Source of the DNA: a virus
IMG/VR virus record: IMGVR_UViG_3300015264_000004
Location: 1-59,661 of that record
Reading direction: 5' to 3' (one strand)
DNA length: 59,661 nt
Under the pieces are notes generated by a model that had not been told where the DNA came from, did not search any database, and saw only the letters and a list, made by a program, of their open reading frames with translations. Positions 1-59,661 of the stretch are shown here, in pieces (within the stretch, counting starts at the first letter, position 1; every line of letters starts with the position of its first letter). The position numbers were made by a program, and so were the translations under genes.

Positions 1-77
1 CGGCTTGACGCTAGATTTTTTGAGATAGCGCGGTGCGTGTTTAGTTCCGCGTTAATAAGTTTCGGAAACGTAGCCTC
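1..77. repeat. Terminal direct repeat, left copy (circular overlap)
   Basis: These 77 bases are identical to 59585-59661. The thyX frame continues through them from both sides, so they are one physical sequence present twice. A 77-base overlap is typical of a de Bruijn assembler closing a circle, which indicates a circular or circularly permuted molecule rather than a biological terminal repeat. Confidence 0.95.
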
Positions 78-182
78 GACCGTGACAAGTCGCTGTCCGT
101 ATGGTGATATACTATCCCGGATAATCCTGGCGCTAATTCGCGTCGGCTCAAAGTCTTTACCGCGTTTTATTTCTTGGATCAT
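1..182 (-). CDS. thyX: Flavin-dependent thymidylate synthase ThyX, N-terminal part (joins 58675-59584)
   Basis: N-terminal 60 codons of a 363-residue ThyX whose body lies at the other end of the window. ThyX makes dTMP from dUMP using FAD, NADPH and methylene-tetrahydrofolate. Joining the ends gives VEATFPKLINAELNTHRAIS then KNLASSRAIP, the family signature (THR..S.N..SSRAIP) that places the flavin and dUMP. The ATG at 182-180 overlaps the TGA of the zinc-ribbon gene (ATGA), so the two are translationally coupled. A start at 59556 inside the right-hand piece would lose this signature and is wrong. Confidence 0.95.
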   Translation of the reverse strand, partial: MIQEIKRGKDFEPTRISARIIRDSISPYGQRLVTVEATFPKLINAELNTHRAISKNLASS

Positions 183-613
183 AGCTGTATACCGCCTACA
201 CCTGGGATTTCCGTTGTCGGTAACTCTGCGTCATCCGTGGCAAGCTCTATTGGCTGGCTGCGCATCATTTGACGTACCGCGCTAACTTCGGGGCCGTGCA
301 ACTCATAACAGAATTGGCAGACCCGGAATGTACCAATGCTTTTGTCACCATCTTTCAACTCGACAGAGGAAATTGAAACTTTTTCGTCGCGGCCGGGTAT
401 TTCCTGCCCTTCGTGAAATCGACAGATTTGGCAGCGCGCCGCATCTGTGGATTGCAATTGTCGCCGTTCGTCAATGTTTCCGGCGTGTTGATCTGAATTG
501 TCAGTCATGTTTGATCCTTTCGATATGTGAGTGTTCGGGCAACCTAATTCGCCTATGTGCCCTTCGGCATAAACCGGATATGGACAATAAGGACATGCTC
601 CTAAATATATCAT
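179..613 (-). CDS. Cys-rich zinc-ribbon-like protein upstream of thyX
   Basis: Up to 144 residues, function unknown. Cysteine pairs CPYC, CQIC and CQFC suggest one or two zinc-binding knuckles. Two starts are possible. The ATG at 613 follows AGGGA; the internal ATG at 508 follows GAAAGGATC, the strongest and most common ribosome site in this genome, and would give a 109-residue protein retaining CQIC and CQFC. It is the first gene of the thyX operon, lies behind a promoter at 750-778, and its stop overlaps the thyX start. Confidence 0.7.
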   Translation of the reverse strand: MIYLGACPYCPYPVYAEGHIGELGCPNTHISKGSNMTDNSDQHAGNIDERRQLQSTDAARCQICRFHEGQEIPGRDEKVSISSVELKDGDKSIGTFRVCQFCYELHGPEVSAVRQMMRSQPIELATDDAELPTTEIPGVGGIQL

Positions 614-727
614 TGGTTCCCTGTGATCCTGAGCCTTATTCTTGCGGCTCTGACCGGGCTAGATCAAGAGTTAGGCTCCTGATTCGGTGATTCCCCCCAG
701 GTTTCACCATGAGCTACAAACACAAGA

Positions 728-753
728 GCCTAGCTCCCGGTCAGGAGCTAGGC
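728..753. promoter_or_regulatory. Perfect 10-bp hairpin
   Basis: GCCTAGCTCC and GGAGCTAGGC pair perfectly around a six-base loop. The hairpin touches the -10 region of the promoter at 750-778 and lies just downstream of the 806-1336 gene. There is no U-run, so an operator or early-leader structure is as likely as a terminator. Confidence 0.6.
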
Positions 754-778
754 TATCGTGACTTGTTAAACAAGTCAA
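750..778 (-). promoter_or_regulatory. Promoter of the zinc-ribbon/thyX operon with palindromic spacer
   Basis: TTGACT (778-773), 17-bp spacer, TAGCCT (755-750). The spacer side carries the palindrome GACTTGTT-A-AACAAGTC (760-776). Upstream the sequence reads GTAAATATAACTTGACT, a variant of the genome-wide element. Transcription would run into 613-179, then thyX and on across the junction. Confidence 0.55.
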
Positions 779-805
779 GTTATATTTACATAGCGTCGTA
801 TTTTT

Positions 806-1336
806 TCAGCGCCTGTACTTACGATCTTTCATGCGTTTGTTCCACTTTTTCTTTTCCATTATCCGCTCTGCCCGGTGGATTGCCTTGGCAACACCCTTTT
901 TCACGCCTATAAACTCGACAATAAGGTAATTACCTTTCCGCTTGATGACTTTCAGGTATGCATTCTTAAAACAGATGGTATTTTCAAGTGTCACGTTTGG
1001 CGCATTGCCATCCGTGGTATCCGCAATTTCCAATACCATAAACGGGTATGTCACCCGGATCACTGCAATTAAACAGTTTCGATACTGGAAACCGTCGCCG
1101 GGATAAATCGAGATATACAACGACTGACGCTTTAACATTCCGTCAAGTTTTTCGGTGTCCACGGTTCGGACGGTTCGACCTGCGGCGGTTTGCTCTTGAA
1201 TCATCGTTTCTGTTTCGTCGGGCACATCCGGGCCGTTGTAACATTCAGGACACTGGCCGTCACTGGTGTCATAAGTGTCCTGCGTGATAGATGCGCCGCA
1301 GCCTTCACAATTTACAAGTTTTTCTAAATCAGGCAT
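806..1336 (-). CDS. Zinc-ribbon N-terminus, basic C-terminus protein, unknown function
   Basis: 176 residues. Near the N-terminus CEGC and CPEC, about 17 residues apart, form a likely zinc ribbon. A beta-rich middle follows, and the last 40 residues are strongly basic (KKKWNKRMKDRKYRR), which suggests nucleic-acid binding. ATG 1336 is preferred because GAAAGGATG lies about nine bases upstream; ATG 1345 in the same frame overlaps that site. It overlaps the end of the small gene 1329-1472. Family not recognised. Confidence 0.75.
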   Translation of the reverse strand: MPDLEKLVNCEGCGASITQDTYDTSDGQCPECYNGPDVPDETETMIQEQTAAGRTVRTVDTEKLDGMLKRQSLYISIYPGDGFQYRNCLIAVIRVTYPFMVLEIADTTDGNAPNVTLENTICFKNAYLKVIKRKGNYLIVEFIGVKKGVAKAIHRAERIMEKKKWNKRMKDRKYRR

Positions 1337-1472
1337 TGGTTTCATCCTTTCCCGCCTTTTGCATTTTCTTCGCGCCGATCATCTTACCAAAAATGAACGG
1401 AGCATATTGACCTAGTGGAATGTTAAGAGTTTCACTGATATACCAAATGATCTTGCACATTAGTTTAATCAT
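1329..1472 (-). CDS. Small protein, 47 residues, unknown
   Basis: Short frame from ATG 1472 to TGA 1329, preceded by GAAAGGATCAAA, the genome's typical ribosome site. The start overlaps the stop of the GIY-YIG gene (ATGA) and its end overlaps the next start, which supports a real gene in the operon. The N-terminal half is hydrophobic (CKIIWYIS), the C-terminal half lysine-rich. No family recognised. Confidence 0.7.
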   Translation of the reverse strand: MIKLMCKIIWYISETLNIPLGQYAPFIFGKMIGAKKMQKAGKDETNA

Positions 1473-1735
1473 TTTGATCCTTTCTTTTGGCAAAGTGGGC
1501 AATATACCTTACTGTTGTGCCCGCGTTTTAATTCTTTTTCCTTGGCTTTGTTGCCGTCTTTCCAGACCCGGACAACATCAAAGTCTATGCGTTGCTGGAT
1601 TGCGGCCGCTAACATTCGGGAGCCATTACCGGCCATGTGTCGTTCATACCTGCGCGCCACGTTAGACGCATAGCCCAGGTAATGACTCGCATGGCCGGCT
1701 AGTGGCTGGTATAGGTGGATCAAGTAACAGGGCAT
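1469..1735 (-). CDS. GIY-YIG-type nuclease-like small protein
   Basis: 88 residues. The N-terminus YLIHLYQPLAGHASHYLGYA followed by NVARRYERH matches the compact GIY-YIG fold (first strand, YLGY second strand, then the helix with conserved Arg and His). A lysine-rich tail ends with CPLC, perhaps a zinc knuckle. It lacks the usual C-terminal DNA-binding modules of homing endonucleases, so it may be a stand-alone nuclease acting on host or recombining DNA, or a degenerate member. It sits between two small genes with ATGA coupling at its end. Confidence 0.75.
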   Translation of the reverse strand: MPCYLIHLYQPLAGHASHYLGYASNVARRYERHMAGNGSRMLAAAIQQRIDFDVVRVWKDGNKAKEKELKRGHNSKVYCPLCQKKGSK

Positions 1736-1744
1736 CGGTTTCCT

Positions 1745-1957
1745 TTAGAACGGTAATTCATCCTCGACAGTCAGCGGCGCAAAGATTTCCTGAGCCGTGA
1801 CAGAAAAATTGCCTTTTGAAAAGGCCGCTATCAGCCTATCCATTGGCGCGTTGACAATGGGTACCGCCGTCGCTTCGTATTCGCGTTCAAGTCTGGCAAG
1901 CTCTGCCATAACCTCGTCAACTTCTTCGGGGCTGGTGTATTCGATTGGTTCTCGCAT
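1745..1957 (-). CDS. Small acidic protein, unknown
   Basis: 70 residues, rich in Glu and Ala, with a helical middle (EEVDEVMAELARLEREYEA) likely to form a coiled coil. The ATG at 1957 follows AAGGAGTCAAGAC, a good ribosome site, and a strong promoter lies just upstream (1982-2022). The product is therefore probably well expressed and early. No family recognised. Confidence 0.65.
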   Translation of the reverse strand: MREPIEYTSPEEVDEVMAELARLEREYEATAVPIVNAPMDRLIAAFSKGNFSVTAQEIFAPLTVEDELPF

Positions 1958-1981
1958 TGTCTTGACTCCTTATGATTCCTA

Positions 1982-2022
1982 GTTATACCTGAGTTATCGG
2001 CCGCTGTCAAGATAACTTTACA
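1982..2022 (-). promoter_or_regulatory. Promoter/operator cassette for 1745-1957
   Basis: TATAAC (1987-1982), 17 bp, TTGACA (2010-2005), with GTAAAGTTATC directly upstream. This is a member of the shared element in which the -35 box is one half of an imperfect 18-bp palindrome. Confidence 0.75.
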
Positions 2023-2023
2023 A

Positions 2024-2239
2024 CTATTTTTCAGGCTCTTTCTTATTCTTTTTGGCGTGACGTGTAACGATGATAAATCTGTAGTCCCAATTCAAAGGAA
2101 TCGCGTCAATCTTACAAGAGAACATCGGGTCACCCGTTAAAGAGCTTTCCTGTAACCAAGCTGTACCGATGGTTATCCATCGGCCCTTTTCGTCAGCCTG
2201 GGCCACGTTCGCCTTAATGTCATGTGGCTCTTTAGTCAT
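2024..2239 (-). CDS. Small protein, unknown
   Basis: 71 residues. It contains a segment resembling short early phage proteins that describe a small beta fold (GRWITIGTAWLQ, DYRFIIVTRH) followed by a lysine tail. The stop TAG abuts the operator of the next promoter. Its start at 2239 lies six bases below the stop of 2246-2473, so they share a transcript. No family recognised. Confidence 0.6.
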   Translation of the reverse strand: MTKEPHDIKANVAQADEKGRWITIGTAWLQESSLTGDPMFSCKIDAIPLNWDYRFIIVTRHAKKNKKEPEK

Positions 2240-2245
2240 AATACC

Positions 2246-2473
2246 TCAAACAAGAATCGTTGCGTCAGGATCACTAACAAAGGCCCACAGACATACACCG
2301 TTCTGGTACTGCGTATAATAGCGCCATTGCTCAGGTTTGCTACATTGCAGGCTTGCCGCAAGTTTCATGGCCGAAGCCTGAATAGCCATTGCGTATCCGT
2401 CGCCGGTCAGCGAAACGGCCTTGTCGGCCGTTCGTTCGTCGCGTGGTAATCCCAGGAATTCGCCTTGCGTCAT
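2246..2473 (-). CDS. Small protein, unknown
   Basis: 75 residues. The start overlaps the stop of the SWIM gene as TAATG, so it is translationally coupled. Composition is ordinary and soluble, with aromatic residues in EQWRYYTQYQNGVCLWAFV. No domain recognised. Confidence 0.6.
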   Translation of the reverse strand: MTQGEFLGLPRDERTADKAVSLTGDGYAMAIQASAMKLAASLQCSKPEQWRYYTQYQNGVCLWAFVSDPDATILV

Positions 2474-2778
2474 TATGCTACCTGCCTTTCGCGTTGAAAC
2501 TCAGGATGTACACCAGCCGCAGACCTGATATGCTTGCAAGCCATGCGGTGATACTTGTAGTTTGCGAAGTCGGGGCACGTGCAAGAGCCGATACGTTGAC
2601 CACTCTTGGAAACTGTCAGAGTAACCAAATTTTCTGTAGGGCGCATGTGGCCGGTATTCTTGACAAGATATTGACCCTGGCCGACGGGTTTGACATACAA
2701 TCTGTCTTTGGGTTGACGAAAACGCATACGCGGTTCGCTTAACGGGACTAACTGCGGGTTGTTTCCTTGAATCTTCAT
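2473..2778 (-). CDS. SWIM zinc-finger protein
   Basis: 101 residues. The second half carries CTCPDFANYKYHRMACKHI, the SWIM pattern C-x-C-x(n)-C-x-H, a zinc-binding module that contacts DNA or proteins. The N-terminal part is basic and beta-rich. First gene after promoter 2814-2853, followed by two coupled small genes. In other systems SWIM proteins accompany recombination or helicase proteins; that role here is inference. Confidence 0.8.
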   Translation of the reverse strand: MKIQGNNPQLVPLSEPRMRFRQPKDRLYVKPVGQGQYLVKNTGHMRPTENLVTLTVSKSGQRIGSCTCPDFANYKYHRMACKHIRSAAGVHPEFQRERQVA

Positions 2779-2813
2779 AATTTCCTAATCCTTTCGTGCC
2801 TGACTTGATAGCC

Positions 2814-2853
2814 ACTATACAGACATTATCGGAGCCTGTCAAGAAAACTTTAC
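2814..2853 (-). promoter_or_regulatory. Promoter/operator cassette for the SWIM operon
   Basis: TATAGT (2819-2814), 17 bp, TTGACA (2842-2837), upstream GTAAAGTTTTC. The spacer begins GGCTCCGATAA, identical to that in the right-arm cassettes near 48-53 kb, 45 kb away. Confidence 0.8.
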
Positions 2854-2863
2854 AAGAAAAATC

Positions 2864-2898
2864 AAAAAAAAATAGCGGGCCGCGTTTAACCCGCTATT
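2864..2898 (-). terminator. Rho-independent terminator
   Basis: On the minus strand AATAGCGGG pairs with CCCGCTATT around a ten-base loop and is followed by a run of nine T. It would end the transcript of 3071-3484 just before the next promoter. Confidence 0.85.
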
Positions 2899-2910
2899 CC
2901 GATATGTTAA

Positions 2911-3028
2911 TTTGATTGGGCCGCTGTCTCTGCGCTCTTATTTCGCGTCAGGGCCGCTACTCAGCTACGCTTTTCACGGCTTATCTGACAGCTAAACAGG
3001 CAGCGCAGAGACAGCGGCCCAAATCAAA
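2911..3028. ncRNA. Long stem-loop of 118 bases between gene and terminator
   Basis: Arm 2911-2936 and arm 3002-3028 are complementary over about 26 bp with a single bulged base, enclosing a 65-base loop. It lies in the 3' part of the 3071-3484 transcript, upstream of a canonical terminator, so on RNA it would be a stable structured element. As DNA it could be a cruciform, a protein-binding site or a replication/packaging site. No known RNA family recognised. Confidence 0.5.
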
Positions 3029-3070
3029 CCAGCCATTCCCACAGTCTTTTTAGCCAGCTAATTAGACTTG

Positions 3071-3484
3071 TTAGCCGGTCACTGTAGGGACAGGCGCATT
3101 TGGATCAACGGCCTTGACCGCGCTTGCGGTCTTGGCGTTTGCGTCTGACAGCGCCTGCGTGTCATCCTTGATTTGCTTCAGCGCAGCCAATAGGGCCGGG
3201 TCCGTATCTTCGGCGTCAATTGCGGCCTGAATTGCCGCAGCCTGCGCGCCTGCGTCATTGGTCAGGAAAGTATTCAGCGCGGTTGTCAGGCTGGCCGTGC
3301 TGTCAACCAAATCTTGAACGTTCTTACTTAATGCCATGATAATCCTTTCAACTTTCATGTCAATTGTCTCTAACTTGCGTAGTTCCCCAAACATCGGTTC
3401 CAGCATATCGAGACGGTTGTTAATACGTTTCAGGTAATCGAATATACCTAGAAACACTTCGGTTTGATTCAACTCAACAGTCAT
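3071..3484 (-). CDS. Helical Ala-rich protein with possible internal start
   Basis: 137 residues. The first 48 residues look like a short amphipathic domain (LGIFDYLKRINNRLDMLEPM), the rest is an Ala/Asp/Lys-rich predicted coiled coil (AAAIQAAIDAEDTDPALLAA). An internal in-frame ATG at 3337-3335 follows GAAAGGATTATC, as good as any start here, so a short 88-residue form may be made from the same mRNA. The ATG at 3484 has a weaker site. Driven by promoter 3523-3551. Function unknown. Confidence 0.7.
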   Translation of the reverse strand: MTVELNQTEVFLGIFDYLKRINNRLDMLEPMFGELRKLETIDMKVERIIMALSKNVQDLVDSTASLTTALNTFLTNDAGAQAAAIQAAIDAEDTDPALLAALKQIKDDTQALSDANAKTASAVKAVDPNAPVPTVTG

Positions 3485-3522
3485 ACTTTACACCTTTTCA
3501 GGATGTAGGTTTATCGAATCTA

Positions 3523-3551
3523 CCTATATCAGAGCCGGAAACCCTAGTCAA
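3523..3551 (-). promoter_or_regulatory. Promoter for 3071-3484
   Basis: TATAGG (3528-3523), 17 bp, TTGACT (3551-3546), preceded by GTATAATTAAC, a diverged form of the shared upstream half-site. Confidence 0.65.
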
Positions 3552-3556
3552 GTTAA

Positions 3557-4375
3557 TTATACGGCAAAAGGTCGATTACTTATGAACAATTCCTGACCCG
3601 GTACACAGGCCTTACCGCCTACATTATTCATTCCGTATCGCTTTGTCCATGGCCTGACATGCGCCCATGTGTATAAGTCTCTAATACCCTCTACATCATC
3701 GTATGTCATTAGCCAATGATGTTCGCAGGAGCGCAACAGACACGATAGGCGGCCATGGTCGAATTTTTGCAGATGTCCATTGATACCATAGATACCTGCG
3801 GCTGACATGTACGGTGGATCAAGATATATAAATACGTCGTCACCTGGGCACGTCAACAACGGTTCGTAATCATCGCAGGTAATGTGTATGTTAGGATATT
3901 TCATTGCGACAGCCAAACCATATAGCCTGCCAATACTCGACAGCGTAAACCGCTTGTCAAACGCTTGCTGACTATAGCCGCCACTCTCGATAGTCCCGGA
4001 AAAGGTAATCCGATTCAAAACGAAGAAGCGGGCAGCGCGTTCTATCTCATTCAGGGTATTTACGTCGCAATCCTTGTACATCCTAAATAACTCGCGGCCG
4101 TCTTTATACTCACGTTTGATTTCATATAATCGAGTAACTAACTGTTTCAGATGATCCATTGCAACCTGAAAATGCGTGGCAAGCTCAGGATTAATATCAT
4201 TGATCCAATACCGCCCTGCGGCTTCGCTCTGAAGCAAGGATAGGAACACTGACGCGCCGCCTAGAAACGGTTCGCGGTACTCCGTCATAGTTTCCGGGAT
4301 AAGAGGCAAGATGACCTTTAACGCATGCGCCTTACCACCGGGATAGCGTAACCAGCTTGGCATAGTCTTTACCAT
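3557..4375 (-). CDS. dam: Dam-like DNA adenine N6-methyltransferase (D12 class)
   Basis: 272 residues. Motif I is RYPGGKAHAL for AdoMet binding, FLGGASVFL follows, and the catalytic motif IV is DPPY (YLDPPYM). This order (alpha class) and length fit Dam/D12 methylases, which modify adenine, usually in GATC; the site here is inferred. Its start at 4375 lies within the end of the UvrD-like gene, so they are coupled. The likely roles are protection from host restriction or marking of phage DNA. Confidence 0.93.
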   Translation of the reverse strand: MVKTMPSWLRYPGGKAHALKVILPLIPETMTEYREPFLGGASVFLSLLQSEAAGRYWINDINPELATHFQVAMDHLKQLVTRLYEIKREYKDGRELFRMYKDCDVNTLNEIERAARFFVLNRITFSGTIESGGYSQQAFDKRFTLSSIGRLYGLAVAMKYPNIHITCDDYEPLLTCPGDDVFIYLDPPYMSAAGIYGINGHLQKFDHGRLSCLLRSCEHHWLMTYDDVEGIRDLYTWAHVRPWTKRYGMNNVGGKACVPGQELFISNRPFAV

Positions 4376-6111
4376 AAGTATTTATGTAACCCCTGTACGT
4401 AATAATCACTGCCCGGATTTAAAATAACAAGTGTATCCCTTGCGCGTGTCATCGCAACATAAAACTGCCTGATAACTTCGTCTCTGGTATCCTGGGCTAT
4501 CCAATTATCATAGCCGCGCCTTGACAGGTCAGGTATCACGTATACAACGTCAGACTGCCCGCCCTTGACTGAATGTATCGTACCTATGGTTATTAGGGGC
4601 GGTTTCTGTAAGACTTCAGGCCGTCGTTGCTTATAGATCACTTGGCACAGGTATTCATACTTTTTGTAATTGGTTTTCTGTACATTCCGCAAGAACCAGC
4701 CGATATGACCGTTGACGCTCTGCATTACATCCCGTTCGTCTAATAACAGGTCTGCCCACTGGCCGCCTGTTATCCGCTTATCAAAATCAATATCTTCGCC
4801 TGTATCAAAGATAGCCTCAACCTTTCGCTTTGCGCCGCGCTTCAAAAATTTTGACACGGACATTTGAGAAAGCCAATTCTCTAACTCTGTATTATCCCAT
4901 AGATCAAGAGACATTAACCTTTTCCAGCCGTCAAGATTATCTTCTAGTCTTGGATTGCCGCGCATCCGTGGCGCAAAGTAGGCCAGCAATGCAGCCACGC
5001 CCCGGCCCCTGCCTAGCGGATTCCAGTCGCCGCGTTTGATCCTGTATTCATTATGAAACAATAAGCCGCGCTCCCGTAGCTCAGCCTTTAGCGGGTTAAG
5101 CATATAAGCGCAGGATGCAAGGAACATAACCTTTTTGCCTTCGACTATGTATTTTTCAGCGTCGGTCAACGCCTTGCGCATATCCTGAAAGTTTGAATCG
5201 CCTAACCATTTCGCATTACCCATTACCGGCTTGCCCTCGTCGTCAACACGTGCCCGGTACTCCTGCGGACTCAACTTCGATAATCCGGCAACCCACTTGT
5301 TAGCCACATTCTGTACGGCGACTGGTACACGATACGACTGCGGTAAAACAAACCGTCTATCAGTCGGTATCTTGTCGCTAAAGAATACATCTGGATTGGC
5401 ACCCTTAAAACTGTAGATACACTGTCTGTCATCCCCGGCAACGATAAGATGCGTTGCGCTGTTACCCCACTTATAGGCAAGCTTACTTTCCAGCGTTGTC
5501 AAGTCCTGGGCCTCGTCAACAAAGATTACGTCAGGTCTGCCCGGCGCATACAACACATCACGATAAGCCCGGTCAATCATATCTGTAAAGTCAATGCTAT
5601 TAGTTGACTTTTTGAATTGCTCCCATAGCCTAGCGAATCCGGCAACGACGGGGTGTAATCGCACATCTTGACACCGTGCCCGGATCAATTGATAAGCCGA
5701 TAACAATTCGTCACCCTGCCCGTAGTCATCAATTTCCTTCGCTATGTCATCCGCATACGGGTCATCAAGATCATTCTTTGAGCCGCCAATCGCGTACTGT
5801 GGATACTCTTCATTCCAGGCGGCCAATAGCTCTTTGTCGGTTTCCACAAGTCGAGGCTTGCCGATGCTACGGAAAGCATGGGCGTGTAGCGTGGCGACCT
5901 GTTCCGCTTCTAATGGCAAATCGCGGGTAGTCAGTTCCACAGCGGCGGCACGTGTGAAGGATGTAACCAGTACGCCAGAGCCGCCAAACTTCGCCACGGC
6001 TCTGTTAATTTGTTTTGACAGGAAAGTTGTCTTGCCGGTCCCAGGCGGGCCTACAACAACGTAAATTCCATCCGGTTTATTTTCGTAAGCGTACTCGTCA
6101 CCCTTCGTCAT
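4369..6111 (-). CDS. UvrD/Rep-like superfamily 1 helicase
   Basis: 580 residues. Walker A GPPGTGKTTF, Walker B FVDEAQDLTTLE, motif III GDDRQCIYSFKGA, motif V GTIHSVKGGQSDVV and motif VI YVAMTRARDTL are all intact. This is a 3'-5' DNA translocase fold. It is slightly shorter than bacterial UvrD, with a reduced 2B region. ATG 6111 is preferred, with AGGTGATG upstream; the in-frame TTG at 6126 is part of a TTGACAG string. It is coupled to the dam gene, so roles in replication restart or recombination are likely. Confidence 0.92.
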   Translation of the reverse strand: MTKGDEYAYENKPDGIYVVVGPPGTGKTTFLSKQINRAVAKFGGSGVLVTSFTRAAAVELTTRDLPLEAEQVATLHAHAFRSIGKPRLVETDKELLAAWNEEYPQYAIGGSKNDLDDPYADDIAKEIDDYGQGDELLSAYQLIRARCQDVRLHPVVAGFARLWEQFKKSTNSIDFTDMIDRAYRDVLYAPGRPDVIFVDEAQDLTTLESKLAYKWGNSATHLIVAGDDRQCIYSFKGANPDVFFSDKIPTDRRFVLPQSYRVPVAVQNVANKWVAGLSKLSPQEYRARVDDEGKPVMGNAKWLGDSNFQDMRKALTDAEKYIVEGKKVMFLASCAYMLNPLKAELRERGLLFHNEYRIKRGDWNPLGRGRGVAALLAYFAPRMRGNPRLEDNLDGWKRLMSLDLWDNTELENWLSQMSVSKFLKRGAKRKVEAIFDTGEDIDFDKRITGGQWADLLLDERDVMQSVNGHIGWFLRNVQKTNYKKYEYLCQVIYKQRRPEVLQKPPLITIGTIHSVKGGQSDVVYVIPDLSRRGYDNWIAQDTRDEVIRQFYVAMTRARDTLVILNPGSDYYVQGLHKYLW

Positions 6112-6144
6112 TACATCACCTGTCAAGTTATTTGGACCGCCTAT

Positions 6145-6399
6145 TTAGCGTAATTTCCCGAAACTGCCATTTTTCCAATTTGTCATACACGGCTCTTTTT
6201 TGTTCGGCCACAAACAGTTTGCATGCATCCTGAGAGTAATATGCATGTCTGACGGACATAAGAATTTCATTTTCAATAATTTAGTGGCTCGCGGACGTTT
6301 AGTAATGTATGCTTTTGCTGTCATACTTGTAATACGAAAAACCCTATAAAGTATGACATAAAGTATGACAAGATTTTCGCCCCGAAACTCTGTGGACAT
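6145..6399 (-). CDS. Doubtful short ORF upstream of the helicase
   Basis: 84 residues from ATG 6399 (after TAGGTAAG) or 59 from ATG 6324. The N-terminal part is encoded by the repeats of the intergenic control region (LVILYVILYR), which argues against the longer form. The shorter form has no ribosome site and begins only about a dozen bases after the predicted start of transcription. The C-terminal part is basic with three Cys. It may be chance. Confidence 0.3.
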   Translation of the reverse strand: MSTEFRGENLVILYVILYRVFRITSMTAKAYITKRPRATKLLKMKFLCPSDMHITLRMHANCLWPNKKEPCMTNWKNGSFGKLR

Positions 6400-6530
6400 A
6401 ACACTTACCTAAACTGAAACACGATTTGTAATACGGTAATACGTTTTTTAGACGGAAAATGAAATCCGTTTTTTTTTTTTTGTCCAGAGTTTCATACGTC
6501 CCGTGTTTTGTATGACAAGTATTACCAGCC
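6300..6530. promoter_or_regulatory. AT-rich repeat region, candidate replication origin or control region
   Basis: Largest gap in the replication genes. It holds at least eight copies of a 7-mer family GTATGAC/GTATTAC in both orientations, including composite GTCATACTTGTAATAC (6320-6335) and GTATGACAAGTATTAC (6510-6525), tandem TACTTTATGTCA/TACTTTATAGGG, and 13 T at 6469-6481 behind a short hairpin. It lies between the primase stop and the helicase. Iteron-like repeats plus low melting energy suit an origin; a regulator array is the alternative. Confidence 0.45.
6343..6371 (-). promoter_or_regulatory. Putative promoter for the UvrD/dam transcript
   Basis: TTGTCA (6371-6366), 17 bp, TATAGG (6348-6343). 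The spacer consists of the GTCATACTT repeats, so a protein binding those repeats would control it. Confidence 0.5.
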
Positions 6531-8318
6531 CTCTTTTTCTTCGGTATCGGTTTCCGCGTTCGGATCATCTTCTTTAACGATATTTTTCGGTGTCCACTTG
6601 GCGGGCAATGACAGGACACTGACACACTTTGGATTACCGCGTTCGTCTCTGACGGTGTGAACAACTCTTTCCCCGCCGATACGATACAGGAATGTCATTA
6701 GCTCAGTCTTGGTTTTCTTGAATCCGAAGGCATGCTTGGCGTATTTCCAGAAACTCAGGGCGGAAATACATATTGCATTGTCGAGATATGCGGGCTGTGC
6801 GTGTGCCGCTGCCTGACGATGTTTCATAAGGCTTATCTCGACTGGCAAGAATTCATCAAGGTACTGTTGTAACATTTCCTTAATTTCGCCTAGCTCCGTC
6901 ATAGATTCGGCTACAGGCCTATCTTCCGCAAGATTCAATAGTTTCTGTGATGTCGGCCACCAAAGATCATCCTTCATACGTGGAACAACATGATTTATGC
7001 CGTTTGCAATTTGCCGCCTAAACGCGCTCTGTTCGATAAGGCTTAACACGTCACCCAGGTTGACATACTTGTCACCCGGAAAGTACATAATGAATTGCGG
7101 CGGTTGCGTCAAATGTTTTTCTATCTTTTCAATTCGGAAACCAAGGATTGTATAAAGTTGATCTATCAGGATATTATAATCGTCAGCCGGAGCGTGTGCC
7201 GCTGTGATCCGTTCGCGGGCCTGACGGTGCACGCTAGCAGCATCAAATATTGTCCGCTGATAATAGTCGATTCTATGCGCAGGATCACCGTACTTACGCC
7301 GGTGCGCAATCATCACATTGACTGTTTCTTGATCCGTCAGCCCGTTAACTATGCAGAGATTAGCCAGAGCCATATCATAGGAGCTACGGCTTTGGTCTGG
7401 CAGGTCTGACCGCTTGCGCTCCCATGTCTTTTTGAATTTTTTGGAATTGGCTGTAAGGGCTTCGAAAATCGCGGCCCCGATGTCCGCGTTATCGTCTACG
7501 GTAATATCTACCCGTTTCCAGGGCGCGTCAATATCAGGCTTTAGCTGCGTTACATTCGAAGCCTGTACACGCGCCTGCGGGCTGGTAGCCTTTTCTTTTG
7601 GTAGTTGCGCCCTGAGCGTATCAAGTAATCCCTCAAAGTCTGCGGTCGTATAGCGCTTATCATTGTCGAGATAGCTAATAGCCGCGAGTACTGGGGATTC
7701 TGCGATTTTATAATTCAGGGTGCCCGGTATTCGTAAGACCCGTGTTAGATCGTGCACGCTGTCAACATCCCATTTGTTTTTAGCGGCACGCCACTTAAAC
7801 ATGCGCTGCCATACTTCTATCAGCTTGGCAGCCTCTGCCCTTTCTTCGGCCTCGTTATCCCCGGCAAAAGTCCAAAAGTCTTTGAATAGCCAATAGGCAT
7901 GGATACCGTACCCGCTATGCACAATCATTGATACTGGTAATTCTATGGAATTGACTAACTCTACGGCTGCGTCAATGGTAGGCGGTAGGTTTCCCTTTTT
8001 ATGTACCCGTTTGTCCGGGTGTGCAACGTCAATATCTAAATGTATACCGCCGATGCCTGCCATAGCATCATGCTTGCCGCGTCCCGAGCGCGGTTTCGTG
8101 GCGACGGTAGCCACGCCGAAATACACATCGGTACCGGCTTCTTTTTGTCGAGTGGCGAACGTGGCAGCCTGGGTAATGTCTGCGTAAAAATGTCTTGTGC
8201 TGGCCTCTTCGGGGCCTGTTTTATTAAGCTGCCAAATGCAGATTAGATCATTTACAGGTTTGTTACCGAAAATAGCCGACAGGAATTCTAACGCGCTGGT
8301 GTTGTCGTTACCATTCAT
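6522..8318 (-). CDS. Archaeo-eukaryotic-type primase (PrimPol/RepB-like)
   Basis: 598 residues. The N-terminal 230 residues carry the primase triad: hhhDhD (IHLDIDVAHPDKR), the SxH motif (HSGYGIHAYWLF) and a later basic/hydrophobic motif (LTRVLRIPGTLNYK). The C-terminal two thirds show no Walker box, so no helicase domain is fused. This family makes RNA or DNA primers. Start ATG 8318 has a weak ribosome site. With no phage DNA polymerase seen, it probably primes for a host enzyme. Confidence 0.85.
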   Translation of the reverse strand: MNGNDNTSALEFLSAIFGNKPVNDLICIWQLNKTGPEEASTRHFYADITQAATFATRQKEAGTDVYFGVATVATKPRSGRGKHDAMAGIGGIHLDIDVAHPDKRVHKKGNLPPTIDAAVELVNSIELPVSMIVHSGYGIHAYWLFKDFWTFAGDNEAEERAEAAKLIEVWQRMFKWRAAKNKWDVDSVHDLTRVLRIPGTLNYKIAESPVLAAISYLDNDKRYTTADFEGLLDTLRAQLPKEKATSPQARVQASNVTQLKPDIDAPWKRVDITVDDNADIGAAIFEALTANSKKFKKTWERKRSDLPDQSRSSYDMALANLCIVNGLTDQETVNVMIAHRRKYGDPAHRIDYYQRTIFDAASVHRQARERITAAHAPADDYNILIDQLYTILGFRIEKIEKHLTQPPQFIMYFPGDKYVNLGDVLSLIEQSAFRRQIANGINHVVPRMKDDLWWPTSQKLLNLAEDRPVAESMTELGEIKEMLQQYLDEFLPVEISLMKHRQAAAHAQPAYLDNAICISALSFWKYAKHAFGFKKTKTELMTFLYRIGGERVVHTVRDERGNPKCVSVLSLPAKWTPKNIVKEDDPNAETDTEEKEGW

Positions 8319-8375
8319 GAATTGTGTCCGAAAACCCGACGCGATTTAGCGCCGTTACCAAGATTCCATGTCAAA

Positions 8376-8410
8376 CGCGGCCGCCTTCGGTTTGATCCTG
8401 GGCGGCCGCG
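8376..8410. terminator. GC-rich hairpin after the SSB-like gene
   Basis: CGCGGCCGCC and GGCGGCCGCG pair perfectly over 10 bp with a 15-base loop in the 100-base gap between the SSB-like gene and the primase. No U-run follows, so it may slow or protect the transcript rather than end it. Confidence 0.5.
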
Positions 8411-8418
8411 CTGTTCTG

Positions 8419-9414
8419 CTAAAACTCTGCGTATTCTTTAGCGTCACTGTTAGGGCTGGCTTGTGGCGCTTTGTTTTCGGGCTGTGGTGCTGCGGCTTCT
8501 GCGGTTGCCGGTGCCTCTTCGGTTTTGACTTCTTTATCCGCTGTCAAGGCGTCAAAGGCGTCATCCTCTTCAAGCAACGGCTGGAATTCGTTATGATATG
8601 ACAGGGCTGCGACTTTTTCTTCTTCGGTCAGGGGCCGGATAGCCTTGGCTTCAATCGCGCTATACGCGATGTTTTTGTTAGGGCCGCCCATTTCCCGACG
8701 CAGGGTAAACGATGTCATGACTTGATGATACTGGAAACGGTTTGACGTAAGGCGTTTGAAGTAATCCTTCATTCCGCGTATCGAGGTTGCGGGAGCGCGC
8801 AGAACGACAGGCAGGGTACCATTTTCCAGCATGACAATAAAGAATCGCATATCTCGACAGGCTTTACCGTCGCCCTCTTCGGCTGTGCCAAACTGGTTAT
8901 GCGGGCATGTCTCACAAACGATGCCGCCCTGGGCGTTACTAACGATGCGCTCTAACTTACCCTCTTCAATCAATTGCAGTTCTTTCCGATTGAAGTTTGA
9001 CAACGGATCACCGTGACCAAAGATCGTATCGTTACTGCGACACTTGGGCCGCTTGTCCCCGTCAACCTCTTGCCCGAATTTGTAAGGCCACCAGCCCTTA
9101 CCGTCATTCCATGCCAGAATGACCATGCGTAACTCTTTTGTAGTCGCCGCATCGTCATCAAATAGCGTCGGCAGATTCCATGATATTTGCTGGTTTGGAT
9201 TCTGCGGCGGCGTCGGCACGGTGATCCTGTCAAGGTCTGCCAGCTTGATACCTTTGACCCCGAAGTTAGCCTTGATTAAATCCTTGATTTGAGCCGCGTT
9301 CTCAGGTTTGAAAGCCTCGATTGCCACGTTTGACGGCTTGACCTCTAATGCTTCAGTCGGGACAGGCGCGGCCTCTGTCGAGGCTTTGCCTGCCTTGTTT
9401 TTACTTACTGACAT
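8419..9414 (-). CDS. Probable single-stranded DNA-binding protein with Cys cluster and acidic tail
   Basis: 331 residues from ATG 9414, which follows GAAAGGAAAAC; 36 upstream codons in frame are leader. The core has KCRS, CETCPHNQFG and a later C, enough for one zinc site, and a central beta-rich region. The last 70 residues are Ala/Pro/Glu-rich and end in DAKEYAEF, resembling the acidic C-terminal peptide by which SSBs recruit partners. It sits between the primase and the XRE gene. The function is inferred from tail and context. Confidence 0.6.
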   Translation of the reverse strand: MSVSKNKAGKASTEAAPVPTEALEVKPSNVAIEAFKPENAAQIKDLIKANFGVKGIKLADLDRITVPTPPQNPNQQISWNLPTLFDDDAATTKELRMVILAWNDGKGWWPYKFGQEVDGDKRPKCRSNDTIFGHGDPLSNFNRKELQLIEEGKLERIVSNAQGGIVCETCPHNQFGTAEEGDGKACRDMRFFIVMLENGTLPVVLRAPATSIRGMKDYFKRLTSNRFQYHQVMTSFTLRREMGGPNKNIAYSAIEAKAIRPLTEEEKVAALSYHNEFQPLLEEDDAFDALTADKEVKTEEAPATAEAAAPQPENKAPQASPNSDAKEYAEF

Positions 9415-9475
9415 AATGTTTTCCTTTCGAATGTGACTTTGTAGCGTCGTGACGTTGTAACAGTGAATCGTTGTA

Positions 9476-9778
9476 TTACGCAACTTGTGATACCGGCTGC
9501 GTGTCGGCTGGCTTCGCGTCATACCATGCGCGCCATTTGGTGTACAGAGTTGCCGTGTTAAGCCCCATCAATTTGGCAAAGACAACCATATATTTATCTT
9601 TCGGGAAGAAACTACCGCGCTCATAGTTCATGATCGTGGTTCGCGTGGTATCGGCATCGTCTGCCACGTCCTGCATTGGTTTCACCCCGTCAAACTTACT
9701 TCGCCATACGTACAGGGGATTCGCAGCAAGCCAATCGTCCTCTGTCGCATAATTTTTTAATTCAGTCTCTTTTGCCAT
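9476..9778 (-). CDS. XRE-like helix-turn-helix regulator
   Basis: 100 residues. The middle reads MQDVADDADTTRTTIMNYER, the usual XRE pattern of a first helix, a turn and a recognition helix, followed by GSFFPKDKYMVVFAKLMGL. It is small, a single-domain repressor or activator. Its own promoter (9834-9875) carries the shared operator-like element, so it is the best candidate in the genome to bind it and may regulate itself. That is inference. Confidence 0.85.
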   Translation of the reverse strand: MAKETELKNYATEDDWLAANPLYVWRSKFDGVKPMQDVADDADTTRTTIMNYERGSFFPKDKYMVVFAKLMGLNTATLYTKWRAWYDAKPADTQPVSQVA

Positions 9779-9833
9779 AATCTTTTTACCTCTTCAATTT
9801 GTCCTGTCCGGCCCCCGCATTGATACTATCGGT

Positions 9834-9875
9834 AAGGTATCACGCGAGTTTAGGGCTGTCAAGTTATTTTTACGT
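9834..9875 (-). promoter_or_regulatory. Promoter/operator of the XRE-like gene
   Basis: TACCTT (9839-9834), 17 bp, TTGACA (9862-9857), upstream CGTAAAAATAAC. It overlaps the end of the SF2 helicase gene. Confidence 0.7.
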
Positions 9876-11642
9876 AAATTTTGGCAATGCGCGGGCCTTT
9901 GTCATGAGGCTACTAATCACGTCAAGACCCTTGCGCAGGGATTCGATTATATCAATGTTAATGGTTTTCGCAGCCGCGAGATAGATATTCAGTACGCTAT
10001 GCATTTGTCCGGGTCTGTCAAGGCGGCCTTGACTCTGAATGAAATTAATAAGGGAATGATCCGTATTATAATAGATAGCCACGTGTGCCACGTCCTGCAA
10101 ACCGTCAACGCCTGTCCCGCCTGCGGCAATCTGACAAGCTACCAGATTCGCCTTGCCGCTCTTAAACTTTTCCTGTTCGTCAATCTTGCCGCTAATTTCG
10201 CAATACTGGTAGCCCAATTCTTTAGCAATCCTCATAATAGCATCGCTATCAGGATCAAAGGCATAGTATATCAAAAGCGGCGCATGCGGTGGAATCCCGG
10301 CCGTCTCTGGTAGCTCCTGAATGATACTTTTTAGGAATTCAGCCCGGCTATCATCAATAAATTCTATGCGTTGTTTCTTTTTGATCCTGTCCGGGCCGGT
10401 TCCACAGACGGGGCAGCCGAAGAATAGCTTTTCCTTGTCGGAGTCCGTAAAGTTTGCTTTACAGTCTCGACAGCGGAAACCATCGTCAACACCGATGTAT
10501 CCGGCTGTGATTTGCTGACAGCGTAGTATCTTCGTTAGGATATTGTCAGCGCTAACCGTTACGTCATCCCTGAGCGCTGCGAAGGCGTCATTTTCCATAG
10601 CGTCATAGATGCGCTGCGCGGCCGGCGATAGATCGAAGAAGTATTTTTTGTGACGCATTGGCAGGAGTTTCAAAACAGATTTGTCAACTTCGAATATGTA
10701 AGGCGCTAACTTTGACATCATCAAATCAGGATGACGGTAGCCCAGGATTTGTTTGTTATTAAATCCGCCCATAATTAGGTACTCGTCGGAAAACTTCTTA
10801 AAGGACGTACCGAATACCCCCGGGTCAATAACTTTCATCTGTCCGAATATGTCAGCGCCTGGGCGGTTGCCCATAAACGTGGCCGTACCTGCGGTCACTT
10901 GCTGGCATACGTGTTCTGTAAAATCGGCTAGGTACTTTGATACAACGCTCCCGGAATCCTTAAACATGTGGGACTCGTCAAAGATAACCTGACCTATTGG
11001 CTGTTGCATAAGCCACGATGCGAGCGGATCACGCCATACCGATTGGTAGTTAGTCACCAATACGATTAGCTTACCCCCGCCGTGCATAGTCGCGGCCTTC
11101 GCCATTTGTAGGTTTCGTTCTGCATTGCCCGCGTTCAAGGCGACACACCAGACGGGTACCGTAGCAAATTCATCAAAGCCACGCGGAAAATTGACGATTG
11201 ATTTTTTCTTGGTAACGACCAATGTTAATTTAATTTGACGCTTGCAAATCAGGTCAACATAGATTTTGGTTTTGCCGGTCGCTGTCGGCATAAACAAAAC
11301 CGACGCCTGTTGAGGTAGGATAAAGCGCAAGCCTTCGCCTTGGTGATGCCACGGCGGGCAGTCAGCGCTACACCTGTGCCGCTTGATGTCCTGGGCTTGA
11401 TCCTGAGCGCGCATAAGAGCCAAGAGGCTTTGGAATCCTTTGTCACCCTGGGCCTTAATATTCTCTTGATGCACGAAAAAATAGAGGGTCCGGGCTGCGC
11501 CTGTAGTCTTTGCCATCGTCCATTTTTTTGGCCCTTTTTCCCATCTACAGGACGGTAATGTTTGCAGCTTGGCTTTAAGTGGGAACGTGTCACCACCTAG
11601 TATTAAACGCTTGGCACCTGTCGAGACTGTTAGGTTGTACAT
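9870..11642 (-). CDS. SNF2/DEAD-like superfamily 2 helicase
   Basis: 590 residues. The N-terminal 80 residues resemble a HARP-type annealing module (LQTLPSCRWEKGPKKWTM). The helicase core follows: motif I PTATGKTKIY, motif II FDESHMF, motif III TAGTATF, motif VI QSQGRLDRPGQ, a SNF2-like signature. A CRDC...CPVC insertion near residue 385 is a likely zinc ribbon. Such phage helicases act at forks or in recombination. It is coupled to the upstream gene by TAATG. Confidence 0.88.
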   Translation of the reverse strand: MYNLTVSTGAKRLILGGDTFPLKAKLQTLPSCRWEKGPKKWTMAKTTGAARTLYFFVHQENIKAQGDKGFQSLLALMRAQDQAQDIKRHRCSADCPPWHHQGEGLRFILPQQASVLFMPTATGKTKIYVDLICKRQIKLTLVVTKKKSIVNFPRGFDEFATVPVWCVALNAGNAERNLQMAKAATMHGGGKLIVLVTNYQSVWRDPLASWLMQQPIGQVIFDESHMFKDSGSVVSKYLADFTEHVCQQVTAGTATFMGNRPGADIFGQMKVIDPGVFGTSFKKFSDEYLIMGGFNNKQILGYRHPDLMMSKLAPYIFEVDKSVLKLLPMRHKKYFFDLSPAAQRIYDAMENDAFAALRDDVTVSADNILTKILRCQQITAGYIGVDDGFRCRDCKANFTDSDKEKLFFGCPVCGTGPDRIKKKQRIEFIDDSRAEFLKSIIQELPETAGIPPHAPLLIYYAFDPDSDAIMRIAKELGYQYCEISGKIDEQEKFKSGKANLVACQIAAGGTGVDGLQDVAHVAIYYNTDHSLINFIQSQGRLDRPGQMHSVLNIYLAAAKTINIDIIESLRKGLDVISSLMTKARALPKFT

Positions 11643-11980
11643 TATTGTAGTTTCAGCCCTTCAGGAGTGAAACTCATAAGAGAGTGTACCTCGATATAGA
11701 CATGTCCAATATTACAATCGAATTCGATAACCATAGGGTTTGGTGTACCGCCCATACCTATAGGTTTCCTCTGGTGTATGAAGTTTTCGATATTCCAAAG
11801 GTCTACGGGCTTGCCGTCCTTAATTAATAGCCCCTTGCGTGTCTTTTGGTTGACGGCTATAGCGACTTGCCCGGAAAGATTTACCTGTGTCATATTTTCG
11901 GTTGCTACCTCTTCAATCGTCGGCTGATTCATGCCAATCATACCGTTAATGTCTAACCACTCTTGCCAATTTGCAATCAT
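11642..11980 (-). CDS. Unknown protein between zinc-finger and helicase genes
   Basis: 112 residues from ATG 11980, which overlaps the TGA of the DUF3268-like gene (ATGA) and follows GAAGGG. A longer in-frame start at 12019 would only add leader overlap. The protein looks soluble and beta-rich (GHVYIEVHSLMSF). No family recognised; the tight coupling on both sides suggests it works with the helicase. Confidence 0.65.
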   Translation of the reverse strand: MIANWQEWLDINGMIGMNQPTIEEVATENMTQVNLSGQVAIAVNQKTRKGLLIKDGKPVDLWNIENFIHQRKPIGMGGTPNPMVIEFDCNIGHVYIEVHSLMSFTPEGLKLQ

Positions 11981-12327
11981 AATAAATACCCTTCGCCGAA
12001 TGTAATAATAGCCTGACACTGTATCACGTCAGATTCGCCTATGTGTATCTCGCGTCTGAAGTGTGTCTTTAGTTCCTGATAGACTTGTTTGCGTGTTAGG
12101 ATTTCCCGTTGCCAGATAGGATCAATGGCGGCGTGTGCCTTAATGCGCCAATCGCGCAGTTCCTTATTTGCCATTGTGCCAAGGGGCCGCTGCGTGTTGC
12201 TATGGCATCCTACGTATGCGTCACAGGCTTTGCATAGCCAGCACATATAAGACTTGCCGAAGTTACGGCCGTATATTGCTTTATTCTCGCACCAGACCGC
12301 AGGAGCGCCACAGTAGGGACAATGCAT
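11977..12327 (-). CDS. DUF3268-type zinc-finger protein
   Basis: 116 residues. The N-terminus MHCPYCGAPAVW, then YMCWLCKACDAYVGCH and a GTMA(N)KELRDWR stretch, matches the zinc-finger-containing DUF3268 family found in many phages, whose biochemical role is not settled. Promoter 12367-12406 drives it. It may bind nucleic acid for the helicase encoded downstream. Confidence 0.8.
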   Translation of the reverse strand: MHCPYCGAPAVWCENKAIYGRNFGKSYMCWLCKACDAYVGCHSNTQRPLGTMANKELRDWRIKAHAAIDPIWQREILTRKQVYQELKTHFRREIHIGESDVIQCQAIITFGEGYLL

Positions 12328-12350
12328 GATCCGTTACCCCGTAAAACCGA

Positions 12351-12381
12351 AAAGCCTGTCAGGGTAATCCTAACAGGCTTT
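12351..12381 (-). terminator. Terminator overlapping a promoter
   Basis: On the minus strand AAAGCCTGT pairs with ACAGGCTTT around 13 bases, followed by TTCGGTTTTA. It would end the 12409-12753 transcript. The -10 box of the next promoter lies in its loop, so termination and initiation share one sequence. Confidence 0.7.
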
Positions 12382-12406
12382 CGATTGGGCGTCAAGTTAT
12401 CTTTAC
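12367..12406 (-). promoter_or_regulatory. Promoter/operator for 12327-11642 genes
   Basis: TAGGAT (12372-12367), 17 bp, TTGACG (12395-12390), upstream CGTAAAGATAAC, a close match to the shared half-site. Confidence 0.7.
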
Positions 12407-12408
12407 GA

Positions 12409-12753
12409 TTACTTCTTGTTCGCGGGGCCGCGTTTGCGTTTGGGCTTGCCAGCGTTGCGCAGGGCGCTTGCGGCGCGGGCTGCGGCGCTGATTTGACCGG
12501 CGAACGCCTGACGATTGGCGACGGTGACAATAAACTTGTCAATTACGGCGCGTTCGTCGGTAGGCAGTTCCATGATGACCTGAGCGGTCACGGTCTGGTT
12601 TCGCGTAGCATCAAGCAACTTTCCCGCGCTTCCGATTGCCGATGATACTTCGGGTGCAATCTCGACTGGCGGCTTTGCGGCTGGCTGTGCTGCGGCTGTT
12701 TCGGTCTGCGCTCCTGCGGTCGCGCCTTTTTGTACTGGTGTTTGGGTTGACAT
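12409..12753 (-). CDS. Ala-rich protein with basic tail, unknown
   Basis: 114 residues. An Ala/Thr/Pro/Gln-rich N-terminal 35 residues is followed by a predicted helical core (IGSAGKLLDATRNQTVTAQV) and a basic tail (GKPKRKRGPANKK) that suggests DNA or RNA binding. It stands alone between promoter 12815-12855 and terminator 12351-12381, so it is a single-gene unit likely expressed at a high level. GAAAGGAATC precedes ATG 12753. Confidence 0.7.
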   Translation of the reverse strand: MSTQTPVQKGATAGAQTETAAAQPAAKPPVEIAPEVSSAIGSAGKLLDATRNQTVTAQVIMELPTDERAVIDKFIVTVANRQAFAGQISAAARAASALRNAGKPKRKRGPANKK

Positions 12754-12814
12754 TAGATTCGATTCCTTTCAAATTTGAAAATAGGCAATTGCCATTCATT
12801 ACTGACAAGCGAAA

Positions 12815-12855
12815 GACTAACATGTACGCTGTGTACGTGTCAAGATATTTTCACG
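12815..12855 (-). promoter_or_regulatory. Promoter/operator for 12409-12753
   Basis: TTAGTC (12820-12815), 17 bp, TTGACA (12843-12838), upstream GTGAAAATATC. The spacer holds ACGTACACAGCGTACATG, itself partly palindromic. Confidence 0.6.
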
Positions 12856-13063
12856 CTACAATTGAAACATTCCGATTTTTCTTTTCCAAGGCCTTTTTAC
12901 GGCTGAAAAAGTTATCCCAGGCAATGCGCGACATCTGACGATAGCTTTCCGCGCTGGCTAGATTGCCACATTTTGTACACATCCCGGCATTTTGATCCGC
13001 GTTTAGGGCCTGAGTGTACCAGCTTTGCAAATCCTTATCGTCAGCTAATCCGTGATGCGTCAT
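12851..13063 (-). CDS. Small basic protein with CxxC, unknown
   Basis: 70 residues, one CTKC pair in the middle and a basic C-terminal helix (FFSRKKALEKKNRNVS). The ATG at 13063 follows GAGGATAAATAAC and sits inside the last codons and stop region of the TOPRIM gene, which argues for coupled expression. No family recognised. Confidence 0.65.
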   Translation of the reverse strand: MTHHGLADDKDLQSWYTQALNADQNAGMCTKCGNLASAESYRQMSRIAWDNFFSRKKALEKKNRNVSIVA

Positions 13064-13065
13064 TG

Positions 13066-14028
13066 TTATTTATCCTCTTCAGAGCCTTCGCCGGCCTCTG
13101 TCTCTTCGTCAATCCAGCCTTGATCTATGGTGTACTGGTGTACGTCGCCAAAATTATTCGATATAGCCCGCAGCGTTGCCCGGTGTTCGTTCTCTGTATC
13201 GACATCCTCTTGCCATTGATCGTCATCCCTGAGTTTTTCAACTTCGGTTCGAACAAGATCATTTAGCACGTCAGGCGGTAATGCATCAAGCTCCCATGAT
13301 TCGTGGCCGTGCAAGGCTATGTACCCATTTTCGCCGTGTGCCCGGCTGTCCGTAAGCTTTGTCGGGTTTGGCGGCGGGTTGTACGCTTCGACCTGGGCCA
13401 TATTAAGGGCCATACGCTCTACCCTAACGTCGGCCATGAATACTTGCATGCGGTCTGTAATGTCGCGTGTCATATCCAGACCTGACGGGTCATGGTCACC
13501 AAAATGCAGGATCACAGGTTGTTGACCTGCCTTTAGGTATTGGCGCATACGGAGCGAAGCCCGCCACGCTTCAGACTGTGAGTTGTAACCTTTACATGCA
13601 AAGTAAGGAATAAACATTTCCTCACAGACGCGCGCAAAGACTCCCGCGAGCGCTTCTTTCTCTATCCAGACTTCAATACGTACCGGCTGTTTAGCCCACT
13701 TATCAATACGAAAAGCCTGGGCGGCCGTGTCGAGGATTGCAGATGGGTTTTTCCATGTGCTAATACTCTGTAGATTGCGTGTGCGGTCCACCAAATGATT
13801 CCAGTCAAGCAAACCGGCAAGCCGGGCCTTCGATACCAGCTTGCCAAGGTTGTCATAGCTTTCCTCTTTGTTAGGAATGATATTCTGTGTCACAAGCTGA
13901 TAATAAAGTTGCCGCAGTGTCATATCATAGCCTTGACCGTGATACCGCTTTAAGATCGTGTCACACTGCTTAATTAGCTCATGACTCGCGGCCCGAAATT
14001 TAATGTTTTGATATATTATCTTTGACAT
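13066..14028 (-). CDS. Topoisomerase VI A/Spo11-like TOPRIM protein
   Basis: 320 residues. Residues about 30-50 read MTLRQLYYQL, matching the winged-helix motif that carries the catalytic tyrosine in Top6A/Spo11. A TOPRIM domain follows with the metal-binding Glu (RIEVWIEKEAL) and the DxD motif (FGDHDPSG). The C-terminus is acidic. Top6A/Spo11 enzymes break DNA with a tyrosine. No Top6B-like GHKL ATPase partner was seen, so the role (relaxation, nicking, recombination) is open. Confidence 0.75.
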   Translation of the reverse strand: MSKIIYQNIKFRAASHELIKQCDTILKRYHGQGYDMTLRQLYYQLVTQNIIPNKEESYDNLGKLVSKARLAGLLDWNHLVDRTRNLQSISTWKNPSAILDTAAQAFRIDKWAKQPVRIEVWIEKEALAGVFARVCEEMFIPYFACKGYNSQSEAWRASLRMRQYLKAGQQPVILHFGDHDPSGLDMTRDITDRMQVFMADVRVERMALNMAQVEAYNPPPNPTKLTDSRAHGENGYIALHGHESWELDALPPDVLNDLVRTEVEKLRDDDQWQEDVDTENEHRATLRAISNNFGDVHQYTIDQGWIDEETEAGEGSEEDK

Positions 14029-14224
14029 TGCGTTTTCGTTTTTCCCCTTTCCAAAGTGTAGATGTCAACAATTTAGTGTTATCGGTCACGTCCCCTATCA
14101 TTTCCTTGGCTGACTCAAAGTAACCGTGTTTGACATCGGTCTTTGCGCATTGAAGTACATTAATCATCCTGTCAAGACGTGCAATAACAGCGTCAGGATG
14201 TATCCTCGTTTTTCTCTCTGCCAT
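14000..14224 (-). CDS. Small helical protein, unknown
   Basis: 74 residues, basic and helical (VIARLDRMINVLQCAKTDVK). It starts at ATG 14224 after GAAAGGTAACGGAT and its end overlaps the start of the TOPRIM gene by 29 bases. Position suggests a partner or regulator of the TOPRIM protein, but no domain is recognised. Confidence 0.65.
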   Translation of the reverse strand: MAERKTRIHPDAVIARLDRMINVLQCAKTDVKHGYFESAKEMIGDVTDNTKLLTSTLWKGEKRKRNVKDNISKH

Positions 14225-14276
14225 ATCCGTTACCTTTCAGGCGGCCACGCCTTCGCAGCCGCCGTTCTGTGGAAAC

Positions 14277-15467
14277 CTAAACGTCAACGCCGCCGATGCG
14301 CTGACCCTTCGCGCCTTCGGACCTTGACAACTTCGCGTCAGGATGCGACGAATCCACAGACGCGCAAGCGGCGTTTTCGGGGTGTACATATAGCCCGTCA
14401 ATAGCGTTCGGGTAATGGTGTGATAAGCCCGGCTGGATTATGTGTAACATCATTCCGCAGCTAGAACAGACCGGAATACCGGCTTTCAATTCTACGCCTT
14501 CGGGCAGGTCAACATCAGGAGCGGGGCCGCCTATAGCCGCTATGAATTCAGGGCTATCTTCGCCGCGCTTACTCTCTTCAGTTTGTTCGGCGCTGCCATC
14601 GTCAGTATGTAAGCCGATAACGATGTCTTTCTTACGATTTTCGGTCAGGGCCCCCGGATGCGCGGCCATGACATTAGGCGGGCAGCCAAGTTTTAACTGC
14701 GCTGCGGTCTGCGCATCGTTCGCGCTCAAAATCTGCGTTGTTACATCGTCAACGTATTTCCCCGGTGCATCGTCAACGCGGGTTACTGGCAGGGATTCGG
14801 TTATTACTCTCTCTGCGTCTGATATGCCGGTTTCGAAGGCCTGAGCCATAACAGGCTTGCCATGTGCCCGTAGCCAATCCCCGATAACCATGCGGCCCTC
14901 TTGCGTATCTATAAACGCATGGATAAGGTCAGCGTTTATCTGGTAGCCGTCAGGTATTCCCGTTAGGGTTTTATCCGTGTTCGCTGTCTGGCTACCGTCT
15001 ACCGTCTTATCGGTCAGGTTTGATCCAAGTTTCGGCGCGGTAACCTCGATTGCAATTGACGTGTCAGCCTGTACAACCTTGGCAAGGGTTAAGGCGAATT
15101 GGAATTGCGCGTCACGGCGGCCAAGCAATGCAAATTCATAGTCAGATGTAAAAACCATAATCCGCGTTTGACTATCAATGATTGACGCCTGAAAATTGAA
15201 CCGTTCAATTTCCGCGTCAGCAATCGCTTTCAGCCCTGCGATGTATCGACCGTCATTGATACGCGCCATGCGCTTGGCCTCTGTCCGCTGTTTTTCGTTC
15301 TTGTACAGCCCATTGTCCGCGATTTCCCCGATTATGGTATCTTCGATACGCTTCAGGGCTTCGCGGGCTTCGTAAACTTTCTGCGCGGCTTTCCATTCGT
15401 TAAAAAGGGCTTTGCGCAGCAAGTCCCTTTCCTCAACAATTCTAACTTTAATATCTTGCGATGTCAT
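14277..15467 (-). CDS. Large hypothetical protein with helical N-terminus and C-terminal CSSC
   Basis: 396 residues from ATG 15467, preceded by GAAAGGAACACT; the in-frame ATG at 15521 lies in the promoter. The N-terminal 100 residues are charged and helical (WKAAQKVYEAREALKRIEDT), the middle is Thr/Ala-rich, and the C-terminus has CSSC and spaced His/Cys residues, perhaps a zinc site. It is the first gene of the replication-side transcript. No family recognised. Confidence 0.7.
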   Translation of the reverse strand: MTSQDIKVRIVEERDLLRKALFNEWKAAQKVYEAREALKRIEDTIIGEIADNGLYKNEKQRTEAKRMARINDGRYIAGLKAIADAEIERFNFQASIIDSQTRIMVFTSDYEFALLGRRDAQFQFALTLAKVVQADTSIAIEVTAPKLGSNLTDKTVDGSQTANTDKTLTGIPDGYQINADLIHAFIDTQEGRMVIGDWLRAHGKPVMAQAFETGISDAERVITESLPVTRVDDAPGKYVDDVTTQILSANDAQTAAQLKLGCPPNVMAAHPGALTENRKKDIVIGLHTDDGSAEQTEESKRGEDSPEFIAAIGGPAPDVDLPEGVELKAGIPVCSSCGMMLHIIQPGLSHHYPNAIDGLYVHPENAACASVDSSHPDAKLSRSEGAKGQRIGGVDV

Positions 15468-15480
15468 AGTGTTCCTTTCG

Positions 15481-15496
15481 GTCAAAATATTTTGAC
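15481..15496. promoter_or_regulatory. Perfect 16-bp palindrome, likely operator
   Basis: GTCAAAATATTTTGAC is a perfect inverted repeat lying between promoter 15520-15559 and ATG 15467. It equals two back-to-back copies of the half-site TTTTGAC found in the promoter elements near 48-52 kb. Confidence 0.65.
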
Positions 15497-15519
15497 AGCC
15501 TGTAACGACTGACAGGGAC

Positions 15520-15559
15520 ATATTAACACACGTTTTCAGCGTGTCAAGAAAAAATTACA
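15520..15559 (-). promoter_or_regulatory. Promoter for 14277-15467
   Basis: TAATAT (15525-15520), 16 bp, TTGACA (15547-15542), upstream TTGTAATTTTTTC. The same upstream string occurs before the packaging-gene promoter at 45932-45978. Confidence 0.7.
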
Positions 15560-15704
15560 AAAAATCATCACGGCTATTTATTAATTCTTTAATAGTTCGG
15601 ATCCGGGCAGACCCGGCCGGCCAGCCGAAATAAACACGTCAACATATCTGTACAATATGTCATCGTGCCTACTTTGGATTGGTGCCCCGTCAGGCGGGTA
15701 ATGT

Positions 15705-16448
15705 TTAGGTGGTAGCTTTGCGTGTAGGGACACTCAGGTAGAGGTCGTTAGCGATAAGGCTCAGGCTTTCCCGGATGTCGAGGCCGTCAACGTCAAAGCC
15801 TGCGTGTATCCAGCCGTCAACCTGTCGGGCTGTCTCAGTCGAGAATAACTCGACACGTGGGATGTCGCCAAGCATCCGAACGATGCGGCCACGTGTTTCG
15901 TCCGGCTTGTGACTGTGATGCGAGACGGGAGCGTAGATTATCTGTTTGACATCCTTGGCTTCGCGCATCGGCGCGCCGCATTTAGCAAGGATCACAATTT
16001 CAGCGTTACCATTAGCCCAATAGCCCAGGCCTGAGAACGTGCCGCTAATCATTAATTGATTGGTTGTCGGTACGCCGGTCAGGATTTGACCCTTGGTATA
16101 GCTGTCCGATGTCAATAGAGGCTGATTACCAATCATTAATTCGGACATCTGGTAATCCGTCAACTCGACAAGCCTACCAGTCGAATTCAACTTGACCCAA
16201 ACAAAAGGCACGGTCACAAAGCGCATATCCCAGGCGTCAATCAATTCCAGCGCTTCGGGCAGCTTTGGCAGCGTGGCCCAAATAAACATGGCGCAATCGC
16301 GGGATGTAATCTGTTCTACCAGTGGCCCTAAATCCTTTAGGTCTGAAAGCGACATTCGGCCATAGCCCGTGCCGCCACGGGCCGGGTCCCCGGATTGGTC
16401 GTTGTCATACTGCCAGGGCGGGTCAATGTATATAACCGGAAAGCGCAT
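15705..16448 (-). CDS. MT-A70 family adenine methyltransferase
   Basis: 247 residues. The N-terminus IDPPWQYDND is the DPPW catalytic motif IV of the MT-A70/beta-class N6-adenine methylases, followed by GRMSLSDLKDL and the AdoMet-binding region near the C-terminus (SHKPDETRGRIVRMLG). In phages such enzymes methylate DNA against restriction; the target site is unknown. TTAGGAGC precedes the ATG. It is the second adenine methylase in the genome besides Dam. Confidence 0.9.
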   Translation of the reverse strand: MRFPVIYIDPPWQYDNDQSGDPARGGTGYGRMSLSDLKDLGPLVEQITSRDCAMFIWATLPKLPEALELIDAWDMRFVTVPFVWVKLNSTGRLVELTDYQMSELMIGNQPLLTSDSYTKGQILTGVPTTNQLMISGTFSGLGYWANGNAEIVILAKCGAPMREAKDVKQIIYAPVSHHSHKPDETRGRIVRMLGDIPRVELFSTETARQVDGWIHAGFDVDGLDIRESLSLIANDLYLSVPTRKATT

Positions 16449-16465
16449 AAGCTCCTAACGCGACA

Positions 16466-16494
16466 GCGGCGCAGTCTTAATAGCCCTGCGCCGC
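16466..16494. terminator. Hairpin ahead of the MT-A70 gene
   Basis: GCGGCGCAG and CTGCGCCGC pair perfectly over 9 bp around 11 bases, in the 92-base gap after the 16541-17116 gene. No U-run, so partial termination or RNA stabilisation is more likely than full termination. Confidence 0.5.
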
Positions 16495-16540
16495 GCCGTT
16501 TTACATGGATAGGTAACGGACAGAAAGAGCCTAACACGGA

Positions 16541-17116
16541 TCAATCCCCATGTCCAGATTTTTCTACAAAATCTTTTGCCTTTAAGTGTTCGTCGGTATC
16601 ATCGTCAGTGTTAGCAATGATGAATTTCGTTAGCGGTACAAAGGTTATCTCAGGAACTTCAAGACCGCCTTTAATCATTTTCTCTTGTAGGCCAAGGATC
16701 AAATGATACAGCCGCATTAACTCGTTAACCATTAAATGGTTTGTCGTTCTAACTTCAAATACTTCGGCGCGCAGTCGATCACATTGCGCCTTATAGAAAG
16801 TTTCCTTTTCTTGTGACAGCCGCTTGAATTCTTCGCGTAACTGTTCTTTATCCTTCTGTTCTAGCTCTAACACCTTGTCAGCCGTAGCATGTTCTTTTTG
16901 CTGCGATTCGCGCTGGTTCTTTCGATTCTCATACCAGACATCTAACAGTTTAATTAGCAGAGCTACCGCACCGCCAATAATACCGCCTGTTACTGCGGGA
17001 TTATGGGCCACCGCTTCCGATGCTTCGCCGGCCAGCCAAGCCAGGGCAATAATCATAACAATTTTCGCACCCTCAACATGTTGTAAGACGAACGCTGGTA
17101 CTACTCTATAATGCAC
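16541..17116 (-). CDS. Membrane-anchored coiled-coil protein, possible lysis protein
   Basis: 191 residues from a GTG at 17116 (AATAGG upstream); ATG 17056 is the conservative alternative. Two hydrophobic segments (MIIALAWLAGEASEAVA and GGIIGGAVALLIKLL) are followed by about 85 residues of strongly charged coiled coil. An anchored helix of this kind recalls an inner-membrane spanin or a holin-associated protein, and the neighbours are a multi-pass membrane protein and a lipoprotein. Not recognised by family. Confidence 0.6.
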   Translation of the reverse strand: MHYRVVPAFVLQHVEGAKIVMIIALAWLAGEASEAVAHNPAVTGGIIGGAVALLIKLLDVWYENRKNQRESQQKEHATADKVLELEQKDKEQLREEFKRLSQEKETFYKAQCDRLRAEVFEVRTTNHLMVNELMRLYHLILGLQEKMIKGGLEVPEITFVPLTKFIIANTDDDTDEHLKAKDFVEKSGHGD

Positions 17117-17157
17117 GATATAACCTATTCTATCTTGCACATACCAGAGTAATACTG

Positions 17158-17571
17158 TTAGCTCCCATTTGATAACCGAATACACAGGAATCCCCGAAAA
17201 GCGCTGACGGCCAGCACAAAATAAACCGGCACACCCGGCGAGCGCCATTCACTAATCAGAGCCGTATATAACAAGAAAACCCATAAACCACCTTGAATTA
17301 ATAGAGTCCATTTCCTGAGTCTTGCTGTTCCATGTTCTATGATAGCGATATGAGCGATACCAATTGACATGAATACTATTCCCCATGTGTTCTGTCGGGC
17401 CACTGACAGTAATACCATGTAGATATGCGGGCAGCTATGAAACATATCAAAAAATAAAATCCATAATCCTAGCCCTGTCATTATTAGCGCGTTTTGTGTT
17501 TCCACGCCTTGCGTACCGTGCATGTATGCACAGACAAATCTATCTAGGAATTTATAAATTTTATTCGCCAT
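17158..17571 (-). CDS. Multi-pass membrane protein, holin candidate
   Basis: 137 residues with four likely membrane segments (about 30-46, 52-78, 88-105 and 112-130; for example LIMTGLGLWILFFDMF). Polar loops are short. Size and topology suit a holin or a superinfection-exclusion protein. It lies between a coiled-coil membrane gene and a small soluble gene in what may be the lysis region. ATG 17571 lacks a clear ribosome site. Confidence 0.65.
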   Translation of the reverse strand: MANKIYKFLDRFVCAYMHGTQGVETQNALIMTGLGLWILFFDMFHSCPHIYMVLLSVARQNTWGIVFMSIGIAHIAIIEHGTARLRKWTLLIQGGLWVFLLYTALISEWRSPGVPVYFVLAVSAFRGFLCIRLSNGS

Positions 17572-17595
17572 TTGAACGCTATTCGACTGAAACGG

Positions 17596-17632
17596 TTTCC
17601 ACAGAGGCGCGAGCGCGCTGCCTCTGTGGAAA
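17596..17632. terminator. Perfect 13-bp hairpin
   Basis: TTTCCACAGAGGC pairs with GCCTCTGTGGAAA around 11 bases, between the stop of 17639-17857 and the start of the membrane gene. There is no U-run in the reading direction; it may separate the transcript of the tail genes from that of the membrane genes or bury the weak start region of the holin candidate. Confidence 0.6.
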
Positions 17633-17638
17633 GATTAC

Positions 17639-17857
17639 CTACTTACCAGCGTCGGTTTTTGCTTTCGCATCAAGCCGGGCTAATTCTGCATGATCGAAGT
17701 CATGGCCCTCTTTTGATAGCCTGTCGGCATCAAGCCATGCTTGCTCTGGTGATACGCCGTGGCGCATTTTCCAGTCAATGTACACCTTTTGCGCAGCGAC
17801 GATGCCATTGATTAATAGCTGTTCATCCTCTGAAATTGTTTGCGCGTTGAATGTCAT
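17639..17857 (-). CDS. Small soluble protein, unknown
   Basis: 72 residues, helical and charged (HDFDHAELARLDAKAKTDAG), with an internal WKMRHGVSPEQAWLDAD stretch. It starts three bases below the stop of the lipoprotein gene; the ribosome site AAAGGAATGG is inside that gene's end. Probably co-expressed with the membrane proteins; no family recognised. Confidence 0.6.
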   Translation of the reverse strand: MTFNAQTISEDEQLLINGIVAAQKVYIDWKMRHGVSPEQAWLDADRLSKEGHDFDHAELARLDAKAKTDAGK

Positions 17858-17859
17858 AG

Positions 17860-18405
17860 TTATTCGCCATTCCTTTCGATTAATTTCATGCGAAACTCTT
17901 CAGCCCGCATGTCAAGCCGCTGTTTGTAATAATAGTCGAATTCGGCTACGATTTTCGCTGTCACCGTTACCGGGCCTATGATTCCGGCTAACCAAGTCTG
18001 CACACCCGTCAATCCGACTTCGATTAAACCTATCGCGGTTGTCAATATAGGATCACTGACCCCGATACTGTTAAATAGATTTCCAGCGTCGGTTACGCTG
18101 CCAGCGATGAATGTAATCAATTCTTGCTTGTTATTTTGATCTACCGTGCCGAATGTCCGTGCCCGGTCCTTAAAGTGGTCAAGCGATGTCAGTATCTTGT
18201 CATGCGTGGTAAGCGCCGCGCGGTACCTGTCATCGGATAGCTTACCTGCCCGGTTCAACGTACCGCAGTACTGAATGAATTGATTCAAGCCGCTATAGGC
18301 ATCGGCTGTGTATTCCGCTACTGTTTTTGGATTGCAAGCTATCTGCGCGAGCGCAAACATTAGCAATACTGTAATTTGAACAATCGCTAAAATTTTCTTT
18401 TTCAT
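17860..18405 (-). CDS. Putative lipoprotein, possible outer-membrane spanin or tail-associated
   Basis: 181 residues. An N-terminal signal (MKKKILAIVQITVLLMFALA) ends in QIAC, a cysteine that could be lipidated although position -3 is Gln rather than Leu. The rest is soluble, helical, with a Gly/Val/Ile-rich patch near 115-150. GAAAGGACACC precedes the ATG. It follows the tail-tip gene directly. Lysis or host-surface exclusion are both possible; I do not recognise the family. Confidence 0.6.
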   Translation of the reverse strand: MKKKILAIVQITVLLMFALAQIACNPKTVAEYTADAYSGLNQFIQYCGTLNRAGKLSDDRYRAALTTHDKILTSLDHFKDRARTFGTVDQNNKQELITFIAGSVTDAGNLFNSIGVSDPILTTAIGLIEVGLTGVQTWLAGIIGPVTVTAKIVAEFDYYYKQRLDMRAEEFRMKLIERNGE

Positions 18406-18423
18406 GTCTGGTGTCCTTTCAAG

Positions 18424-21400
18424 TTAGTGAATTAGATGCATCGTAAAAACTGGTTCCAAACCGGCGAACACGCCTTTGATAGCAAGACTACCGCCGATGT
18501 GATGAAATACATAAGCCTTTACAAAGTCGCCTGCGGTCAGGTTGTATTCTGTATAGGTATGCATGTAAGTTAGGTCAATTGTCAGCGCTACCGTTCGCCA
18601 TTCTACAATCGTTGTTGTTCCGTTCAATTGCAGACCAATAATCCTAATAGTCGCGCTGGCTGCATTGTCAAACGCCGCCCTGACGGAAATAGCGTATTTC
18701 CCGGTTACGGGAGCGATAAACTTATCAGTGTTCGTTGACGTATCGTGATAAGTATTGGTGTCGTAATCTTCACTGGTAAACAACAGGAAAGTTGTTGTAT
18801 TGTCAGGTATAGATTGATCCGTATTACGGCTTGCCCTGATACCGCTAAAAGCTGGTGACGTTGCCAGCAAATCCCAAAAACTAGCATTGGGCGGTACGTG
18901 ATTCGTATGCGCAGCGGTACATATATAAGAATTCGTACCATCTGTAATCGCATCGTTGACGGCGTATGCGGTAGCGCTTGACCATGTGCCGCGCCATACC
19001 AGACCTGCGGGGCCGGTTGCCCCGGTTGCTCCCGTTGCACCAGCGGCCCCGGCTGCCCCTGTCGCGCCGGTTGCTCCCGTTGCACCAGCGGCCCCGGCTG
19101 CCCCGGTTGCTCCCGTAGCTCCTGTTGCACCGGCCGGCCCTGTCGCGCTGACATCTACCACGCCGCCGCCGATATTTGACACGCTGCCATTAGGAAAGCG
19201 TAATGTAGTCGCTGCCAATACCGGGCTGCCGTCAGGCTCAGTTACAGTTAGCCCGGTAAGTTGCCATGTGATCGTGCCCGTTGTCGGATCATAAACAGGC
19301 GTTGTATGCGTAGCATCCGGCGCGCCCGTTACTGTGACTCCCGCTATCGAGGTTGCGTTACCTGCGGCGGGCTGCGTATATGTACCGCTTGGTGAATAGG
19401 CCGGATTAGACGGCGTTGCGCCTGTACGCGAGACACCACGTACCTGGGCATGATAGCTTGTCAAGCCGTCTCGCGTGGCATAGAGAACAAACGTTAGCGC
19501 ATTGGCAAGACTCCCATTATCGGTAGTTTCGTTTGCATTGGTGTACACATAAGATGTTGTGATTAGACCTGTCACCGTTCGGAGCAATGTACCGGCTTGA
19601 TTGTATATCTTCAGTATGTAATTCGCGCCGCCTTCAGGACCTGCAATACTTGTATTAGATTGCGGGATAACTGTACCCTGTCGAGTCCTATCACGATGCG
19701 CCCAGGCTATTGTTATATCACCCGTCGCAGGTATTGTTGTCGTTGTTGCGCTGGTATTGATTGTTACGTTACCCGGCGCGTATGGCCTGAGCGCTCTTTG
19801 ATTAATCGTTCTTGAAAGTAGGGTAGCTGATCCTGCATCAAGTGTTCCCTGTAATGATCTTGATAACAACTTGGCGTATGCCGTTGTACCCGCCGCGAAA
19901 GGCAGCAAGCCCCGCGCATCACCATAAGAGAAAAACCAGACTCGCGCCCCTGCGGTAAACGGCTGCGGCGTAGTATCCATAAGACCGCGCCATACATTGC
20001 TAAATTGGTAATTCCCACTAACGACGGTAACCGTTTCAAAGCCCAGGATTTCAAATACACCGCTTTGAACGATAAGCATTAGATTTTCGCCATTGCCTAT
20101 CTGTGTTGACGTGGCATTGATTAATTTATCCAAATCCGTGCTACCGCTACCAGTAACGACAAGAGTACCGCTACTGTCGATAGCGCTTGTGTTCCTTGCG
20201 TATGATCCATTCAAGACGCCCGTAGGCGTAAAGGCGTTGTTACTTTGATCCGTGGTAAACTCTGAATTGTCCGGGCTATCAGAAAGATCATACGAATAAT
20301 TGCCGGCCGGTCTAATTGCCATTGTCCATAGATGCGCCGTGCCGTCACCGCTCAACATGAAAGGTAGCTCCGACAATTGAGTTGTTGCGCTGTCTGCGGC
20401 TGGTGTAACTATGGCGGCCTGACCGCTAGTCGGCGGCGCGGCTATGACATTCGCGGTTGAATTAAATACATCTTCGATTCCCTCAATTTCGATAATCGGT
20501 TGATCCGTGTCGCCGTATTTGACGGACGTAGCCCGCATCACCATGCCTACGATGCCTCTACCTTGATCGTCAACAATGTCCGGCCAATTCCATTTATATA
20601 CACCGCCCGGCGTCATTGTATAGCCAGTTCGATTAACCTGTATCGTGTGTTTCGCCAGGGGTGTTGACAAAGAGCGTAAGTCACGCTGCGCAATCTGGGC
20701 CGCTGTCGTACCGTTGCTAATTCCGACATGCAGTACGTTACTTGGCACGATACCGCCCTGCGTCTCGACATTCGCAAGATCGTAAGCGTAGGCAGTCTTG
20801 CCGCTAAAAGAATCCGTTCTATCTACGTAAGGCAGGGTTATCCAATTGGTCGTATCATTCCATGCGCTACGCGAATAGCCAGCCATTGACAGGATGTTAT
20901 CTTGATCGAACACGGGCAGCGTACTGACATCGTAATCAGCCCGCGCCGCCTTCAAGACACAAAGCCCTGTCCGCAGGTCAGAATAAAGAATACTATCAGT
21001 CAGGGTTAGAATATTGTTAATAACTTCGGAGCATTGCTTTGACGTGTCCCAAAGGCCAGAGAATCCAAAGCCATCATTAAAATACGTATGTGCCGCGCTC
21101 AGGAAACTGGCATCATCAATTAATGTAGAATCCATACCAGCGCCGTACAGCGCGTTGCGCATGATGTCATAGATAACCTCTGCGGGATTTGCATCGCCGC
21201 TATTGATATTATGATAGGCTCCCGCGCTTGGAATGTTTGACGGTAAGGTTTCTGTTACGAATGACCATGCCGCCACGCTTGTCGAGTTGCCCAGGTAGCC
21301 GCTGCCCTTGGCTCTATGCTGTCCTTTGAATATGACATAGCTCCTGTCACGATGCGCAGAATAGTTACCGTATTCACTGACAAGATAGGCGTCTTTACTT

Positions 21401-21900
21401 GCGGTAGGTAATCCCACATGTACACCAAGATAACCATAGATACCGCCGTTACCGCCGCTGGCTTGATCGTCACCGCCGAATAAACTTTTCTTATCAATTA
21501 ATATTTCGCTGTCAGTCGTTACGCTCCCGGTCCATGCAACCTTGTCACCGATATTAATCTGCGTCAGCCTGTCGATACGATAACCAAGAGCCATTTCGAT
21601 ACCACAATAGTATCGAAAGCCAATTGTCTGTTTGCCTGTCATTGTCAGTAGTAAGCTCAACTTTTCAATCAAGCCTAGCTTTCTGACAATCGGCTCCGAT
21701 GAAAAATCGGTAACCGACGTGACATTAGGGGCCTTCATTAACACGGTACCATACGGCCGGGGTATGGCCCTTGACGCGTCTGCGGTAGGAAAATTAAAAT
21801 CGGAAAGTGACGCGGCCTTTGACGGCGCTACCTTGGGCCTGAATAATTGACCCAATACCGTGCTAATCGAGAACAATAATAAGACTAACCAGAACGGCAT
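18424..21900 (-). CDS. Tail tip / receptor-binding protein with collagen, CBM-like and C1q-like modules
   Basis: 1158 residues. The N-terminal 500 residues resemble the lambda J / GTA-type central tail-tip protein (FNFPTADASRAIPRPYGTVL). Fibronectin-like repeats follow. Near residues 920-965 there are about 15 Gly-X-Y triplets (GATGATGATGAAGAAG), then a chitin-binding-like stretch (WSSATAYAVNDAITDG) and a C-terminal C1q-like jelly roll (TFLLFTSEDYD). A hydrophobic N-terminus begins the protein. It should bind the host surface. Confidence 0.85.
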   Translation of the reverse strand: MPFWLVLLLFSISTVLGQLFRPKVAPSKAASLSDFNFPTADASRAIPRPYGTVLMKAPNVTSVTDFSSEPIVRKLGLIEKLSLLLTMTGKQTIGFRYYCGIEMALGYRIDRLTQINIGDKVAWTGSVTTDSEILIDKKSLFGGDDQASGGNGGIYGYLGVHVGLPTASKDAYLVSEYGNYSAHRDRSYVIFKGQHRAKGSGYLGNSTSVAAWSFVTETLPSNIPSAGAYHNINSGDANPAEVIYDIMRNALYGAGMDSTLIDDASFLSAAHTYFNDGFGFSGLWDTSKQCSEVINNILTLTDSILYSDLRTGLCVLKAARADYDVSTLPVFDQDNILSMAGYSRSAWNDTTNWITLPYVDRTDSFSGKTAYAYDLANVETQGGIVPSNVLHVGISNGTTAAQIAQRDLRSLSTPLAKHTIQVNRTGYTMTPGGVYKWNWPDIVDDQGRGIVGMVMRATSVKYGDTDQPIIEIEGIEDVFNSTANVIAAPPTSGQAAIVTPAADSATTQLSELPFMLSGDGTAHLWTMAIRPAGNYSYDLSDSPDNSEFTTDQSNNAFTPTGVLNGSYARNTSAIDSSGTLVVTGSGSTDLDKLINATSTQIGNGENLMLIVQSGVFEILGFETVTVVSGNYQFSNVWRGLMDTTPQPFTAGARVWFFSYGDARGLLPFAAGTTAYAKLLSRSLQGTLDAGSATLLSRTINQRALRPYAPGNVTINTSATTTTIPATGDITIAWAHRDRTRQGTVIPQSNTSIAGPEGGANYILKIYNQAGTLLRTVTGLITTSYVYTNANETTDNGSLANALTFVLYATRDGLTSYHAQVRGVSRTGATPSNPAYSPSGTYTQPAAGNATSIAGVTVTGAPDATHTTPVYDPTTGTITWQLTGLTVTEPDGSPVLAATTLRFPNGSVSNIGGGVVDVSATGPAGATGATGATGAAGAAGATGATGATGAAGAAGATGATGATGPAGLVWRGTWSSATAYAVNDAITDGTNSYICTAAHTNHVPPNASFWDLLATSPAFSGIRASRNTDQSIPDNTTTFLLFTSEDYDTNTYHDTSTNTDKFIAPVTGKYAISVRAAFDNAASATIRIIGLQLNGTTTIVEWRTVALTIDLTYMHTYTEYNLTAGDFVKAYVFHHIGGSLAIKGVFAGLEPVFTMHLIH

Positions 21901-21902
21901 AG

Positions 21903-22745
21903 TTACACCGGGTTTTCCAATCCAGTTTCAAACAAATTCTTAACAGGCACCTTGTCATATCCGGCAAAAGCGCCGCCTGTATCTGTGAACGCGCCAAACT
22001 TACCCGCGCAGGTCGAAAACAAGTGGTCACAGCCTGCGTACCCTCTAATAACTTCGCCGCCCTGTAGATCACTAGGAAACGGCGACAGAATTGTTAATGT
22101 CGTTGTTGTATGCGCAACAATAAAGCGCCTGTCAATCAAACCGCTTAATAGCACGCGTTCAACCATGCCAGACGTAAACCAGCCGTCAGGCTGGCCCGCC
22201 CACTCAGGCGCAGTCAACGTGAATCCGCTTGGCGCTGTGGATAGCGTACCGTCAACTCTAAAGGATGACTTCGGCACAGGACAGAAGCCGTCATATAATA
22301 CCTTGCTACAGAGCGGCCCGAATGTCTCACGTAGTCCCATTCGATTCAAGAGAATCATTATAGGATCACAGTCTATTGATGTCTTTTTCCCGCCGTACTT
22401 ACCGTCTCTAACAATCCCTTGCCAAAATACATAATCGTCAGTCGGCGCATCTCTGTGGATTTTGTAGACGGTAAGAAACATGGTTGTAGCCGGTACAAAC
22501 GATACGAACATACGCGGAATAATCCAATCCTTACCCGCGCTGATAACAACACGCTGCGCATTGACTTCTTTTGATTGCGATGTACCGGCCATCTTTAACC
22601 CAGGCTCAGGCGCGTAATCTTCAGAAAGAAGCGTAAAAGTATCGTCAGCGTCAGTAAAGCGCCAAGAATTCGTACCAATACTGAAGCGGTATAGAAAAAC
22701 CGGCTTGCCGCTTCGGGAACTAATTTCCAGTGTATTGAATGACAT
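21903..22745 (-). CDS. Tail hub/baseplate protein, BR0599/DUF2163-like
   Basis: 280 residues. The C-terminus CDHLFSTCAGKFGAF followed by GGAFAGYDKVPVKNLFE is the BR0599-type signature found in tail-tip proteins of GTA-like and lambdoid siphophages. The N-terminal half is a DUF2163-like beta domain. Four Cys may bind metal. It overlaps its upstream gene (TAATG) and is followed immediately by the tip gene. Confidence 0.8.
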   Translation of the reverse strand: MSFNTLEISSRSGKPVFLYRFSIGTNSWRFTDADDTFTLLSEDYAPEPGLKMAGTSQSKEVNAQRVVISAGKDWIIPRMFVSFVPATTMFLTVYKIHRDAPTDDYVFWQGIVRDGKYGGKKTSIDCDPIMILLNRMGLRETFGPLCSKVLYDGFCPVPKSSFRVDGTLSTAPSGFTLTAPEWAGQPDGWFTSGMVERVLLSGLIDRRFIVAHTTTTLTILSPFPSDLQGGEVIRGYAGCDHLFSTCAGKFGAFTDTGGAFAGYDKVPVKNLFETGLENPV

Positions 22746-24490
22746 TAGATACCCATATCCAAAAGGTCAGCGGTAGCAAATTGAGTCAAGCTAACATTGC
22801 CGCTCTGCCATGAGATTTCCACGGCATCGGCGGCTTGGCGCGACGGGATTAGAAACGATACGCGCTGTACGGTGTTTGCCGGAATAACAACGCCAAATGT
22901 CGAATCGAGGCTTAAAGTCTCCGTTCCGTCGCCGTTGTCGCCTGCGCTTGTGATCCGTCTAAAATACAACGTGCCAGCCAGGGTTTGTAACATAATATCC
23001 CTGCGGCTTGCTATTGGCACGCCGTCAATCATGTACAGGTCTGAATAACCAATTTTATTAACAACAATCGAATTGTCTGTGTTGCCGATGTCCTGGGACA
23101 CTTCGAAATCATGTGCCCATGTGGGATACCAAAAAGCGCCATAGCGACCCTTGCGCGAGTTAAGCCAGGCGAACAGGTCAGCGCTGTCTTGATGGTTTCC
23201 ACAGAGCCAGGCGAATTCGTTTTGAGTGTGCGGGGCCGGGTTGACCGCATCCTGACTGAAGTAGCCTATGTTCGCGTCGTACCGTTCTACAGGTCGATTA
23301 ATTTCAAAGGCATGTGTGTCATTGTAAAAATTCGGTTTCAATAACACGTGTAAGCCCCTGTACGTGGTTCGCGCTCCCGCCACAAGTCGATTAGTACTAA
23401 AGGCGTTAACCAGCAATTCAAACGTGACCGGCACGGCATCAAGGTCTATGGTATGCTTTGTGCCCTGTATCTGTGGTGTGATGTAGCCCAGGCGCGCAGG
23501 CATTACGATTGTGCGCAGGGCCGGCCAGTCATTAGCTAAATTAACCGTCGCCGTTACGGTGCCCGAATCCATGCTGTCAATCTGTAATAACTCATAGTTA
23601 TCTTGATCCTGCCAAAGCATGACATAATTCCCTGGGTCATAATCAAAATAGGTTGTGGGGATTGTGATGACAGGCTGACCCGCAGCCGCTGTTACGGGTA
23701 ACCGTATTGCGTCGGTCCAAATCGGCACAGCAAAAACTCGATTCTGCCAGCCTGACATAAGAGCATGAAACAACGCCCTGACGCGTGCCGCATTGGTCGT
23801 ACTACTCGCAAGCAAGAAAGCGTACTGCAAAGTCCGACGCGGAACAGCCCGCATCATAATAGCTTGCTCAACACCGCTGACAGCCTCTAAAATATTGTTG
23901 CGCCATGTCAATCTCTCGACAACGGCGCTCCCGGTTGCGTCGTCCCAATTATGCGCGAACGGTACAGCCAGTACACGCTTGCCGTTAACAAATAAGAAAA
24001 AGTCGCCAAGGGTAGCGAAAGTAATCGTAAAGAAACCATCAAATGACGGCGGGCCGGCCGTGCCTACCGTCAATAGATGAAAACGCGACACATGCGCCGC
24101 GTAGACTTCGGGTGTTGTAATGTCGAGGCTGTTACCCTCTTCATCTGTGCTGGTAACACCTGTGATCGTCTGCGATGTCAGAAAACCATTCCAGATTTCA
24201 ACGGAGCGTACCTGACGGCTGACAAGGTTACCCGCATTGATCTGGCTTGGTATGATATGGATTCGATTGTACCAAAGGTCTGTAAAGTCGCCTGTCAGGA
24301 ATCCGTCATGATCTACAGGCGTCGGCCCTGTCGGTTCTACGTCGGTAACGGGTCCGAACAGTTCCCGCCCTGTCAGGGCAAGCCGGCCCGTAAAGTTATT
24401 AATCGTGCCAGCCTCGATTGACGGCGTGGTTGTAGTGAAATGGGTAATTGGAGTCGCTACGCTTGTATTATAGCCCGTATGTGATGCCAT
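22745..24490 (-). CDS. Distal tail / tip assembly protein
   Basis: 581 residues, beta-rich throughout, with many aromatic/Gly loops (NEFAWLCGNHQDSADLFAWL) and a region GRYGAFWYPTWAHDF that resembles the DUF2460-like core of distal tail proteins. Position between the tape measure side genes and the BR0599-like hub supports a tail-tip role. Stop and start overlap both neighbours (TAATG). Exact family uncertain. Confidence 0.65.
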   Translation of the reverse strand: MASHTGYNTSVATPITHFTTTTPSIEAGTINNFTGRLALTGRELFGPVTDVEPTGPTPVDHDGFLTGDFTDLWYNRIHIIPSQINAGNLVSRQVRSVEIWNGFLTSQTITGVTSTDEEGNSLDITTPEVYAAHVSRFHLLTVGTAGPPSFDGFFTITFATLGDFFLFVNGKRVLAVPFAHNWDDATGSAVVERLTWRNNILEAVSGVEQAIMMRAVPRRTLQYAFLLASSTTNAARVRALFHALMSGWQNRVFAVPIWTDAIRLPVTAAAGQPVITIPTTYFDYDPGNYVMLWQDQDNYELLQIDSMDSGTVTATVNLANDWPALRTIVMPARLGYITPQIQGTKHTIDLDAVPVTFELLVNAFSTNRLVAGARTTYRGLHVLLKPNFYNDTHAFEINRPVERYDANIGYFSQDAVNPAPHTQNEFAWLCGNHQDSADLFAWLNSRKGRYGAFWYPTWAHDFEVSQDIGNTDNSIVVNKIGYSDLYMIDGVPIASRRDIMLQTLAGTLYFRRITSAGDNGDGTETLSLDSTFGVVIPANTVQRVSFLIPSRQAADAVEISWQSGNVSLTQFATADLLDMGI

Positions 24491-25464
24491 TAATTTTTCT
24501 TGATTGCAAAGCCCTGCCAGCCTGTAGCGCCTGTAACATTGGTCGTGCCTGACGTTGTTTTAAGGCGAAATGGAAATACTACATATTGATCCGTACTAAT
24601 CGTTAAGGTTTGCCCAGGTACAAGATTTTTCATATTGCACATGAAAACATCCGTCATATAGCCTTCGATTGAAATATTAGTCGTCCGGTTCCAGTTTCCC
24701 GCACCTGCCCGGCACATATACAATTCAATCGGTATTAAGACTGCCTGACTATTAAAACCGTTCGGCGAATTCATATTACAAGCGCCGTTTTTATTGAATC
24801 CGTCAAAAAACTTCGCCGTACTAGGATTCATTGTTAATGTCGCATCTGACGCCATCCAATTAGTTATACCGTCACATTCCGCGTACATAAAGCCATTCGG
24901 GTTGCCGTCAGTATTATTTGTACCGTACTGCGAACGACCGCACATAGTCGAGTGGACAGACCCCGTGTCATTACTCTTGCAATCTCTCGCGCCAAAAACC
25001 AGTATACCGCCTGTCCATGCTCCCTTCTTCGTCGGTTTGCCGAATCCAAGCCATTGATACTGACCCGTCGTATATTCGACAACGCAGTAAATCATACTAC
25101 TACGCGCAAATAAATGATAGGTAGGAAAGGCCCCGGATGCCACTAATCCGACAGCAACGCGATTAGGAGCGCCGCCACTAATGAGGGCCGCTCCCGGCTG
25201 CGCATACCATGCAGACGCGCCGCTGTAACCCGTGCTACCATTCATCGCTAGGCCTGTAATGCTTGGCGCGCTTGGCTGTGAGGCTTCGGCGACTAATGAT
25301 CTAAAATTAACAAAAACATCGCTACTTAATTGCAGATGTAGGCGGAAGCCCGCGCCTTCAGCTACAAACGAATTATTAGTCCATCCGTTCGTTACGGCAA
25401 ACGCTCTTATCTTGTCGATTAGATCATTAACGCCTGTCGTCGCGCCTGTTTCATAAATTGCCAT
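24490..25464 (-). CDS. Virion tail protein, paralogue of 25799-26743
   Basis: 324 residues. The N-terminus (DLIDKIRAFAVTNGWTNN) and the internal AWYAQPGAALISGG align with DFLDKLITFVTAHGWTLT and GFYLQPGAAIARLP of the gene two places upstream, so the two arose by duplication. Beta-rich, no signal. Likely a tail-tip or side component exposed on the virion. Confidence 0.7.
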   Translation of the reverse strand: MAIYETGATTGVNDLIDKIRAFAVTNGWTNNSFVAEGAGFRLHLQLSSDVFVNFRSLVAEASQPSAPSITGLAMNGSTGYSGASAWYAQPGAALISGGAPNRVAVGLVASGAFPTYHLFARSSMIYCVVEYTTGQYQWLGFGKPTKKGAWTGGILVFGARDCKSNDTGSVHSTMCGRSQYGTNNTDGNPNGFMYAECDGITNWMASDATLTMNPSTAKFFDGFNKNGACNMNSPNGFNSQAVLIPIELYMCRAGAGNWNRTTNISIEGYMTDVFMCNMKNLVPGQTLTISTDQYVVFPFRLKTTSGTTNVTGATGWQGFAIKKN

Positions 25465-25473
25465 TGTGTTACC

Positions 25474-25806
25474 TTATTGCTGATAGAAAGCCGTGCCAGT
25501 TCGAAGAAACCTAACAAAAGAGTATACCACATTCTGAAATTCGTAATCGCTAGGCGCGTCATCACCGTTACAGGTTATTATGACCTTTGTTTCTATCCCG
25601 TCAACCCTGCGCAGAATTGCCACACAGCTATTAGTCCTAATCGGCATCGCGCCCGTGCCCGTCTCTGCAAACCATGCTGCAATAGCGGCCTCTGACGGAA
25701 TATCAGCAACCGACGCAACTAATTTCGAATCAAATATTGTATGGCCGCCGCCCTCGACAATATCAATTAATCTCTGTCTGTATTGCGCGGGTGTCATTTT
25801 ATTCAT
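25474..25806 (-). CDS. Small tail-region protein, unknown
   Basis: 110 residues, mixed alpha/beta (AAIAAWFAETGTGAMPIRTN). Starts at 25806 inside the end of the paralogue upstream and ends ten bases before the next gene. Sandwiched between two paralogous tail genes, so probably a tail accessory or assembly protein. No family recognised. Confidence 0.6.
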   Translation of the reverse strand: MNKMTPAQYRQRLIDIVEGGGHTIFDSKLVASVADIPSEAAIAAWFAETGTGAMPIRTNSCVAILRRVDGIETKVIITCNGDDAPSDYEFQNVVYSFVRFLRTGTAFYQQ

Positions 25807-26743
25807 CTTTTAATGCGTAAAATAGATTCGTCCTGAAAGTATCTTGAAATACTATCCAAGTATCCGCATTTTCATCTGTAATAGTATCTTCACTGGCAAT
25901 ACCCGGCATATTCAAGAGTGTGCGAACATTCGTAAAGATTCCATATATATCCGGGGTGTCAGAGCGCAAAACACGTAATGGCAATAGCGGGTAGTCGCCG
26001 TTCTGACTCTTTACGATATTAGCCAGCCCGACTACACTACCCGGTGTTGTTTCTGTTAGATTCTCGACAAGAGGCCATACACCAGAGTAAAGCGTATTAA
26101 ATGTTGTAGGATCACCGATACCAGCCACGCTAACCGAATTATTTAATATCCGTTTCCAAACTCCCGCAGGATCACGAATCATTAATGTAGAGTCAGCCCC
26201 GGCACCCGACATACTGCAATAACAAGCTATCATCTGGCTTGACGTGTCAGAAAATCTTGGCAGGTTAAAAGACACGTCGGTAATATTGCAACCGCCGATT
26301 ACCAAAGGATAAGGATACTGACCCGGTGTACCATTGATTTCCAGATAACCAAGATAGGCATGCATGTATACGGTTTGTACTTTCGCAACAATTCGTATCT
26401 CTGACCCTGTACAATAGAACCAATAGGGAATAGTATCATTTTGCAGTGGCAAGCCCGGTAATCTGGCTATGGCCGCTCCCGGCTGTAAATAAAAGCCGTC
26501 ACCGTTGACATAGGCTGTGTAGCCATTAAAAACCAGCCCGTACACGTCAATCCCCGTTAAAACATTTTTGGTAATCCCGACATAGATAGCATCGGAGCCG
26601 GTACCGCTGCCAGCTAGGATCACATAGCCCGCTGTACCTGACCGGGAATCCTCTGTCAATGTCCATCCATGCGCAGTGACAAACGTAATCAGCTTGTCAA
26701 GAAAATCTGAATAGTCGGTAGCTGTACCTGTAGTCTTTGCCAT
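25799..26743 (-). CDS. Virion tail protein, paralogue of 24490-25464
   Basis: 314 residues from ATG 26743; the in-frame ATG at 26854 lies inside the tape measure gene and is not used. Sequence blocks GWTLTEDSRSGTAGY, GYTAYVNGDGFYLQPGAA and YLGYLEINGTPGQYPYPLVI are typical of repeated virion surface proteins in large phages. Placed directly after the tape measure gene, as tail-tip genes usually are. Confidence 0.7.
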   Translation of the reverse strand: MAKTTGTATDYSDFLDKLITFVTAHGWTLTEDSRSGTAGYVILAGSGTGSDAIYVGITKNVLTGIDVYGLVFNGYTAYVNGDGFYLQPGAAIARLPGLPLQNDTIPYWFYCTGSEIRIVAKVQTVYMHAYLGYLEINGTPGQYPYPLVIGGCNITDVSFNLPRFSDTSSQMIACYCSMSGAGADSTLMIRDPAGVWKRILNNSVSVAGIGDPTTFNTLYSGVWPLVENLTETTPGSVVGLANIVKSQNGDYPLLPLRVLRSDTPDIYGIFTNVRTLLNMPGIASEDTITDENADTWIVFQDTFRTNLFYALKDE

Positions 26744-26747
26744 TGTA

Positions 26748-29700
26748 TTACGCCTGACTGAGCCTTGTATTGATTGCTCCCGGGTTCTGTTCAATAAAAT
26801 TAAGCATTGCTTGCTTGCCGTCGCCGCTGGTAAGATAATTCGCCAAAAGATCATTAGGCAATACGTTAATAATCTTGGTATGCGTGACTTGCCCGCGTGA
26901 CGAAATAGGCCCGCCTGATATGCCGCCGCCTACGTTAACATTTCGTGACGGCGCTATGTTTGCATTGATTGAATGTAGCAATGCCAAGTTTTGACTTGTA
27001 GCCTGAGCGTTGACAATGTATTCCCCGTCAGATATTGGAACAAGGTTATTATCTATGCCACCTTGACCGCGAAACAGGCCGCCTGTCGCAAAACCACCGC
27101 CGCCGGCCGTACCAAGTAAGCCCGACAGAAAACCGCCCACACCACCAGCCCCTGAGCTACCGCCAAAGGCTGCCATAGCTATTCTTGTCAGAATGATCTT
27201 TTCCAGAATGTCAGTGAATACTTTGAACACCCCGGCCCCGAAGTCGAGGAAAGCTTGCTTTGCTGTATGCGCCCCATCTGTCAATTCACTTAAAGCATTG
27301 CCGATGACACTAACAAACCCCTGATTAAACGCCTTGCCTACATTATCCGTCTGGTTACTCAACTCCGATAATGATTGACGGGCCTTGTCAACGTATTGTT
27401 GCAGGTCTGTATTGCCCGTCGCCTTCGCAATCGCTTCAAGCTGATTTAACAGAACGTTGACAGCCGCGCTGTACTCTTTGATATGCTGCATGCGTAACTC
27501 ATGCGCATCTTTGTCCGACAGGGTGCCCTTGGTTACCTGTTCGGTTATCTTGGCCTCGTCAGTCTCGCGCAACGCGCCCAATGCTTCGATTTGTTTTTGC
27601 AGCGTGGCTACATTGCGCGCTACGCCCTCGACTTTCCAATTAGCCAAGCCTATTCTAACTTTTTCAATTGCGGCGACTAACGCAGGATCACCAATTTGTT
27701 TTGCGACGGCCGACATTCGATCTAACAAGGTAAACGCGGCCGCATTGGCCGTAGCCTCAAAATCAGATAATTCCTTATCCGCCTGGGTCCGGCTTTTGAG
27801 TCCCTGTAGTACCTGCGTATTTAACCGCTCTGATACGGCGCTCCGTTCGTCCTCTATAATCTTTTCCTGTTTTTGCAGGTCATTGTATTGCGCTTGAAGT
27901 TTTAACAGGCTAATAAGATTCTGCGTTTTCTTCAGGTCTGTATCGTTGCCCGTCTCTTTGGCCCGCGCCTGGGCCTGTGTTAATTGATCCTTGAATTGAT
28001 CGTCAATCTTATTTTCAGCGGCCTGTAGTGTGTGACCCTGTAACGTTAAAATCTCTTCGTCAACTTGTCTTAACGTCTTTAGGTAGGCTTCGGCCGCTTT
28101 CTGTGATTCAAAAGAAGCGTTTTTAGAGATTTGCCCGCGCTGATTTTCCAATTGCGCTATCTTCGCATTGGTATTTACTATTTCACCCTGTACCCGCAAC
28201 CGCGCCGGTTCGCCTTTTGTGGAATCGAGGCGCTTTTGCTCAATTTCAAGTAACTTTCGTTGTTGAGTTAATTGGACATCAATATCCGCGAGTTGCAGCG
28301 CTTCAAGATCGTGATAATACTTGGTTGCGGTAACTTTATTAAGGTCATAATGCTGTTTAAGATCGTTCTCTTGATCCTTCAATGCATCACGCTGCGCCTG
28401 TGTCGAGGCTGCCAATTGAGCCTTTTCTAAATCCTCTTGCGCCTTGGCTAATTGGTCGGCTTGACTCTTTTTGTTAGGGGCCGGCGAACCGCCCTTAAAA
28501 GTTGACGAGGGTTTTGGTTTCCCTGTCGGATTCGTGGCCGGTGTGCTAAACAATGCAAACATGGCCTCAAAACCTGTAGGCGGCGTTTGGAGTGAAGCCA
28601 TAGCCCTGTTCCATTGATGCGCAAAATCATCTACCGCAACACCAGCCTGTTTAGCCGCGCTAGTTAATGAATCTATTGCACCTTTCAGGTCCCCAGTAAA
28701 GAATTTGGTAACTCCGATACCTAACTCGACAATACCCTTGCCGACATCATACACAGCCTTGTAGAAGCCTATAACAACCTCTATATAAGCCTCTGTCGCA
28801 ATGCCTAATAGCTGGATCACCCCGATTAGACCAAATATCAGAGCCAGGATGTATTTAATGACTTCGCCGATGTCGGCCCCGACGTTGCTAACCTGACCGG
28901 GTGTATTCTGAATTAGATTGCTTAAATTAACTCCTAACGTAGTCAAGACAGGTAAGAGTTGCGAACCGACTTCATTCCTAACGCCTACAAGCGCGCCTTC
29001 AAGATCATCCATACTAACCTTGAAGTCATGGGCGGCCTTCGCATCGTTGTCACTGATAACAGCGCCTAAAGCCTCTGCCTTTTGTTTGAATTCTTCAAAA
29101 TTACCGTTTGCCTCTTGGATAATCGGTATCAGGTCAGCGCCGCTACGGCCTGCCAGTTTCATGGCCGCATCTACCTGTTGCGCTCCCGGCGGTAACTTAC
29201 TAATCGTCGTAAATAGCTGTTGCAACGCATTGTCGCTACTAGCCGCCGCTGACCTCGTATCAATGCCAAGTTGACCGAATGAATACGCAAGAGCCTTGTT
29301 ACCGGCTGCGGCCTCATTAGCATTTTTGATATATCTATCGAAAGCGGGTAAAGACTTGTCAATTGTTGACCCGGCCTCTTTGGCAGCGAAAGCCAAAGTA
29401 GAAACATTACTAGCCGATAATCCTGACTTTTGAGATAGTTCATAGATTTTATCCCCGGCACCCTCAAAAGATTTAGCCACGGCCACGCCAATACCGACAA
29501 TCAAACCTAAAACAACCAAAAGGCCGCCAGCCGCTACCGTCGCAGCCGTCATAGCTGTACCCGCAAGGGTTACCCCTGCGGCTTCTTCGGCTTCTGCGGC
29601 TGCGACTTCGCCTGACGTAACCGCTACCCTGCCCTGAGCTATTGCAAGAGCGTTTTCCGCGTCTACCAATGCTAAAGTCTGTTCTTCAAGGAAAAGCCTA

Positions 29701-30623
29701 GCCGCAGCTAATTCAAGCTCTAAAACACTGACCTCTTCAAGTGTAACGCCTTCTATTGCGTATTGAGCCTCTAAATCAGCCTCAATTGCTACGACTTCGG
29801 CGCTTGAAGCCTTTGTACTTGCCCGCGCCTCTGCCAAGGCTAATTCAGCCGCCGCTAATTCGGCTGTGGCAGCCGCCGCTGCCTGTTCCTGTACAACCAT
29901 TGCCTCTAACGTAGGTAAGACGCTTGCGGTACTAGCCCCAAACAAATTCGATACTGCTATAGCTCTTTCTTCGGCATCCGGGATATTGGCAAGCTCCCGC
30001 ACAAATTGACGCAACGCGACTTCAGGCGCAGCCAAGGCCGCTGACGCTTCAATACCAAAAGCCTTAATTAGTTGAGTGTTTACTAGGCCCTCTTGTGCCT
30101 TGGCGGCCTGCCCTAACACAGACGAAAAACGCTTGACAACCTGTTCGGCTCTCGCGCTTTCCACAGCGATAGCGGCGATTCCTGCGGCCGGCCCGCTGCC
30201 ACTTGACACGCCGAAAGACTCCCGGAAACCATAGCTCAGGGTCCGCAGAGCGCCGAAAAGGTTACCTGACAAGGCCTGTTGTATGGCAAGCCCGAATGAT
30301 CCGACATTACGCGCCAGGACCGAAAAATCCGCGCTGGCATCCTTGACATTGCCACGTACCTTAACCATTCCAGCGCTGGCCTGTGTCGAGGCTGTGCTAA
30401 TACCTGTCAATGAAGTTTGCGCAGTGGTTCCTAGCGATTGTATTTCGCTTTTAACGTTGCGTATCTCTACGCCTGCGGCTTTGAATGTATTCGTGAGTTG
30501 TGTAACCGAACCGCCAATAGTCGATAGTTTCTGTATTTCGGTGGACAGGGCCTTAACTTCGGCAAGGCCCTGTACTATCGCTTTGATGTCTATTCTTACA
30601 CTGTCACCGCTATCGTTTCCCAT
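26748..30623 (-). CDS. Tape measure protein
   Basis: 1291 residues, long and mostly helical. Hydrophobic stretches at about 355-385 (AATVAAGGLLVVLGLIVGIG) and 585-615 (IKYILALIFGLIGVIQLLGI) are usual for tape measures that insert into the membrane at injection. A coiled coil fills about 715-1000. The C-terminus GGGGFATGGLFRGQGGIDNN then SDGEYIVNA is the common closing motif. It sets tail length: an estimate of about 1.5 angstroms per residue gives roughly 190 nm. It overlaps the chaperone gene by 14 bases. Confidence 0.92.
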   Translation of the reverse strand: MGNDSGDSVRIDIKAIVQGLAEVKALSTEIQKLSTIGGSVTQLTNTFKAAGVEIRNVKSEIQSLGTTAQTSLTGISTASTQASAGMVKVRGNVKDASADFSVLARNVGSFGLAIQQALSGNLFGALRTLSYGFRESFGVSSGSGPAAGIAAIAVESARAEQVVKRFSSVLGQAAKAQEGLVNTQLIKAFGIEASAALAAPEVALRQFVRELANIPDAEERAIAVSNLFGASTASVLPTLEAMVVQEQAAAAATAELAAAELALAEARASTKASSAEVVAIEADLEAQYAIEGVTLEEVSVLELELAAARLFLEEQTLALVDAENALAIAQGRVAVTSGEVAAAEAEEAAGVTLAGTAMTAATVAAGGLLVVLGLIVGIGVAVAKSFEGAGDKIYELSQKSGLSASNVSTLAFAAKEAGSTIDKSLPAFDRYIKNANEAAAGNKALAYSFGQLGIDTRSAAASSDNALQQLFTTISKLPPGAQQVDAAMKLAGRSGADLIPIIQEANGNFEEFKQKAEALGAVISDNDAKAAHDFKVSMDDLEGALVGVRNEVGSQLLPVLTTLGVNLSNLIQNTPGQVSNVGADIGEVIKYILALIFGLIGVIQLLGIATEAYIEVVIGFYKAVYDVGKGIVELGIGVTKFFTGDLKGAIDSLTSAAKQAGVAVDDFAHQWNRAMASLQTPPTGFEAMFALFSTPATNPTGKPKPSSTFKGGSPAPNKKSQADQLAKAQEDLEKAQLAASTQAQRDALKDQENDLKQHYDLNKVTATKYYHDLEALQLADIDVQLTQQRKLLEIEQKRLDSTKGEPARLRVQGEIVNTNAKIAQLENQRGQISKNASFESQKAAEAYLKTLRQVDEEILTLQGHTLQAAENKIDDQFKDQLTQAQARAKETGNDTDLKKTQNLISLLKLQAQYNDLQKQEKIIEDERSAVSERLNTQVLQGLKSRTQADKELSDFEATANAAAFTLLDRMSAVAKQIGDPALVAAIEKVRIGLANWKVEGVARNVATLQKQIEALGALRETDEAKITEQVTKGTLSDKDAHELRMQHIKEYSAAVNVLLNQLEAIAKATGNTDLQQYVDKARQSLSELSNQTDNVGKAFNQGFVSVIGNALSELTDGAHTAKQAFLDFGAGVFKVFTDILEKIILTRIAMAAFGGSSGAGGVGGFLSGLLGTAGGGGFATGGLFRGQGGIDNNLVPISDGEYIVNAQATSQNLALLHSINANIAPSRNVNVGGGISGGPISSRGQVTHTKIINVLPNDLLANYLTSGDGKQAMLNFIEQNPGAINTRLSQA

Positions 30624-31074
30624 GTAGTTTTTTCGCTAACTCAGGATTGTTTTGCAGTTCTCTCGCGGCCCACTCTTTCATTTCGTTTTCATTAGCATTT
30701 TCAACTATCGGAGTCGCTAAAAAGCCACCGCCAAGTAACCGCTCTAATTCCTGGGTACTCAACATTGGTTTGTGTTCACCTAATAGGATGCTGGCTATTT
30801 CCCGTCTGTCTTTCGCTGTCCCGCCGAAGGCCACGGCGGTTACGTTCATTAATAATACCATGTTTTCCGCGCTTACATATTCGGCCGCTCTGGTAAAGGC
30901 GTCAATCTGTAAATATGTCATCCGCAGTATGTCAGCATAAGCATGGCCGACTTGTAACAGGGTATTGACCTGTTTGGCGTAATAATTTAGTTGACCGGCG
31001 CTGACATTTGTCTTGCCTGACTCATTACTTGCCCTAGCTCTTTTGATCCGGTCACGATTTTTGGTAATAGCCAT
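30610..31074 (-). CDS. Tail assembly chaperone, -1 frame extension (T domain of a G-GT pair)
   Basis: 154 residues if read from ATG 31074, but the frame is continuous with the upstream chaperone after a -1 shift at TTTTTTT (31086-31080). The shifted reading continues Cys-Pro-Met-Ala-Ile, so a fused protein of about 314 residues results. In lambda and most siphophages a G-GT frameshift makes the chaperone that binds the tape measure, and the tape measure gene follows here as expected. Independent initiation at 31074 is possible but has no clear ribosome site. Confidence 0.8.
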   Translation of the reverse strand: MAITKNRDRIKRARASNESGKTNVSAGQLNYYAKQVNTLLQVGHAYADILRMTYLQIDAFTRAAEYVSAENMVLLMNVTAVAFGGTAKDRREIASILLGEHKPMLSTQELERLLGGGFLATPIVENANENEMKEWAARELQNNPELAKKLHGKR

Positions 31075-31553
31075 TGGACAAAAAAATTGACGTTAACCTC
31101 GATTACCGCCATAATTATGTCTATAGCCTCTTCGTACACGTGACTAAAGTATGTCACAGGTTTATCAATGGCGAACGCTAAAAATTCATAGATCATCTTG
31201 CCCGAATCACCGATTAGCGCTGCCATAATCTGACCCTTGTCAATATCAATAAAACTAGAATCGCCGCCGGCCTCTGTGATCTTTGCGGCTTTTTCTTCCC
31301 ATTGCTCAGGCGACATATTAAGATCAAAGCCAAGCAACGGAGCAAGACGAACAATGTAAATAAAGCCTTCGCGCCATTTCAGAAACGGCATGGCCTCTAT
31401 GGTTAATACTTCGTATGGCTTATATTCCGTACCGATAAGCTTTTCAGCTACTTCGCGGGGCTGCCTTACTTTCACTTGCTTGCGCATCGGGAATAGCGCG
31501 TCAAGGTCTGAAACATTGTTAAATTTGCCGGTGTCTATGCTGGTGTCTGTCAA
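30987..31553 (-). CDS. Tail assembly chaperone, zero-frame product (G-like)
   Basis: 188 residues from a TTG at 31553, chosen because GAAAGGACATTC lies nine bases upstream; the ATG at 31625 lies inside a terminator hairpin and is unlikely. The protein is soluble and mixed helical, with EVAEKLIGTEYKPYEVLTIE near the start. Ends after the slippery site, as zero-frame G proteins do. It binds tape measure protein during tail assembly by family analogy. Confidence 0.75.
   Translation of the reverse strand: MTDTSIDTGKFNNVSDLDALFPMRKQVKVRQPREVAEKLIGTEYKPYEVLTIEAMPFLKWREGFIYIVRLAPLLGFDLNMSPEQWEEKAAKITEAGGDSSFIDIDKGQIMAALIGDSGKMIYEFLAFAIDKPVTYFSHVYEEAIDIIMAVIEVNVNFFVQWLLPKIVTGSKELGQVMSQARQMSAPVN
31080..31086 (-). 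promoter_or_regulatory. Slippery heptamer for programmed -1 frameshift
   Basis: On the minus strand the zero-frame codons are AAT TTT TTT GTC, giving T TTT TTT, a perfect X XXY YYZ heptamer. The next -1 codons are TGT CCA ATG GCT, entering the 30610-31074 frame. It lies 31 codons before the zero-frame stop, the usual place. Confidence 0.85.
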
Positions 31554-31586
31554 TTTGAATGTCCTTTCGTGTCCAAAAATACTAAC

Positions 31587-31631
31587 AAAAAAGCGCCTTG
31601 CCCACTTTCCACTTACCGCAGGCAAGACGCT
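31587..31631 (-). terminator. Rho-independent terminator after the tail tube gene
   Basis: On the minus strand AGCGTCTTGCC pairs with GGCAAGGCGCT (one G-U) around an 18-base loop, followed by TTTTTT. It would sharply reduce read-through from the abundant tail tube transcript into the low-level chaperone genes. Confidence 0.85.
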
Positions 31632-31653
31632 GTTAGTTGTTGTTGCGCTGCGG

Positions 31654-32442
31654 TTAGTTGTCGATATAGATCAATTGGCCGATTGCGCCGCCTGCGGCTG
31701 TGAAACTCTTAAACGGGTCCACCAGCGCAGAGCCTTTAAGCTGGCCGTCAGCGACCGTATCACCGATAAGAGCCAGGGCCGCAGCCGGATCAAATGTAAC
31801 ATTGTACAAGTCGAGTACAAAGCGCTTGTATGATCCATCGGTATTGATTGCTGCGGTATTGACTGCCAGGAACCGTAACCATCGTTGCGGCGGCGGCGTA
31901 GTCAGGATGTCAACCGACTTCTGCCCGGTAGTCTTTGTGTACGCGGCTTTGATCGGGCCAGTAAACGCAGACCAATTATTTACCAGCGTAATCAAACCGT
32001 ACCGCAGGTTAACGGTGTAATCCGTGCCAAGCGCTAACGTAACCGGGCTGCCCGCGCTGTCGGTTAATATTAAACTGGTGATGTCAACATTTTTCAATCC
32101 ATAGCTCTGCCCGATTGCAAAACCCGTTGTTATACCGCCCCCAATCTGTTCACTTGAGACGCTACCCGCGCCAAGTGAATTAACATTGCCATGCATTAGG
32201 AGCGCGTAGTTTGTCGCTAAAAACTCCTGTACATTCATTGTCAGTTCGGCCTTTTTCTCAGTGACAAGGCGCAAATCAACAACACGAAAACCGCTTGTAC
32301 TTTCCTTGTGTTCGACCGTTGTTACTGCTAACTGTAACTCAAATTGAGGTACATTGCCAAGCGCTTTGAAATCGAGGAAATTACCCGCCGCGTCTCTCTG
32401 CGCTTGGTAAACCAGACCCTGCCCGGATAAGTAAGTTGACAT
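31654..32442 (-). CDS. Major tail tube protein
   Basis: 262 residues, beta-rich. Phrases such as ALGNVPQFELQLAVTTVEHK and VQEFLATNYALLMHG are typical of siphophage tail tube proteins, with an added domain (LYGLITLV-type beta strands) before the C-terminus. GAAAGGAATAAACT precedes ATG 32442 and a strong terminator follows, matching a highly expressed structural gene just before the chaperones and tape measure. Confidence 0.82.
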   Translation of the reverse strand: MSTYLSGQGLVYQAQRDAAGNFLDFKALGNVPQFELQLAVTTVEHKESTSGFRVVDLRLVTEKKAELTMNVQEFLATNYALLMHGNVNSLGAGSVSSEQIGGGITTGFAIGQSYGLKNVDITSLILTDSAGSPVTLALGTDYTVNLRYGLITLVNNWSAFTGPIKAAYTKTTGQKSVDILTTPPPQRWLRFLAVNTAAINTDGSYKRFVLDLYNVTFDPAAALALIGDTVADGQLKGSALVDPFKSFTAAGGAIGQLIYIDN

Positions 32443-32487
32443 AGTTTATTCCTTTCGTCAGTGAATTGCTGTTACCAGCGCAAACAA

Positions 32488-32805
32488 TTACTTGCCAATA
32501 TCATCTTTGTTGCCAGCAACGCCAATTTTATTGTCAAGCGCCCATCTGTATTCGGCAGGATCAAGCGCGATTGTCTGACCGGCCTCATAATCGACACTTG
32601 CATGCGTGTGATCCTGGGATAACTTCAAGGGTAACCCCGCGCTCTGCGCGCTCTGACCCTGCGCAGCGTTGTGTTGCTGTGCCACATCGGGAACGCCCAA
32701 ACTCGTAGCCGGTACACTCTTTGGTTGCTCTACCAGCGGTTCGGCTGCGGCCGCTGTCTTATTAGAATCCTGTACTTGGTCGTTTGTCTTGCTATCGGTT
32801 GTCAT
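32488..32805 (-). CDS. Small head-tail region protein, DUF7210-like
   Basis: 105 residues from ATG 32805 (GAAAGGAATTATTACG upstream). The first 70 residues are a Gln/Ala/Ser-rich linker; the last 35 (HTHASVDYEAGQTIALDPAE) match a short motif found at the C-terminus of small phage structural proteins. It may be a decoration or tail-tube cofactor; the function is not established. Confidence 0.6.
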   Translation of the reverse strand: MTTDSKTNDQVQDSNKTAAAAEPLVEQPKSVPATSLGVPDVAQQHNAAQGQSAQSAGLPLKLSQDHTHASVDYEAGQTIALDPAEYRWALDNKIGVAGNKDDIGK

Positions 32806-32819
32806 CGTAATAATTCCTT

Positions 32820-33416
32820 TCACGCCTTGGCGACATAATCAAAATTGAAAGGCAATGTAGCCGCTGCAACGTGTAACTGTCCCGCGTCACCCATTGGCAC
32901 GGTTACGATTGCCTGAAACTTAACAGTCTCATGTCGAAAGTTTGACCAATCCAAATTAAGACGCGGGGATGCCGCAATTGCCCGTTTTACCGCGTCACGT
33001 TCGGCGCGGTTGTCTAATTCGCTGTTGTCCGCGTCTGTCCCGTTTTCTAGTTGCTGTATTTGGTAGACCTTAACAATACCCTCGACATGTATCTTATAAT
33101 CTGTATTTGGGGCTGGATCACTACTCGATAAGCCGGGCAGCCCCATCATTTGTCTTGTCCAATCCTGCGGTACCTGTTTTTCGCCGTCTTTCGACCTGAC
33201 ATAGCTTTCAATCCAGCTTTGCATGGTCAACACCCAGGCATGCACCTTTTTATTGTCATTGGGAGCCTGCATCATATCTACAGCCTCACTTGGCTTAAAG
33301 CCAAGTATCCAGCGCGGTATGATCTTGGCTTTAATCGGGCCGCCGCTGACCTGTGTAGCCTGTATGACAGCCGCGCAAGCTGAAATTACGTCTGTCTCTG
33401 TAGGTACATTAATCAT
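32820..33416 (-). CDS. Tail terminator/completion protein candidate
   Basis: 198 residues, mixed alpha/beta. Gene order (connector, HK97-gp10-like protein, this gene, tail tube) is where the tail terminator sits in related siphophages, and the size fits a duplicated version. No decisive motif seen. Start at 33416 touches the stop of the next gene upstream. Confidence 0.55.
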   Translation of the reverse strand: MINVPTETDVISACAAVIQATQVSGGPIKAKIIPRWILGFKPSEAVDMMQAPNDNKKVHAWVLTMQSWIESYVRSKDGEKQVPQDWTRQMMGLPGLSSSDPAPNTDYKIHVEGIVKVYQIQQLENGTDADNSELDNRAERDAVKRAIAASPRLNLDWSNFRHETVKFQAIVTVPMGDAGQLHVAAATLPFNFDYVAKA

Positions 33417-34057
33417 TAGAGGCCCGTAGTCCTAATCAGTACCTGTTCAAAGGTTTCATGTATAAACGGTCTGGTTTCAGCCAGGCCTTTTTCAAATGCA
33501 TGTTTTCCCTCGATACCACGTCTGACAATCTCTTTTCCAATAGCAAAAGCCAAACTTTTAAGCGCAAACTCTTCAGTCGGTACAATACCTTTATTTTTTG
33601 CCCATGCCACTAAAACGTCAATCGGCACCCATCCGCGATTAGGCGCATTGTGGACAAACCTGACAGTCTGCGTTCGATTCCAATTGACAGCAAAAGCGAA
33701 AGAACGCAACGTCTTTTCAGGGTCCGGCCTGATACCGTGCCTTTTGATCCAATTAATAATCTTGTCACTGGGCGGCATCTTACCGCCCGGCGGCCGGCCG
33801 TGTTCGTACCAATACATATTAGGCCATGTGCTAAAAACGCTGCCTGTCACTTCATTGAAGATTGAACCATAGCCACTTTGATTGACAACCCCGACAACAG
33901 TTTGCGCAAGGTCACCGTCAGGTATATTAGCCTGTACATTCCTTACCAGAGCATCAATGACTGTTTGCATATCTCGCGCAATGTTATCCGTAACAATGTT
34001 TGTCAGGTTAAAAACATTACGAGTATCAAACGTTACGTTGTATTCAAAACTAATCAT
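33416..34057 (-). CDS. HK97 gp10-like tail completion protein
   Basis: 213 residues. YWYEHGRPPGGKMPPSDKII is the hallmark of HK97 gp10-type proteins of the head-tail joint, and a second half WAKNKGIVPTEEFALKSLAF repeats the fold. Its ATG overlaps the stop of the previous gene (ATGA). It connects head and tail late in assembly. Confidence 0.82.
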   Translation of the reverse strand: MISFEYNVTFDTRNVFNLTNIVTDNIARDMQTVIDALVRNVQANIPDGDLAQTVVGVVNQSGYGSIFNEVTGSVFSTWPNMYWYEHGRPPGGKMPPSDKIINWIKRHGIRPDPEKTLRSFAFAVNWNRTQTVRFVHNAPNRGWVPIDVLVAWAKNKGIVPTEEFALKSLAFAIGKEIVRRGIEGKHAFEKGLAETRPFIHETFEQVLIRTTGL

Positions 34058-34434
34058 AGCGTAATCGGAATGTCTCGACTGTATTCAATCTCAAAAATCC
34101 ATTGGTTAGGCGTTGACCCGTCAAAAGGGGTGTTGCCTATCTTCTTATACAAAATATTCGCAATCTGAAGCGCAACCGCATCACGGCAGATTTCCACAGT
34201 GACCGGTGGAAGAATCAGCACGTCTATGAACCGTGTCAGGCTGCCCGCCGTAGGATCAACAGGCTTGCGACCGCGCCAGCCGTTAACCAGGCCGCCAGAA
34301 ACCAAGCTGACATAGCCGCCGTCATTGCCAAGCCCTAACAATCCTAATTTCGCGTTGCCAAAGAGGGCCTTGCGTTCAAGTCGGTATTGTATTGCAAAGA
34401 GCCGTGTCGTCTTGACTAAATAGCCGGTGCCCAT
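34054..34434 (-). CDS. Head-tail joining region protein, unknown
   Basis: 126 residues, beta-rich (LLGLGNDGGYVSLVSGGLVN). Gene order suggests a neck or stopper protein. Stop and start couple to both neighbours. No family recognised with certainty. Confidence 0.55.
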   Translation of the reverse strand: MGTGYLVKTTRLFAIQYRLERKALFGNAKLGLLGLGNDGGYVSLVSGGLVNGWRGRKPVDPTAGSLTRFIDVLILPPVTVEICRDAVALQIANILYKKIGNTPFDGSTPNQWIFEIEYSRDIPITL

Positions 34435-34436
34435 TG

Positions 34437-34901
34437 TCAGTACCTTGTAATCGGAGCCAAAAACGGCTGATTATAAAAAATGCAGGTAGATAAGTGTACC
34501 CCGTAACAGCCACACGCGGCCATGCGTATCGCGGTTGCCATATCGCTTGGTTTTGTGCCCATGATCGTCAGCGGAACAGGCTCAAACATGGTAAACAAAG
34601 CGAATTCCATTTCATTCTTAAAGTTGTCTGGCATGTTCCAATTGACAGAACTATTAATAGCTGCCACGTCGGAACCGATTTCATCAAGATTAGTCAGAAC
34701 GGCTTTTAGGACCGCAGCGTTAATACCTACCTGGGCCGCAATCTTCGTCTGCAAATTCGGGTAGCCGCCGCTGCGGCCTGTGTCATATAGATACTTCTTC
34801 AAATTCACAAACAAAATTGCTTGATCGTTTGTGCTCAGGCTGCCCGTGGTAGGCGGTACAAGCCCTGCGGCGGCATCCGTAATTTGCTGTGGCGTCGGCA
34901 T
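34437..34901 (-). CDS. Head-tail connector candidate, unknown
   Basis: 154 residues. Helical N-terminal half (NDQAILFVNLKKYLYDT) and a Cys-containing C-terminal half. In this position lambda-like phages encode the small head completion or adaptor proteins. No motif decides it. Confidence 0.5.
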   Translation of the reverse strand: MPTPQQITDAAAGLVPPTTGSLSTNDQAILFVNLKKYLYDTGRSGGYPNLQTKIAAQVGINAAVLKAVLTNLDEIGSDVAAINSSVNWNMPDNFKNEMEFALFTMFEPVPLTIMGTKPSDMATAIRMAACGCYGVHLSTCIFYNQPFLAPITRY

Positions 34902-34906
34902 TGTCT

Positions 34907-35392
34907 TTACGCTTTCAATCCAGCCAGGGAGTCGAGTAATTCATCCTTACTCATGCTACTGTAACCGACGATTTTGTTTTCCTGCGCTGCGATAATCAAG
35001 TCAGCTTTAGTAAATTCTGACATTTCAGCGCGTGACATCCTTTGAGGGTCAACTTTTCCGGTTTTATCATCCCGGCCGACAGGATTTGAGGCAAAATCCT
35101 CTAATTCCGGTTCATCCTCACGAAGTGTATCTTGTACGCCGTGGTTTCCCTTATCGTACTCTGTTACTTCGGCCGGCGTGGCTTCACGTATCGCGCCAAG
35201 CCTTGCCAGCCTGTCAAGGTTAATATTTTCCGGGAGCCTGTCGAGGGTGATTATATTCAAATGTTCAACGCCGCCCGGTATGTGATCCTGCATTAATTCA
35301 TCTTCGGTAGGAGTAAACCCGCCGATGTGATGCATGACTCTATACCGCGTTGTAGAGTTTCGGTCAAGTTTTACTGTCTGTTTAACTGCCAT
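34907..35392 (-). CDS. Head-region protein with C-terminal HeH/LEM-like helix pair
   Basis: 161 residues. The C-terminal 40 residues (FTKADLIIAAQENKIVGYSS followed by MSKDELLDSLAGL) resemble HeH/Rho-N helix-extended-loop domains often fused to phage head proteins that bind DNA or other proteins. The N-terminal part is beta-rich. GAAAGGATAAATAG precedes the ATG. Confidence 0.65.
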   Translation of the reverse strand: MAVKQTVKLDRNSTTRYRVMHHIGGFTPTEDELMQDHIPGGVEHLNIITLDRLPENINLDRLARLGAIREATPAEVTEYDKGNHGVQDTLREDEPELEDFASNPVGRDDKTGKVDPQRMSRAEMSEFTKADLIIAAQENKIVGYSSMSKDELLDSLAGLKA

Positions 35393-35415
35393 TCTATTTA
35401 TCCTTTCAATCTGTC

Positions 35416-35460
35416 AAATTATTTTAACGGAGCCGCCCGACACCAGCGCTAAACGGCCCC
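35416..35460 (-). terminator. Weak hairpin after the capsid gene
   Basis: On the minus strand GGGGCCG pairs with CGGCTCC (one G-U) around a long loop, followed by GTTAAAATAATTT. It could attenuate transcription after the very highly expressed capsid gene. Confidence 0.4.
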
Positions 35461-35483
35461 GCCTAATGACGTGCCTGTCCCTT

Positions 35484-36506
35484 CTACACGTTCATTAAGA
35501 CCATGGCCGACGGGTAGAACAAGACCGGCCCGCCGTTGTGGCCGTCATGGACTTCGATTTCACGCGGTACCCGTTTGTCGCCGTGATCTACTATCTTTTG
35601 ATATGCTCCCGGTGCGAATCCAGGGTTATTGACATTGCGGGTCATTAAGTATTCGCCAATCTGGCCGCCGTCAGTACGTATACCAGTGACGAGGACTTTG
35701 CCAGTCGCAATGAACAATTGAAAAGTATGCGAATCGTCAAGATAGCCTTCGTCATAAACGACTATCTGCGGCAAGCCTTCATTCAGCAAGATTGTGTTAA
35801 TTTCACTGATAGACAGCGGCGACAGCAAGCCGGTAACGCGGCGGCCTGCGATGTCGTTAGCGTTCGTGTTACTCAACATCCGATTAAGAGTAACCCTCGA
35901 CATGATAGCTTTGGAATTCGCGCCAAAGCTAACACCCTTGCCACGGCCTAATAATTGGATGTCACGAAAATTTGACAGCGGTACGGCTGTCGCAAACGTT
36001 GACCATGCGATAGCGGCCGTGTATGTCTGCAATGAATATGTATCGGTATGTAATACCGCGCCGTTAACACTCGATACCGCGAATGTTCCCGTAGTCAAGA
36101 GTATCCAGCCAAGATACTCGATTCGATCATAGCGACGGGCTAAAAGACGGTCCTGCCGTCTCATAACCAAATCGGAAATGTCAATACTCGCATCGGTCAG
36201 GTCACCCCACTTGCGGCGTACCGTCATTTCCTTTTCGTCAACTACCATGTGTTCGCCGTACACGCCCGGTTCCATTACGAACCGTTTCCCGCCTACGTGT
36301 TGCACGCGTGGCGGCTGGCCATTCAGGCCGCGAACCTGTTGTAGGCCGGTGTAATCGTCCTCTTGCTCCCATTCCAAATTATGAGAGTCTATAGTCGCAA
36401 TCGGCAAGATCGTAAAGATATAGCGGCGCGCTTCCAGATTTGGCGCTTTGACAGCCGCTATTACCCTTAACGTCCGATTTGTCGGGTATACCAGAGACAT
36501 TGCCAT
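35484..36506 (-). CDS. Major capsid protein, lambda E family
   Basis: 340 residues, the usual length for the lambda gpE/HK97-fold group. Segments RYIFTILPIATIDSHNLEWE, RFVMEPGVYGEHMVV and GRRVTGLLSPLSISEINTIL match the family; the C-terminus (GPVLFYPSAMVLMNV) is typical. GAAAGGTAAAACACT precedes ATG 36506. It follows the decoration-like gene, as in lambda (D then E). Confidence 0.9.
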   Translation of the reverse strand: MAMSLVYPTNRTLRVIAAVKAPNLEARRYIFTILPIATIDSHNLEWEQEDDYTGLQQVRGLNGQPPRVQHVGGKRFVMEPGVYGEHMVVDEKEMTVRRKWGDLTDASIDISDLVMRRQDRLLARRYDRIEYLGWILLTTGTFAVSSVNGAVLHTDTYSLQTYTAAIAWSTFATAVPLSNFRDIQLLGRGKGVSFGANSKAIMSRVTLNRMLSNTNANDIAGRRVTGLLSPLSISEINTILLNEGLPQIVVYDEGYLDDSHTFQLFIATGKVLVTGIRTDGGQIGEYLMTRNVNNPGFAPGAYQKIVDHGDKRVPREIEVHDGHNGGPVLFYPSAMVLMNV

Positions 36507-36550
36507 AGTGTTTTACCTTTCGTTAAGAAGTTTCTGCGATTGTCACCGCA

Positions 36551-37312
36551 TTAAGTTAAATGCAGGATTCCGTTATCCGGGGTCCCGCTTTCCAGCCTGC
36601 CAAGAGCCGCAATGATAGCTGTGTCACCTAACACCAGCGCAGGCGCAGTATCGCTCCCGCCTGTCAAGGGTGTTGCCGCCATTGCAATAACAACACCAGC
36701 GCCGGTATCCGCGCCAGCGTTCGCCACGGTCACCAGCGCCGCCGCCTGTGGATTGGCTGCGATAGCCGCCGCGATTTGTGCGGACGTAGAAGTAATGACG
36801 CTACTGCCATCGGTTGCCAAATTGACAGTAATCGCCTGACCTGTCACGCTGATAGACAACGGAGCATTGGCCGCCGCAGGATCAACGTAACGAATCGTTG
36901 TCGAGTTGCCAGCAACGCCGCTTGACACTGACGAATACTTCAAATCATTATTCGCGCCTGCCAGGGCTGTTGTCAGCGTGGCTACGGGGATAATTCCCTT
37001 CAAATCGGTTGTCAGGAACTTGCCTTGCGTATAAGCGCTGGTGTAGAATTCGCCTACGCCAATTTCATTGGCAATCTGGCTGCCTAAAAAGATATTGCCG
37101 GTCAGGTCAACGGCGCAATCATATTCAAGCAACATTTTTGCATTGGCAGCGACAGCCAGGGACCGAAACGTACCCTTTACGGCCGTTTCTTCTAAAATCT
37201 GCCCGGACTTGTAGATACCCTGTACCAGCTTAATCGCTGACTGTTGACTACCGCCGGGTGTCGGATATATCGGGGTCAGCTTTGTCCCGGTATATGTGAT
37301 GCTCTGTAACAT
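36551..37312 (-). CDS. Head decoration-like protein
   Basis: 253 residues. It takes the place of lambda D between protease/scaffold and capsid. The N-terminal 120 residues could be the decoration domain; the second half (SSGVAGNSTTIRYVDPAAAN and SSVITSTSAQIAAAIAANPQ) is a repeated beta domain seen in large phage surface proteins. GAAAGGAAAAATCT precedes the ATG. A short hairpin (CGCATA/TATGCG) lies just upstream of its ribosome site. Confidence 0.7.
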   Translation of the reverse strand: MLQSITYTGTKLTPIYPTPGGSQQSAIKLVQGIYKSGQILEETAVKGTFRSLAVAANAKMLLEYDCAVDLTGNIFLGSQIANEIGVGEFYTSAYTQGKFLTTDLKGIIPVATLTTALAGANNDLKYSSVSSGVAGNSTTIRYVDPAAANAPLSISVTGQAITVNLATDGSSVITSTSAQIAAAIAANPQAAALVTVANAGADTGAGVVIAMAATPLTGGSDTAPALVLGDTAIIAALGRLESGTPDNGILHLT

Positions 37313-37360
37313 AGATTTTTCCTTTCAGTCGAGAGTCAGCGCATAAATCAAGCTATGCGG

Positions 37361-37951
37361 TTATTGAATTGGTGCTACTGCAAATTGGTCCCATGCCGGT
37401 GTTGTTTTGCCAGCCTTCAACGCTGATAAAGCCTGCGCGCCTTCGGGTGTCATTCGACATAATGTTGCGATTTCAGCCGCTTCGGTTTCGGCTGTCGGCC
37501 CTTGTGCGCTGCCTTGTCCGTCATTGCTCAAAACCGAAACCCTGCCACTTGACGCAACGGTTTCACGCAACATCGGATTAACCGGCCGTGCCTGTATGCT
37601 GGCCTTGTAATTATTCAACGGCGCTTGATCCGGCAATGCCGCCATACTCATATAAGCCTGTTTCGCGCTGGCCTCTTCGGCCGGGGTGACCCTGCCTGCG
37701 GTTTTCATTTCGGAGAAAAAAGCGCTGCATTCTGCGGTTAAGGCCCGGTTTAGCATTGCTGTAATGGCCGGGTCTGTGCTGTTCGTTGTGGCCGGTGCTG
37801 TCTGTATTTGCGCGGGCTGTGCCGCAGGTTGTGCCGGTTGTGCCGCTACGGCCGGCTGTTCAGTAATGCCAAGAGCCGCTAATAATGCCTTTTTGTCATC
37901 ATCTGCCAATCCGGCCACTATTTTTCCGGCTAACTCAGTGTTAATTGCCAT
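37361..37951 (-). CDS. Internal-start scaffold protein (Nu3-like)
   Basis: 196 residues, same frame as the protease gene. ATG 37951 follows AGAAAGGGAAAACAAC, an excellent ribosome site that has no purpose inside a normal coding sequence. The product (AINTELAGKIVAGLADDDK onward) is the scaffold domain alone, as Nu3 is of lambda C. Expected in greater amount than the protease fusion. Confidence 0.75.
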   Translation of the reverse strand: MAINTELAGKIVAGLADDDKKALLAALGITEQPAVAAQPAQPAAQPAQIQTAPATTNSTDPAITAMLNRALTAECSAFFSEMKTAGRVTPAEEASAKQAYMSMAALPDQAPLNNYKASIQARPVNPMLRETVASSGRVSVLSNDGQGSAQGPTAETEAAEIATLCRMTPEGAQALSALKAGKTTPAWDQFAVAPIQ

Positions 37952-38818
37952 GTTGTTTTCCCTTTCTGTGGCCGATGTGGCCAAATCTGACGATACAAAA
38001 CCTGTAGTCTTTTTACGATGTTCCGCCTGTAATGTGGCTACAACACCCTCAAATGTTCCAAGCGCATCCGCCATGCCTACCGTAACGGCTTCGCCGCCAA
38101 GCATGACGCCGCCCTGTCCGAAGTCCGACATAACTTTCTCAGGAGTCACCCCGCGCATTGTGGCGACGGCATTAATAAACAAAACGCCGTATTTATCGAC
38201 CTGCCCTTGTATGTATTTGCCGCCCTCGTCCGTTGTCGGGTCTACCCTCTTGTATTGCGACTGCGAAGAGATAAAAGTTACTTCATTCTTGTTTGGCGGT
38301 CTGTGTACACTGACAACACCGATACTACCAGCATAGGCGCTGTCATGCATCGTAATCTTATCTGTTGCAATTGCCAGCCAATAGGCTCCTGACGCGCCTA
38401 CGCCGCCGATATACGCCTGTATAGGCTTACCCTTGCCACGCGCAGCCGTTATTTGCTGTGCAAGCTCCGATATACCGTTAGCCTCACCGCCTGGGCTGTC
38501 AACGTTGAAAAGTATCGAGTGTATTGTAGGATCGCTGAGCGCCGCCGCAAAGTCGGTAGCTAACACCTGTACGCTTGTCGCGTTACTCGACAATTCCGAA
38601 AACAGGTTAGCCCGGCGAAAAATCGGACCCTCGATAGGGATAATAGCCACACCGCCACGATTCTCAACTTTCCGCGTATTCTCTAACTTGCGGCCTAGCT
38701 GTGTAGCTACTGTTTCCGGGTTAAGATTCGACCTTTCAGCAATAGACAAAATCGTTTCAAGGTTTGCCTGCGGAATAGCCCATATTAATGACTGTACAAG
38801 CTGATAGGCTAGATTCAT
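37361..38818 (-). CDS. S49-type capsid maturation protease fused to scaffold
   Basis: 485 residues. N-terminal 270 residues are an S49/SppA-like protease: VDSPGGEANG and GGVGASGAYWLA (catalytic Ser). The C-terminal 200 residues are Ala/Gln/Pro-rich helical scaffold. As in lambda C/Nu3, an internal start (see 37361-37951) should give free scaffold. The stop/start overlap ATGA couples it to the portal gene. It processes the head during maturation. Confidence 0.9.
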   Translation of the reverse strand: MNLAYQLVQSLIWAIPQANLETILSIAERSNLNPETVATQLGRKLENTRKVENRGGVAIIPIEGPIFRRANLFSELSSNATSVQVLATDFAAALSDPTIHSILFNVDSPGGEANGISELAQQITAARGKGKPIQAYIGGVGASGAYWLAIATDKITMHDSAYAGSIGVVSVHRPPNKNEVTFISSQSQYKRVDPTTDEGGKYIQGQVDKYGVLFINAVATMRGVTPEKVMSDFGQGGVMLGGEAVTVGMADALGTFEGVVATLQAEHRKKTTGFVSSDLATSATERENNMAINTELAGKIVAGLADDDKKALLAALGITEQPAVAAQPAQPAAQPAQIQTAPATTNSTDPAITAMLNRALTAECSAFFSEMKTAGRVTPAEEASAKQAYMSMAALPDQAPLNNYKASIQARPVNPMLRETVASSGRVSVLSNDGQGSAQGPTAETEAAEIATLCRMTPEGAQALSALKAGKTTPAWDQFAVAPIQ

Positions 38819-40515
38819 CTTGCTGTATCCTTCCCCGGTGCCGGTTTCTTGCCGGCCGGCGCTGGCTTGCCATTTGACGGCTTATCATTGCCCTGCGCGT
38901 CTTGGCCCATTGAATCAATAGACATCTGTTGCGTTTGTTGCCCTAAAGCTTTGGCCATTGCGCGGAAAGAACGCTCTGCATTTGTCGGGAGCGGTATACC
39001 AAGCTGCGAAGTCAGATAATCCCATTGGGATTCTGTAACCTTGTCAGCCAGGGCCGCTATAGCTGTGGCATCCGTAGCCCAATCGCGGGCCTCTGTATCG
39101 CCGTAAGAAACCTCTGGTAACAATTCGTTTGCCGCGTCGTCACCAAAGTTATAGCGAACAAGAGGCTTTAGTATGTCATACTTAACCATTTCAGCCGCAA
39201 TATCACGTACCCAAAAGACAAGCAAGTCAACAATGCGGAATTGGCTCCCTGTCGAGGATTTTGTTTGGTGTTGACTGTCTTTCGTTGCCAATTGCTGTAA
39301 CAGTATGGCAAGTGTGATTTCCTTGCTGAAATGATCTAACGCATGTGTAAAAGCCTGCCCTTCGCTGTTTGCCTCTAATACAGTAAATTGCGTACCGTCA
39401 GGAGCTACGGCCACTTGATGATTGCGCATTTTCGCCAGTAAATTAAGCAAAAATTGCGCAGAGCTAATTTTTAACGGTTCGCCATCCTTATATACAGGCG
39501 TAATACCGTCATCCTCATATACAACTTGTTCGTCAGTGTTCGGCGGAAGCGTTGCCAGTATCCCAGGTATGGCAGACACCATAAGAAACAACAAATATTC
39601 CGGCCACGCCCTGCGCTTCAAGTCCCATCCGTTTAGCGCGGCGTCAAGTATGGTATTGCCCCTTGGATCATCGTCTTTAGGTCGATAGGTAAAGACTACA
39701 AACTTTTCTCGCGGGATGACCTGGGACATGTCAACAATCGTTGTTGCGTTAACGATATTCGATTTGCCCGGCTCTGCCACAAGGAAACCAAGTTGATTCA
39801 TGAAAGGATCAACAACAAACGCGAGTGCGTGGCGCGGCTTCGGCTTAACAGCCTTCAGGCACCACTTGTCAGCATCCGTACCGCCTATAGCAATCTCTAA
39901 AACCTGTTCGGCTACCTTATTACCATGTGTCAGGCCTTCGAAGATTAATTGAAACATCGCAGACCCGAATTTAGGTACGCGGGTCACCTGCCTATTACAA
40001 AAATCAGTTATATCCTGCGCAAGCTGTACCTGTGGATCAATCGGCGGCTTTGGCGGCTTGGCTCCCTGGGCATCGGGCTGCGTCGGATCACTGGCAGGTT
40101 TTGCAGCCCCGGCACCGGGTTTTGTAGCGGCTCTCTCGTTTTGGGCCGGTACATTGTCTTTCGGTGTCGAGGCCGTATCCTTATTACTGTTATTTGCGCT
40201 GCCCGCCTGCGGCATGGGCTGTGGCGGCGCGGCCGCTTCGTAATCTTCGGCTTCAAACTGTAGCGCAGGCTTTAATGTTAACTTTTCAGACAATGCCATA
40301 AGGACGATAAGCATGACCGCTGCAAATACGTCAGGATCATGCAACATTTCCTCGATTGTCTTTTCGTTAACGTGGTCACGTGAAAAAAACTTTTCGTCAA
40401 TGGTAGGCAGGGCATGCGGCTGGTTCGTAAACCATGTGCTGCCAGTTGTAAATTCAGTATCCGGCCGGATTTTCGAATTCGGCTTGACCTGAGTAACCTT
40501 TGTCGCTGTAGCCAT
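38815..40515 (-). CDS. Portal protein, DUF935/Mu gp29-like
   Basis: 566 residues from ATG 40515; the TTG at 40527 is in frame but less likely. EKFVVFTYRPKDDDPRGNTI and WDLKRRAWPEYLLFLMVSAI recall the core of DUF935 portals. An Ala/Pro/Gln-rich insertion (about 95-155) and a Pro/Lys-rich tail are extra. The portal forms the dodecameric entry for DNA at the head vertex. It is preceded by a 190-base structured leader and its own promoter. Confidence 0.85.
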   Translation of the reverse strand: MATATKVTQVKPNSKIRPDTEFTTGSTWFTNQPHALPTIDEKFFSRDHVNEKTIEEMLHDPDVFAAVMLIVLMALSEKLTLKPALQFEAEDYEAAAPPQPMPQAGSANNSNKDTASTPKDNVPAQNERAATKPGAGAAKPASDPTQPDAQGAKPPKPPIDPQVQLAQDITDFCNRQVTRVPKFGSAMFQLIFEGLTHGNKVAEQVLEIAIGGTDADKWCLKAVKPKPRHALAFVVDPFMNQLGFLVAEPGKSNIVNATTIVDMSQVIPREKFVVFTYRPKDDDPRGNTILDAALNGWDLKRRAWPEYLLFLMVSAIPGILATLPPNTDEQVVYEDDGITPVYKDGEPLKISSAQFLLNLLAKMRNHQVAVAPDGTQFTVLEANSEGQAFTHALDHFSKEITLAILLQQLATKDSQHQTKSSTGSQFRIVDLLVFWVRDIAAEMVKYDILKPLVRYNFGDDAANELLPEVSYGDTEARDWATDATAIAALADKVTESQWDYLTSQLGIPLPTNAERSFRAMAKALGQQTQQMSIDSMGQDAQGNDKPSNGKPAPAGKKPAPGKDTAR

Positions 40516-40527
40516 AAATAAAAACAA

Positions 40528-40714
40528 CCCGCGCCAGGAGTCAAGTTATAAAGCGCCCCATTGCTCTTATATAACCCGCTACCAGCGCGGATTGCATCAC
40601 GATCCGCGTAGACTCGATTTACCTATCGAGGCTCCATGCTTATGTTGTCAACTCCCACACCTTCGTACCGCACAGCCTGAGATACAGGACGTATAACACT
40701 GAGCGAAAAAGCTG
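40528..40714 (-). promoter_or_regulatory. Structured 5' leader of the portal transcript
   Basis: Unusually long untranslated stretch for this genome. In transcript order it contains the short frame ATG GAG CCT CGA TAG, CTCGAT/ATCGAG (6 bp), CGCGGAT/ATCCGCG (7 bp) and a GTTATA/TATAAC pair near the ribosome site. The hairpins could regulate the portal-protease-capsid transcript. A second TTGACA (GTTGACAACATAAG) lies inside. Confidence 0.45.
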
Positions 40715-40718
40715 TCAA
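40690..40718 (-). promoter_or_regulatory. Promoter of the head gene transcript
   Basis: TATACG (40695-40690), 17 bp, TTGACA (40718-40713). It lacks the GTAAAG upstream half-site of the shared element, so it may be controlled differently, consistent with late expression. The TGA of gene 40715-40933 lies within the -35 box. Confidence 0.65.
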
Positions 40719-40933
40719 GCATTTTTGACGCTACTAATAGGCTTTTTCCCGTTTTTATATCCATTAGTAGTATGCGCCCTTTCAAAATGCCAATCTCGCG
40801 TACACTGGCATGCGCCGCATTTGAGAGTCACGCAGGCGAAGGCCCCGGCCGGCAACACCTGCCCGGCAACGACAATCGTGTTTCCACAGACTGACGCGAG
40901 AACGAAGCCGCAGCTTTTACAAAGTATGTCCAT
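40715..40933 (-). CDS. Com-like small zinc-ribbon protein
   Basis: 72 residues, with CKSC near the N-terminus and CGACQC in the middle, a four-Cys zinc ribbon like small phage translational regulators of the Mu Com type. It sits between TerL and portal, where Com-like genes often lie. The Com assignment is tentative. Confidence 0.6.
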   Translation of the reverse strand: MDILCKSCGFVLASVCGNTIVVAGQVLPAGAFACVTLKCGACQCTRDWHFERAHTTNGYKNGKKPISSVKNA

Positions 40934-40947
40934 TTAACTTTACAGCC

Positions 40948-41214
40948 TTAATATAACTCTTCGTAAGCCTGTTGCCCATCTTCGCGTAGTTCATCCATCA
41001 ATTCTAAATCAGGCAAGTTACAAGGGCAATCCTGCCCGCGTATCTCGACAGCTATGTCAATCCATGTCCCGTTTTCGTCGCCGTCTAATTCCTGCCCGAC
41101 AAAGCAATGTACGCTTGCCTCTTTCTGGCATTGCGGGCAGGTCAACGATATTTCCATAGCCTGTCCTAAATCGGTATGTTGTGTTAATTCTTTCGTCAAG
41201 TTATTTATACTCAT
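40948..41214 (-). CDS. Small Cys-containing acidic protein
   Basis: 88 residues with CPQC and CPC motifs and an acidic C-terminus (DLELMDELREDGQQAYEELY). Possibly zinc-binding. The start codon region includes TTGACG as in ATAACTTGACG, but this is coding and probably not a promoter. It follows TerL by a few bases. No family recognised. Confidence 0.6.
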   Translation of the reverse strand: MSINNLTKELTQHTDLGQAMEISLTCPQCQKEASVHCFVGQELDGDENGTWIDIAVEIRGQDCPCNLPDLELMDELREDGQQAYEELY

Positions 41215-41218
41215 AATT

Positions 41219-42844
41219 TCACCTTGGCCTGTAAGTGTCTAACCCTTGGCGCTTGTTTGCGACAATGGGGCCGGGCATCGTAATTGGACAGAGACGCCGG
41301 CCGAATTGTGCCAGCGCGTAGGAATCCGCGAGATCGTCAAACATCCCTTCAGGAGCTAACAGCGTAGACCCTTCAATATTGGCAACTTGATCCTGCGTCG
41401 GTTCGTCATATATTGCGCAATCCTCTGTATTGATGGTAACGGCAAGGTTGTCATACAGAATAACCTTGGTACGTGGATTAGATAGGTAGCCGTGCTTTTT
41501 ATCGTCGGGATGCTTCAGTATTCTAACCTTTTTATGTTCCAGCGCTAACGCGATGATTGCATGACCGTGGTTATTCCGTTCGATAAGGGCAGGAGCGCTA
41601 TTATAATAATGTGCCAGCTTTTCTATGTGCCCGGTGAAAATATTGACATCAAACTTGCCTTGTAATACGGCAACCTGCGCGCCGCTCAACAGGTCAACAA
41701 TCTGCATGGCGCTGTCGTCGCTATTCGGGTTTCCTTCGGCTGGATCACCGCCGGCCACATATTTACGACCGGGCAGCGGCCGGCAGAAAATCCGCAGCCC
41801 GTTAATCGGCGGGGCCTTGATAAGTTTTACCGCGTCTGTGTCGAGTGGCGCATGTTCGACATAAATCTTTTCGATCAATTCAAAGGCTATGCGTTTATCA
41901 CCCTGAGACGGGGCTAGGGCCTGTTCTGGTGTCGCCGGATAGTTTTCCCAGGTCGCGTCAACGTTGCCCGTATTATGCTTATCCGTGGCCGTAATGCGGT
42001 CGTGCCACTCTTTTGTACGGCTAGGCCGTTCGTACCACGCCAAAAAGATAGCAACCCACTCAGTCAGACCCCGGACAGCATTTTTATAGATCGTCTTAAA
42101 CAAAGACATGGGCAATTCTTTGTTTGACTTGCTCAAAAGGATCAATTGCCCGCCGCCGTCAACGACGGGAGCGACGGACAGCATTAAATCGTCAAGGTCA
42201 GGGACTAAATCGGCCTCGTCAACAAATACCAGTGTCCCGGTGTAGCTATCCCCTGCGGATGTAGGAAAAGCCATGCAATTAGAATCGTTCGCCAAGGCCC
42301 ATTCATGCGCGTCGTCTTTGACAAACTTTGTGCTGCATGGAATCCACTCAGGCGGCGCGCTGGCATCCTCATTAAAACGACGCATCATAAACCAAGCGGG
42401 CAGCTTGGCGTAGATGCCTTTTAATCGTTTCTTGCCTAAAAGGTACTTGGCGTCTATGTCACGCAGGGAAAATATCAGTATTGATACTGTCGGATGAAAC
42501 AGCATTAACCAAAGGATATAGCACAGGACTAGCCATGTAAGGCCAAGCTGTCTAGCCTTCAGGATCACGCAGAAACGGTTATTCAAGAGCAACTTTAGAA
42601 CGCGGTACTGTCCGGCCCAAAGCAAAAAGGCAATCCAGCGCTTGACCTGCGGGTTAGCGTCGTAAATCTGACAGTACGTATTTATGAAATATGCGCAGGC
42701 TTTGTAATCGTGGACCCCTGAGCCTGCGCATTTTTGCAACTCAGGAATAAAGGCAGCACGCCGCCTTCTGCGCTCTTGTTCGGCCTTGGCGCGCAATTGC
42801 GGCGACGTGTTAGTTTCCTGATAGCTGTACGCAGGCAAGCCCAT
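41219..42844 (-). CDS. terL: Terminase large subunit
   Basis: 541 residues. ATPase motif I variant ILKARQLGLTW, Walker B LVFVDEADLVPD, and the nuclease domain starting VAGGDPAEGNPNSDDSA (first metal-binding Asp) are intact. This motor translocates DNA into the head and cuts it. The start overlaps the stop of the 38-residue membrane protein (TAATG). TerS-like and VRR-NUC genes lie 2-4 kb upstream. Confidence 0.93.
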   Translation of the reverse strand: MGLPAYSYQETNTSPQLRAKAEQERRRRRAAFIPELQKCAGSGVHDYKACAYFINTYCQIYDANPQVKRWIAFLLWAGQYRVLKLLLNNRFCVILKARQLGLTWLVLCYILWLMLFHPTVSILIFSLRDIDAKYLLGKKRLKGIYAKLPAWFMMRRFNEDASAPPEWIPCSTKFVKDDAHEWALANDSNCMAFPTSAGDSYTGTLVFVDEADLVPDLDDLMLSVAPVVDGGGQLILLSKSNKELPMSLFKTIYKNAVRGLTEWVAIFLAWYERPSRTKEWHDRITATDKHNTGNVDATWENYPATPEQALAPSQGDKRIAFELIEKIYVEHAPLDTDAVKLIKAPPINGLRIFCRPLPGRKYVAGGDPAEGNPNSDDSAMQIVDLLSGAQVAVLQGKFDVNIFTGHIEKLAHYYNSAPALIERNNHGHAIIALALEHKKVRILKHPDDKKHGYLSNPRTKVILYDNLAVTINTEDCAIYDEPTQDQVANIEGSTLLAPEGMFDDLADSYALAQFGRRLCPITMPGPIVANKRQGLDTYRPR

Positions 42845-42960
42845 TATCTTCTAATACGAAAGTAATATTTGACTAGCGCCTTAATACCGTGAAAAATTGC
42901 CATCCCAATAAGGTTAGCCATCGTCAGCAAGGCGAAGTCGGACCAGGTTTCTATGTGCAT
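42844..42960 (-). CDS. 38-residue membrane protein
   Basis: Short frame from ATG 42960 to TAA 42844. One hydrophobic stretch (FALLTMANLIGMAIFHG) then basic residues (KYYFRIRR). It overlaps the end of the DUF4031 gene and its stop overlaps the TerL start (TAATG), so both junctions are coupled as for real genes here. Function unknown. Confidence 0.65.
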   Translation of the reverse strand: MHIETWSDFALLTMANLIGMAIFHGIKALVKYYFRIRR

Positions 42961-43238
42961 GTTTCCTCGTCGGGCATCTTTTCCGCTAACTTCGGATTAA
43001 ACCGTGCCACAAGTTGTTTGCGTGTTATCTCGACAGCGCCAAGCCTTACAGCCACGGCCCGACGGCCTGCGGTCAGGTCATAATGTGGCAACCTGCCATT
43101 GTCAGGCTGAAACCATGCGCGCCGCATGCCAATACGGACAGCGAAGGCATGTAGCTCAGGGATAGTATCTGCGCATAGGTGACAATTAGGGCCTAGATTC
43201 CAGCCATTGTCTGTCAGTGGGTCAACGTAGACAGGCAT
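42951..43238 (-). CDS. DUF4031 family protein
   Basis: 95 residues from ATG 43238 (TAATG overlap with the upstream stop). MPVYVDPLTDNGWNLGPNCH, then TIPELHAFAVRIGMRRAWFQ and LPHYDLTAGRRAVAVRLGAV are the DUF4031 signature, a small family common in phages and actinobacteria with unknown biochemistry. A longer frame to 43343 adds 35 codons from the upstream gene's other frame and is not used. Confidence 0.85.
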   Translation of the reverse strand: MPVYVDPLTDNGWNLGPNCHLCADTIPELHAFAVRIGMRRAWFQPDNGRLPHYDLTAGRRAVAVRLGAVEITRKQLVARFNPKLAEKMPDEETCT

Positions 43239-43549
43239 TAGTCGGCCGCCTTTTTCACGTGCCAAGTCTGCATGGCACGCATGACAGATTCGGCACGGCT
43301 GCGCTTGTCCTGTGTCAACGTTTCCTCGTTTTCGTCTAACCATAGTTTAATGATACGCGCTGCGCTTGCATCCTGGGCACGCAGGACAAAGACAGGCTCA
43401 TTATGGCGGGCCTTCGTGAATTCACTAGGTAGATGCTCTGTCAGGATACTATGCATGGCATCTAATGCCATGTCTAACTTTTCTGTCGGTACGACACCTA
43501 GCAACGCGTCTGCTATGTCCTCTTCGATTGTCCGTAACTTTGTACTCAT
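43238..43549 (-). CDS. Helical small protein, unknown
   Basis: 103 residues from ATG 43549, which overlaps the TGA of 43546-44271 (ATGA). Helical and acidic (TIEEDIADALLGVVPTEKLD). Between TerS-side and TerL genes; no family recognised. Confidence 0.6.
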   Translation of the reverse strand: MSTKLRTIEEDIADALLGVVPTEKLDMALDAMHSILTEHLPSEFTKARHNEPVFVLRAQDASAARIIKLWLDENEETLTQDKRSRAESVMRAMQTWHVKKAAD

Positions 43550-44271
43550 GCTGACTCCTGCGGTCCCCAAAATTCATGCCACGCCGTCATGTTGCGCGCT
43601 GCGACGGTACGCCAATGCGTAAACGCCATGCTAACTTGATCCTTTGTTATTTGAAAACCGCAGGACGGACACATAAAGGCTACGTGTCGCCACTCGTCAA
43701 AGGCTGGTGGTTGTAGTTCCGAAGGGCTGCGCAGGCTGCCATTGCCATTCGCGCTGCATTGCAGACATTCACCGTCATGCATGGCCCGTATGACACGATG
43801 CAATACCCAAAACTTTTCGATACTCATGTCAACGGCATGTTGCATCGTCGCTGCGGTATAGTTAGGCGTCAATTGTTCGTGGCTGTCGGCAAGCCTGTCT
43901 GACCTGCCCAGGGCAGCGGCCGCTACATCATGTATCTGTGCCACGTGCAAAAGCATGGCATCGTAGTCAGTCGCCGATATTAAGGCCCGGCCTTCAGATG
44001 TCGCTACGTCTACGTTTTCCCTGTACAGTTCTGCCAAAGCCTCGACTATACAGGTCAACTCTGCCATGTGTTGCGTCTGGGCCTCTTCTATCTTTGACTG
44101 TACGGCCTTGCGGGACTCCCAAACCTCAATAATTTCGGCCCTGTCGCGCATAACAATATTACATGCATGTGCAGAATAGGAACTGCTGACCTCGACAGTA
44201 AATAAGATTTGATCCACCATTAAAACATAGTTGCGGCCATGCGACCCCTTAACGTCAATTGTCAGGCTCAT
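43546..44271 (-). CDS. Helical protein with C-terminal zinc motif
   Basis: 241 residues. A long helical centre (AELTCIVEALAELYRENVDV) and two CxxC pairs (CLQC and CPSC about 30 residues apart) near the C-terminus, a probable zinc ribbon. Stop and start overlap both neighbours. Role in packaging or regulation unknown. Confidence 0.6.
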   Translation of the reverse strand: MSLTIDVKGSHGRNYVLMVDQILFTVEVSSSYSAHACNIVMRDRAEIIEVWESRKAVQSKIEEAQTQHMAELTCIVEALAELYRENVDVATSEGRALISATDYDAMLLHVAQIHDVAAAALGRSDRLADSHEQLTPNYTAATMQHAVDMSIEKFWVLHRVIRAMHDGECLQCSANGNGSLRSPSELQPPAFDEWRHVAFMCPSCGFQITKDQVSMAFTHWRTVAARNMTAWHEFWGPQESA

Positions 44272-44546
44272 GTTTGCTCCTGTTTATTCTCGACTTCAGA
44301 CTGTGACACATGGAAAAGAGAGTTGCCACTATTCAAGGCTCCAATAACACTACGCAAGCTTGTCTGATATGTGATTCTGACGCCAAGCTGCGGGCCGTAT
44401 TGGATCATAGCGGTATTGTTGTCAGGATTCGCAGAGTCCACTACCGCCATGTACATGGTCCCGTCTATCCGTGCCATTATGTTTGGCCGTTCGTTCGCAA
44501 TGCGGTCAGGAGTCCAGAAAAGTTTATCGTTTTGAGGCTTGCCCAC
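44268..44546 (-). CDS. Small protein, unknown
   Basis: 92 residues, mixed alpha/beta, with no Cys cluster. ATG 44546 lies six bases after the stop of the upstream gene and its own stop overlaps the next start (ATGA), so it is part of the packaging operon. No family recognised. Confidence 0.55.
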   Translation of the reverse strand: MGKPQNDKLFWTPDRIANERPNIMARIDGTMYMAVVDSANPDNNTAMIQYGPQLGVRITYQTSLRSVIGALNSGNSLFHVSQSEVENKQEQT

Positions 44547-44552
44547 TTTAGG

Positions 44553-44861
44553 TTAACTTTCCTTTACCGCAGGATCATAGGCAACGCTGATAGAGTTGCC
44601 CGACTTCAGTACTATCATTCCTTCGGGCACGGCATCGTCACGAACAATACGACCGTATAGCCCCGCATGGGGCCGGCCCTGCGGCGCAGTTTGCCTACCG
44701 TCATCGGACCATGTAATATTGAGTGTCAGGCTGCCTGACCTGCCCTCTGTAAATAAAGTTTCATGGCTCCCATCATGCCTTACATCCCTGTGGCAAAGAT
44801 AAACCAGAGGGCCGTGGCTGTCATCTATCGTAATTTCAGCGTTACATAGTTTAGGTTTCAT
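44553..44861 (-). CDS. Small beta-rich protein, unknown
   Basis: 102 residues with strands SLTLNITWSDDG and GMIVLKSGNSISVAYD. Its start overlaps the end of the TerS-like gene by 11 bases. No family recognised; it may be a structural or regulatory partner of the terminase. Confidence 0.55.
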   Translation of the reverse strand: MKPKLCNAEITIDDSHGPLVYLCHRDVRHDGSHETLFTEGRSGSLTLNITWSDDGRQTAPQGRPHAGLYGRIVRDDAVPEGMIVLKSGNSISVAYDPAVKES

Positions 44862-45570
44862 TGGCCATAGCCTCTAATTCTGCGTCAGTCATTTTGGTAA
44901 CATCTACGTTACTACGAAACTTTTTATCGTCGAGGCCCGTTGCCAGCCTTGCAAATTTGGATTGGATTAATAGAAACCGTGTCATGTCTGCCAAGTCCCA
45001 TTCCGCAGGCTCCTGCCTGATAATGTTCTGTACAACAATACCGTCGCCGGTCAACCTTTCCTCTGTACGTTCGAACGTCTCGACAAAGAGGGGCCATGCT
45101 AACATTTCCTCGATTTGCCTGCGCAACTTAACAGAGACATCCCATTCCCATTCTTTTTGGGTGTCGGCACGTTTGGCCCACTTTGCAGCCTGCAAATCCT
45201 GGGCTTTCCTGCGGGCCTCGTCTTGCCTGCGTACCCAATAGGTGTCATAGGCACGTGACCGCTCTTGCCATTCGTATTTAGTGGCCAGGTCACGAATCTG
45301 TAGGTAGGATAGGCCTGTCTTTTTGGCAACTCTGGTATAGTTCCTACTGTTAGCAAGATAGCAGTACAAACGGAATAATCCGTAATGATAGGTAGACTCT
45401 TCGGGCCGTAGATGCCATATCTGTATTTCAACGTCGGCATCACATTCAAAGGGGCCGACAGGCAGGTCATCCTCTAATAACTGCAAAGCCTCGACAGGCT
45501 GCCCCTCTAACATGGTACTGTCAACGTCAGGCTCTATCCCTGTTAACCTTTCGGCCCTATGTAATGCCAT
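44851..45570 (-). CDS. Terminase small subunit-like protein
   Basis: 239 residues. NYTRVAKKTGLSYLQIRDLA is a helix-turn-helix, followed by KYEWQERSRAYDTYWVRRQ, the TerS-like arrangement; the rest is helical (WDVSVKLRRQIEEMLAWPLF). TerS recognises the packaging site and recruits TerL. Preceded directly by the VRR-NUC gene, with which it overlaps by 14 bases. Confidence 0.75.
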   Translation of the reverse strand: MALHRAERLTGIEPDVDSTMLEGQPVEALQLLEDDLPVGPFECDADVEIQIWHLRPEESTYHYGLFRLYCYLANSRNYTRVAKKTGLSYLQIRDLATKYEWQERSRAYDTYWVRRQDEARRKAQDLQAAKWAKRADTQKEWEWDVSVKLRRQIEEMLAWPLFVETFERTEERLTGDGIVVQNIIRQEPAEWDLADMTRFLLIQSKFARLATGLDDKKFRSNVDVTKMTDAELEAMANET

Positions 45571-45898
45571 TAGATAGATACTCCTGTACTCCGCGGCCCC
45601 GACTGTGTAGGGCCGTGATCCTATCGAGGCAAGCCTCTACATTATCGAACCATGCGACATCGGCCCCGCAGGCTGCCCAGTACCGCAGTCTATTTGCCTG
45701 CCAGCCTGTAGGCCTTTCGCCTGGGCGTTTAATCTCATAAAAGCCTGCCAAACCGCAGCAAACGACCAATAAGTCTACATCCCTATTGATACCACTAGAC
45801 CATAGTTTTTTGATCCTAGTGTCGGGCAGGAGTGCAACTCTGTCCATGATGCTTTTCACAAGGTCAGATTCCAATATTGCTGTTTGCTTGTCCGGCAT
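45557..45898 (-). CDS. VRR-NUC nuclease
   Basis: 113 residues from ATG 45898 after GAGGCTCC. VDLLVVCCGLAGFYEIKRPG and GWQANRLRYWAACGADVA match the VRR-NUC fold (Asp and ExK catalytic residues). Members act as junction-resolving or flap nucleases. The longer frame to 45979 covers the promoter and is rejected. It is the first gene of the packaging transcript, so it may clear branched DNA before packaging. Confidence 0.85.
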   Translation of the reverse strand: MPDKQTAILESDLVKSIMDRVALLPDTRIKKLWSSGINRDVDLLVVCCGLAGFYEIKRPGERPTGWQANRLRYWAACGADVAWFDNVEACLDRITALHSRGRGVQEYLSNGIT

Positions 45899-45906
45899 GG
45901 AGCCTC

Positions 45907-45926
45907 GATTCCACAGACGCGCTGCG
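45907..45926. repeat. 20-bp exact repeat, copy 1 (leader of VRR-NUC)
   Basis: GATTCCACAGACGCGCTGCG is identical to 51542-51561. It lies between the -10 box and the ribosome site of the VRR-NUC gene. Confidence 0.75.
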
Positions 45927-45931
45927 AATGA

Positions 45932-45978
45932 ATTATAAGTGATATACATGTCTGACGTAAAGAAAAAATTACAAATCA
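45932..45978 (-). promoter_or_regulatory. Promoter/operator of the packaging genes
   Basis: TATAAT (45937-45932), 18 bp, TTTACG (45961-45956), preceded by TTGTAATTTTTTC, the same string as in promoter 15520-15559. The -10 box is consensus, so this may be among the strongest promoters in the genome. Confidence 0.75.
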
Positions 45979-46038
45979 AAAATTACTGTGTCTCGCGGAC
46001 ACCATGTGCAAATCTGTAACTTACTAGGTTTAGGTAGG

Positions 46039-46086
46039 CAGACGCAAGTTTGCACGGCCACAAACATGCGTCTGTGGCCGTGCAAA
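46039..46086. promoter_or_regulatory. Overlapping inverted repeats upstream of the packaging genes
   Basis: A 14-bp perfect stem (46049-46062 with 46073-46086) overlaps an 8-bp stem CAGACGCA/TGCGTCTG (46039-46046 with 46067-46074). The two structures exclude each other, since a full pseudoknot would need a longer linker. It may be an RNA switch, a terminator, or, because it lies near the terminase genes, part of the packaging site. Confidence 0.5.
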
Positions 46087-46121
46087 TCGGGCAGGAGTGT
46101 ATTACAAGTATGACCGAAGTT

Positions 46122-46670
46122 TCACTGACTCTGTGGGGCCGGACAGGCATGGAGCCTTCGGTTTTCCTGGGTCAGGCTTTTATTCTCTTCTGTGATCCTG
46201 CCTACCATGACCCTGAGCCTATCGACTAAAATACCGGACAGGCTTGCCTCTGGTGTATCGGCTAATAAATCATTCATGGTGTCGGCCGCCACTTGCCATA
46301 GGTTAGCGGTCAATTCGTGCCTCTGGATTGTTTGTACATGTGTCTCTATTTCGCTTCGGAGCCGTTCGCTAATATCGTCAGCGTGCCTGACCTGGGCTTG
46401 CAACTCTTGTGCGATGTCGCGCAGTGTCGAGGCTGTCTTTTCCTGTTCTACCATTCGACACAGAAAAGCGCTGACTACAGGATCACTGGCCAGCCAGCAT
46501 GCTATGGTTTCAAGCGTTGCTAATGTATCGGCTCCCTGGGCTTGTCTCTGCAATCCTGAGTCAGGATTGTCATTCATAAAGTTAACCATGTTAAGCGCAG
46601 CCTTGCCTATCCGTGGGCTTGCTATTGGCATACGCAAAGTTGCGCAATTATCGAGTGGTTTTGCTGGCAT
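46122..46670 (-). CDS. Coiled-coil protein, unknown
   Basis: 182 residues from ATG 46670 behind GGGAGCC; the upstream 16 codons are leader. A long heptad-like region (ASTLRDIAQELQAQVRHADD onward to EENKSLTQENRRLH) indicates a coiled coil. Function unknown. Its last bases lie close to GTATTACAAGTATGAC (46099-46114), an element also seen near 6.3-6.5 kb. Confidence 0.6.
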   Translation of the reverse strand: MPAKPLDNCATLRMPIASPRIGKAALNMVNFMNDNPDSGLQRQAQGADTLATLETIACWLASDPVVSAFLCRMVEQEKTASTLRDIAQELQAQVRHADDISERLRSEIETHVQTIQRHELTANLWQVAADTMNDLLADTPEASLSGILVDRLRVMVGRITEENKSLTQENRRLHACPAPQSQ

Positions 46671-46753
46671 TTTTGTTTGGCTCCCTTGTAACGTTGAAAT
46701 TTCAGGGCCAAACGGCAACGCTTACGGCGCACCGCTGCCCATCTGTGGAATCC

Positions 46754-47302
46754 CTAACAGTCTCTGAAAATCGGTATTGCCTTGTGATCCTGACGGTTAG
46801 CGGCTGGCCGCCACGTTGAAAACATAATATTCTCGTCTCTGTCGAGTACATACACTTTATCTTGTTCGTGTCTGCGCTCTGCTATCTTTATAGCTATCGC
46901 AATGGCGTCAGGCTGGCTCAGGCTGACCGCTTTGTCGTAACGTGGCGTAAAGTTATAATCAGATGTCGGCACGAAGTCAGTAGCAACATAACCGCATTGT
47001 AGGGTATCCCACACTGTATATGTAGGCTCAGGCTGCGGCGACAAAAAACCAGAGCCGTACATCTGTGCCAATACCCTGCGCTTTGTTTCCTGGGCTATGG
47101 CATTAATCACGTTAAATTCGCCTGTCGTTTTAATTAACTCCTGTGCTCCCGACAGGGTTTGACCCTGTTTAACCAGTTCCTGACGGACAGGCCCCGCAAT
47201 CCTTTCGTATTCTGCCATAAACTTCTGATAATCGCCTGCGCAGGCTTGTATTGCTGCGTTGTAGTCACCAATACCCTGATTAATTCCTTTTATCGTTGTC
47301 AT
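46754..47302 (-). CDS. Right-arm accessory protein, unknown
   Basis: 182 residues from ATG 47302 behind AGGAGCAACCC. The central part is helical and the C-terminal part is soluble mixed fold. No motif recognised. Its start overlaps the end of the next gene upstream by frame only. Confidence 0.6.
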   Translation of the reverse strand: MTTIKGINQGIGDYNAAIQACAGDYQKFMAEYERIAGPVRQELVKQGQTLSGAQELIKTTGEFNVINAIAQETKRRVLAQMYGSGFLSPQPEPTYTVWDTLQCGYVATDFVPTSDYNFTPRYDKAVSLSQPDAIAIAIKIAERRHEQDKVYVLDRDENIMFSTWRPAANRQDHKAIPIFRDC

Positions 47303-47324
47303 GGGTTGCTCCTGTGTTCGTGAT

Positions 47325-47540
47325 CTAAAAATTGACATTCAAACCTGCGGCTGGATTAACCCAAATAGGCAAAGTGGGGAAATCCGTTTGATACTCCGTT
47401 GCTATCTCTACAGCCTCGTCTGACGTTCGTACTATGTCATACATTTTAACGGAGCCGTTTATAATCGCGGCCACTTGATACCCTGGCTGATTTCCTTGCG
47501 GTTTGCCGACTTCGATTCTGTTTCCTGGCATTGTATTCAT
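47325..47540 (-). CDS. Small right-arm protein, unknown
   Basis: 71 residues from ATG 47540 after AGGAGTTACGAC. Compact mixed fold (YQVAAIINGSVKMYDIVRTS). A degenerate copy of the operator element lies upstream at 47587-47604. No family recognised. Confidence 0.55.
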   Translation of the reverse strand: MNTMPGNRIEVGKPQGNQPGYQVAAIINGSVKMYDIVRTSDEAVEIATEYQTDFPTLPIWVNPAAGLNVNF

Positions 47541-47586
47541 TGTCGTAACTCCTGTGTGATCTAGGGTCACACATATTATCGTCGCG

Positions 47587-47604
47587 GGTCAAAATAACTT
47601 TACG
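47587..47604 (-). promoter_or_regulatory. Operator-like element with weak promoter
   Basis: CGTAAAGTTATTTTGACC matches the shared 18-bp element. No good -10 box is at the right distance (TGACCC), so this copy may bind the regulator without a strong start. Confidence 0.45.
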
Positions 47605-47611
47605 GTTATTT

Positions 47612-47860
47612 TTAATTATTTTGCGGATAGAATTCTATTGTGATCCTTTGCGCATTACGGCCCTGAGCCTTGCCTAGTGTTTCGTCAGGCTTTCGATTGT
47701 GATCTATCGTCAAATAGAGGCTCCCGTCGCCATTATCTTCTAACCTGGCAGAATCATTCTCGACATCAATAGGCAGGCAATAGCCTTGCGTCAAGGCCCA
47801 TTGCAGAGGGGCCTCTGTGGCCCCGTGTTTCGTGTTGCCGATATAAATGTAATAGGTCAT
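47612..47860 (-). CDS. Small right-arm protein, unknown
   Basis: 82 residues, beta-rich (DGSLYLTIDHNRKPDETLG). ATG 47860 after GGGAGCCAAGC. No family recognised. Confidence 0.55.
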   Translation of the reverse strand: MTYYIYIGNTKHGATEAPLQWALTQGYCLPIDVENDSARLEDNGDGSLYLTIDHNRKPDETLGKAQGRNAQRITIEFYPQNN

Positions 47861-47872
47861 GCTTGGCTCCCG

Positions 47873-48034
47873 TTAGAAACTTTCAAGTTTCTGTCGTAGT
47901 TCCTCTAACAAATCGTATTCGGCTGCCTGAAACGTGGTTTCAATTTGCGCATGGATCACAGGATAGAGGGCCGTTTGCCTTTCTGTGATAATCGCAAGCG
48001 CAGCCTGTATTCTTTTTTCTGCGTCTGTGTTCAC
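47873..48034 (-). CDS. Small helical protein with GTG start
   Basis: 53 residues, helical and charged (TDAEKRIQAALAIITERQTA). GTG 48034 is preceded by AGGAGCAAATACA; an in-frame ATG farther up (48085) lies inside the previous gene and has no such site. Function unknown. Confidence 0.55.
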   Translation of the reverse strand: MNTDAEKRIQAALAIITERQTALYPVIHAQIETTFQAAEYDLLEELRQKLESF

Positions 48035-48059
48035 TGTATTTGCTCCTGTGCAGCCTGCC

Positions 48060-48320
48060 CTATGCGCTTTTTTCGAATTTATCAAGGGCCTCGATTATTC
48101 GGCTGTCAATTTTGATTGCGGTTTGTGAATACTCGTCAGCGGATTCATGATCCTGTACCGCAAGCGCTTTCATGCCTCTGGTTCGATTCAAAGCATAGCG
48201 CGATAGCTTGCCAACTATTTCCGCCATGTCGTTTGCTTCTGCGGCCGTGCCTCGACAATCAAAGGCATGTAACAATTCGTTTATCTTCAGTGTGAAATTC
48301 TCTTTTTCCTGCGTTGTCAT
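48060..48320 (-). CDS. Small helical right-arm protein
   Basis: 86 residues from ATG 48320 after AAGGGAGCCACGAAC. Helical, charged (TLKINELLHAFDCRGTAAEA). The start seen at 48377 would begin inside the -35 box of its own promoter. Function unknown. Confidence 0.6.
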   Translation of the reverse strand: MTTQEKENFTLKINELLHAFDCRGTAAEANDMAEIVGKLSRYALNRTRGMKALAVQDHESADEYSQTAIKIDSRIIEALDKFEKSA

Positions 48321-48348
48321 GTTCGTGGCTCCCTTGCTCCGATAATTC

Positions 48349-48389
48349 CTTACACTGGTATTATCGGAGCCTGTCAAAATAACTTTACA
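48349..48389 (-). promoter_or_regulatory. Promoter/operator cassette (gene 48060-48320)
   Basis: TGTAAG (48354-48349), 17 bp, TTGACA (48377-48372), upstream TGTAAAGTTAT. The stop codon TAA of the previous gene is part of the TGTAAAG half-site. Confidence 0.75.
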
Positions 48390-48942
48390 GTGTCGCCATT
48401 AATTTTTTGAATTTTGCTTCTGACGTAAACTTAAAGTTAACGTAAATACGGGCAGGGTACTGATTAAACAGGAGGCCCTTGCACGAACAATTGATTATCA
48501 TATCCTGTTCAATCCTGACTGTCAGGCCCTTTACCGTACCGCTCAGGTCAAACCGACAATGGTTATAATCTCTAACCGTGACATCGGACAGCATACCAAT
48601 CTTACTGTTTATCTTCGCTAACCAGTTATCAATAGAATCCTGAGCGAATTCAACGGCCGCAGCCTCGACTTTGGCGTCAACTAACCGATAACCTTTCGTG
48701 GCCCGAATAGCATCAATACCGGTCAGGGTTTCGTCTACAACATAGGTTTCTGTCAGTGGGCGGATAGTGTTAGCGAAAAATGAATAGTCGGGGCTATTGT
48801 ATACGCTCTTGAATCCGTTGTTTGCCTCTGTCATCGTTACACCGTAGTCAGCAACCAAACGGGCCATGCCTGCGTTAACTCTATTGATAAACATTTCCTT
48901 AAATAAGGGCCTTCGTGATTCCAATGCCTCTGTAATCGTCAT
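48385..48942 (-). CDS. Right-arm accessory protein, unknown
   Basis: 185 residues from ATG 48942 after AGGAGCAACGGAC. Mixed fold with paired Cys (IINCSCKGLLF) near the end. Its TAA is inside the operator of the following cassette. No family recognised. Confidence 0.6.
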   Translation of the reverse strand: MTITEALESRRPLFKEMFINRVNAGMARLVADYGVTMTEANNGFKSVYNSPDYSFFANTIRPLTETYVVDETLTGIDAIRATKGYRLVDAKVEAAAVEFAQDSIDNWLAKINSKIGMLSDVTVRDYNHCRFDLSGTVKGLTVRIEQDMIINCSCKGLLFNQYPARIYVNFKFTSEAKFKKLMATL

Positions 48943-48976
48943 GTCCGTTGCTCCTGTTTCTGTAATCTCATAACCA

Positions 48977-49017
48977 ATCATAGTAAGGTTATCGGAGCCT
49001 GTCAAAATAACTTTACA
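48977..49017 (-). promoter_or_regulatory. Promoter/operator cassette (gene 48385-48942)
   Basis: TATGAT (48982-48977), 17 bp, TTGACA (49005-49000), upstream TGTAAAGTTAT and spacer GGCTCCGATAA. Confidence 0.8.
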
Positions 49018-49044
49018 CTTATTTTTAGGATCACAAAAATAATT

Positions 49045-49908
49045 TTATAAGAGCGGTACGCCATCGGCGCGCATGACCTGAGCAACCTTTACCAAATACG
49101 GCCCCAATACGCAGGGCCCTAATGTTCTATGCAATTCCTCGTCAGATGTATCCTTTGCACCGTCGGCACGAAGTCGGCCCCGTATAGCCTCTAAAAATTG
49201 CATACCATTAGCGCGCAAGCTATCGACTTCGCCACGGTTCAATAATTCGTTTTGTGTGACTGCAATCATATACTGCGCTTGGTTAACTTCTGCCCTGGCA
49301 TTGTCGGTCAGTCTTTCGACATAACCATAGGAGTCACTTATCACGCGATTATACGACCGAATAAGGCTGCCAAGATAGGCCGTCGGCATTGCAATCATAT
49401 CCTTTATTTGCTCTGCGTATGCCTGTAATCCTGCGTCAATAGGACTCAAAACAGAATTGCAAGGCTCAGGATCACATGCCGCTACTTTTCCAGTTTCTAC
49501 GGCTGCGGCCGTTGCTTTGTTAATCAGGATTACAAAGGCAGGAGTTAGCACGGCCTGACCTGCCATTAATGCGCGCAATTCTTTATCGTCGCCGCTGCGC
49601 ATCATGTAGTCTGCCCATTGGTTAGTTTTTGCAATTGCCTCTTTTTTGTTCGTGCCTGACGTGCCGATTTTCATACCCGTTGCAACTTCGGTTATGACCC
49701 AATAAAAATATTTAGGATTCGGGCAGGGCCGTTTGGCAATGCTCAAAAATAAGAACGGCGCGCTATTAAGAGTTACGGGCGACGATATAGCCGTAATATC
49801 GACATATCCGTCACGGCCCTGATTACTGTATACCTTTTTTGTGCGCTGATAATAGCCCAGGGATTCATAAAACGCTTTTTGTATCGGTGTCATTATCGCG
49901 TATAACAT
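49045..49908 (-). CDS. Right-arm accessory protein, unknown
   Basis: 287 residues, the longest of the cassette genes, mixed fold with a CDPEPC motif in the middle. ATG 49908 follows AGGAGCAACAAAC. No family recognised; size and cassette setting suggest an early protein acting on the host. Confidence 0.6.
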   Translation of the reverse strand: MLYAIMTPIQKAFYESLGYYQRTKKVYSNQGRDGYVDITAISSPVTLNSAPFLFLSIAKRPCPNPKYFYWVITEVATGMKIGTSGTNKKEAIAKTNQWADYMMRSGDDKELRALMAGQAVLTPAFVILINKATAAAVETGKVAACDPEPCNSVLSPIDAGLQAYAEQIKDMIAMPTAYLGSLIRSYNRVISDSYGYVERLTDNARAEVNQAQYMIAVTQNELLNRGEVDSLRANGMQFLEAIRGRLRADGAKDTSDEELHRTLGPCVLGPYLVKVAQVMRADGVPLL

Positions 49909-49940
49909 GTTTGTTGCTCCTGTTCAATCAAGATAATTCA

Positions 49941-49981
49941 AGCTTACATAAGTTATCGGAGCCTGTAAAGATAACTTTACA
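49941..49981 (-). promoter_or_regulatory. Promoter/operator cassette (gene 49045-49908)
   Basis: TAAGCT (49946-49941), 17 bp, TTTACA (49969-49964). The operator here is the full palindrome TGTAAAG-TTAT-CTTTACA, so the -35 box is weaker but the operator is strongest. Confidence 0.7.
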
Positions 49982-49989
49982 ATTATTTT

Positions 49990-50259
49990 TCAGACTTCAA
50001 AGCTTGCCCAAAAAGAGGGAGCAAACAAACCTGCGTTGTAATCAGAGGATGTAATTTTTTCAATTATCGTGGTGTCAAACCAGTCATTAGGCAGAAGTGT
50101 CAAAACACATGTTCCCTCGCATTGCTCTGCCCGCCTACCCGCTAACTCTGCGCTGACCTGCCATGTCAGGTCAGCCTTATAGTTTGCCTGTATAATTGTT
50201 ATCGGTGTACCGAATCTGTCGGCCGTTTGCTGCGCTTTGTCTATTTTTTCCGGTGTCAT
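49990..50259 (-). CDS. Small right-arm protein, unknown
   Basis: 89 residues from ATG 50259 after AGGAGCAAACAAC. Leader and promoter are almost identical to those of 52127-52414 (76 of 79 bases). The proteins themselves do not look related, so the leader was duplicated or recombined independently. No family recognised. Confidence 0.6.
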   Translation of the reverse strand: MTPEKIDKAQQTADRFGTPITIIQANYKADLTWQVSAELAGRRAEQCEGTCVLTLLPNDWFDTTIIEKITSSDYNAGLFAPSFWASFEV

Positions 50260-50333
50260 GTTGTTTGCTCCTGTCGTATTAAGATAATTCAAGCTTACAT
50301 AAGCTATCGGAGCCTGTAAAGATAACTTTACAG
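50255..50333 (-). repeat. Duplicated 79-bp promoter-leader, copy 1
   Basis: Reads as promoter/operator, spacer, leader and ribosome site up to the start codon. 76 of 79 bases equal 52410-52488. A shorter part (52 bases) recurs at 49930-49981. Confidence 0.85.
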
Positions 50334-50339
50334 TTATTT

Positions 50340-50951
50340 TTAATAATCATCGCGTCTATCGGCTAATAGGTGACTAAAGCGCTTGCGTGCCTCTGGTGTA
50401 TCAAACGAATAGACCCGTAAGCGCTGCGTGGTAATGGCCCTGACCTGTCGGGAATCCCGCCACAAACTAGCCTGATAATCGTCGGATAGTTTACGCCACG
50501 AAGGCCGGCCCCACTTATCAGAGGGAATAGTTTGCGGTACTCGCATGTTTATCCTGGCATGTAAAGCTTTCCATGCGCCATGTTCGAATTGGCTCCTGTC
50601 TAAATATACGCCATAGGTAGGATTAATTTGCCTATAGCCTGACGCAAACGCTTTGCGGGCCGTCTTAATGTAGACAACATACTTTCCTTTGTCGGGCAGG
50701 CTTTGAATTGACTGCGGCGCGCAACGCGCTAATGACCTGACCCTGAGTTGACGGTTATTGCCAAGTCGGTAGATCATAGGTTGCACGGTGTAGGCTTTCG
50801 CGTTATTCTCTGCGCAATCATCGGCCGTCAGAATAAACTTTGCATCGTTGCGGCCCCGTACAAGTTGCGAAACAGAATAGATCATACCGTCATCACCAAT
50901 AACTTTGTCGGTAATGCTCAGGTCAGCAATGCGGATTAATGCAATATTCAT
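50340..50951 (-). CDS. Right-arm accessory protein, unknown
   Basis: 203 residues, basic overall, with a C-terminal helix-rich part (RVYSFDTPEARKRFSHLLAD). Its start overlaps nothing and it is followed by 50954 after two bases. It probably shares a transcript with 50954-51304. No family recognised. Confidence 0.6.
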   Translation of the reverse strand: MNIALIRIADLSITDKVIGDDGMIYSVSQLVRGRNDAKFILTADDCAENNAKAYTVQPMIYRLGNNRQLRVRSLARCAPQSIQSLPDKGKYVVYIKTARKAFASGYRQINPTYGVYLDRSQFEHGAWKALHARINMRVPQTIPSDKWGRPSWRKLSDDYQASLWRDSRQVRAITTQRLRVYSFDTPEARKRFSHLLADRRDDY

Positions 50952-50953
50952 GG

Positions 50954-51304
50954 TTATGCTCCCTTTTCCTGAAACTGGAACACTCTGTCATGTGGGGCCT
51001 CTAATAATCCTGTCATGCGCAGGATCACTACAGGGTACCCTTTACCGTTGCATGCCTTACACTCGACAGGAAACATGCGCTTGCGCTTTGTATACTTTTT
51101 GCCATGGCCCTGGCATACCGGACAGGCTTGTTTGATTTGTATTTTGCTGACTTTCATGCCAGCCTCCAAAGTCAGATAATAGTTGACCGACTTTTCCAGT
51201 TCCTTTCGGGCCTCTGAAACAGTCGCCGCGCCGCTATGGATTGCAGATTCGTGCCCTGTGATCCTGCCAAAGTCAACTTCTACCGAATAACGCCATAATT
51301 CCAT
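50954..51304 (-). CDS. DnaJ-type zinc-finger protein
   Basis: 116 residues. CPVCQGHG and CKACNGKG are a CxxCxGxG pair as in the DnaJ cysteine-rich domain, a zinc-binding protein-interaction module. An N-terminal helical part precedes it. It could mimic or bind a host chaperone, which is inference. Promoter at 51333-51373. Confidence 0.75.
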   Translation of the reverse strand: MELWRYSVEVDFGRITGHESAIHSGAATVSEARKELEKSVNYYLTLEAGMKVSKIQIKQACPVCQGHGKKYTKRKRMFPVECKACNGKGYPVVILRMTGLLEAPHDRVFQFQEKGA

Positions 51305-51332
51305 GTCTGTTCACTCCTGCGCTTCAAAATTC

Positions 51333-51373
51333 CTTACACTGGTATTATCGGAGCCTGTAAAGATAACTTTACA
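51333..51373 (-). promoter_or_regulatory. Promoter/operator cassette (gene 50954-51304)
   Basis: TGTAAG (51338-51333), 17 bp, TTTACA (51361-51356). Full palindrome TGTAAAG-TTAT-CTTTACA. The spacer and first leader bases match the 48349 cassette. Confidence 0.7.
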
Positions 51374-51380
51374 GTTATTA

Positions 51381-51773
51381 TCAGTCAGATGCAAAATAAT
51401 TTGCTTTAGCGCGCTGCGCATGTAAACAAACGGGGCCACAGACTCTATGCTGCAATTTCCCTGAGCAATGCCATGCGCCATGATACACTCCTGCCAATAC
51501 AAGTAGGCTTGCCTCTGTTATCATGTGATCCTGGGCCTCTGGATTCCACAGACGCGCTGCGGCGCGCAATTCTCTTATTAGTTCCCACAATAGGAAATGC
51601 GCAGCCTGTTTAATTGCCATGTGTTGCGTCAGTCTATCGTCAAAACGGATAATGCGGCCCTCTGTCAACTCGACAAGTGTAGCAACTCTGACCTGACGGC
51701 CCGTGCCCGTCTTAATATTGTAAGGCCGTATGTCTTTTATTCCGGCCTGAGCCTTAAAGTCTATTAATCCCAT
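51381..51773 (-). CDS. Right-arm accessory protein, unknown
   Basis: 130 residues from ATG 51773 after AGGAGCCTGAC. Helical centre (QAAHFLLWELIRELRAAARL) and a Cys/His-rich end (CSGKLQHRVCGPVCLHAQ) that could bind metal. It contains the 20-bp repeat shared with the VRR-NUC leader. No family recognised. Confidence 0.6.
   Translation of the reverse strand: MGLIDFKAQAGIKDIRPYNIKTGTGRQVRVATLVELTEGRIIRFDDRLTQHMAIKQAAHFLLWELIRELRAAARLWNPEAQDHMITEASLLVLAGVYHGAWHCSGKLQHRVCGPVCLHAQRAKANYFASD
51542..51561. repeat. 20-bp exact repeat, copy 2
   Basis: Identical to 45907-45926; here it encodes AARLWN in gene 51381-51773. Confidence 0.75.
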
Positions 51774-51790
51774 GTCAGGCTCCTATTCTT

Positions 51791-52096
51791 TTAGAGTTTA
51801 GCAGATTGCAACGGTTTGCCTAGTGATCTAGCCAAGCCGCAAGTAACATGGTCAGCAGGCGACATGCCGCAGGCACGAACACACACATGGCCCCGTTTGT
51901 CCGTACGAATCCCTGCGTATGTTGCTATGGATTTGCTAATGTCGAGAATACGGCCCTGAAAAACAATAAAGAACGAACAGAATTTTGTCATGTCCGTAAA
52001 ATGGTGTACCACGCAGTAAATAGTATCGTCATCGGCCAAAATGCTACGCAGATAACTTTCTGAATTCGTTTTCATTGCTGGTGTAATTTGGTTCAT
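51791..52096 (-). CDS. Right-arm accessory protein, unknown
   Basis: 101 residues, mixed fold with four Cys spread through the sequence. A degenerate operator half (GTAAACTTATTTTGACC) overlaps the stop of the upstream gene but lies too close to this ATG to serve as a standard promoter. GAAAGGAAACGAAC precedes ATG 52096. No family recognised. Confidence 0.6.
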   Translation of the reverse strand: MNQITPAMKTNSESYLRSILADDDTIYCVVHHFTDMTKFCSFFIVFQGRILDISKSIATYAGIRTDKRGHVCVRACGMSPADHVTCGLARSLGKPLQSAKL

Positions 52097-52126
52097 GTTC
52101 GTTTCCTTTCGTCGGTCAAAATAAGT

Positions 52127-52414
52127 TTACAGGGTTTCCTCTGGTACTACATAGGCCTCTTTTGGGTCAGGGTCACCATAAGCGGATTCTATGCGCTTGC
52201 TACACTCGTCGCAATACAGGTCATTATCTTCATAATTGACATCGGCGGCCACGATGTCAGATGTTTTACAAACGCTTGCCTCTTCTGTGTTCGCGCAGTC
52301 AGGGCAGAGTACAGAACTTCTACTGTCGAGGTAAAAAATCGGGTATCCGCCCGGCCATGCGAAACTCTGTAATTTGCCATTATCATTCCTTGGTAACTCT
52401 GGTTTGCCTGTCAT
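52127..52414 (-). CDS. Small zinc-ribbon protein
   Basis: 95 residues from ATG 52414 after AGGAGCAAACAAC. CPDC and CDEC, about 30 residues apart, make a likely zinc ribbon; acidic elsewhere. Duplicated leader as for 49990-50259. Function unknown. Confidence 0.65.
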   Translation of the reverse strand: MTGKPELPRNDNGKLQSFAWPGGYPIFYLDSRSSVLCPDCANTEEASVCKTSDIVAADVNYEDNDLYCDECSKRIESAYGDPDPKEAYVVPEETL

Positions 52415-52488
52415 GTTGTTTGCTCCTGTCGTATTAAGATAATTCAAGCTTACATAAGTTATCGGAGCCTGTCAAAATAACTTTACAG
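52410..52488 (-). repeat. Duplicated 79-bp promoter-leader, copy 2
   Basis: 76 of 79 bases equal 50255-50333. The three differences include two in the operator (TTGACA here, TTTACA there), so the copies may differ in promoter strength and regulator affinity. Confidence 0.85.
52447..52487 (-). promoter_or_regulatory. Promoter/operator cassette (gene 52127-52414)
   Basis: TAAGCT (52452-52447), 17 bp, TTGACA (52475-52470), upstream TGTAAAGTTAT. Confidence 0.75.
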
Positions 52489-52776
52489 GTATTTTAATGA
52501 CAGGTCAGAACTATTCCATGTTAATCCCGCGTCGTGCCTTTCTTTGGCATGTTTAATGCATTCGCGCAGAGTAGCATGGCCCCTTTCGTTATAATGGCAC
52601 AGACTTGATAGGTAATGATACGGCCTGCCATCGGTCCCGCCGTATCGACTTATTCTGATACTGTCATTTTTATATCTCAAGTATCGGTCATAATGATGAC
52701 TAATTGTTATGCCGTATGGGGCATGGCCTTGATAATACTGTTTTGTTAGATTCCAGTCTGTTCTATGTTTAAGCAT
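52483..52776 (-). CDS. Small basic protein, unknown
   Basis: 97 residues from ATG 52776. Tyr/Arg/His-rich (HHYDRYLRYKNDSIRISRYG), suggesting nucleic-acid binding. It ends SLKYL, with its TAA in the next operator. No family recognised. Confidence 0.6.
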   Translation of the reverse strand: MLKHRTDWNLTKQYYQGHAPYGITISHHYDRYLRYKNDSIRISRYGGTDGRPYHYLSSLCHYNERGHATLRECIKHAKERHDAGLTWNSSDLSLKYL

Positions 52777-52807
52777 TATCCTATTCCTTTGTAGTCTCAA
52801 TGAATTA

Positions 52808-52848
52808 CTTATATCTGGGTTATCGGAGCCTGTAAAGATAACTTTACA
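52808..52848 (-). promoter_or_regulatory. Promoter/operator cassette (gene 52483-52776)
   Basis: TATAAG (52813-52808), 17 bp, TTTACA (52836-52831). Full operator palindrome. Confidence 0.75.
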
Positions 52849-52869
52849 GTTATTTTTGACTTTCGTTAA

Positions 52870-53601
52870 TTATTTTTCGTCTCTACGTTGTATTAATCCT
52901 GGGCTATAGGTTGCATGCCGGCCACAGTATAATCGGGCAGTACAGAGGCCCTCGTTTGTCAGACCCGAAGTTGCAAGGCAGTACCCATGCGATATATTTT
53001 CGTTTTCGTTTGCGGGCCTGCGCTTCCACTCCGTTTCATATGCCCTGAGCCTGACCGCTAATTCCTGACGATAGGCAAGGGCCGCAGGATCACATGCAAA
53101 GTTATCATCTGCGCATGGTTCGTATGACCTTGAGGGCAGAGCAAACGACATGACCCAAACGATTAATTCATTAGCCGACATACTGACCTGCCTTGCCTTT
53201 CGTTCGCCGGCCTTGCGTATGAAAAAGGTTTTGGTTGTTCGGGGCCGCGTCTGCAATGCCTCTATTGTAAATGCCTGACCATGTTCGTCGGCAACTTCTA
53301 CGGCCTGACCTGCCCGAAGCCTGCCAATAATTTCCTTGGCGTCAACTTCTGTCATACGCTCAGTATACACTGTCGAGGCTCCCAGGTTAGCTATTCTTAT
53401 CTGTAGTTCCTCTGAAACTAGCTTGCGGTTTGCCTCGACTTGTACAGTAATAATGATTTGGTCGTTTACATGCATGCCTGCCCAGGGCCTTGCAATTATT
53501 TTGTCGAGTACATGAGGATACATGAGTAAGTCGAAAGTGTATGACGGGGCTAATAGTTCCCTGCGTTCGACTTCTGTTAGTCTATCCCAAATAGTTTCCA
53601 T
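52870..53601 (-). CDS. Right-arm accessory protein, unknown
   Basis: 243 residues. The N-terminal half is helical and charged; the C-terminal part holds YCLATSGLTNEGLCTARLYC, a Cys/His cluster likely to bind zinc. Strong cassette promoter. No family recognised. Confidence 0.6.
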   Translation of the reverse strand: METIWDRLTEVERRELLAPSYTFDLLMYPHVLDKIIARPWAGMHVNDQIIITVQVEANRKLVSEELQIRIANLGASTVYTERMTEVDAKEIIGRLRAGQAVEVADEHGQAFTIEALQTRPRTTKTFFIRKAGERKARQVSMSANELIVWVMSFALPSRSYEPCADDNFACDPAALAYRQELAVRLRAYETEWKRRPANENENISHGYCLATSGLTNEGLCTARLYCGRHATYSPGLIQRRDEK

Positions 53602-53633
53602 GATATGCTCCTGTTAATAAATTCCTATACCTA

Positions 53634-53674
53634 GTTGTATTACTGCTATCGGAGCCTGTCAAGATAACTTTACA
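53634..53674 (-). promoter_or_regulatory. Promoter/operator cassette (gene 52870-53601)
   Basis: TACAAC (53639-53634), 17 bp, TTGACA (53662-53657), upstream CTGTAAAGTTATC. Confidence 0.75.
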
Positions 53675-53909
53675 GGTATTTTTCACTGCCCGCAAGTAAA
53701 CAATCGTGACAATTATTACGATTTGTATAATTATCACGATTATTATAGCTATTACAATTGTGACGATTGTTACAATTGTTATGTTTGTTATATCTATTAC
53801 GATTTGGACATTTGTTACAATTCAGACTTTTTCCGATTTTTCAATTTTTTTTTATAGATTCTCTCGCACATGTTACCATGGCCCGTTTTGTGTACGAAAG
53901 TACGAACAT
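53670..53909 (-). pseudogene. Asn/Cys/His-rich reading frame interrupted by one UGA
   Basis: From ATG 53909 the frame reads 22 codons (MFVLSYTKRA..., second ATG at 53879), then TGA at 53843-53841, then 56 codons to TAA at 53672-53670, which coincides with the operator TAA used as stop by neighbouring cassette genes. The second part is a three-residue repeat rich in Asn with Cys, His and Arg (NCNKCPNRNRYNKHNNCN). It may be a broken gene, UGA read-through, or a by-product of the DNA repeat. Confidence 0.3.
53706..53822. repeat. 9-bp degenerate tandem repeat (about 13 units)
   Basis: On the plus strand the units follow RTTACRATT (for example ATTACGATT, GTTACAATT, GTGACGATT). Strict 9-base phase is kept over about 117 bases in a very AT-rich setting. 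No gene I accept covers it. Iterons, a regulator array or a silent DNA-unwinding element are possible. Confidence 0.85.
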
Positions 53910-53937
53910 GGCGCGGTTTGTGTACGAAAGTATGCTC
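53878..53937. repeat. 30-bp tandem repeat (two units)
   Basis: Units at 53878-53907 and 53908-53937 share ATGGCNCGNTTTGTGTACGAAAGTA. A third partial copy, GGCCCGTTTTGTGTACG, lies at 54107-54123 inside the neighbouring gene. Confidence 0.75.
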
Positions 53938-53943
53938 CCTGGG

Positions 53944-54912
53944 CTATAACGCCAAGGTAATTACTCTGCCGTCGCATAATTTCCTTTGATTGTGTGCCAT
54001 ACCCTGCGGTCGAGGATGCGCGCAATTCTTATAGCCGCATCCGCAGGCCGTACAGTCAGGATCAAAGATTTTTTCCGGGCTGTCAGTTCCGGCCTCGTCT
54101 AACTCAGGCCCGTTTTGTGTACGGTCATCGGAATTAACGGTCGCTATGTACGATACAAGCGCATCCTTCAGCCCGCTAACACCTTTAGGTTCTTCTTCGG
54201 TCTGTACAGGGGTTTCATCAAGCCAATGTTCTCTACGCCAATCTGATAAGCGCATCCTGAGTTGTAATTCACTCTCAGGTGATAAATGTAGCTCATGCAC
54301 ACCCCGAAGATAAAATGCAAGCCAGCGCTCCCGGAAACGTTCGTCAGGATGCATGTAGCCAAGTATCTCAGTCGCATGCAGTAACTTCATAATGAAATGA
54401 TGTGGAATGTTATCAAGATTCTTATAGAAGTCGTCAACTTCGGTTTCCCAGGCAAGATTGCCCGCGAATGATCGTAATGACATGAAATCGTCAACGTGTT
54501 CGCCGTACTCTATCATCCTGCCAAACCGGGCAGCAACTAACACCGTTGCACGATAGGCCCGTTGTACATTTTTGCAGGGATGATATTTTTGCGCGCCGTC
54601 GGGGCCGCGAGTTGCCAGCAATAGGACAGACTGTTGTTGCACGGTCAGGTATCGACACCAGACAGGCTGTACCGATACTATTGACGGTAAATTCTGTATT
54701 GGTAGGTCATCCCTGCCTTTAGTCTTTGTTGCACGTACTCCGTTAGTGCATACATCCGCAGGCCGCCAAATGTACGTACAATAATCGCAGCGGTGGCTAC
54801 GATGCGGTCTGTTAATCCAATTCTGTTCCGGCTTGTCTTTGTCAATGTGTTGCCTGAAACATAACGGACAAAACAGGATCATATCAATAACTAACTCAGT
54901 GGCTGGTGTCAT
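53944..54912 (-). CDS. Conserved phage protein with two Cys clusters, unknown
   Basis: 322 residues. N-terminal zinc-like cluster (CPLC...CDYC...C), a middle segment LLLATRGPDGAQKYHPCKNV then YRATVLVAARFGR and a helical region, then a C-terminal cluster CTACGCGYKNC. This arrangement recurs in other phages without known function; I recognise it only as a conserved phage family. ATG 54912 after GAAAGGATTTAGCAG. It ends the long thyX operon. Confidence 0.65.
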   Translation of the reverse strand: MTPATELVIDMILFCPLCFRQHIDKDKPEQNWINRPHRSHRCDYCTYIWRPADVCTNGVRATKTKGRDDLPIQNLPSIVSVQPVWCRYLTVQQQSVLLLATRGPDGAQKYHPCKNVQRAYRATVLVAARFGRMIEYGEHVDDFMSLRSFAGNLAWETEVDDFYKNLDNIPHHFIMKLLHATEILGYMHPDERFRERWLAFYLRGVHELHLSPESELQLRMRLSDWRREHWLDETPVQTEEEPKGVSGLKDALVSYIATVNSDDRTQNGPELDEAGTDSPEKIFDPDCTACGCGYKNCAHPRPQGMAHNQRKLCDGRVITLAL

Positions 54913-54931
54913 CTGCTAAATCCTTTCAATT

Positions 54932-55207
54932 TTAGTCGGGCAGAAGTGTCCAAATCTTTTCACGTAAAAGGGTGATGCCGAAACATAGTAAAGTTATCTT
55001 TATCCATACCCTTTCGATTTCGTAGTATTCATCCTCGATTTCAACCCTGAAGCCTACACTCCAATTGTACAGGTCTAAAGATTTGCCCAGTTTCCATGTA
55101 CACATTTCCAGCGTGTTAGGATTGCTCAGGCCCCCGGCTTCTACGACTTCGGTCAGGGCGGGCCATATAACATCTGTGCGAGTTTCCGCGCTTCGTTTGA
55201 TAATCAT
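54932..55207 (-). CDS. Small protein with hydrophobic C-terminus, unknown
   Basis: 91 residues. The C-terminal third (VWIKITLLCFGITLLREKIW) could be a membrane segment or a buried helix. ATG 55207 overlaps the TGA of the RHH-like gene (ATGA). No family recognised. Confidence 0.6.
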   Translation of the reverse strand: MIIKRSAETRTDVIWPALTEVVEAGGLSNPNTLEMCTWKLGKSLDLYNWSVGFRVEIEDEYYEIERVWIKITLLCFGITLLREKIWTLLPD

Positions 55208-55500
55208 TCCGTGTCTTTCTTGTCGAGGCGTTCAATAGCGGTTTGGGCCTTACGGTTGTATTTTTCCTCTGGTGTTTCGTCGGCCTGTGTCGGCGGTTGC
55301 CATGACCTGTCATACCTACGGCTGTATCGTTTCTCCGGTGTCTCTTCGCCGTATGTACCTATCTCTCTGCGCAGGATGTCAGATAATACTTTCGACATAC
55401 TGCCGTCGCGTGTAGCCTTGGCGCGTTTGGCTAGTTCGTCTTTCATGTACTGCGGGATGTACGCGCCCACAAATACACCCTTGCGTTTTGGTTTAGTCAT
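55204..55500 (-). CDS. Ribbon-helix-helix-like DNA-binding protein
   Basis: 98 residues. GVFVGAYIPQYMKDELAKRA then GSMSKVLSDILRREIG fit a ribbon-helix-helix strand and two helices. The C-terminus is charged and disordered. A second candidate regulator for the operator set, besides the XRE protein. Coupled on both sides by ATGA overlaps. Confidence 0.75.
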   Translation of the reverse strand: MTKPKRKGVFVGAYIPQYMKDELAKRAKATRDGSMSKVLSDILRREIGTYGEETPEKRYSRRYDRSWQPPTQADETPEEKYNRKAQTAIERLDKKDTE

Positions 55501-55913
55501 AATTGCTCTATATCCAAGATAATACTAAAATTGGTCTTATGTTTTGATCCGCCAGACCGGGCCTCGACAATCAAAGGTATCTTTGCTAATCCTGGCTGCA
55601 ATACAACAGGCTCCCACTTATGCGGCTGGATTAAAAACTCTGCGTACTCGGGCCTACGTGGCGGCTGCGTCAAATCAAACTTCGTCATACCGAATATACT
55701 GTAACATTCAAAGATCACGGCTGCCGCGCTAGATTCGCCTACTTGACGATGCCTGTTAAACTCGACATTCCGTACCGCTGCATCCTTGTACAGGATCAAA
55801 CGGCAAGGGTAATTCATGGTAATAGAATGTAAGGCGAAGCGTAGGCCAAGGGTCGCTTCGCCTTTCCACAGCATGCCATTTGTGAGTTTTGCTGTGACTA
55901 TTTCGATTTGCAT
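55497..55913 (-). CDS. Unknown beta-rich protein
   Basis: 138 residues, mixed with hydrophobic strands (CRLILYKDAAVRNVEF). Its stop overlaps the RHH start (ATGA). No family recognised. Confidence 0.55.
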   Translation of the reverse strand: MQIEIVTAKLTNGMLWKGEATLGLRFALHSITMNYPCRLILYKDAAVRNVEFNRHRQVGESSAAAVIFECYSIFGMTKFDLTQPPRRPEYAEFLIQPHKWEPVVLQPGLAKIPLIVEARSGGSKHKTNFSIILDIEQL

Positions 55914-56300
55914 CTATGCGAGTCCTGGGCCTTCGCCAAATTTATAAGTCTGCCCGTTACGCGCCCGGTATCGCGTCTCAGGATCATGCGCCTTGATCCA
56001 GTAATTAATCCATACCTTGACGGTCACGGTTTTATCATCGTCGTTGAGATTGGTTTCTATGCGCGGCGACACGGCGCTATCGAATTCAAGGCAGTACGGG
56101 CTAATACCAAAGCCTGTAGTATGCTTGGTCACATGTGACTGTGTATGTCTGCGGTTATACTCTGCCCGTTGCATTAGATGACCAAACAGACGCGCAATAG
56201 TGGCCTCTGCGGTAGGGTACCCGGTCGCGGTGTCCTCTGCGGATTCGGATATGTACAGATGCGCGCCGATATATGTTGTTGCGTCTCTATTGACCTGCAT
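55914..56300 (-). CDS. Unknown protein in the exonuclease operon
   Basis: 128 residues, helical N-terminal half and a beta-rich DKTVTVKVWINYW segment. Adjacent stop/start with the next gene (TAG then ATG). Possibly a structural or regulatory partner of the exonuclease; no motif recognised. Confidence 0.55.
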   Translation of the reverse strand: MQVNRDATTYIGAHLYISESAEDTATGYPTAEATIARLFGHLMQRAEYNRRHTQSHVTKHTTGFGISPYCLEFDSAVSPRIETNLNDDDKTVTVKVWINYWIKAHDPETRYRARNGQTYKFGEGPGLA

Positions 56301-56301
56301 A

Positions 56302-56970
56302 TTATTTCAATCCTAATTGCCGTTGCACGGGTCCCAATATCTTATCAGGCGTCGGTATCGTCAACGGCTGATAATTAATCGGTGAAAGCAATGTCCCGCT
56401 TATGATCCTGTCAAGGATACCCTTTGTCAGCCTGACATCGTGCATGCAATAGTCCCGCAACTCTGCGTACTTGCCAGCCTGCCAGAGCAATGGGGCGTCG
56501 GCACCGTCACCTGTCTTATCTGGAAAACTGTTAGCCCGTGCTACGTCGCCAAGTTTATGACCTTTCCAAGCCCAAAAAGGCTGACGCGATAGTCCCGCCG
56601 CTTCGATTATCTGCGGATAGATGTCGTATGACCGCTCAGGCGGGACAACGATGTCAAATGCGGCTAGTAGCTTATTATCAAACGTATGCGTATTGTACCC
56701 GATAATATAATCAGTCTGCGCAATCAAGGCCCGCAGGTCATCAAGGCCCGCGTTGACATAATCGGTGCGGCCCTGGGCGTCAGGCGGAATTATCGAAAGA
56801 TCACAATCCCAAAATGAATACTTGGTTTTCGTGTCGTAATCGAATACGCATGCGATAGCTAAACCCATCCCGCGAAAGTTGCCCCATCCTTCGCAGTATT
56901 CGACATTAGGCAGTCGAGGCTTATGCTTGTCGGGTATCATGTTCTTAATTTCGGTGTCGATAACAATCAT
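56302..56970 (-). CDS. DEDD-type 3'-5' exonuclease-like protein
   Basis: 222 residues. ExoI motif VIDTEI (Asp and Glu), ExoII YNTHTFDNKLL (Asp) and a C-terminal LRDYCMHDVRLTKGIL (Tyr and Asp) match the DEDDy RNase H-like fold. No polymerase domain follows. It could proofread or trim DNA for host polymerase or recombination. Start overlaps the upstream stop (TAATG). Confidence 0.82.
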   Translation of the reverse strand: MIVIDTEIKNMIPDKHKPRLPNVEYCEGWGNFRGMGLAIACVFDYDTKTKYSFWDCDLSIIPPDAQGRTDYVNAGLDDLRALIAQTDYIIGYNTHTFDNKLLAAFDIVVPPERSYDIYPQIIEAAGLSRQPFWAWKGHKLGDVARANSFPDKTGDGADAPLLWQAGKYAELRDYCMHDVRLTKGILDRIISGTLLSPINYQPLTIPTPDKILGPVQRQLGLK

Positions 56971-57464
56971 TAGATTTTTCCTTTTCTGGCCATGCTCTGC
57001 ATTGCGGCCGCTGCAATAGATGCCGCTTTTAAGAATTTGTCATGTACATACTCGACAGTTAAGTCATGATCCATTGTCAGCCTGCCAAGTTGACGGATCA
57101 TAATCATTTTCCAGTCGCGCCATGTATGTTCGTCGTCATGCTCAGGGCCGCCCCATTGCGCGTCTTGTCTCTCGCGTTCTGCGGTTATTTCCATGAAAAT
57201 CAAGTTGAGACTGTTAGCCTCGACTTCGCTGTCGATAAACTCTCTTGCGGCCTTCGTCCTGGCTGCGTCAATCGCTTGTTGTAGCTCTAATAGGCTGTCA
57301 GTTGTTACAGCGCTTGTCGTATCGCTGAAACATAAGCGCAGCGTGCCCTCACACTCAGGAATTACCCTGACAAGGTAGCCAAGCATAAAAGCCATTTCGC
57401 GGCCGTGTTCGTCGTGATATGGCACGATAATAAACGATGTAAGCTTTTGGTCTGGTAGTTCCAT
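56970..57464 (-). CDS. MazG-like/NTP-pyrophosphohydrolase-related protein
   Basis: 164 residues. The C-terminal part, ITAERERQDAQWGGPEHDDE then HTWRDW, resembles the phage group related to MazG-type hydrolases. The N-terminal 80 residues are a separate small domain. Placed between thyX-side genes and the exonuclease. Function is inferred from the motif only. Confidence 0.6.
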   Translation of the reverse strand: MELPDQKLTSFIIVPYHDEHGREMAFMLGYLVRVIPECEGTLRLCFSDTTSAVTTDSLLELQQAIDAARTKAAREFIDSEVEANSLNLIFMEITAERERQDAQWGGPEHDDEHTWRDWKMIMIRQLGRLTMDHDLTVEYVHDKFLKAASIAAAAMQSMARKGKI

Positions 57465-57465
57465 G

Positions 57466-57864
57466 CTAATCCCCTATTGTAATCTTAATACTATGCAAGG
57501 TGTCCTCTGACACGATGAAATTTGAATAAAATGCTGGTAAGAACACTACAGGCATATCGGCTGAGCGTGCTATCTGGATTTCATCGGTCACGCCTATACT
57601 TGTATCCCATCCTTCAAGCGTTAAGACTACCAGCTTATATGACAGGTCTAAAAATACCGTATCGTACCGTTTCCAGAATTCCCAATCCCTTGACATGGTA
57701 ACATGTGTTGTCATCGGATGATTATGTGAGATAGGCGAATAGACATTATAGCCAAGGTTAACCAGACGGCCCGCAGCCCTCGACAGGCAGTTAAAACGCT
57801 TGATACGTACATTCTCTAAATCATGACGATAAGGGCCGGCTAAATAGAGTAACGGTTTTGTCAT
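57466..57864 (-). CDS. DUF1937-like, nucleoside 2-deoxyribosyltransferase fold
   Basis: 132 residues. LLYLAGPYRHD, YSPISHNHPM, FWKRYDTVFLDLSYKLVVL and SIGVTDEI follow the pattern of the DUF1937/deoxyribosyltransferase-like fold, which may cleave or bind modified nucleosides. With ThyX and MazG-like neighbours it suggests control of the nucleotide pool. The exact reaction is unproven. Confidence 0.78.
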   Translation of the reverse strand: MTKPLLYLAGPYRHDLENVRIKRFNCLSRAAGRLVNLGYNVYSPISHNHPMTTHVTMSRDWEFWKRYDTVFLDLSYKLVVLTLEGWDTSIGVTDEIQIARSADMPVVFLPAFYSNFIVSEDTLHSIKITIGD

Positions 57865-57866
57865 CG

Positions 57867-58283
57867 CTAATCTTTCCTCTTTTCCAGATACAAATTAAAC
57901 AGGTCAGTATACATGTCAGCCGCGTTGTCATCGGCAACCCAAAACAAAAAGTCCTGTTCGCGCATGTCATCCGTGGTAACCGGCGTCGGGCTAATCTGTT
58001 TCATGTAGCTTGCCATTTGATCCGGTCTGACTTTGCCTTTCGATACCACTAGGAAAGTCAGGGCCGTTGTCTGTTCGTCACCTATGTGCATCGGAGCCAC
58101 AATAGCCTTGAAGCCGTCTCTATCGACAGGGAAAAACCAGTTCTGAAAGTCAACGACATACTGCGCAGCCGTAGCATTGTCAAAGATTATGATCCAATGC
58201 TTACCGCCTTGTAACTTTTGCCAAGTGTCCTGTGCTGACTCTTTGATATTGAAAAAGTCAGCCTTTGGTAGTGTGAAACCCAT
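57867..58283 (-). CDS. Unknown protein in the nucleotide operon
   Basis: 138 residues, alpha/beta, with many aromatic residues (KHWIIIFDNATAAQYVVDFQ). No catalytic motif recognised. It lies directly after the MazG gene, one base before the next start region. Confidence 0.55.
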   Translation of the reverse strand: MGFTLPKADFFNIKESAQDTWQKLQGGKHWIIIFDNATAAQYVVDFQNWFFPVDRDGFKAIVAPMHIGDEQTTALTFLVVSKGKVRPDQMASYMKQISPTPVTTDDMREQDFLFWVADDNAADMYTDLFNLYLEKRKD

Positions 58284-58285
58284 GA

Positions 58286-58678
58286 TTAATCCTGCGGTAT
58301 ATTGCTATGATCCAAACCACACGTAGGGCACACGCTACCCTGTAAATAATCTCGCGGTATGGTATTGTGATGTAGGTACGGTTGAATATTTTTCGCTTTC
58401 GACTGCCGGAAAGCCTCTATACCATCTTCAGTCACATCGCCGGTGTCTATCATAAGACGCATAGCAAAAGACACGTCGCCTAACTCTTTTTCTAATTCCC
58501 CGCGATTATCCCAGGGTGTCGAGGCTACAGGATTGCGTGTACTGTAGCCGTGGCGCATAATCTTACCTATCGCCTGTTGCGCTTCCCCTAATTCTTCACT
58601 CAGGAGCGCTAGGCGTTCGTGTTCGGCTGGTGTTAACGCGCAAAACATCGACATTACTTGCTTGTTATCATATTTCAT
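58286..58678 (-). CDS. MazG-like NTP pyrophosphohydrolase
   Basis: 130 residues from ATG 58678, overlapping the thyX stop (ATGA). LLSEELGEAQQAIGKIMRHG and LEKELGDVSFAMRLM give the EExxE and ExxD metal-binding motifs of MazG. A C-terminal CPTC may bind zinc. MazG-type enzymes hydrolyse (d)NTPs or ppGpp; next to thyX a dUTP or (d)NTP-sanitising role is plausible. Confidence 0.85.
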   Translation of the reverse strand: MKYDNKQVMSMFCALTPAEHERLALLSEELGEAQQAIGKIMRHGYSTRNPVASTPWDNRGELEKELGDVSFAMRLMIDTGDVTEDGIEAFRQSKAKNIQPYLHHNTIPRDYLQGSVCPTCGLDHSNIPQD

Positions 58679-59661
58679 ATTCCGCGCTCCTGACAGCCGC
58701 AATAAAACAAATGGCTCCCGCAAACCGGACATGGTTCGGAATTGTTACCAAAATTCGTTACGCAGCCTTTCGCAGCCTCTTTTGCCTTGTCGCATCCTTC
58801 AGGTTGCACAAACTGCCCGACATGCTTTGTTACCATCGCATCCCGGATGTGTGCTAACTCAGGCAGGTTTGGTAAGAAGTGACGCCGGTTTTCGTCCTTA
58901 AATTCCTTCCGGTACTGGTGGTACCCGCGCAGATTACCTTGTTTGCGGCAATCTTCCCTCGTATCTATAGGACAGTCGCAGGGTGTTGCCACATGTTCGA
59001 ATGGTGACCAATGGCCAGAGCCTAGCAACTTATCGAACAGGTCAACATCCTTGCGCATGTCCGGGGCTGTTTGATCGTGATTCAAGTATGACACCCTGGC
59101 GCAGCGCGCCGTAGATACCTGACGCAAATCCAGCAAGTTTACGGGGTCCACATTCCACATGCCTATTTCGGCATTGGTTACGTATGGTAAATGGTATTCA
59201 CCGGGTTTTAATTCCTGCGGCGTGCTGGTGTAATAAACCATCTGGATAGCATCGGCTAACGCTTTCATTTCGGGTTGTGCCGCAGGGTGACACCGTTGCC
59301 AGAAAAAGTTATCCCACTCCGTAGCCGTAAGAATCGCAGTTACCCACAACCACGGCTCAAGATAGCGATTGGCATGTTGCTTATGCAATCCCTCGACTTC
59401 GGTTAACTGCCTGACACAATGTACAGCGCTATTCTTTAGCGCTAGGATGCGAGCTAGGGCTGTCCGGGCTTTGACGGAATCTATATGTTGCGGCGCTTGC
59501 ATACCGGCCACGTTAGCGCCGTACCATATTGGCGTATACGGATCATTGCTAACCATGTCAAGTATGCGCTTTGACGGTATGGCGCGGCTTGACGCTAGAT
59601 TTTTTGAGATAGCGCGGTGCGTGTTTAGTTCCGCGTTAATAAGTTTCGGAAACGTAGCCTC
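58675..59661 (-). CDS. thyX: ThyX, main part (continues at 182-1)
   Basis: Right-hand piece of the thyX gene. After the signature it reads GLHKQHANRYLEPWLWVTAI and TATEWDNFFWQRCHP, the variant ThyX helices common in phages, and ends with a CPVCGSHLFYCGC cluster absent from most ThyX, probably a zinc site. The whole protein of 363 residues is longer than bacterial ThyX (about 220-250). The frame has no start inside this piece until 59556, which is internal. Confidence 0.93.
   Translation of the reverse strand, partial: EATFPKLINAELNTHRAISKNLASSRAIPSKRILDMVSNDPYTPIWYGANVAGMQAPQHIDSVKARTALARILALKNSAVHCVRQLTEVEGLHKQHANRYLEPWLWVTAILTATEWDNFFWQRCHPAAQPEMKALADAIQMVYYTSTPQELKPGEYHLPYVTNAEIGMWNVDPVNLLDLRQVSTARCARVSYLNHDQTAPDMRKDVDLFDKLLGSGHWSPFEHVATPCDCPIDTREDCRKQGNLRGYHQYRKEFKDENRRHFLPNLPELAHIRDAMVTKHVGQFVQPEGCDKAKEAAKGCVTNFGNNSEPCPVCGSHLFYCGCQERGI
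59585..59661. repeat. Terminal direct repeat, right copy (circular overlap)
   Basis: Exact copy of bases 1-77. Removing one copy leaves 59,584 bp and restores one uninterrupted thyX gene. Confidence 0.95.

Follow-up and report, generated by a model that had tools for sequence, protein, structure and literature searches.

A phage Mini-A protein with the Top6A/Spo11 active-site residues and a predicted electrostatic clasp

The locus and its phage genome

The stretch of DNA analysed here (the window) comprises positions 1–59,661 of the virus record IMGVR_UViG_3300015264_000004, 59,661 nucleotides in all, and carries tail, tape-measure, portal and terminase genes on the same contig. An exact 77-base direct repeat is found at both ends (window 1–77 and 59585–59661), so the window probably represents a complete genome that is circular or circularly permuted. 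On its minus strand, a complete open reading frame (ORF) of 320 codons, running from ATG to stop, fills the 963-base span 13066–14028; the plus strand across the same span is broken by many stops. An earlier reading of this DNA (the original prediction) had placed an orphan protein resembling topoisomerase VI subunit A (Top6A) or Spo11 at this position, an observation that stands and to which we add the minus strand and the name of a known family. The 320-aa product consists of an N-terminal winged-helix part with a tyrosine motif, a TOPRIM domain, and a C-terminal SWELDAL segment with helices. Two small minus-strand ORFs adjoin it, one upstream (14000–14224, 74 aa), sharing 29 nt with the beginning of the gene, and one downstream (12851–13063, 70 aa), beginning 2 bases past its stop codon.

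The gene sits within a minus-strand replication block that also encodes a D12 methyltransferase, a UvrD-like helicase, a primase/polymerase-like protein, an SNF2-type helicase and an MT-A70 methyltransferase. Adenine methyltransferases of two kinds, D12 and MT-A70 (3557–4375 and 15705–16448), thus occur together in this one phage. The protein encoded at 6522–8318 matched primase/polymerase families over its N-terminal third only, and none of the scanned window proteins was recognisable as a complete DNA polymerase. Outside this block, an S49-type peptidase gene (37361–38818), which probably encodes the head maturation protease, adjoins the portal gene. Nine to ten copies of a dispersed element with the core TATCGGAGCCTGT(A/C)AA(A/G)ATAACTTTAC lie between 47559 and 53683, most of them containing the palindrome GTAAAGATAACTTTAC; the copies are located immediately upstream of successive minus-strand early-type genes, and the element is probably a phage promoter or operator. 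Adjoining its last copy is a degenerate 9-base tandem repeat (ACAATTNTT-like) present in seven overlapping copies (53700–53816).

Assignment to Mini-A, active-site residues and fold

In PHROGs, the protein falls in phrog_6247, labelled 'DNA topoisomerase' (E = 5.6e-111). Relatives were found by tblastn in 76 phage records spread over many genera, several of them annotated as DNA topoisomerase, including gp49 of Pseudomonas phage NP1, to which the protein is 46% identical over 89% (E = 1e-73). Further relatives are encoded in at least 531 IMG/VR stretches and in 163 stretches of prokaryote genomes. Partnerless viral homologues of Top6A were reportedly given the name Mini-A by Takahashi et al. 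in 2020 and have been discussed in reviews, so the orphan status that the original prediction singled out as notable is not new. Mini-A proteins are described as truncated Top6A homologues of phages and archaeal viruses, with that of Pseudomonas phage NP1 drawn as an example (PMC7614492, Fig. 4); the legend gives the phage name only, and the gene drawn would be gp49. Other reviews repeat this description and give the function as unknown, and in the Mini-A literature considered here, which consists of reviews, we found no published activity, dimerisation or covalent link for a Mini-A.

PHROG membership and homology to the protein of NP1, drawn as a Mini-A, identify the gene by sequence as a Mini-A, a kind already named and almost unstudied. 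Its product is a short viral Top6A homologue with the tyrosine and the Glu/DxD residues, it is homologous to a named Mini-A and it is encoded without a B subunit. It belongs with the NP1 example in sequence, in size, in being virus-borne and in being a single A-like subunit without B, and no difference of kind was found. PPPNPxKxTDSR and SWELDAL are common to the phage Mini-A family; this copy is distinguished by a short insert (residues about 231–233), which few relatives share, and by a longer acidic C-terminal tail (about 309–320), which is rare among them. No Pfam model matched any of 82 Mini-A members; a match to MatP (E = 0.02) did not reach the cut-off and was taken as chance. Searches of PDB sequences returned no significant match, whether the query was the single protein, a shallow profile or a deep one.

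The tyrosine motif that the original prediction had noticed ahead of a TOPRIM Glu and a DxD pair is real, as are the latter two. The first motif, T37-L-R39-Q-L-Y-Y43-Q (residues 37–45, TLRQLYYQL; 13894–13920, minus strand), contains the predicted catalytic tyrosine, Y43. The TOPRIM catalytic glutamate, E123, followed by K124 (13657–13662, minus strand), lies at the end of the first TOPRIM strand (residues 116–122 in the structural model). The metal-binding DxD motif, D178-H-D180-P-S-G183 (residues 178–183, DHDPSG; 13480–13497, minus strand), was aligned by hhalign with the DxDP of Top6A, and the segment WELDAL (residues 245–250; 13279–13296, minus strand) contains E246. R39, Y43, E123, D178, D180 and E246 are invariant in all 162 aligned Mini-A members, a count that is inflated because the set was mostly fetched by patterns over these motifs. 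The same residues are also present in 11 of 11 phage proteins retrieved by plain tblastn (38–48% identity). Invariance in the 162 members, together with presence in these independently fetched proteins, indicates that the motifs are not due to chance.

The residue next to the predicted catalytic tyrosine, Y42, is replaced by Phe in 7 of the 162 members. In mouse SPO11 the catalytic Y138 is the second of two tyrosines, and yeast has Phe in the first position (PMC11922746), so that the Phe/Tyr variation in Mini-A mirrors the tandem tyrosines of Spo11. The spacing of the active-site residues fits Top6A and Spo11 as well: 80 residues separate the Tyr from the Glu and 55 the Glu from the first Asp in Mini-A, compared with 96–100 and 52 in most Top6A and with 86 and 53, as counted from residue numbers, in mouse SPO11.

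The AlphaFold2 model of the full-length protein (mean pLDDT 91) has a TOPRIM strand–helix order following the winged-helix part. Structure prediction against Top6A had been proposed as a check, and it gave a match for one part of the protein. With Foldseek, the full-length model had no significant match in the PDB, with Top6A outside the top 50, and one short match in a viral library. The fragment 108–262, modelled separately (pLDDT 89), matched two of 350,542 PDB chains with E ≤ 0.001 and no others, both of them Methanosarcina mazei Top6A (E = 1.7e-4 and 2.5e-4, probability 1.00, TM 0.54). Profiles of the TOPRIM segment from Mini-A and from 74 Top6A sequences aligned with E = 8e-4, a score reached by none of 200 column permutations; the full-length profile alignment was weaker (E = 0.008–0.01), the E = 0.008 result lying above all 60 permutations. 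The TOPRIM domain is thus predicted to have a Top6A-type fold. Because the TOPRIM fragment alone matched, the winged-helix part is assigned only by its motif and position. The description of a Top6A/Spo11-like phage protein is borne out by the family assignment, by the register of the motifs and by the fold match of the TOPRIM domain.

A predicted clasp and the missing B subunit

In M. mazei Top6A, cleavage is restrained by the pairing of E342 with R102, which is located four residues before the catalytic Y106; the E342Q mutant shows far more cutting (PMC13040014). Both residues of this pair are invariant in 74 Top6A sequences. The distance from the DxD motif to the Glu is 88 residues in the reference sequence (L168), the same as that between D254 and E342 in M. 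mazei. R39 of Mini-A is likewise four residues before Y43, and a global profile alignment sets ELDAL of Mini-A on E-QQAL of Top6A, which puts E246 on the clasp Glu. The R39–E246 pair would thus be the equivalent of the Arg–Glu 'electrostatic clasp' of Top6A. The stalk of the Top6 B subunit is thought to control the clasp; since the invariant R39 and E246 align with it, Mini-A seems to have retained the catch even though the ATPase subunit that operates it is missing. This predicted clasp is the main addition made here. Mini-A accordingly resembles Top6A in its Tyr motif with Arg at position −4, its TOPRIM Glu and DxD, its predicted clasp Glu and its TOPRIM fold, and differs in being shorter, in having 68 rather than 88 residues between the Asp and the clasp Glu, in lacking an encoded B subunit, and in that the Pfam domain of the Top6A N terminus, TP6A_N, had no match in the window record.

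Topo VI requires its B subunit, and the clasp residues tied in Top6 to the stalk of that subunit are invariant in Mini-A; both points would fit a protein that depends on an ATPase partner of other origin, either a host protein or a phage protein not recognised as such, with which it would form a topoisomerase VI-like holoenzyme. The surroundings of Mini-A genes argue against this reading, which we consider unlikely. No gene resembling the B subunit of the A2B2 topoisomerase VI holoenzyme, with its GHKL and transducer domains, was found in the window record. The Topo-VIb transducer (PF09239), which the same search detected in four archaea, was found in none of 50 Mini-A virus records (the window and 49 others, some of which may be fragments), and HATPase_c_3 (PF13589) was above the cut-off in none of the same 50, in keeping with the lack of a Top6B/GHKL partner that had been claimed for this phage. 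A weak HATPase_c_3-like stretch below the cut-off was seen in a 520-aa frame in one of the other records (that of L036; locus L255, G240:C1:14778–15038).

The small flanking genes had been put forward as possible partners. The ORFs exist, but no homologue of the 14000–14224 protein or of the 12851–13063 protein was found among the phages of the collection or at 170 other Mini-A loci; they are unlikely to be partners, because neither has a relative beside any other Mini-A. Clustering of the ORFs at 84 Mini-A loci revealed no constant neighbour and no gene family in more than about one-seventh of the loci, the commonest clusters being antisense ORFs over Mini-A itself and assorted helicases. The genes beside Mini-A in annotated phages serve replication and recombination and differ from phage to phage; they include ThyX, and also Sak4, a Cas4-type exonuclease, a ligase and a primase in one case, a DNA polymerase in another, and a DNA polymerase, a Cas4 exonuclease and endonuclease V in a further one. 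Neighbours that vary within the range of replication and recombination genes are more readily explained by a self-contained enzyme of DNA metabolism than by a fixed system of two proteins. Their presence in several phages also makes plausible the suggestion that Mini-A is a stand-alone breaker or nickase in phage recombination.

Such genes near Mini-A in some phages, together with an active-site set (Tyr, Glu and DxD, with tandem tyrosines) that is the same as in Spo11, might also suggest a Spo11-like one-way breaker, which would set off recombination or host DNA degradation by covalent double-strand breaks in the DNA of phage or host. Spo11 itself is a eukaryotic meiotic protein with B-like partners; Mini-A is encoded by a phage and has no known regulators. 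Mini-A loci share no dedicated end-processing partner, breakage without restraint would harm the phage, and the conserved predicted clasp argues for restraint, which leaves one-way breakage improbable to a similar degree. A TOPRIM nuclease of defence or anti-defence, unrelated to topoisomerases, is very improbable: its fold is common to the OLD, Gabija and Wadjet JetD systems, and the Foldseek list for the full-length model contains a weak hit to an OLD chain, but the TOPRIM fragment has significant matches to Top6A and none to OLD or GajA, the Arg-Tyr-Tyr motif is invariant, and PADLOC gave no match. Equally hard to credit is a DNA-binding or architectural protein that has lost catalysis, since all catalytic residues are present in 162/162 and 11/11 sequences, even though some relatives in Microbacterium phages are annotated 'DNA binding protein' and many of the related Topo VIII enzymes are described as inactivated to a variable extent.

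A proposed clasp-restrained enzyme without an ATPase subunit

The reading that we favour, with a probability of roughly 0.7, is that Mini-A is a stand-alone Top6A homologue that acts as a clasp-restrained homodimer, cutting and resealing DNA without an ATPase subunit. Topoisomerase VIII, another type IIB relative on mobile elements, is a fusion of A and B parts with a GHKL ATPase, whereas the Mini-A ORF is of 320 aa and has no GHKL match. Topoisomerase VIII is usually a homodimer, and some of these enzymes relax or cleave DNA without ATP, many others being described as inactivated to varying degrees (PMC7614492). Mouse SPO11 needs no partners to cut DNA as a dimer, and its dimers can also reseal nicks (PMC11922746).

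Beyond the active-site comparison, we infer each step of the mechanism. Mini-A would form a homodimer on DNA in which Y43 from one protomer, acting together with a divalent metal and with E123, D178 and D180 from the second protomer, would attack the DNA backbone to form a 5′-phosphotyrosyl link. The products would be nicks or staggered double-strand breaks that Mini-A itself could reseal; ATP-driven strand passage is not expected, because Mini-A is without an ATPase subunit. The R39–E246 salt bridge would hold Y43 back until DNA bending, supercoiling or a further factor of phage or host origin releases it. Such an enzyme would most probably be used for local supercoil relief or controlled breakage in phage DNA replication and recombination. 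A narrower version, in which Mini-A is a minimal, self-contained type IIB enzyme that breaks and reseals double strands and whose R39–E246 lock is freed by DNA geometry, is put forward tentatively, as a possibility well short of even odds; if true, it would make Mini-A a natural partner-free model for the control of Spo11.

The gene at 13066–14028 is itself one more member of the Mini-A family. That family is widespread in phages and appears to combine the whole Top6A/Spo11 active site and a cleavage-restraining salt bridge in a protein without a B subunit. If active alone, Mini-A would be the simplest type IIB enzyme and may offer a tractable system in which to study the restraint of Spo11-like cutting.
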